Source of the DNA: Chloroflexota bacterium
GTDB lineage: Bacteria; Chloroflexota; Dehalococcoidia; UBA2979
Assembly: GCA_002725365.1 (NCBI GenBank)
Contig: PBOW01000076.1
Location: forward strand, 1-20,852
DNA length: 20,852 nt
Direction: 5' to 3'
This document shows positions 1-20,852 of the stretch, in pieces. Numbering within the stretch: position 1 is the stretch's first letter; every line of letters starts with the position of its first letter. The notes under the pieces are model-generated. The model saw nothing but the letters and a program-made list of their open reading frames with translations, did no database searches and was not told the DNA's origin. The translations under genes and the position numbers were made by a program.

Positions 1-15
1 CACAATCACCACAAT

Positions 16-729
16 TCAGTTCTTTAAAGAAGATGTGTTCTCCGGCATAACGTATCCGTCGGGAGGCTTACCACCGATCATGGACACTCGTGGAATGGGT
101 GGAAGCAGAAACGGCCTCAGTCTTGCGTTATCAACGTATTCAAAACCGGAATTTTTCGCAACATCAATGAGGGTATTTATTGGGCGAAGGCACGGTGGTG
201 AGACGTACCGGGACAGCACTCCCGAATTCCAGCGATTGAGAAGCTTACTGCTGGAAGGACCAAATTCCCAGACAACCATTAGGCCGCCGGGCGCTAAGAC
301 GCGATGGATTTCTGAGAATAGAAGTAGGAGATCGGGGTCATCTAAATGTTTGATCACATAACCGGCGGTCACGAGCGAGAAGGTATTGGTTGCGAACGGC
401 AGGTTCGTGCCAGAGGCCTCAACGTATCTGTTGGTGTTGTCGTCCGAGTCGGCAAGTCGTAAGGCATTGTGAGATAAATCGACACCAACAGAGGGCAATG
501 TCGCACCTACTCGACTATTGAGATGCTTCACGAGGGCACCAGCCCCGCAACCAATATCTAGGTGAACCATAGTGGAATCAAGGTGGAGTTCCTCAGGTAG
601 ACGGACTAGCGGTGTTGACGCCAGCCAGAGACCGAAGGGTCCAAACAGCAGACGGGCTGAGAGACCTTTTGGCCCGCCTGAGCCGAACCATGTGTTGTAT
701 TCGCCTTTAGCGCGTTGCAGTGACGTCAT
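16..729 (-). CDS. Class I SAM-dependent methyltransferase, substrate unknown
   Basis: The 237-residue product has a Rossmann methyltransferase core of the Methyltransf_11 type. Motif I is seen at residues 58-64 (DIGCGAG), the acidic end of strand 2 at D84 (GVDLS), and a later strand followed by EIHRVLAPGG, the usual post-motif III turn. About 50 residues precede the core and include a hydrophobic stretch (LLFGPFGLWLA) that may form a lid or touch a membrane. The ATG at 729 lies only 6 bases after the stop of the upstream XdhC-like gene, so the two are probably translated from one message with ychF. Such proteins methylate quinones, lipids or small metabolites; nothing in the sequence selects among these. 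Family assignment is secure, function is not. Confidence 0.85.
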   Translation of the reverse strand: MTSLQRAKGEYNTWFGSGGPKGLSARLLFGPFGLWLASTPLVRLPEELHLDSTMVHLDIGCGAGALVKHLNSRVGATLPSVGVDLSHNALRLADSDDNTNRYVEASGTNLPFATNTFSLVTAGYVIKHLDDPDLLLLFSEIHRVLAPGGLMVVWEFGPSSSKLLNRWNSGVLSRYVSPPCLRPINTLIDVAKNSGFEYVDNARLRPFLLPPIPRVSMIGGKPPDGYVMPENTSSLKN

Positions 730-735
730 TGGTGG

Positions 736-1065
736 CTAAGTTTCGGAAGGGTTTGAGAAAACCTGTTCAACAAATACGTGCATCACGCCACCACAGATCT
801 TATCGTCCCCTTCGGTAGGCTCAGTCAGATCGACTACGATTGTCCGAGGCTTTCCGTCCTGCATTGTATCCATAGCGCCCTGCCAGACCTCAGCCTCGCC
901 ACATCCTCCCCCTATGGTGCCAACCATGGATCCATCGGGGCGAATGAGCATAGTGGCCCCGGCCGAACGCGGTGTAGATCCGGTGGTTTCTGAAACCGTT
1001 GCCACAACTCGCGGCGATCCGGACTCGTTAGCTTCTAGCAGCTCTTGAAAAATTTCGATACTCAT
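736..1065 (-). CDS. Single-domain XdhC/CoxI-like protein
   Basis: This 109-residue protein matches only the N-terminal XdhC_CoxI domain. It shows the pattern ATVSETTGSTPRSAGATMLI, a DGSMVGTIGGGCGEAEV core with the family's conserved Gly-Gly-Gly-Cys-x-Glu, and then ends where the Rossmann XdhC_C domain would begin. XdhC-family proteins bind molybdenum cofactor and help mature xanthine dehydrogenase or CO dehydrogenase type enzymes. I chose the ATG at 1065 (MSIEIFQ) because the open frame upstream of it runs into the end of ychF and has no family similarity. A complete XdhC with a degenerate N-domain lies divergently at 2260, so the two may work as complementary halves. No molybdenum hydroxylase subunits are visible here. 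Confidence 0.8.
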   Translation of the reverse strand: MSIEIFQELLEANESGSPRVVATVSETTGSTPRSAGATMLIRPDGSMVGTIGGGCGEAEVWQGAMDTMQDGKPRTIVVDLTEPTEGDDKICGGVMHVFVEQVFSNPSET

Positions 1066-1099
1066 GATGTAGAGAATTATAGCAGGCTCGATATTCGGG

Positions 1100-2206
1100 T
1101 TATACGTTAAAGAGAATGCTGAGGATATCCCCGTCGCTGACCACGTAATCTTTGCCCTCAGTCCGTGTGCGACCATTTTGCCTTAATGTGGCTGAAGAGC
1201 CTTCGGCCGCATGGTAGTCTGAGAAAGACGTGACCTCTGCGCGAATAAAGCCCCTTTCGAGATCGCTGTGTATTTTGCCCGCTGCCTGTGATGCTGTCGT
1301 GCCGATGGGAATTGGCCAGGCGCGTACTTCGTCTTTGCCGGTAGTGAGAAACGAATGCATGCCTAACAAGGAGTAGGCTGAGCGAATAGCTCTGTCTTTC
1401 GAGGACTCAGGAGGAAGGCCTAGGTCCGCCCTGAAGATAGTTGCCTCATCGGGCGCCAATTGTGCCATCTCTTCCTCGATGGTTGCGGCAAAGGCTGCGA
1501 TTTCCGTAGAAGCGGTACCAAATTTGAGTGAATACTCGGATTCGATCGCCGCCGTGTCCTCGACATCATTTTCGTTAATATTTACCAGCACGAGCAAGGG
1601 GCGATCGGTTACGAAGCGATATCCCGTAAGCTCTCGAAGCTCATCATCAGAGCGCTGCAAAGTTCGGAGGGGCTCGCCCATTTCCAAATGCTCTTGCATT
1701 TTTTTGAGTAGGGCTGCGTGCCGCTCAGCCGCTGTGCGCTCGCTCGCTTTGAGGGCCTTCATCTCAGATGCTATCCGCTCTAAGCGTCTTTCGATGAGCC
1801 CAATATCAGCAACAGTCAATTCCAGGTTGAGTGTCTCAATGTCCCGTTCAGCGTCAACTCCATCGGCTGGCATGGGCACCTTCTCATCCACAAAGGATCT
1901 GACAACATAGACGAGGGCATCGGATAGGGCTAACTGATCAATGAATCGAGCCAGCCCCCTAGAGCCACTAGCGGACGTATCAGAGAAGGCGGATCCTGGA
2001 TAGTCACTACACTTCATTTCAGCAGGAATAACTCGTGTCGGGCTGTCGATTGTTTCCAAAATGGCAAGTCGCGGGTCTGGTACTTTCAGCACACCTATAT
2101 GAGGTTCGTCACCTCCATAGCCGCCTGTCTGGATATCTTGACCAGTTATGGCATTAAACGTGGTGGTCTTTCCCGATAGAGGGAGTCCGAGAATTGCTAA
2201 GTCCAT
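1100..2206 (-). CDS. ychF: Ribosome-associated ATPase YchF (Obg-like ATPase family)
   Basis: The 368-residue product has the YchF architecture. A P-loop lies at residues 7-15 (GLPLSGKTT), a DYPG switch stands in for the usual DxxG, a long charged helical region spans about 120-180, and a C-terminal TGS domain ends in the typical EGKDYVVSDGDILSILFNV. The G4 position reads NINE at residues 209-212, that is NxxE instead of NKxD, which is the known signature of ATP rather than GTP preference in this family. YchF binds the ribosome and is linked to stress and translation control. Length is normal (about 363 in relatives). The P-loop reads LPLSGKTT where most relatives have LPNVGKST, so it is a somewhat divergent member. 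It starts the minus-strand run ychF, xdhC-like, methyltransferase. Confidence 0.93.
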   Translation of the reverse strand: MDLAILGLPLSGKTTTFNAITGQDIQTGGYGGDEPHIGVLKVPDPRLAILETIDSPTRVIPAEMKCSDYPGSAFSDTSASGSRGLARFIDQLALSDALVYVVRSFVDEKVPMPADGVDAERDIETLNLELTVADIGLIERRLERIASEMKALKASERTAAERHAALLKKMQEHLEMGEPLRTLQRSDDELRELTGYRFVTDRPLLVLVNINENDVEDTAAIESEYSLKFGTASTEIAAFAATIEEEMAQLAPDEATIFRADLGLPPESSKDRAIRSAYSLLGMHSFLTTGKDEVRAWPIPIGTTASQAAGKIHSDLERGFIRAEVTSFSDYHAAEGSSATLRQNGRTRTEGKDYVVSDGDILSILFNV

Positions 2207-2209
2207 GGA

Positions 2210-2238
2210 TTCAGTTTCTCACTTCTAGCGCGTATGAT
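2210..2238 (+). promoter_or_regulatory. Candidate promoter for the two-domain xdhC gene
   Basis: A TTCAGT element at 2210-2215 and TATGAT at 2233-2238 are separated by 17 bases. The -10 matches consensus at five of six positions and the -35 is weak. It would start transcription about 15 bases before the TTG start at 2260. The -35 falls on the ychF start codon, so the two divergent genes would compete for this short space. This is inferred from consensus only. Confidence 0.3.
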
Positions 2239-2259
2239 CGTCATTGAGCGGAGTGAATT

Positions 2260-3111
2260 TTGACAACGGGTGAACATGGTTCGTTAATCGCACAGAGTGC
2301 CCTCCATGCACTTGAGGGTGGGCCACCCCTGCTTGTAATGACCGTGGTCGATGATGGTTTCGATTTACCAGTGGCCATTGGAGCCAAGCTTTGTATAGTT
2401 GAGGGTCGCGGTGAGCAAATAGGCTCCACAGGAAACGAAATACTTGATCAGGTTCTTTTGGACTTAGGCCCGACTTTGCTGGATCGGATACGACCGGACC
2501 AGGCCGAGACTGTCTATATAGAGAGCTCTGGAACTGCTGAGTGGTTAGTGCATACCAGGCGAAGTAAGTCAGGTCCAAAAATCGGGAAAGTCATGGTGCA
2601 GGTATTCAAGGCAAGTCCACGACTCCTGATAGTTGGTGCAGGCCATGTTGCGTTGGCACTGGCTAGGGTTGCTGACATCGCTCATTTTGACGTGGTGGTT
2701 ACAGATGATAGGAGTTCGTTCGCAAACGAGGAACGATTCCCGATGGCTAGCCAAATTGTAGTCGAGGAACCAGCACTTGCTATCCCGAAGCTGATGAACC
2801 AGGCAGATACATACATCGTCTTGGTTTCGAGGGGCCATAGGCTCGACGAGGAGGGCCTTCGTTGTGCCCTAACTACGAATGCGAAGTATGTTGGGATGAT
2901 TGGTTCCCAGCGACGTACACAAACTGTCCTGAGACACATGGCCGAAGAGGGGTACGACAGGGATGCTTTGGGGTCCGTCAGTACACCAATAGGGCTTGAT
3001 TTGGGGGGCGAGAGCCCTGAAGAGATCGCTATTTCAATAGTCGCTGAGATATTAATGCTTCGGAATGGAGCCAGTGGTAAACGGCTTCGCGGTGCTCTGA
3101 AGGTCGGTTAG
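2260..3111 (+). CDS. XdhC-family molybdenum cofactor maturation protein (two domains)
   Basis: The 283-residue product carries a weak XdhC_CoxI-like region (about 5-75) and a clear C-terminal XdhC_C Rossmann domain. The latter begins RLLIVGAGHVALALARVA around residues 121-138 and continues with VVVTDDRSSFANEERFP, VLVSRGHRLDEE, YVGMIGSQRR and GLDLGGESPEEIAISIVAEIL, all classic for the family. In the N-domain the usual GGGCxE is replaced by GSTGNE, so the conserved cysteine is missing. The family loads or sulfurates molybdenum cofactor for xanthine/CO dehydrogenase-type enzymes. The start is a TTG: an in-frame TGA at 2254-2256 rules out anything further upstream except ATT. The TrmO-like gene follows after 4 bases, suggesting cotranscription. 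Confidence 0.88.
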   Translation: MTTGEHGSLIAQSALHALEGGPPLLVMTVVDDGFDLPVAIGAKLCIVEGRGEQIGSTGNEILDQVLLDLGPTLLDRIRPDQAETVYIESSGTAEWLVHTRRSKSGPKIGKVMVQVFKASPRLLIVGAGHVALALARVADIAHFDVVVTDDRSSFANEERFPMASQIVVEEPALAIPKLMNQADTYIVLVSRGHRLDEEGLRCALTTNAKYVGMIGSQRRTQTVLRHMAEEGYDRDALGSVSTPIGLDLGGESPEEIAISIVAEILMLRNGASGKRLRGALKVG

Positions 3112-3115
3112 TCAG

Positions 3116-3559
3116 GTGAATGAATCGAACTTTAATATCAATAAAATTGGTTTAGTAGCGAATGAATATTCGAACTTGAGCGAGAGTTATGACTCGACCC
3201 TAAAGTCAGCGATCATTGTGGATGATGAGTATGTTCCCGCGCTTGCTGGAATAGACGGTTTTTCTCATGTGATGGTCGTCGGTTGGTTACATTTGTTGCC
3301 TGACGCTATGCGGCAGCGACTTGAGGCTTATCCATCAGGGGACGACCGATTACCGAAGGTGGGAGCCTTTGCCCTAAGGGGCTCTCGACCGAATCCCGTG
3401 TCTGTGACCGTATGTAAACTAGTGGCTGTATCCGACAATACCTTGGTCGTGTCTGGGCTTGATTTAGTGAATGGGACTCCAATTTTGGACTTAAAGCCAT
3501 ATATCTCTGAATATGACTCGGTTCAAGGCGCAGGTCTGCCTGACTGGGCGTATCAGTAA
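3116..3559 (+). CDS. TrmO/TsaA-family tRNA methyltransferase-like protein
   Basis: The 147-residue product belongs to the UPF0066 family (E. coli YaeB/TrmO, formerly TsaA). The hallmark region is intact: VGAFALRGSRPNPVSVTVCKLV, then VSGLDLVNGTPILDLKPYI, corresponding to the family's FATRSPxRPNPIG and DGTPVLDIKPY. TrmO N6-methylates threonylcarbamoyladenosine-37 of tRNA with SAM, but short members may act on other substrates; this one lacks the C-terminal extension of the E. coli enzyme. The start is a GTG placed 4 bases after the xdhC stop, with no good ribosome-binding site, so translation is probably coupled. In some bacteria this family is found next to molybdenum-enzyme genes, so a non-tRNA role cannot be excluded. 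Confidence 0.85.
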   Translation: MNESNFNINKIGLVANEYSNLSESYDSTLKSAIIVDDEYVPALAGIDGFSHVMVVGWLHLLPDAMRQRLEAYPSGDDRLPKVGAFALRGSRPNPVSVTVCKLVAVSDNTLVVSGLDLVNGTPILDLKPYISEYDSVQGAGLPDWAYQ

Positions 3560-3563
3560 TTGG

Positions 3564-3737
3564 TTATTCTCCGGCAAGGGTCTTGAATATGATCAAGGGC
3601 CAGATCAAAATAATGCTTAAATTCCTAGCGTAGCGCAGAATCCGCGGGCTGGAACCGCGCCTACTTTCCGAAATATTTACCCCTATGAAGCCAATGGATC
3701 CGGTGCAGAAGACCAACAAAATAAGGAGATTAGTCAC
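3564..3737 (-). CDS. Possible small two-helix membrane protein downstream of rpsT
   Basis: A 57-codon frame opens with GTG and ends in TAA. Its product has two hydrophobic segments (about residues 4-22, LLILLVFCTGSIGFIGVNI, and 40-52, LSIILIWPLIIF) flanking a basic turn (SRRGSSPRILRYARN). Positive charges between the helices favour a hairpin with the loop in the cytoplasm. It begins 27 bases after the rpsT stop on the same strand and fills an otherwise empty gap. Against it: no ribosome-binding site is visible, an in-frame TAG lies two codons upstream, and the start could be a later TTG. I recognise no family. The hydrophobic pattern makes chance less likely, but the call is tentative. Confidence 0.42.
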   Translation of the reverse strand: MTNLLILLVFCTGSIGFIGVNISESRRGSSPRILRYARNLSIILIWPLIIFKTLAGE

Positions 3738-3764
3738 GGGCTAGACGAGGGTCACGGGCAATAC

Positions 3765-4070
3765 TTATGCACCGCCTGAACCGGACTGGCTGGCTTTAGC
3801 GAGCTTAGCTAACCTGCTTTTTCTCCGGGCGGCGGTATTTTTGTGAATGATATTTCTTCTTGCCGCGCGATCAATGGCTGAGTGAGCGGCCTTCAGGCGC
3901 AACTGAATCTCAGCATTTTCATCACCGTCTTCAATGGCAATTTTTGCGTCTCGTAACGCAGTAGCTGCTCGTGAGCGAAACGGCTTGAGACGAGCAGTCC
4001 GCTTGGCGGTGGTGCGCCATCGTTTCTTAATCGACGGAGAGTATTTCTTAAATGGATTGTTGTCTGGCAT
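3765..4070 (-). CDS. rpsT: 30S ribosomal protein S20
   Basis: The 101-residue basic protein matches S20: SPSIKKRWRTTAKRTARLKPFRSRAATALRDA, a central helix, then AAHSAIDRAARRNIIHKNTAARRKSRLAK. S20 is a helical primary binding protein of 16S rRNA in the small subunit. It is a little longer than the E. coli protein (87 residues) through short N- and C-terminal tails; the C-terminal tail is a flexible SQSGSGGA. A purine-rich stretch (AAAGAGAG) sits about 8 bases before the ATG and serves as ribosome-binding site. The gene stands alone on the minus strand, between the globin gene and the possible 57-residue membrane protein. Confidence 0.97.
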   Translation of the reverse strand: MPDNNPFKKYSPSIKKRWRTTAKRTARLKPFRSRAATALRDAKIAIEDGDENAEIQLRLKAAHSAIDRAARRNIIHKNTAARRKSRLAKLAKASQSGSGGA

Positions 4071-4110
4071 GTGCGCTCTCTTTATCAGGCTTTCTTAAGG
4101 TAGGGGGACT

Positions 4111-4139
4111 AGACTACGGATCTTAGCTCTTTCGATCAA
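4111..4139 (-). promoter_or_regulatory. Candidate promoter for rpsT
   Basis: On the minus strand TTGATC (4134-4139) and TAGTCT (4111-4116) are 17 bases apart and would start transcription about 30-35 bases before the rpsT ATG. The -10 is weak (TAnnnT only). The -35 overlaps a small inverted repeat, CTCTT/AAGAG with a 6-base loop at 4127-4142, that follows the globin gene and might also act as a weak end signal for that transcript. Confidence 0.25.
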
Positions 4140-4157
4140 GAGATCGGGCCTTCCCAG

Positions 4158-4751
4158 TTAGTCCATCCATCCGGTTGTTGGGCCAGTACGATCGACTGAC
4201 TCATGTGAATTGACCATATGTGCAGCGAGTGGCGTGAGCCGATTTATTATCTTTTCAGTAAGCTCTAATGGAGCATCTATGGAAGCGAGAGCCTCCTCCA
4301 TCAGCATTAACCACCGCTCAGCAGCTTCTTGGTCGATAACAAAGGGAAAGTGTCTGAGGCGTAGCCGAGGGTGGCCCGAGTGCTGCGAGTACAGCTTTTC
4401 ACCACCCAGCCATTGCTCGAGGAACTCAGCTTGGCGCTGTTTCGGGACGCTGCTGTCAGCAGAAAAAAGGTGACCGATGACCGGGTCCTTTGTAGCCCCA
4501 TCGTAGAACGCTGAAACCAAGGAGCCCACTGCATTGCGGCCACCGATATCTTCGAAGAGTGTGCGCTCATTAGTTGTTAACTCTACTGAGGGCGTATATC
4601 CAGCACAAATGACTACAGGAATAGGAGGATATTTCTGGAATTCATCCGGAAATGACTTATGTAGTGAGCATAGCGTAAATTCAGAGCCTTTTGCTGACCG
4701 CACGGCTGTTGCGTGTTCGCAGTCGCCACAGAGTCCCGGATTTGAGCTCAT
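4158..4751 (-). CDS. Group II truncated hemoglobin with N-terminal four-cysteine module
   Basis: Residues about 62-185 form a truncated globin: LFEDIGGRNAVGSLVSAFYD (helices A/B with the B10 tyrosine near Y83), LEQWLGG, then HPRLRLRHFPFVID with proximal heme ligand H134, and W147 at the position of the group II G8 tryptophan. Such globins bind O2 or NO and are linked to redox protection. The first 55 residues are an added module with C8-x2-C11, C28 and C49 in a frame of RSAKGSEFTLC and KYPPIPVVICAGY, which looks like a small zinc- or iron-binding domain. The start codon overlaps the stop of the menaquinone methyltransferase gene (TAATG), so the two are translationally coupled. This links the globin to a respiratory quinone context. 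Confidence 0.9.
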   Translation of the reverse strand: MSSNPGLCGDCEHATAVRSAKGSEFTLCSLHKSFPDEFQKYPPIPVVICAGYTPSVELTTNERTLFEDIGGRNAVGSLVSAFYDGATKDPVIGHLFSADSSVPKQRQAEFLEQWLGGEKLYSQHSGHPRLRLRHFPFVIDQEAAERWLMLMEEALASIDAPLELTEKIINRLTPLAAHMVNSHESVDRTGPTTGWMD

Positions 4752-5518
4752 TATTCTGGAGCAGCTTCCGGTTTCATGGCGATATGAAGCATTACAGTAC
4801 CAGCTACATACTCAAAAGACCTCAGCACCTCAAATCCGTTTTTACGTAACCGGAGGGAGAACTCGGTGGGGGTGAAAAAATTTTCGGCAGACATAGGCAG
4901 GTACTGATACGCGTCGCTATGACCGGATATGAGCTTCCCGATCAAGGGCACGAGTTTGTTGAAATGAAATCGTGCGCCCGGAGCTAACAATCTTTGGATG
5001 AGCGACCGAGGTTGCAGGCGCGCCGCGTCGAGAGTTATCAACCTGCCCCCGGGGCGCAAAACTCTAAGGGCTTCTTGAAGGGCGCCATCAAGATCAGGGA
5101 TGTTGCGGAGGACAAATGCTCCCGTCCACGCGTCGGCTATGTTCGCCGCAAGCGGCAAACGGGTGGCATCTGCTGAGACAAAATGAGAATTCGGGACGCC
5201 GAGATGCTGCGATTTCGTTTGCGCATTTTCCAGCATAGGCAGGGCAAAATCCAGTCCAATTACTGTCTGTGCACCAAGTCTTGCACAGGCGAGTGCGAGT
5301 TCACCACTGCCTGTTCCGGCGTCGACAACGAGTCCTGAGTTTTGAGCAACCGCTGCACGGGCAACGGCTTTTCTCCATCTGGCATCTAGACCGAATGTCA
5401 TCAATCGGTTTACCAGGTCATACTTCGGAGCAATCTCACCGAACATTTGTTTCACATAGCCCGATCGGCTTTGCTGGTTCGAAAAAAGTTCGCTAAGGTC
5501 ATCCGGTGTTTGATCCAT
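4751..5518 (-). CDS. ubiE: Demethylmenaquinone methyltransferase (UbiE/MenG family)
   Basis: The 255-residue product has all main marks of the UbiE/COQ5/MenG family: VKQMFGEIAPKYDLVNRLMTFGLDARWR (residues 22-49), SAM motif I DAGTGSG (66-72), GLDFALPML, a RNIPDLDGALQEALRVLRPGGRL segment, and a late YQYLPMSAENFFTPTEF. It methylates demethylmenaquinone to menaquinone, the last step of menaquinone synthesis, at the membrane surface. Ubiquinone synthesis is possible but less likely in a monoderm-like lineage. No ribosome-binding site precedes the ATG; instead an AT-rich TATTCT lies 6 bases upstream, compatible with a leaderless transcript. It is the first gene of a two-gene unit with the globin. 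Confidence 0.92.
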   Translation of the reverse strand: MDQTPDDLSELFSNQQSRSGYVKQMFGEIAPKYDLVNRLMTFGLDARWRKAVARAAVAQNSGLVVDAGTGSGELALACARLGAQTVIGLDFALPMLENAQTKSQHLGVPNSHFVSADATRLPLAANIADAWTGAFVLRNIPDLDGALQEALRVLRPGGRLITLDAARLQPRSLIQRLLAPGARFHFNKLVPLIGKLISGHSDAYQYLPMSAENFFTPTEFSLRLRKNGFEVLRSFEYVAGTVMLHIAMKPEAAPE

Positions 5519-5571
5519 ATAATAAGAATAAAGGCACCGGTGTTCCCGTGCAGGTGATGTAAAATCGTGAA
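5519..5571. promoter_or_regulatory. Divergent promoter region between ubiE/menG and the MOSC gene
   Basis: This 53-base spacer must serve two divergent units. On the plus strand TAAAAT (5560-5565) ends 6 bases before the MOSC ATG. On the minus strand TATTCT (5525-5530) ends 6 bases before the ubiE ATG. In both cases the -10-like element is placed where transcription would begin at or near the start codon. No convincing -35 is seen for either. A GGTGAT (5553-5558) could alternatively serve as a distant ribosome-binding site for the MOSC gene. Confidence 0.35.
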
Positions 5572-6393
5572 ATGGCTAAACAGGTGCAAGTTCAGAACTT
5601 ATTCCAATATCCGGTGAAGTCTTTGGCTGGTGTTGCTACACAGTCTCTGACCGTTGATGGGGAAGGTAGAGCTCTTGGCGATCGAGTGCTCGCCTTTCGA
5701 TTTAATGATTCAGGACCTGCTATGCGGCAGACTAGTCAGGGGGGATGGTGGTATAAGGATAGACTCTTGTCTCTTATGCATATTCCTGCTGCCGCTCCCG
5801 TTTCATGCGAATTCGATAGTCAATCGACGGTTTTGTCCTTGCGGCTGGGCGACAGGATTATTGCTGAGGGAGAGATTGGTTCGGCGGATGGCCGCACCAA
5901 GATAGAGCGGAGCTTCGAAAGGTTCCTCAAAGATTTATCCGGAGACAGCGCAATAGACCAAAATAGGTTTCCGATTCACTTAGAGGGTGATGGCGTTAGT
6001 GGTCGATTCCATGATAGACCTGCCGGCCAGATATCTATGCACTCGGTAGAGAGCGGTGTTGCATTGTCGGATGCCATCGGAGAATCGCCCCTAATGGAGC
6101 AAAGATTCAGATCGAATGTGGTGATTCGTGGCTTGCACCCCTGGCAAGAGCTTGAACTCATAGGAAGTACGATCACTATAGGTGCATCCAGGTACGAGGT
6201 AACGGGACCGATTATTCGATGTCGAGCAGTGCACGCGAACCCATCGACCGGCTTAGTTGACCAACAGATACTCAGAGTGCTGACGAAAGAATTCGGGCAA
6301 GAAGAACCTACTTTCGGTGTACTTTTAAAGCCGATAGGACAAGAGGCCGTGATTCATGTGGGTGACGTGGTTGAGGTTGGGAGCTCAGCATGA
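5572..6393 (+). CDS. MOSC domain-containing protein (YcbX-like)
   Basis: The 273-residue product combines an N-terminal MOSC_N beta-barrel (VQNLFQYPVKSLAGVATQSLTVDGEGRALGDRVLAF) with a MOSC domain (about 120-270). The MOSC part shows RFRSNVVIRG, GPIIRCRAVHANPSTG with the conserved cysteine C217, and a terminal VHVGDVVEV strand. MOSC proteins handle the sulfurated molybdenum cofactor or act as molybdenum-dependent reductases (YcbX, mARC), with the cysteine as molybdenum ligand. The neighbouring NuoE/NuoF-like pair could provide electrons from NADH, a plausible but unproven partnership. The downstream gene starts inside the stop codon (ATGA), showing coupling. The ATG at 5572 is the natural start of the domain. 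Confidence 0.88.
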   Translation: MAKQVQVQNLFQYPVKSLAGVATQSLTVDGEGRALGDRVLAFRFNDSGPAMRQTSQGGWWYKDRLLSLMHIPAAAPVSCEFDSQSTVLSLRLGDRIIAEGEIGSADGRTKIERSFERFLKDLSGDSAIDQNRFPIHLEGDGVSGRFHDRPAGQISMHSVESGVALSDAIGESPLMEQRFRSNVVIRGLHPWQELELIGSTITIGASRYEVTGPIIRCRAVHANPSTGLVDQQILRVLTKEFGQEEPTFGVLLKPIGQEAVIHVGDVVEVGSSA

Positions 6394-6860
6394 GTGAGTG
6401 GCGAAGACCCCTAGAAATAGCGGACCACGAAATGAGAGAATTTATTAGCGAGTTATCGATGATCGAAAGAGAAAAGCAGTATTTGCTGCCTTCTTTTCAT
6501 TTGGCACAGGAAATTTTTGGGTGGGTTCCACCAGTGGCGGTGGAAAAAATTGCCGATTTCCTCAGAGTTCCGCTGTCAGAGGTGTACGCGACACTGACTG
6601 CATATTCAGAGCTTCGCATAGCACCTGATGAAAAGGACTATTGGTTTATATGCACGGGGGTGGCATGTGAGATGAAAGGCGCTCAGAACATCGTGCAGCA
6701 GCTTGCTGATGCTGACGAATTTAAGGTAAGGGATATCGATTGCCAGTTTCTGTGCTCACTTGCTCCAGTGTGCGTCGATGATTCAGGCGGCTTGCATGGT
6801 CGTGTAGAGGTGAGCGAACTAATTTCAGGTATCCGAGAATCGCAGACGGGTGGTGAATAG
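6390..6860 (+). CDS. NuoE/HoxE/FdsG-like [2Fe-2S] diaphorase subunit
   Basis: The 156-residue product is a 24 kDa-subunit (NuoE) family protein. It has an N-terminal helical bundle (YLLPSFHLAQEIFGWVPPVAVEKIADFLRVPLSEVYATLTAYSELR) and a thioredoxin-like C-terminal half. The four cluster ligands C88, C93, C118 and C122 keep the family spacing (C-x4-C and C-x3-C). In complex I, NAD-linked hydrogenases and NAD-dependent formate dehydrogenases this subunit holds a [2Fe-2S] cluster beside the NADH-oxidising flavoprotein, encoded by the next gene here. Its start overlaps the MOSC stop by 4 bases. No other complex I subunits are in the window, so it is probably part of a soluble NADH-linked oxidoreductase rather than the full respiratory complex. 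Confidence 0.9.
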   Translation: MSEWRRPLEIADHEMREFISELSMIEREKQYLLPSFHLAQEIFGWVPPVAVEKIADFLRVPLSEVYATLTAYSELRIAPDEKDYWFICTGVACEMKGAQNIVQQLADADEFKVRDIDCQFLCSLAPVCVDDSGGLHGRVEVSELISGIRESQTGGE

Positions 6861-6861
6861 A

Positions 6862-8358
6862 ATGAGCCCAAGGCATGTAATTCTAGAAACGTTGCAGGGT
6901 GGATATCACGGTGGGGCTGAGTCGAGACTGATGATTCACGAAGGTACATGTGGCACGGCAACCAACGTCCGGCAGGAAGTTGAACGAGTTGGCTTGATTG
7001 AGGTGTGCGAGGAAAACGACGTGGAGGTCGTATACGGTTCTTGTGATGGGAATTGTTGGGCTGCTCCGTCAGCAACTCTGCGACACGAAAATGATGCTAG
7101 TGAATTTGTGGAGAAGAGATTCTCTAGACTTGACGAGTTAATACGGGTCGAAGATTTCGGAGTGCTGCTGAATGGCATGCAGAGAGGTCAGGGATTCGTT
7201 GATGGGAAGTCGGGGTTGCTGGATCGATTAGGGCGCCTGGATGGGAGCCTTGAGCATGCTGTTTGGTTAGGCGCGTATAGTAATGTCGATCAGATTTTGA
7301 GAGGCTCTAAATCAGACGCCCTCCAAAGAATAGAAGACTGGAAATTGACGGGACGAGGAGGAGCCCATTTTCCCACAGCGTTAAAGTGGCGACTAGCGTC
7401 AGGAAATGAAGGACCTAGATATTTGGTTGTTAATGCCGAAGAGGGCGAACCAGGAGTTTTTAAAGACAGGCATTTACTGGAAGGGGACCCTCACCGATTG
7501 CTGGAAGGTATCTTGATCTGCTGCTTTGTAGTAGGTATCGAGAAAGTATTTATATATGTCAATGGGCAGGCGAGGGCGGCCTTCAATTCCCTAAGTAAGG
7601 CTGTTGAGCAGGCCAAGGCTGCTGGTCTTTTAGGGCCCGAATTTCTGCCGAATGGGTTGCGAGTTGATATTGAGTTACGCCAGGGTGCCGGTGGGTATGT
7701 GTGTGGCGAAGAGTCTGTAATCCTCAATTCGATAGAGGGGGCCCGGCCAGTTCCGCGATTCAAGCCACCATTTGCTACGGATGAAGGTCTTTGGGGGAGA
7801 CCTACTGTTATAAATAATGCCGAAACTCTGGCAGCGGTGACTACCTTGTGGCAAGATGAACCGCCACCAACCAAGCTCGTATCTCTTTCAGGAAATGTTG
7901 CAAGGCCAGGGGTTTATGAAGTTCCTGCGGATGGAACTCTTAGTTGGGCAGGGCTTCTTTTGCAAGCGGGTGGTGAACCTGGCTCAACGCCGGCAATTTT
8001 GCTAGGAGGGCCGTCTGGAGTGTTTGTGATTCCTGAGCGTTACGACGAAAAAATAAAGATGAGCGAAGTGGGGGCAGGAGGACTAGTCGCATTGGCGCCA
8101 GATTCATCCATAAGGTCGGTCGTTCAAGCTCTTACAAAATATAATCTTCGAGAATCGTGTGGGGAGTGTACGCCCTGTCGCGAGGGCACATTGCGACTGG
8201 ATGCACTGCTGTCAGTAGATACGGTGGATTTCGACAAAGTTACGAGTTTGGTCGAAGTAATGAGCGAGGCTTCACTTTGCATGTTGGGCGGCATGGCTGG
8301 CAGGCCAGTATTGAGCGCGATCGAGGATTTTCCGACTATTTGGAAGGGCAAGGCGTAG
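6862..8358 (+). CDS. NuoF/HoxF/FdsB-like NADH-binding flavoprotein
   Basis: The 498-residue protein has a thioredoxin-like N-domain (about 1-80), then the 51 kDa flavoprotein fold. FMN/NADH motif GRGGAHFPTALKW starts at G164, followed by VNAEEGEPGVFKDRHL, a second glycine-rich GAGGYVCGEESVILNSIEG, a SLBB-type domain (VSLSGNVARPGVYEVP), and the [4Fe-4S] motif C433-x2-C436-x2-C439 plus C473. It oxidises NADH (or reduces NAD) and passes electrons to the NuoE-like partner. In the N-domain only C30, C61 and C65 match [2Fe-2S] ligand positions, so that cluster may be lost. I chose ATG 6862, preceded by GGTGG; GTG codons at 6850 and 6853 are alternatives that overlap the NuoE stop. Which catalytic subunit it serves is not visible. 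Confidence 0.92.
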   Translation: MSPRHVILETLQGGYHGGAESRLMIHEGTCGTATNVRQEVERVGLIEVCEENDVEVVYGSCDGNCWAAPSATLRHENDASEFVEKRFSRLDELIRVEDFGVLLNGMQRGQGFVDGKSGLLDRLGRLDGSLEHAVWLGAYSNVDQILRGSKSDALQRIEDWKLTGRGGAHFPTALKWRLASGNEGPRYLVVNAEEGEPGVFKDRHLLEGDPHRLLEGILICCFVVGIEKVFIYVNGQARAAFNSLSKAVEQAKAAGLLGPEFLPNGLRVDIELRQGAGGYVCGEESVILNSIEGARPVPRFKPPFATDEGLWGRPTVINNAETLAAVTTLWQDEPPPTKLVSLSGNVARPGVYEVPADGTLSWAGLLLQAGGEPGSTPAILLGGPSGVFVIPERYDEKIKMSEVGAGGLVALAPDSSIRSVVQALTKYNLRESCGECTPCREGTLRLDALLSVDTVDFDKVTSLVEVMSEASLCMLGGMAGRPVLSAIEDFPTIWKGKA

Positions 8359-9185
8359 TGCTACGCGCAGCTCTTCTGTTGCTCCCGTTGCTATTGATTG
8401 CTTGCGATTCTTCCGACCCCATCTCTGCCGACTCTACTGATGGCAGCAGCGGGACAAGTGCGACTCAGGAGACAGCGGTGGCTACGTCAGTATCGACCGA
8501 GGCCGCGAATCCAACCCCCACAAACACGCCACAGGCGACTCCCATATCCACGGCAAAGACAGGTAATGGAGCTGCGAGTGCTACTGTGACTCCGTCTGTT
8601 GCGAAAACCCCACCACCGCGGGTGAGTGAACTTGAAGAATTTGTAAAGGCTTATGGTTACCCCGATAGCGCTGATTTCGGGACATTAATTATTGAGCGCT
8701 TGGGTATCGAAGCGAAGATAACAGTCCGGAAGGTCAATAGAGATCAAGATATGCCTAATCCATATGGACCGGCCGACGTGGTGTTGTATGACTTAAGTGA
8801 CTGGCCAGATATCGGCGGTATGCCAGGATCAGGAAATATGGTTTTAGCGGGTCACAGAGATTATTCAGGATGGGTTCCTTATGCAGGTGTGCGCTTCGGA
8901 CCCAGCTGGGGGGTTTTCCAGAATCTCAATGCGCTCGGGTCCGACGATCGAATTTCCTTAGAGTACCAAGGTGAGCGATTTGATTATGAAGTCACCCGTA
9001 AATGGATGGTGGATATCAGCTTGTCAGAGGAATCAGCAAACCCGAGCGAGTTCTGGGTGCCATTCTGGCAAGCAGATCCAGGCGTCGAGTCGATCACACT
9101 TTACACGTGTGCAGGACAATTTAGCCAAGAGACATCATCCTATGACAAGAGGGTGATAGTGCGAGCTGTACGAGTAGGTAGGTGA
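8358..9185 (+). CDS. Sortase-family transpeptidase, predicted lipoprotein
   Basis: The start is a GTG at 8358 that shares its G with the last base of the nuoF stop; an open frame upstream is only a nuoF shadow. The 275-residue product begins with a lipoprotein signal peptide (LRAALLLLPLLLIAC, lipobox LIAC, C16), followed by a Ser/Thr/Pro/Ala-rich linker to about residue 85. The sortase domain follows with the catalytic triad: H166 (VLAGHRD), C251 (TLYTC) and R265 (DKRVIV). Sortases cleave surface proteins at a sorting motif and attach them to cell-wall amines or to each other. It resembles class D/E/F enzymes, and anchoring by lipid rather than a transmembrane helix is unusual. No LPxTG-like substrate is encoded in the window. 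The next gene, purH, overlaps or follows closely. Confidence 0.87.
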   Translation: MLRAALLLLPLLLIACDSSDPISADSTDGSSGTSATQETAVATSVSTEAANPTPTNTPQATPISTAKTGNGAASATVTPSVAKTPPPRVSELEEFVKAYGYPDSADFGTLIIERLGIEAKITVRKVNRDQDMPNPYGPADVVLYDLSDWPDIGGMPGSGNMVLAGHRDYSGWVPYAGVRFGPSWGVFQNLNALGSDDRISLEYQGERFDYEVTRKWMVDISLSEESANPSEFWVPFWQADPGVESITLYTCAGQFSQETSSYDKRVIVRAVRVGR

Positions 9186-9199
9186 GGGATGAAATCAAC

Positions 9200-10789
9200 G
9201 TGAAGAAGACTGCACTTATTGCCGTATCAGATAAACGAGATCTGGCGCCCTTGGTAACGAGCCTTAGCAATCAGGGGTGGGAGATTCTAGCGACCGGAGG
9301 AACAGCCAAGGTAATTACATCGCTGGGGGTCGCTGTGACTCAGGTTGCTGAGCGAACGCAAATCCCGGAAATGCTGGGTGGTCGAGTCAAAACACTGCAT
9401 CCTAAGATCCATGGTGGAATTTTGTTCCGGCGAGGTGATTCATCGGACCTGCGCGAAATTGAGCAATACGATATCCAGTCGATCGATCTTGTTGTGTGCA
9501 ATTTGTACCCATTTAGGGAAACTATCGGTAACGCAGACCATACTGATGACGAAGCCCTAGATCAGATAGATATTGGTGGGCCCACCATGATTAGGGCGGC
9601 TGCTAAAAACTACAAAGATGTATTAGTCTTGGTCGATCCGGCTGACTATGAGTTGGTGGTTGAGGCCCTGCAGGCTGGCATGGATGGGCTGTCCAACCTG
9701 CCGTTAACGACCCGCAGGAGTCTAGCAAGCAAGGCATTCAGCCATGTCGCCAGTTACGACGGAGCAATTTCCGGCTATCTTGCAGCAGATGATGAATCAT
9801 TTCCAGGTGAATTAACAATAAGTGGTGTACTTCAGTCGAATCTGCGGTATGGGGAGAATCCACACCAGCGAGGTGCCTTGTATAGAGCAGAGGGAATTAC
9901 AACTTCTGGTCTAGGTGGCTATCAGCAGCACCACGGACTTTCTATGTCATATGTGAATGTTTTGGACGCAGACGCCGCTTTCAGGTGTGTGTCGGACTTT
10001 GACACACCTGCGGTGACGATTGTGAAACATACTAACCCGTGCTGTGCCGCAGTGATGAACTCTGAGCCGAGTGGAGAGGCGCTTTCTGGGCTATATGAGA
10101 AGGCACTGCTCGGAGGCGATTATGTCTCAGCATATGGCGGTATCATCGCGGTCAATCGGATTGTCGACTTTGATCTGGCCGCGGCCATCAGGGACGTGCG
10201 ACATCCGGAGTCAGGACAAAGAATGTTGTACGACATTATCGTGGCACCTGGCTACGAACTTGACGCCTTGGAGCACCTTAAGAAAAAGTCCAAGAACTTG
10301 AGGATCTTAGAAGTAGAGCCGACCGGGGATCGAGCGAGAGGACTCGAAATCAGAACAATCGAAGGAGGCTTTCTGGTTCAGACACCTGACGCCATTGAAG
10401 ATATAACTTTGGAGGTTGTTAGCGAAGTAGGGATGGATGAGGAAACAAAGCGCGAGCTACGCGTGGCATGGATTCTATCCAAGCATGTCTCCTCTAATGC
10501 GGTCGTGTTTGTAAAGGACGGAGTTATGGTGGGCATGGGTGCAGGTCAGCCAAATAGGGTGCAGTCAGCGAGGCTCGCAGCTCTTCAGGCGGGCGAGAGG
10601 GCCGTTGGCGCAGTTTGTGCTACAGACGCATTTCTGCCGTTCCCAGACACTCTCGTGGTTGCCGCAGAGGCAGGATGTGTTGCGGTAGTACATACAGGTG
10701 GCTCAATTCGTGATGCTGAATCAGTCGAAGAGGCCAACAGAAGAGGAATTGTTCTGGCAGTGACCGGCTATAGGCATTTCAGACATTGA
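9200..10789 (+). CDS. purH: Bifunctional AICAR formyltransferase/IMP cyclohydrolase
   Basis: The 529-residue product has the methylglyoxal-synthase-like IMP cyclohydrolase domain first (TALIAVSDKRDLAPLV, EILATGGTAKVI, PEMLGGRVKTLHPKIHGGIL), then the AICAR transformylase domain with the catalytic Lys-His pair K276-H277 in VKHTNPC, plus SNAVVFVKDG and GAGQPNRVQSARLA. It catalyses the last two steps of purine synthesis, AICAR to FAICAR to IMP, using 10-formyl-tetrahydrofolate. I prefer the GTG at 9200 (MKKTALIAVSDK), which has AGGG about 11 bases upstream and matches the family start; a GTG at 9182 would add six residues and overlap the sortase gene by 4 bases. It opens a purine gene run (purH, purM, yccU-like, purF). 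Confidence 0.95.
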   Translation: MKKTALIAVSDKRDLAPLVTSLSNQGWEILATGGTAKVITSLGVAVTQVAERTQIPEMLGGRVKTLHPKIHGGILFRRGDSSDLREIEQYDIQSIDLVVCNLYPFRETIGNADHTDDEALDQIDIGGPTMIRAAAKNYKDVLVLVDPADYELVVEALQAGMDGLSNLPLTTRRSLASKAFSHVASYDGAISGYLAADDESFPGELTISGVLQSNLRYGENPHQRGALYRAEGITTSGLGGYQQHHGLSMSYVNVLDADAAFRCVSDFDTPAVTIVKHTNPCCAAVMNSEPSGEALSGLYEKALLGGDYVSAYGGIIAVNRIVDFDLAAAIRDVRHPESGQRMLYDIIVAPGYELDALEHLKKKSKNLRILEVEPTGDRARGLEIRTIEGGFLVQTPDAIEDITLEVVSEVGMDEETKRELRVAWILSKHVSSNAVVFVKDGVMVGMGAGQPNRVQSARLAALQAGERAVGAVCATDAFLPFPDTLVVAAEAGCVAVVHTGGSIRDAESVEEANRRGIVLAVTGYRHFRH

Positions 10790-10853
10790 TTGATTCGACA
10801 GCGTACGCCTGCACCGATAGACTGAAGGCGTCTCAGGGAGGTATCAGTAACTT

Positions 10854-10913
10854 ATGAGTTTTGATTGCCCTCACAGCTCGTTCTCTGGCAGAAAAGATGT
10901 CCGCCTTGCCTGA
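10854..10913 (+). other. 19-codon leader ORF with strong ribosome-binding site before purM
   Basis: GGGAGGT at 10836-10842 is one of the best ribosome-binding sites in the window, yet it points to an ATG at 10854 that is out of frame with purM. The 19-codon ORF (MSFDCPHSSFSGRKDVRLA) ends at a TGA at 10911-10913, just past the likely purM ATG at 10897. Ribosomes finishing this ORF could re-initiate backwards on purM. It could also be a fortuitous ORF, or mark a sequencing indel. No similarity to known leader peptides is recognised. Confidence 0.4.
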
Positions 10914-11976
10914 GGCTTCCGAACCATTAACCTACGCCGCATCGGGCGTCGATCTTGAGGCTGATGCCGTCCGGATAAAAGATATAGTGACTCAAGTAAA
11001 GAGAACTCACCAAGGACAGCCTGTTATTCCATTGCCCGGTGGATTCGCTGGGGGGATCAATGTCTTGGAGATGGAAGAGCCTATCGTGGCGTGTACCGAC
11101 GGGGTAGGAACTAAGACTATATTGCACTCTTTGTGCGGCACATTTGAATATGCCGGCAGGGATGTGGTAGCAAATAACATAAATGATTTGATCGTGACAG
11201 GGGCAACTCCGACGGCATTTCTTGACTACTTGGCAATGTCTGATCTCCCCGAAGGTGCAGTCGTAGATGTTGTCCGCGGGGTGGCCACTGCCTGTATTGA
11301 GGATGGGATTGCTTTGATATCAGGTGAAACGGCAGAGATGCCAGATATTTACGCTTCAGGTCATTTCGATCTTGCAGGAACCGCACTGGGAGTTCTTCGG
11401 CGAGGGGATAGAATCGACCCAGCTGAAATATGTGCTGGCGATATAGTCATATCGCTATCTTCTGGCGGACTTATGACGAACGGATACTCCTTAGCTCGAG
11501 CAGCTTTGGGTATTGGGGGTGATGACAGTGAGGGCGAAAGTCGTCAGTTACTTGAAACGCGCCCGATAGAACTTTCCGGCGAAAGTGTCGGCGAGGCTTT
11601 GACGAGACCGCACCCATCCTTTTGGAAACAAGTGGATCGCTTGCGTAAAGATGAAATACGACTGAAGGGGATGGCCCACATTACGGGCGGTGGAATTGCA
11701 GGCAATCTCGGGCGGATTATTCCAGACCATCTATCGGCCGATATCGATCCAGGGACATGGGTAATTCCGCCGATTTTCGGACTGGTTCAGGAGAGGGGTT
11801 CTATCCAAACTGAGGAAATGTTCAGAGTTTTCAACATGGGTTTGGGAATCATTTGTATCCTGTCACCAGAAGATTTCGAGAATGTGGCGTTGAAAGAAAC
11901 CGGATTTTTCCAAGTTGGTGAAATTTCGAGAACAGATTCGTCCTCTCGGGTTAATTTGAAAGGACTGGCAAATTGA
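10897..11976 (+). CDS. purM: Phosphoribosylformylglycinamidine cyclo-ligase (AIR synthetase)
   Basis: The 359-residue product carries the PurM signature: LTYAASGVDLEAD at the N-terminus, then PIVACTDGVGTKT (ATP/metal region), VVANNINDLIVTGATPTAFLDYLA, LISGETAEMPDIY, SLSSGGLMTNGYSLAR, and HITGGGIAGNLGRI. It closes FGAM to AIR with ATP in purine synthesis. I chose ATG 10897 because homologous sequence begins just after it; a TTG at 10861 in the same frame would add 12 residues. Neither has its own good ribosome-binding site: the strong one at 10836 fits an overlapping short ORF instead. The stop overlaps the TTG start of the next gene, so the unit is translationally coupled. Confidence 0.94.
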   Translation: MSALPEASEPLTYAASGVDLEADAVRIKDIVTQVKRTHQGQPVIPLPGGFAGGINVLEMEEPIVACTDGVGTKTILHSLCGTFEYAGRDVVANNINDLIVTGATPTAFLDYLAMSDLPEGAVVDVVRGVATACIEDGIALISGETAEMPDIYASGHFDLAGTALGVLRRGDRIDPAEICAGDIVISLSSGGLMTNGYSLARAALGIGGDDSEGESRQLLETRPIELSGESVGEALTRPHPSFWKQVDRLRKDEIRLKGMAHITGGGIAGNLGRIIPDHLSADIDPGTWVIPPIFGLVQERGSIQTEEMFRVFNMGLGIICILSPEDFENVALKETGFFQVGEISRTDSSSRVNLKGLAN

Positions 11977-12392
11977 CTGTTGAGGCTGACCCGATCGAAC
12001 TGATGAAAAAGTCAAAATCTATTGCGGTAGTAGGGGTTTCTGCTAGGCCGAATAGGCCCTCTTATGAGGTGGCCGAGTATTTAATTGAGGTTGGGTACGA
12101 AGTGTTTCTTGTGAATCCGAGAGAGACAGAAATTCTCGGCAGGAGAGTGTATGACAGCATTAGCAGTCTTCCTAAGAAAGTCGACATAGTCGATATTTTC
12201 CGGAAGGCTTCGGATGTTCCTCCGGTAGTTGAAGATGCAATTAGGGCCGGAGCGGGTGCCATTTGGATGCAGCTTGATATTGTCAATGAGGCAGCAGCAA
12301 ATGAGGCGGCCTCGGCCGGCTTAGAAGTAGTGATGGATCGATGTACCAAGATCGAGCACAAGAAAATTGTGGATGTGGAGCAATCGGAATGA
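11973..12392 (+). CDS. CoA-binding domain protein (YccU family)
   Basis: The 139-residue protein is a stand-alone CoA_binding Rossmann domain like E. coli YccU. It has SIAVVGVSARPNRPSYEVAEYLIEVGYEVFLVNPRE (nucleotide-binding loop and second strand), VDIVDIFRKASDVPPVVEDAI, AIWMQLDIVNEAA, and the family's ending VVMDRCTKIEH. The biochemical role is not settled in the family; CoA binding is known for the domain. The TTG start at 11973 overlaps the purM stop and the stop overlaps the purF ATG (ATGA), so it is locked between two purine enzymes. That may mean a link to purine synthesis or only an efficient insertion point. An ATG at 12003 is an alternative start but would be less well coupled. Confidence 0.86.
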   Translation: MTVEADPIELMKKSKSIAVVGVSARPNRPSYEVAEYLIEVGYEVFLVNPRETEILGRRVYDSISSLPKKVDIVDIFRKASDVPPVVEDAIRAGAGAIWMQLDIVNEAAANEAASAGLEVVMDRCTKIEHKKIVDVEQSE

Positions 12393-13897
12393 CCGGGTCC
12401 GGAGATTGCCTGAGTGAGAAATGCGGGATTTTTGGCGTTTATGCGCCGGACGAGGATGTGGCGAGATTAACATTTTTTGGTATCTATTCACTGCAGCATC
12501 GCGGTCAAGAGTCAGCGGGGATTGCAGCGACCGACGGAACACGTATTCGTATTGAATCAGGAATGGGCTTGGTGTCACAGGCTTTCGATGAACAACGATT
12601 AGCAGCACTACCGGGTCGATCAGCTATAGGCCATACTCGATATTCTACGACAGGCTCTACGCTGGCTTGTAATACGCAACCTTTGTTAGTGAGCGGCATA
12701 CACGGCGAGTTCGCGCTGGCGCATAATGGCAATGTAGTTAACTCAAACGAGCTGAAGGCTGCTCTGGGGCTCGAAGATTTCCCATTTGAAACCACGACAG
12801 ATTCTGAGGTCCTAGCAAAGATTCTTAGCGATGGTCCGGATCTTGATTTGATGGATAGGTTTGCTTATATGATGAGGCGGGCCAATGGTGCCTATTCTCT
12901 GGCTGTTTTGACGAGGGAGGCTATTTTTGGCGTCCGTGACCCATTGGGTATTCGTCCACTTTGCATCGGTAAATTGCCTACACGAGAAGGAAGTAGGGGG
13001 GGATGGGTTATAGCCTCGGAAACCTGTGCTTTGGATCATCTCGGTGCAGAGGTGATACGGGAGGTGGAACCGGGTGAGGTAGTACGGATTGATTCCGATG
13101 GAATTACCTCTTTCTTCCCTCTCGGCACGAATGAACGATCTGACGCGGATGAGAAGCTTTGCCTGTTCGAATTCATTTATTTTGCCAGGCCAGATTCTGT
13201 CATTTCTGGATCATTGCTGCACGAGGTTAGAAGAAGAATGGGAGGCCGACTTGCCGAAGAACATCCGGCAGATGTCGATATAGTTATCGGCGTTCCTGAC
13301 TCCGCCACTCCGGCTGCAATTGGTTATGCCGAGGCGAGTGGAATTCCGTATGTCGAGGCTTTGGTGAAGAATAGATATGTTGGCCGGACATTCATTAAGC
13401 CCGACCAGAGATTAAGAGAGCGCGATGTTGAACTTAAGCTCAATCCGTTAAAAAACGTTTTAGATGGAAAGAGAGTGCTAGTTGTTGACGATTCGATTGT
13501 CCGAGGCACCACCACTCCTAGGGTCGTTAGAATGCTGAGGGAGGCCGGCGCCATAGAGGTACACATGAGGATTTCCGCTCCACCTATTACGCACCCATGT
13601 CCGTATGGAACAGATATGGCGACTCGAGGGGAATTGATCGCCGCGCAAAATCTGTTGAAAGATGAAATGAGCGTAGATGTAGATGCTATTAGGGAACACG
13701 TTGGCGCAGACAGCCTTCGGTATATTTCGTTAGAAGGCGCGAGCTGGGCCACTAAGCGCGGGGAAGGTCACTGTTCTGGCTGTTTTACGGGTATTTATCC
13801 TTCCGAGGGGATCCCTTTACAGCTGGATAAATTTGAGCTAGAAGATGGGCCGGATCTCGATTCTACCCCTGCTATTCTTCCGCTAATTAGATCCTAA
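12389..13897 (+). CDS. purF: Amidophosphoribosyltransferase (glutamine PRPP amidotransferase), [4Fe-4S] type
   Basis: The 502-residue product starts with an 11-residue propeptide; the catalytic N-terminal cysteine after cleavage is C12 (CGIFGVYAP). The glutaminase domain shows LQHRGQESAGIA, GHTRYSTTGS and LAHNGNVVN. The phosphoribosyltransferase domain has CLFEFIYFARPDS and the PRPP loop VLVVDDSIVRGTT. All four cysteine sites of the B. subtilis-type iron-sulfur enzyme are present (CLFEFIY, HPCPYGTD and CSGC), indicating an oxygen-sensitive [4Fe-4S] PurF. It catalyses the first committed step of purine synthesis. The ATG at 12389 overlaps the stop of the YccU-like gene. It ends this plus-strand run and overlaps the convergent gene at 13894 by 4 bases. 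Confidence 0.96.
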   Translation: MTGSGDCLSEKCGIFGVYAPDEDVARLTFFGIYSLQHRGQESAGIAATDGTRIRIESGMGLVSQAFDEQRLAALPGRSAIGHTRYSTTGSTLACNTQPLLVSGIHGEFALAHNGNVVNSNELKAALGLEDFPFETTTDSEVLAKILSDGPDLDLMDRFAYMMRRANGAYSLAVLTREAIFGVRDPLGIRPLCIGKLPTREGSRGGWVIASETCALDHLGAEVIREVEPGEVVRIDSDGITSFFPLGTNERSDADEKLCLFEFIYFARPDSVISGSLLHEVRRRMGGRLAEEHPADVDIVIGVPDSATPAAIGYAEASGIPYVEALVKNRYVGRTFIKPDQRLRERDVELKLNPLKNVLDGKRVLVVDDSIVRGTTTPRVVRMLREAGAIEVHMRISAPPITHPCPYGTDMATRGELIAAQNLLKDEMSVDVDAIREHVGADSLRYISLEGASWATKRGEGHCSGCFTGIYPSEGIPLQLDKFELEDGPDLDSTPAILPLIRS

Positions 13898-14532
13898 TCG
13901 TCCATCGCCCAGTTAGGTATATCGCCTTCTACAAGATTCGAATGGCTCATATTCGCTAGCAATAGGCCAAGACTGTTGGCGTTCTCGAGAGTGCCGGGTG
14001 CCAACGATCTGGGTGAGCTCAAGCTAGCGATCTCAAATTGTTTCTGGTTATCCTTAATCAGAATTATTTGCCAACTGACTACATCCCGCAGATCACCCGA
14101 TGCGTGCTCGGCCAGATAATCACCTTCTATCTGGAAACGGTCAATGCGATTGAATGGAATCATTTCCTGTGTGCCGATGCCTAAACCAAAATACCTTTGT
14201 TGGACTCGGCAGGTTGATTTGTCTTTTTCCATCAAGAAATTGGTGCCAGCGATAGCGTAGACCAAACTTAGGATAGTGGTCGGTCCGAAAATAATAATCA
14301 CAATCAGGAGCATTCCTAGTAGCCAAAGAGGATGGGTGTCTAGGCCTAAAACAAGGATTAGCACCGCAATGCCAGTCACACATCCTTGGACCACAGGCCC
14401 AACGAGAGTCGCAAGCGAGGGGCGAATAACGATTTTCTCGGAATCGCAGTGTGCAGTACTCTTATGCAGTTTCAGCCGTTGGTATGATGAATCGTTCACT
14501 AAGACAATGTTAGCGCTGAAGTGTTGTAGCAT
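13894..14532 (-). CDS. Hypothetical membrane protein with two transmembrane helices
   Basis: I do not recognise a family for this 212-residue protein. It has a hydrophilic N-terminus (1-40), two adjacent hydrophobic helices (about 43-65 and 68-94) with a short polar turn (THP) between them, then a roughly 115-residue soluble domain rich in alternating hydrophobic residues. That domain includes FLMEKDKSTCRVQQRYFGL and MIPFNRIDRFQIEGDY, a beta-rich pattern reminiscent of bacterial PH-like domains behind two helices. Localisation is predicted to be the cytoplasmic membrane with the soluble domain in the cytoplasm. It is convergent with purF, overlapping its last 4 bases, and divergent from the Trm112-like gene. 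Confidence 0.7.
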   Translation of the reverse strand: MLQHFSANIVLVNDSSYQRLKLHKSTAHCDSEKIVIRPSLATLVGPVVQGCVTGIAVLILVLGLDTHPLWLLGMLLIVIIIFGPTTILSLVYAIAGTNFLMEKDKSTCRVQQRYFGLGIGTQEMIPFNRIDRFQIEGDYLAEHASGDLRDVVSWQIILIKDNQKQFEIASLSSPRSLAPGTLENANSLGLLLANMSHSNLVEGDIPNWAMDD

Positions 14533-14565
14533 GAACGTAATGTTTAGTCATGGAGACTGAGTGAT

Positions 14566-14760
14566 ATGAAAGTCGATCTTCTGGAAATATTGGCCTGCCC
14601 GATGTGTAAGGCTTCATTAAAACTTGAAACAACTTCGAAGGATGGTCTGGATGTAATTGAGGGTGCACTTATCTGTGACTCGTGTCCCGAAAAATATCCG
14701 ATTGAGGAAGGCATACCGAATTTACTTCCTCCAGATTTAAGAGACAACTTAGGAGATTAG
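14566..14760 (+). CDS. Trm112-family zinc protein
   Basis: The 64-residue protein matches the Trm112/YcaR family: MKVDLLEILACPMCKASLKL, a variable middle, then ALICDSCPEKYPIEEGIPNLLP. Two CxxC pairs, C11/C14 and C37/C40, would bind one zinc. In eukaryotes and archaea Trm112 activates methyltransferases; bacterial forms are small companions of unknown or chaperone-like role. GGAG at 14551 is somewhat far from the ATG, with GAGTGAT closer. A small membrane protein gene follows 4 bases later on the same strand. Confidence 0.88.
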   Translation: MKVDLLEILACPMCKASLKLETTSKDGLDVIEGALICDSCPEKYPIEEGIPNLLPPDLRDNLGD

Positions 14761-14764
14761 CGAC

Positions 14765-14992
14765 GTGCAGCCGGAGTTAATAACTGACCAGTCGAGATCT
14801 CTCGGTAGGATAATGATCGCTCTCTCACTAGCGTCCCCTTTTCTGTTACTTATTGGAATAGCGAAGAGATCCTACTTTGTGATAGCGATTCCGCTGCTAT
14901 TGATGGTAACAATAGTGTCGGGTGTCTCACTTTGGGCTGGTTGTACGATGGCGAACCCTATTTCCGATGAATCTGACAGCCGCGAAAGTTAA
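14765..14992 (+). CDS. Small two-helix membrane protein
   Basis: The 75-residue protein starts with GTG 4 bases after the Trm112-like stop. It has two predicted transmembrane helices (about 16-33, IMIALSLASPFLLLIGIA, and 37-59, YFVIAIPLLLMVTIVSGVSLWAG) joined by a short basic turn (KRS), and an acidic, serine-rich tail. I recognise no family. Tight spacing and coherent hydrophobicity support it as a real gene cotranscribed with the Trm112-like gene. Confidence 0.65.
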   Translation: MQPELITDQSRSLGRIMIALSLASPFLLLIGIAKRSYFVIAIPLLLMVTIVSGVSLWAGCTMANPISDESDSRES

Positions 14993-14999
14993 ATAGGGA

Positions 15000-15518
15000 T
15001 CACCAGTCGGGAGTAAGATATTTTTTTACGTTCGAGCGGTCGCTCGGAGGACATAGGTCCCTGAGAGTTTCAATTCTAAGTCCGATGGTCTGGTGCACGA
15101 TTTCTGGTGCGATTTCAGCTAGTGGGACAAGAACGAAGGCCCGGGCAGCCATGTATATATGGGGAACTGTCAGTTCCTCAGAGTTAATAACTTCCCCCTC
15201 TACTATCAAAATGTCGATATCAAGGGGGCGCTCATGCCAGCGTGGATGGTTAGTTGCCCGCCCAGCTGCCCGTTCAAGTTCTTTGGCAATACCCAATATT
15301 TCTAGAGCCGGCAGATTGGTTTTGAGTACCACTGCAGCGTTCAGGAATTCAGGCTGTTGTGTGTATCCCCAAGGCGGTGTTTCGTAGAGGGACGAGTGGC
15401 GCTCAATAGTGCCGATCCGTTCCTGAATAGCAGTCAACGAGTTAGAAAGGGTACTGACCCTGTCGCCTAAGTTACCCCCAATACCTAGATAGACATATCT
15501 TTCTTTTCCCTTGCTCAA
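15000..15518 (-). CDS. folK: 2-amino-4-hydroxy-6-hydroxymethyldihydropteridine pyrophosphokinase (HPPK)
   Basis: The 172-residue product is HPPK of folate synthesis: YLGIGGNLGDR at the start, SSLYETPPWGYTQQPEFLNAAV (pterin-binding region), and the signature HPRWHERPLDIDILI with the magnesium-binding aspartates, then VPHIYMAARAFVLVPLAEIAPE. It transfers pyrophosphate from ATP to the pterin. The start is a TTG at 15518 with GGGGCTG just upstream; no ATG fits. It is the last gene of the minus-strand sulfur cassette, 14 bases after the JAMM peptidase gene, and no other folate gene lies nearby. Folate and purine synthesis share one-carbon metabolism, but the location may be incidental. Confidence 0.94.
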   Translation of the reverse strand: MSKGKERYVYLGIGGNLGDRVSTLSNSLTAIQERIGTIERHSSLYETPPWGYTQQPEFLNAAVVLKTNLPALEILGIAKELERAAGRATNHPRWHERPLDIDILIVEGEVINSEELTVPHIYMAARAFVLVPLAEIAPEIVHQTIGLRIETLRDLCPPSDRSNVKKYLTPDW

Positions 15519-15532
15519 ATTCAGCCCCAGCC

Positions 15533-15970
15533 TTAGTTTTCTGATTCAATCGACTCTTCAGATATCTCGCCATGTTTTTTGATATGGAAGGCTCGGACGT
15601 CCGGCTTGTTGTTCTCAAGTGACACTAGGACGTAATAGGTGTCTGGAAACATTGGCTCATTGTCAGTTTCTCCTGGGGGAAAAAATGCCATACGGACATC
15701 GGTTGGCGACGGATAGGCTGCAGAAGCAACATGAGAGTGATAAATCGCGAAGAGGTCCAAATTTTCGGAATCCCGTTTCTGTTCCAATTTCATCATCTCC
15801 AGAGGTGACATTTCATATCGATAAGGGGACGCGGCTGTGTTTGTCACTCGATGAACGGTCATTTGGCGATCAGACCGCCCAATAAGTATCATTCCGCAGG
15901 CCTCGTTTGGCAGATCGTCCTTAGCGTGGTCAACCATGGCTTGCAAAATTTCGTTAGGGATATAGGCCAT
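15533..15970 (-). CDS. mec: JAMM/MPN+ metallopeptidase, Mec-like CysO-cysteine peptidase
   Basis: The 145-residue protein has a complete JAMM zinc site: E23 (NEACG), H78-x-H80 (YHSHV), S88 and D91 (SPTDV). Length and composition match the small bacterial Mec/RadC-type stand-alone MPN+ proteins. In Mycobacterium tuberculosis Mec cleaves cysteine from the CysO-cysteine adduct; in other systems (QbsD, HcyD) relatives trim residues after the Gly-Gly end of a sulfur carrier. It lies 36 bases downstream of cysM and in the same run as three carrier genes, two of which have residues after GG. I infer that it may both release cysteine and mature carriers; only the fold and active site are directly seen. 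Confidence 0.9.
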   Translation of the reverse strand: MAYIPNEILQAMVDHAKDDLPNEACGMILIGRSDRQMTVHRVTNTAASPYRYEMSPLEMMKLEQKRDSENLDLFAIYHSHVASAAYPSPTDVRMAFFPPGETDNEPMFPDTYYVLVSLENNKPDVRAFHIKKHGEISEESIESEN

Positions 15971-16006
15971 ATCTAAAGTTTCCGTCGGATCAAAATTTGG
16001 ATTGGG

Positions 16007-16972
16007 TTACCACCATAGCTTTTCACCGACTGTTTCGCGAATTTCGTCGTAGTCTCGAGACCATAGGCCAGTGGATAAGTATTTCCACCCTCCGTCCGCC
16101 AGGAGGCAGACTATTTTCGTCTTAATGTTAGCGGAGGCATCCTTGTCGGAGCTGGCCGTTTTTTCCGCAGCTCTTTGGGCAGCGCGTATGACAGCCCCAG
16201 CAGAGATTCCAGCAAAGATGCCGGTTTTCTGAGTTAACTCTCTTGTCGTTCTGAAAGAAGTTTCCGAGTCCACTACAATTCTTCCATCGAGTACTGACTC
16301 GTCAAAAACCGGTGGAATATATCCGTCTTCTAAAGCCCGTAAACCTTGGACCAGATCCCCGGGGTGAGGGGCTGCCGCGATTACTCTAATGTTGGGGTTG
16401 TGCTCTTTCAGGCTTCGACCAACGCCAGTGAGTGTGCCACCTGTGCCTAATCCCGACACGAACATACTTATATCCGGCATATCGCGGATGATTTCGGGCC
16501 CAGTAGTCTCGTAATGGGCTAAGGGATTATTTTCGTTCTCATATTGAAAAGGCATGAACCACTGAGGATTATCTTGCGCCAACTGTTCGGCCATTTGCAC
16601 AGCGCCGTTGGAGCCGAGGTCACCTGGCGAGAATATAATCTCGGCACCGAAAGCCTCGAGAAGTTGAATTCGCTCCTCGGAGACGGCATCAGGCATAATC
16701 ACCTTGACGGGATACCCTCGCAGTGTGCCAATTAGCGCTATTGCAATTCCAGTGTTTCCTGAGCTGGGTTCTAAGATCGTTTGGCCAGGCTGCAGGGAGC
16801 CGTCTTTTTCTGCCCGGTTAATCATATACTTCGCAATTCGATCTTTTGCTGATCCAGTGGGATTTTCCCCCTCGAGTTTGGCCCAAATCTCGACGTTTTC
16901 ATTCGGGGAGAGGGTAGATATATCTACAAGAGGTGTATCACCGACGCGTTCTAGTATTCCACTGAATTTCAT
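16007..16972 (-). CDS. cysM: CysO-dependent cysteine synthase (O-phosphoserine sulfhydrylase type)
   Basis: The 321-residue PLP enzyme is a CysM of the mycobacterial class. The PLP lysine is K43 (GSAKDRIAK), the substrate loop is SSGNTGIA, the phosphate loop GLGTGGTLTG, and the C-terminal part reads GIFAGISAGAV and GGWKYLSTGLW, ending EKLWW much as mycobacterial CysM ends. R212 (GLRALEDG) sits where the M. tuberculosis enzyme has the arginine that selects O-phosphoserine. These traits indicate O-phosphoserine plus carrier thiocarboxylate to carrier-cysteine. I use ATG 16972 (MKFSGILERVGDTPLV); an open frame further upstream belongs to the overlapping cysO end. A perfect 7-bp hairpin lies between cysO and this ATG. 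Confidence 0.93.
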   Translation of the reverse strand: MKFSGILERVGDTPLVDISTLSPNENVEIWAKLEGENPTGSAKDRIAKYMINRAEKDGSLQPGQTILEPSSGNTGIAIALIGTLRGYPVKVIMPDAVSEERIQLLEAFGAEIIFSPGDLGSNGAVQMAEQLAQDNPQWFMPFQYENENNPLAHYETTGPEIIRDMPDISMFVSGLGTGGTLTGVGRSLKEHNPNIRVIAAAPHPGDLVQGLRALEDGYIPPVFDESVLDGRIVVDSETSFRTTRELTQKTGIFAGISAGAVIRAAQRAAEKTASSDKDASANIKTKIVCLLADGGWKYLSTGLWSRDYDEIRETVGEKLWW

Positions 16973-16975
16973 TTT

Positions 16976-16994
16976 GGAGGGGTCACTCCCCTCC
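16976..16994 (-). other. Perfect hairpin over the cysO stop codon, just before cysM
   Basis: On the transcribed strand GGAGGGG pairs perfectly with CCCCTCC across a 5-base loop, which holds the cysO TGA. The 3' arm ends three bases before the cysM ATG. The 5' arm contains the only good ribosome-binding sequence (GGAGG) for cysM, but it lies about 18 bases upstream and encodes the Gly-Gly end of CysO. Folding would sequester it unless ribosomes translate cysO. There is no U-tract, so it is not a normal terminator. Confidence 0.6.
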
Positions 16995-17261
16995 GGCAAG
17001 GGCTGGTAGGATCGACACAGTGTCATCATCTGTCAACTCGGTATTAAGCCCATCGAGGTACCTAATATCTTCGTCGTTCAAATAGATATTTACGAAACGA
17101 CGTAATTCGCCACCCTCCTCCAAAATCTGGTCAGAGAACCCTGGATAAGCCTCATTGATATTCTCAATGAGACTCTTAACCGAGTCGCCGACGCTTTCGA
17201 AGCTGCGTTGGCCACCAACTAGCTTTTCTATTACGGATGTTACATTCACCGTCACTGCCAA
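16983..17261 (-). CDS. cysO: Sulfur carrier protein CysO (carrier 1), ending -GGE
   Basis: The 92-residue ubiquitin-like protein closely resembles mycobacterial CysO: an N-terminal strand (VTVNVTSVIEKLVGGQRSFES), the helix LIENINEAYPGFSDQILEEGGELRRFVNIYLNDEDIRYLDGL, and the C-terminal DDDTVSILPALAGGE. The Gly-Gly should be adenylated by the E1 enzyme and converted to a thiocarboxylate, but here one glutamate follows it, so a cut is needed first. The TTG start at 17261 has AAAGGCG about 8 bases upstream. It lies between moeB and cysM, the same carrier-synthase pairing as in Mycobacterium. C-terminal sequence was read codon by codon (GGA GGG GAG TGA). Confidence 0.92.
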   Translation of the reverse strand: MAVTVNVTSVIEKLVGGQRSFESVGDSVKSLIENINEAYPGFSDQILEEGGELRRFVNIYLNDEDIRYLDGLNTELTDDDTVSILPALAGGE

Positions 17262-17309
17262 GGTTATGCGCCTTTCTTCTGCGTAATACTAAGTTAACTT
17301 TATTGGTAA

Positions 17310-18170
17310 TTAGGCACTAGGCATTTCAAGTGGTGGAGAGCCGCAGAACACGTCATAGTCGATTAATTCTGTCACGGTCGGATTGTCTCCACATAGCGGG
17401 CAGTTTGGATCACGCCTAAGTTTCATTGTTCTAAATTCCATAGTTAAGGCGTCTACAAGAAGAAGTTTATTCGTGAGGGGTTCACCAATATCAAGGATCT
17501 GTTTGAAAACCTCTGTTGCTTGAATTGAACCTACGATTCCTGTTATTGCTCCCAAGACTCCTGCCTCGGCGCACGAGGGCACCATCCCTGGAGGTGGTGG
17601 GTCTGGGTATAAGCAGCGATAACAGCATTTGCCTGGTTCGTACACTGTGGCCTGGCCGTCAAACAATAGTATCGCTCCGTCGACCAACGTTTTGCCGCTC
17701 AGGTAGCAGGCATCATTTACGAGGTATCGGGTGGCGAAGTTGTCGGCACCATTCACGACAATGTCATAATCAGCAATTATTTCCATGGCATTGTCAGACG
17801 TTATCGGAGCGTGATGCTCGATCACTGAAACATGGGGGTTATACGCAGAGAGAGTCTCTTTTGCTGATTGGATTTTGGGCCGATTGATATCCGCAGTTTG
17901 GTGCAGTACCTGTCGCTGAAGGTTAGAGAGATCAACAACGTCGAACTCTACGATTCCGATAGTGCCGACCCCTGCCAGAGCAAGATATATGGATACTGGT
18001 CCACCTAGGCCACCAGCTCCAACTACTAGAACTCGAGCGTTTTTCAGCTTTCTTTGTCCTGCCGGTCCCACCTGAGACATAATGATATGCCGAGAGTAAC
18101 GAGTGACTTCTTCAGGTGAGAGGTTGGTATTTGGGACGCTGGAACCGTTAGATATTGCTGTCATTCTCAT
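17310..18170 (-). CDS. moeB: E1-like sulfur-carrier adenylyltransferase (MoeB/ThiF/MoeZ N-domain)
   Basis: The 286-residue protein is a full E1-like enzyme: ATP loop GAGGLGGP (51-58), VDLSNLQRQVLH (80-90) with the catalytic arginine finger, DGADNF-type GADNFATR (141-148), catalytic-position C200 (SCAEAGVLG), and a structural zinc site from C183/C186 and C257/C260. It adenylates the C-terminal glycine of CysO/MoaD/ThiS-type carriers. Mycobacterial MoeZ has an added rhodanese domain for sulfur transfer; this protein stops right after the linker (IDYDVFCGSPP), so sulfur must come from another donor. It precedes cysO by 48 bases. The only E1 gene in the cassette, it probably serves all three carriers. 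M3 (18164) is an alternative start. Confidence 0.92.
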   Translation of the reverse strand: MRMTAISNGSSVPNTNLSPEEVTRYSRHIIMSQVGPAGQRKLKNARVLVVGAGGLGGPVSIYLALAGVGTIGIVEFDVVDLSNLQRQVLHQTADINRPKIQSAKETLSAYNPHVSVIEHHAPITSDNAMEIIADYDIVVNGADNFATRYLVNDACYLSGKTLVDGAILLFDGQATVYEPGKCCYRCLYPDPPPPGMVPSCAEAGVLGAITGIVGSIQATEVFKQILDIGEPLTNKLLLVDALTMEFRTMKLRRDPNCPLCGDNPTVTELIDYDVFCGSPPLEMPSA

Positions 18171-18233
18171 TCCATTTTCTACAAGTAATCTAGTTCGGTC
18201 TTATAGAGTAACTGCTCAGTGCACTCGATGGAA

Positions 18234-18253
18234 ATAGGGTTCTTATAGGGTTC
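18234..18253. repeat. Two direct repeats ATAGGGTTC, 11 bp apart, upstream of moeB
   Basis: The plus strand reads ATAGGGTTC at 18234-18242 and again at 18245-18253. The 11-bp offset puts both on one face of the helix, as for a dimeric or cooperative regulator. They lie in the 92-base gap between carrier 2 and moeB, the longest gap inside the sulfur cassette, about 65-85 bases before the moeB start. No convincing promoter is seen, though TATAAG occurs twice on the transcribed strand. Confidence 0.4.
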
Positions 18254-18262
18254 CGCCTAAGA

Positions 18263-18544
18263 TCACATGGATCCTCCCGCTAGAGCCGGGATAATTGCAA
18301 GCTGGTCACCTGATCTAACTTTAGTTTGAAGACCTTCGAGCTCGTGGATTTCCTGGTTATTGAGGTAGATATTTATGTGCCCCGGTAGCTTCTGCTGTTC
18401 ATCAAAAACGAGATGAGAGAATCCTGGATACTGCTCCTCTATTGATTCAAGTATGTCTTCCACCGTGTTCCCGACCGCAGAAATGTAGTCTTTACTCCCA
18501 GTGATAGATCGGAATGGTGTTGGTATGTATATGCTTACCGACAT
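18263..18544 (-). CDS. CysO/MoaD-like sulfur carrier 2, ending -GGSM
   Basis: The 93-residue ubiquitin-fold protein shares the CysO plan: SVSIYIPTPFRSITGSKDYIS, ILESIEEQYPGFSHLVFDEQQKLPGHINIYLNNQEIHELEGL, then SGDQLAIIPALAGGSM. It differs from carrier 1 along the body, notably PGHINIYLNNQEI against RRFVNIYLNDEDI, so it is a true paralogue. Two residues, Ser-Met, follow the Gly-Gly and would have to be removed before activation. Its ATG lies 4 bases after the cysK stop, so the carrier and this synthase are made together and CysK is probably its partner. MoaD or ThiS function is possible but no molybdopterin or thiamine gene is near. Confidence 0.88.
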   Translation of the reverse strand: MSVSIYIPTPFRSITGSKDYISAVGNTVEDILESIEEQYPGFSHLVFDEQQKLPGHINIYLNNQEIHELEGLQTKVRSGDQLAIIPALAGGSM

Positions 18545-18548
18545 CGCA

Positions 18549-19496
18549 TCAGGTGAGTGGGACCGTTAGGTATCGCTCACCGGTATCGCAGAGCATTGTG
18601 ACGATGGTTTGCTCAGGAGTTAATCGGGCAGCGACTTCAATCGAAGCGTGCACATTTGCTCCCGCGGAAATGCCAACGAGCAGACCTTCCTCTTTTGCCA
18701 AGCGGGCAGTCATCTCGATCGCGTCTTTATCAGACACACAGATGACCTCAGAATAGGCTGACGTGTCTAGGACTGACGGTACGAAGGATGCTCCCATCCC
18801 TTGGAGTTGATGTAGGCCTGGCCGGCCGCCTGAGAGAACGGGTGAACTTGCCGGCTCTACTGCAATGATCTCGCAGTCCAGATTAGCCTCAGCCAGCGCA
18901 CGTGCGACACCTGTAATGGTTCCACCTGACCCCACTCCAGCCACAAATGCATCTAAGTTTGATTCTGTCGCTGATATTATTTCAGGACCTGTAGTCAGGT
19001 AATGAATTTCTGGGTTAGCAGGATTATCAAACTGCTGAAGCATTGTGTAGCCTTCATGTTTTACGAGTTCTTGAGCTTTGAAAACGGCTCCAGTCATACC
19101 TTCTAAGGCAGGAGTGACTACCACCTTTGCGCCTAGTCTCTTGAGGAGCTCGCGCCGTTCAACGCTCATATCCTCCGGCATCGTCAGGATCAGTCGGTAC
19201 CCTTTATATGAGCACACCATCGCCAGGCCGATACCAGTGTTACCCGATGTGGGTTCTACGAGAGTAGCGCCCTTGGTAATCAGTCCGCTACTTTCGGCAG
19301 ACTCAACCATCGCCTTTGCGATCCGATCCTTTACAGATCCTGCGGGGTTGAAGGATTCTACTTTCCCGAGGATTGTTGCCCCGTTAGGGGGCGATATCTT
19401 GCTGAGTTGGACCAGGGGTGTATTGCCTATGAGATCCAGTACTGATGAAGCGATGGAAGGTTTCGTGTGACTAGGATTAACTTTCCGTTTTTTCAT
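18549..19496 (-). CDS. cysK: Cysteine synthase A-type PLP enzyme (O-acetylserine sulfhydrylase family)
   Basis: The 315-residue product is a fold type II PLP enzyme: PLP lysine K56 (FNPAGSVKDRIAK), substrate loop PTSGNTGIGLA, phosphate loop GVGSGGTITG, EPASSPVLSGGRPGLHQLQGMGASFVP, and GISAGANVHA. It makes cysteine from O-acetylserine and sulfide, or, as its neighbour suggests, from a carrier thiocarboxylate. Unlike the CysM here it lacks the GWKYLSTG ending. A basic N-terminal tail (MKKRKVNPSHTKPS) precedes the domain. It follows the Rrf2 regulator by 22 bases and precedes carrier 2 by 4. In Bacillus, CysK also acts as co-regulator by binding the Rrf2-type CymR, so the gene order is suggestive. 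Confidence 0.92.
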   Translation of the reverse strand: MKKRKVNPSHTKPSIASSVLDLIGNTPLVQLSKISPPNGATILGKVESFNPAGSVKDRIAKAMVESAESSGLITKGATLVEPTSGNTGIGLAMVCSYKGYRLILTMPEDMSVERRELLKRLGAKVVVTPALEGMTGAVFKAQELVKHEGYTMLQQFDNPANPEIHYLTTGPEIISATESNLDAFVAGVGSGGTITGVARALAEANLDCEIIAVEPASSPVLSGGRPGLHQLQGMGASFVPSVLDTSAYSEVICVSDKDAIEMTARLAKEEGLLVGISAGANVHASIEVAARLTPEQTIVTMLCDTGERYLTVPLT

Positions 19497-19518
19497 TATT
19501 GGAAACGCCGATCAAGGT

Positions 19519-19962
19519 TTAGATGAGATAACGCGGGGCAGCTGTTTCTTCCGCCCGTTGTTCAGCTTCAGCTAAATCATGCAGTGATATCGAACGGAGC
19601 CTAGCCTTCATGTCATCATAAATTCCCTGCCATACCCATCGCTGGCCAGTCGCATCATTCGCCGCTGATGCCTCATCTTGATCCAAGTTAGCCATCGGGG
19701 AGAGTGATCCCTCGAGGGTTTCAAGCAAGGCAAAGAGGGTAATATCTTTAGGATCGACAGCCAGAGAATGCCCTCCGCCAGGACCTCTGACCGATTTGAT
19801 GAATCCGGCGCGCCTAAGCAGCCCTAATAATTGATCGAGGTACGCCTCCGGGATTTGTCTCCTAGTCGCGATAGCGGAGCGCGCGATAGGATTGCCGGTA
19901 TTCAGTCTAGCCATATCAATCATTGCTCGAACGCCGTAATCTCCTTTTGTTGCTATTAACAT
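19519..19962 (-). CDS. Rrf2-family transcriptional regulator without cluster cysteines (CymR-like)
   Basis: The 147-residue product has the Rrf2 winged helix: MLIATKGDYGVRAMIDMARL, then IPEAYLDQLLGLLRRAGFIKSVRGPGGGHSLA with the GPGGG wing, and LFALLETLEGSL. It contains no cysteine at all, so it cannot bind the Fe-S cluster of IscR- or NsrR-type members and resembles the cluster-free CymR type. CymR represses cysteine uptake and synthesis genes in Bacillus and uses CysK as partner. ATG 19962 is preceded by a perfect GGAGGT (19967-19972), which decides this start over an in-frame GTG 12 bases upstream. It heads the unit cysK-carrier 2-moeB-cysO-cysM-mec and is likely self-regulated. Confidence 0.91.
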   Translation of the reverse strand: MLIATKGDYGVRAMIDMARLNTGNPIARSAIATRRQIPEAYLDQLLGLLRRAGFIKSVRGPGGGHSLAVDPKDITLFALLETLEGSLSPMANLDQDEASAANDATGQRWVWQGIYDDMKARLRSISLHDLAEAEQRAEETAAPRYLI

Positions 19963-19975
19963 TTGTACCTCCACA

Positions 19976-20002
19976 TAGAGACTATTTACGCTATAGACGC
20001 TA
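19976..20002 (-). promoter_or_regulatory. Three 9-bp tandem units upstream of the Rrf2 gene
   Basis: On the transcribed strand three consecutive 9-bp units each begin with TAG; the first two share TAGCGT, the third is diverged. The array ends just before the GGAGGT ribosome-binding site of the Rrf2 gene, within an 83-base gap after carrier 3. It could be the regulator's own operator or part of an AT-rich promoter. No recognised Rrf2 palindrome is present, so this is a weak call. Confidence 0.35.
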
Positions 20003-20045
20003 GCACAGAGAGTCCGATTAATGTGAAGCCGGTTGCTAGATCGAT

Positions 20046-20318
20046 TTAGCCGCCGGCAACGGCTGGGACGATACTTACCTCGTCAGCGTCTCTTACAGGG
20101 GAATCGAGACCATCTAAGAAGCGTACATCTTCGCCGTTGATAAATATATTCACAAAGCGTCTTAGTTCATTATTTTCGTCCAGCAATCTCTCTGCGATAC
20201 CAGGGTAGGAATTTTCCATTTGAGCAATTAACCCTTTGAGATTAGGCGCATTTACTGCGACGGTGTCTTCGTCGTTGGTCAAAGACCGTAGGGGGGTGGG
20301 TATTTTTATCTGTGCCAT
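20046..20318 (-). CDS. CysO/MoaD-like sulfur carrier 3, ending exactly -GG
   Basis: The 90-residue protein has the same fold and motifs as CysO: QIKIPTPLRSLTNDEDTVAV, LIAQMENSYPGIAERLLDENNELRRFVNIFINGEDVRFLDGL, and DADEVSIVPAVAGG. It ends at the Gly-Gly with a stop codon immediately after, so it needs no trimming and is ready for adenylation by the E1 enzyme. The body is closest to carrier 1 and to mycobacterial CysO. It starts 7 bases after the NIL-domain gene and is followed by the 83-base gap before the Rrf2 gene, so it belongs to the thrC-like/NIL transcript. Its likely client is therefore a different PLP reaction from those of carriers 1 and 2. Confidence 0.92.
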   Translation of the reverse strand: MAQIKIPTPLRSLTNDEDTVAVNAPNLKGLIAQMENSYPGIAERLLDENNELRRFVNIFINGEDVRFLDGLDSPVRDADEVSIVPAVAGG

Positions 20319-20325
20319 AGGTATT

Positions 20326-20574
20326 CTAGCCTTCTACGATATCGCCGATAGTTGCATCGGGATCAACTTGGACACCGTTGGCTCGGGCCCAAGCCAAGGC
20401 CTTGTCGATTTCGTGAGGATCACCTTCAAGCCCGAGCATGACCCAACCGATGTCCGATGTTATATCAGCCATGCGAATATTGGTCACCACGTCAAATTCG
20501 TGCCCCATCTTGTATATCAAGGGTTCGCGGATTTTGTCGTTTAAGAAAGTTAGCTTTACTCGTCTTTCAAGCAT
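20326..20574 (-). CDS. NIL domain-containing protein
   Basis: The 82-residue protein is a stand-alone NIL domain, a ferredoxin-like fold first seen at the end of methionine ABC transporter ATPases: VKLTFLNDKIREPLIYKMGHEFDVVTNIRMADITSDIGWVMLGLEGDPHEIDKALAWARANGVQVDP. NIL domains bind or sense amino acids, and NIL-containing proteins take part in homocysteine formation in methanogens and some anaerobes. ATG 20574 is preceded by AAGGTG; a GTG at 20586 is an alternative. It has no cysteine, so it is not a NIL-ferredoxin fusion. It lies between the threonine-synthase-like gene (20-base gap) and carrier 3 (7 bases). Confidence 0.88.
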   Translation of the reverse strand: MLERRVKLTFLNDKIREPLIYKMGHEFDVVTNIRMADITSDIGWVMLGLEGDPHEIDKALAWARANGVQVDPDATIGDIVEG

Positions 20575-20594
20575 GATATGGATCACCTTACATT

Positions 20595-20852
20595 CTAGCT
20601 CGAGCGTTTAGCTGTTTCTTTTTCGAATGCCGTCGCGTTTGCCTCAACCAACATAGCATTATTGGCTACTTCAGAAACAGCCTCGATGGTTTTAAGTCCT
20701 CCACCAGAGATTACGGCAACAACTTCCTCTGAGGAATGTATTGCACCTGTCTGCACTAATTTTTTTAGGCAGGCAATGGTGACGCCGCCAGCTGTTTCCG
20801 CAAAAATTCCCTCTGTTTCGGCTAAAAGATTGATAGCTTCAATGATTTCTTC
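20595..20852 (-). CDS. Threonine synthase-like PLP enzyme, C-terminal part (cut by window edge)
   Basis: The last 85 residues of a minus-strand gene are present, running off the right edge. They match the threonine synthase C-terminus: INLLAETEGIFAETAGGVTIACLKKLVQTGAI, SSEEVVAVISGGGLKTIEAV, then a variable hydrophilic tail ending AKRSS. ThrC converts O-phosphohomoserine to threonine by a PLP beta,gamma-replacement. Placed before a NIL-domain gene and a sulfur carrier, it could be an ordinary ThrC or a paralogue that uses the carrier thiocarboxylate on an O-activated homoserine. The missing N-terminal part with the PLP lysine is needed to decide. Confidence 0.8.
   Translation of the reverse strand, partial: EEIIEAINLLAETEGIFAETAGGVTIACLKKLVQTGAIHSSEEVVAVISGGGLKTIEAVSEVANNAMLVEANATAFEKETAKRSS

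Follow-up and report, generated by a model that had tools for sequence, protein, structure and literature searches.

Three carriers of the CysO/MoaD type lie in a single run of genes in a Chloroflexota genome, each next to a PLP enzyme or its partner. This raises the question whether they constitute one sulfur-assimilation operon in which every carrier feeds its own enzyme, and which amino acid could be produced by the third of them.

Gene content of the cluster

The window analysed here was a 20,852-nt stretch of contig PBOW01000076.1 (27,543 bases; contig C49 in the analysis). Every gene named in the first-pass annotation was found in it, all on the minus strand: three CysO-like carriers with CysM, CysK and NIL/ThrC-like partners, one E1, one JAMM peptidase and one Rrf2 regulator. 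A ThrC-like PLP enzyme (ThrC2, 20595..20852) is represented by its C-terminal 85 codons, with the rest beyond the window edge; the complete protein has 411 aa (C49:20595-21830, or 7596-8831 of locus L008). It is followed by a stand-alone NIL-domain protein of 86 aa without a ferredoxin part (20326..20586; Pfam NIL, 1.4e-15, sole family), carrier c3 ending in ..AVAGG (20046..20318; assigned by tree and by a phmmer match to CysO 3dwg_C, 1.4e-19) and the Rrf2 regulator (19519..19974), whose best equivalog-type model was CymR (NF047409, 99.4 bits, below the cut-off of 195).

CysK (cysteine synthase A, 18549..19496) scored 413 bits with NCBIfam TIGR01139 (cut-off 351), and carrier c2, ending in ..ALAGGSM and forming its own clade in the tree, begins four bases after it as had been described (18263..18544). 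Then come a MoeB/UbaA-type E1 without rhodanese domain (17310..18170; Pfam ThiF, 4.3e-80, sole family), carrier c1, a CysO orthologue by tree and phmmer (CysO 3dwg_C, 6.7e-21) ending in ..ALAGGE (16983..17261), the CysO-type cysteine synthase CysM (16007..16972; the ORF extends to 17029, with 16972 as probable start), and the JAMM/JAB peptidase, Mec/QbsD-like by family (15533..15970; Pfam Prok-JAB, 1.6e-19). The Rfam search of the window gave no match at gathering scores.

Conservation of the cluster

Seven ThiS-family ORFs were present in the 1.49 Mb genome of the window. Any three of them fell within the observed 3.3 kb in 94 of 200,000 random draws, so chance clustering of the three carriers was rejected.

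Co-occurrence across genomes, proposed earlier as a check, was borne out: among the genomes compared, most of which were incomplete MAGs, three carriers stood in a single cluster in 19 of the 24 family genomes (G000-G023), the carrier type being assigned by profile in loci L008 and L013-L026 and by position in the remaining family genomes. In G005, G021 and G023 c3 was on a separate contig, in G007 some 69 kb of a single contig separated the cluster halves, and G020 had two ThiS matches only, neither in a c3/NIL setting. The order ThrC2-NIL-c3-Rrf2-CysK-c2-E1-c1-CysM-JAMM was kept in the window contig and in 13 of the 14 family loci L013-L026; the other locus (L026) kept the remaining nine genes, with no JAMM within the fetched stretch. 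All ten genes were found in 23 of 73 named-genome loci, and 8 further loci held all except JAMM.

The tie between separate carriers and their own PLP enzymes also stood. In the named loci the partners were constant for c1-CysM (31/31), CysK-c2 (32/32) and c2-E1 (32/32), while c3 adjoined ThrC2/NIL in all 53 NIL-selected loci that have c3. In other lineages single modules were found separately, each with its own carrier.

Carriers c1, c2 and c3

The carrier tree, without a ThiS reference, was built from 59 rows chosen from the available carriers, with the very long rows XDH_C28 and XDH_C94 left out. In it c1 was placed beside CysO (support 93/79), c2 formed a separate clade (99/94), and c3 was set apart by a branch of low support (72/27), with two MoaD rows joining its side as long branches. 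No MoaD or ThiS equivalog model was among the NCBIfam matches of the three carriers; c1 and c3 exceeded the cut-off of the broad moaD_arch subfamily model ("MoaD family"). Carriers c1 and c2 stand well apart from MoaD, and c3 likely does so too, though not firmly.

Elsewhere in the genome there were a MoaD-MoaE-like fusion (C8), a carrier with an AOR neighbour (C64) and two carriers adjoining xanthine-dehydrogenase-like genes (C28 and C94), the names of all being read from sequence. In view of these separate sites a role of c1 and c2 as molybdopterin carriers was rejected, and c3 is very probably not one either.

None of the c2 proteins in 32 loci ended in GG: the window c2 carries two residues past it, and in 18 of the 32 loci c2 was fused to the N-terminus of E1. 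Since residues or a whole E1 follow the GG, a peptidase must cut after it. The AlphaFold model of the c2-E1 fusion had a mean pLDDT of 52.

CysM, E1 and JAMM peptidase

The best PDB match of the window CysM was M. tuberculosis CysM (3dwg, 5.3e-87). The C-terminal WW and the Arg of the LR..G motif, which corresponds to Arg220 of the M. tuberculosis enzyme, were each present in 30 of 31 CysM of the named loci; the remaining one, from L043, is truncated at the end of its locus. The c1-CysM branch has the CysO-type carrier, the LR..G Arg, the C-terminal tail and the JAMM metal motif of the CysO-CysM-Mec system, and departs from it on one point, the E1 having no MoeZ-type rhodanese domain. Judged by sequence, c1-CysM is the known CysO-CysM pair.

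PSCAEAGVLG was found in 31 of 31 E1 of the named loci, and in relatives the E1 domain was followed by 0-12 residues. The JAMM metal motif HxH..SxxD occurred in the window protein and in all 21 hits above 100 bits in named loci, a count from which three weaker or cut hits were left out. The peptidase is predicted to cleave after the carrier GG and to release amino acids from carrier adducts.

ThrC2 and its NIL partner

ThrC2 scored 265.3 bits against the NCBIfam thrC model (TIGR00260), over the cut-off of 167.1, and its nearest solved structures were threonine synthases, the next nearest fold being the PLP enzyme CapA2. A second ThrC was present alongside it in 39 of 40 genomes searched, so ThrC2 as sole threonine synthase was rejected for most genomes, with G073 and G031 as exceptions. 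In G031 (81% complete) the single ThrC over the cut-off was NIL-linked with ThrC2 motifs, alongside a PF01053 enzyme; either the normal ThrC is missing from this assembly, or ThrC2 makes threonine there.

Five positions around the active site (T88, S155, N157, R160 and N188 in T. thermophilus numbering) differed in ThrC2, each being changed in 73 or more of the 74 sequences, whereas all 20 normal ThrC, taken from 20 genomes, retained them. Counted singly, T88, R160 and N188 were replaced in 74/74 and S155 in 73/74, and the S155-R160 stretch contains a one-residue insertion in the ThrC2 alignment. We take T88, S155, R160 and N188 to be the O-phosphohomoserine-binding substrate pocket of T. thermophilus threonine synthase. 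With these residues replaced, the substrate of ThrC2 may differ from O-phosphohomoserine.

NIL lay directly after ThrC2 in 72 of 73 NIL-selected loci, with one gene between them in L103; this association is to some extent a product of the search, whose NIL query was taken from ThrC2-linked NIL proteins. Carrier c3 was adjacent in 53 of the 73 loci and absent nearby in 20 (one cut by the contig end). Because 17 of 19 searched ThrC2-NIL genomes without adjacent c3 were also without PF01053, an adjacent c3 is not obligatory.

A carrier also adjoins ThrC2 in two further groups (L103, L127). In Nonomuraea ThrC2 with the same motifs adjoins a c3-like carrier, followed by cold-shock-like and GroEL genes. 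From the synteny of SCO4293-4296, SCO4293/SCO4294 of S. coelicolor are presumably the same ThrC2-carrier pair, and Streptomyces laboratory strains probably carry it as well. By expression profile, PMC2267785 groups SCO4293 and SCO4294 with other sulfate-assimilation genes, cysM and cysNDCH among them. In plasmids, the NIL search gave no match at 1e-5; a haloarchaeal plasmid thrC had STGNA instead of STGNL, and no carrier was annotated nearby.

Homocysteine synthesis in relatives

PF01053 above 100 bits was found in 5 of the 24 family genomes (one partial) and in none of the other 19, and DUF39 in 0 of the 24. MetH or MetE above 400 bits existed in 14 of the 19 PF01053-less genomes, all 14 of which hold ThrC2-NIL-c3 by position; neither passed 400 bits in the remaining 5. 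Among the 40 ThrC2-NIL genomes, PF01053 (E<=1e-40) was absent in 33 and DUF39 in 39, with DUF39 present in one. Every genome searched that had no strong PF01053 match had weak partial ones of 38 bits or less, which were read as probably other PLP enzymes.

The genus of the window itself retains PF01053 (G001, G002 and G003, with a partial enzyme in G000 where the contig ends), so the gap argument applies to relatives and not to the window genome. PF01053 together with ThrC2-NIL-c3 was also seen in G019, G027, G029 and G038. G033 (69% complete) and G037 (85%) had no PF01053 above 100 bits, DUF39 or NIL, and missing routes therefore occur also without ThrC2.

The first-pass annotation had suggested that one carrier perhaps delivers sulfur to a homoserine-derived substrate. 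For O-phosphohomoserine as the substrate there was no support, the pocket residues being replaced. The homoserine-derived branch as such gained indirect support from the 19 of 24 genomes without PF01053 and DUF39 and from the part played by NIL in a homocysteine pathway described in PMC5764234. That paper states that at least one further homocysteine pathway remains to be found, and Aquifex, Acidimicrobium and Pyrolobus are organisms named in it. Fourteen family genomes have a methionine synthase, neither tested homocysteine family and one common candidate module. If the assignment is true, a gap in methionine synthesis would be filled, an enzyme class named threonine synthase by a curated model would be corrected, and it would be seen how ubiquitin-like carriers multiplied into several branches around a single E1 and a single protease.

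Proposed pathway and alternatives

Gene content, conservation, fusion, carrier groups, active-site replacements and the fact that most family genomes lack the homocysteine enzymes searched for were established directly, and from these we infer all chemistry, carrier-enzyme pairings and products. The chances are about even, in our view, that the cluster forms an operon for sulfur assimilation by protein thiocarboxylates, in which a single E1 and a single peptidase serve three branches and the third branch most likely leads to homocysteine. E1 would adenylate the C-terminal GG of the carrier, and a sulfur donor would then convert it to the thiocarboxylate form. On a fold-type-II PLP enzyme an activated amino acid would become an unsaturated bound intermediate that takes the sulfur from the carrier, and the JAMM peptidase would then release the new amino acid.

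Branch 1 (c1-CysM) would produce cysteine, very probably from O-phosphoserine, like the orthologous mycobacterial pair. Branch 2 (c2-CysK) may be another route to cysteine or serve as a sensor branch of the CymR/CysK type; the c2 precursor would be cut after GG beforehand by JAMM or another peptidase, and c2 may feed CysK, its neighbour in gene order. In branch 3 (c3-NIL-ThrC2) a ThrC paralogue with a rebuilt active site would most likely turn activated homoserine into homocysteine. One E1, often made as a carrier-E1 precursor, would serve all three amino-acid branches.

Tentatively, and at somewhat less than even probability, c3-NIL-ThrC2 could be an undescribed homocysteine synthase with the threonine-synthase fold, which NIL helps to obtain its sulfur from a ubiquitin-like carrier. 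Besides Chloroflexota, the candidate route would extend to at least one Verrucomicrobia-type MAG and to an actinomycete, which has it without NIL. We know of no earlier fold-type-II, carrier-dependent route to methionine.

Alternatively, ThrC2-c3 could be a third cysteine synthase that acts on either O-phosphoserine or O-acetylserine with c3-thiocarboxylate and provides redundancy across conditions, while the cells take up homocysteine or make it with some other enzyme. Branches 1 and 2 are serine-type, the O-phosphohomoserine pocket residues are gone from ThrC2, and CapA2 is the nearest fold after the threonine synthases, with a cysteate synthase model (CapA) in NCBIfam. However, ThrC2 scores with threonine synthase and not with CysK/CysM, PMC5764234 connects NIL with the making of homocysteine in Desulfovibrio and Methanosarcina, and the 19 of 24 family genomes without PF01053 above 100 bits and DUF39 would be left unexplained, so we regard this alternative as unlikely. 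It is quite unlikely that the carriers are interchangeable, or also SAMP-like protein modifiers, with a three-to-three pairing that is regulatory instead of metabolic: c1 and c2 are well supported clades, the neighbours of all three are constant in named loci, and separate modules keep their own carrier, although the NCBIfam SAMP1 model matched all three (only c2 passing its cut-off), and redundancy of archaeal carriers and carrier borrowing by BexX are in print (PMC11323500).

That ThrC2 is simply a further threonine synthase, regulated through NIL and co-transcribed with a c3 that has other uses, would agree with the TIGR00260 score of 265 bits (cut-off 167) and the nearest structures, with the presence of PF01053 and ThrC2-NIL without adjacent c3 in G031, L097 and L099, and with the NIL-linked ThrC2-type copy as the only ThrC over the cut-off in G031. 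It is distinctly unlikely given that 39 of 40 genomes have another ThrC as well, that the five residues (T88, S155, N157, R160, N188) which all 20 normal ThrC retain are changed in 73 or more of 74 ThrC2, and that a carrier stands beside ThrC2 in L103 and L127.

Comparison with known systems

The single Mycobacterium set, offered earlier as the known counterpart, was too narrow a comparison, since an operon of carrier, E1, JAB and cysteine synthase occurs in Chloroflexus and others. This is operon type 4c of Iyer et al. 2006 (ThiS/MoaD, E1, JAB and cysteine synthase; Chloroflexus aurantiacus included; PMC1779556, Table 1), which has the same functional set with a single carrier. There, as far as the available text goes, E1 is fused to rhodanese, whereas the E1 here has none, and neither a triple set nor the term "threonine synthase" occurs.

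For the mycobacterial CysO-CysM-Mec/MoeZ system, CysO and CysM were the best solved-structure matches of c1 and CysM, and Mec belongs to the same family as the JAMM protein, a likeness at family level. The present cluster differs in two extra carriers with their own PLP enzymes, an in-operon E1 without rhodanese and frequent carrier-E1 fusion. HcyS-HcyD-HcyF-MetY of Wolinella reportedly carries out carrier-dependent homocysteine synthesis with a PF01053 partner. Its carrier, JAMM and E1 for homocysteine resemble the proposed branch 3, but the partner of c3 is a PALP-fold (fold-type-II) ThrC paralogue with NIL. The DUF39/NIL-ferredoxin homocysteine pathway likewise has the NIL domain in common; here DUF39 was absent in 24/24 family genomes and NIL stands without ferredoxin.

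In a search of open-licence papers, the matches listed contained no triple carrier set and no carrier-dependent ThrC-like enzyme. The cluster is a variation on known carrier systems, with one potentially new enzyme, ThrC2. The fused carrier MoaX (MoaD-MoaE) needs cutting at an internal GG, according to PMC4326299. Its internal GG is thus freed by proteolysis as in c2, but c2 is fused to the activating enzyme and the MoaX carrier to the acceptor.

Organization and conservation of the cluster

The genome holding the window (G000, a 1.49-Mb MAG, 76.5% complete; the window is C49:1-20852) carried a ten-gene cluster on the minus strand, transcribed in the order ThrC2 (a ThrC-like PLP enzyme), NIL (a NIL-domain protein), c3, Rrf2, CysK, c2, E1 (MoeB-type), c1, CysM and JAMM peptidase, where c1, c2 and c3 were CysO-like carriers and families were assigned with Pfam and NCBIfam. 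The ThrC2 gene extended past the window edge and was entire, with 411 aa, in stretch L008. The three-carrier cluster noted in the first-pass annotation was confirmed, and its conservation went beyond what could be known at that stage. All three carriers lay in one cluster in 19 of the 24 family genomes (G000-G023). A separate contig carried c3 in G005, G021 and G023, the cluster halves of G007 were about 69 kb apart on the same contig with the split exactly between c3 and Rrf2, and neither c3 nor NIL was seen in G020. Fourteen family clusters (L013-L026) and two pieces from G007 were examined gene by gene; ten genes in the same order existed in 13 of the 14, and L026 had nine, JAMM being absent from the stretch.

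A search of named genomes by NIL from ThrC2-linked proteins gave 74 loci, of which 73 were true and one (L106) was not. Titles were of Chloroflexota type for 70 of the 73, "bacterium" only for L063 and L064, and Chthoniobacterales for L103. All ten genes were found in 23 of the 73 and all except JAMM in 8 more; some of these loci are the same contigs as those of the G genomes, and the two sets overlap. Partners were constant in the named loci, with c1 beside CysM in 31/31, CysK beside c2 in 32/32, c2 beside E1 in 32/32, and c3 beside ThrC2/NIL in 53/53, the loci having been chosen by NIL. Exceptions outside the named loci were G036, with a c3-type carrier alone, and G030 and G032, where one carrier accompanied CysK and E1 and no CysM was present in the stretch examined.

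The modules also existed on their own in other lineages: E1-c1-CysM-JAMM in G031 and G033, Rrf2-CysK-c2-E1 in G025, which also had ThrC2-c3 without NIL, and ThrC2-NIL-c3 in G027, G028, G029 and G038. Three modules, each of a carrier and its enzyme, seem to have merged into this cluster, because its parts occur apart in other lineages and G007 is split between c3 and Rrf2. Judged from sequence, it most likely encodes a three-branch thiocarboxylate system.

Carriers and the CysM and CysK branches

The best structure matches of c1 and c3 were CysO. In a carrier tree of 59 rows, c1 (98/97) and c2 (99/94) were well supported, c3 made up one side of a branch with weak support (72/27), and CysO was placed beside c1 (93/79); the MoaD rows from the window's genome were long branches on the c3 side, their placement being unsure. 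A terminal GG was kept by c1 in 10/31 and by c3 in 30/53 loci. By contrast c2 never ended in GG (0/32), and in 18/32 it formed the N-terminus of the E1 protein, a linker coming after AGG; for L044 and L045, two of these 32 rows, the GG from which tail length was counted is ambiguous. Since c2 never ends in GG and is often fused, a cut would be needed before its activation. JAMM may be the peptidase that cuts c2 after GG. Cutting of a fused carrier at its GG has a precedent in MoaX, as described in PMC4326299.

For branch 1, the best matches of the window CysM were the M. tuberculosis CysM structures. The LR motif, whose Arg we take to recognise phosphoserine, was kept in 30/31, as was the C-terminal WW, the exception (L043) being a cut sequence. 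The c1-CysM branch is of a known kind. For branch 2, the window CysK was a standard CysK by score, and c2 is tentatively linked to CysK by gene order; what is new here is the carrier-E1 precursor. The Rrf2 gene lay directly upstream of CysK, and its best equivalog-type model was CymR, with a score under the model cut-off. Because CymR of Bacillus acts in complex with CysK, a sensor role is possible for the Rrf2-CysK pair.

ThrC2 and a possible route to homocysteine

Genomes of 40 of the 73 loci were searched for ThrC (c3 was adjacent in 21 and not in 19), and a further ThrC besides ThrC2 was present in 39; the exception, G073, was a 1.1-Mb assembly. When 74 ThrC2 were compared with 20 normal ThrC from 20 genomes (Thermus numbering), the PLP lysine was kept in all 74, while T88 was replaced by L (74), S155 by N (73), N157 by R (74), R160 by Y (74) and N188 by S (74), with a one-residue insertion within the S155-R160 stretch. 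The ThrC2 model had a pLDDT of 86.9 and its nearest solved folds were threonine synthases. ThrC2 is likely misannotated in databases, since the curated thrC model still names it threonine synthase. Counter-evidence came from G031 (81% complete), whose single ThrC over the cut-off was of the ThrC2 type.

ThrC2 with NIL and c3, which make up branch 3, may represent a homocysteine synthase of a new type. Two homocysteine enzyme families were looked for. PF01053 exceeded 100 bits in G001, G002, G003, G019 and, as a partial match, G000, and did not in 19/24 family genomes; the weak partial matches there (<=38 bits) we take for other PLP enzymes. DUF39 was found in 0/24. Methionine synthase existed in 14 of these 19 genomes (5 with the MetH activation domain and 9 others with MetE, in both cases at >400 bits), and ThrC2-NIL-c3 was present by position in all 14. 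None of 40 genomes including the family had a match over the MetX cut-off, but neither did any of the 14 controls; scores of about 450 bits occurred only in G029, G034 and G036, outside the family, and the best inside it were 140 bits (G005) and 97 bits (G020). Among the 40 ThrC2-NIL genomes, 7 had a PF01053 match at E<=1e-40, two of these matches being partial (2/19 without and 5/21 with adjacent c3), and 1 had DUF39. PMC5764234 reports that homocysteine synthesis in Desulfovibrio and Methanosarcina requires NIL proteins.

Several facts count against the homocysteine reading. PF01053 enzymes occur in the window's own genus, and G019, G027, G029 and G038 have PF01053 and ThrC2-NIL-c3 together. 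G033 and G037 lack NIL as well as both tested routes, adjacent c3 is missing in 20/73 loci, and methionine synthase may also serve recycling.

Occurrence beyond Chloroflexota

ThrC2 of Nonomuraea gerenzanensis had the diagnostic motifs and 52% identity to the L105 ThrC2, and adjoined a c3-like carrier, followed by a cold-shock-like gene and a GroEL gene; there was no NIL within 8 kb. Presumably SCO4293-SCO4296 of S. coelicolor have the same gene order. By this synteny SCO4294 would be the carrier. In PMC2267785, SCO4293 ("threonine synthase") and SCO4294 were grouped by expression profile with the sulfate-assimilation genes cysM-SCO2911-SCO2912 and cysNDCH; to judge by the footnote, the tabulated values are profile-to-profile distances. 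A role in sulfur metabolism is supported by this grouping, the product not being specified by the data.

In a Chthoniobacterales MAG (L103:6362-8243) the order was changed to ThrC2-c3-NIL, for which horizontal transfer is possible; this genome had neither DUF39 nor a PF01053 match at 1e-40.

Neighbouring and other genes

The gap between CysM and JAMM, only 36 bases long in the window, had a median length of 1285 bases across 21 loci. The sole gene scanned in such gaps, that of a family relative (L053:12531-13382), encoded a metallo-beta-lactamase-fold hydrolase (Pfam Lactamase_B, 1.9e-21). A putative FolK (pterin pyrophosphokinase) gene (window 15000-15518) directly followed JAMM, likewise in several relatives.

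Chloroflexi RBG_13_53_26 (L097:666-4461) had a run of CysK, PF01053 enzyme, ThrC2 and NIL without c3, and its genome additionally had DUF39 and a second ThrC. In L140 (G031:C58:25500-29500) the single ThrC of that genome over the cut-off, a NIL-linked ThrC2 with STGNLAN, NLRPYY and VASGS motifs, adjoined a PF01053 enzyme.

Four further ThiS-family carriers existed in G000: a MoaD-MoaE-like fusion on contig C8 (L010), a carrier on C64 (L009) whose neighbour resembled an aldehyde ferredoxin oxidoreductase gene, and one each on C28 (L011) and C94 (L012) with xanthine-dehydrogenase-like neighbours, the neighbours being named by our own reading of the sequences. G000 also had a PF01717 match (44.9 bits) in a 353-aa frame at C40:5573-6577, found in the window's genus too. 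Its protein could be a core-type methionine synthase, an enzyme type described in PMC7005905.
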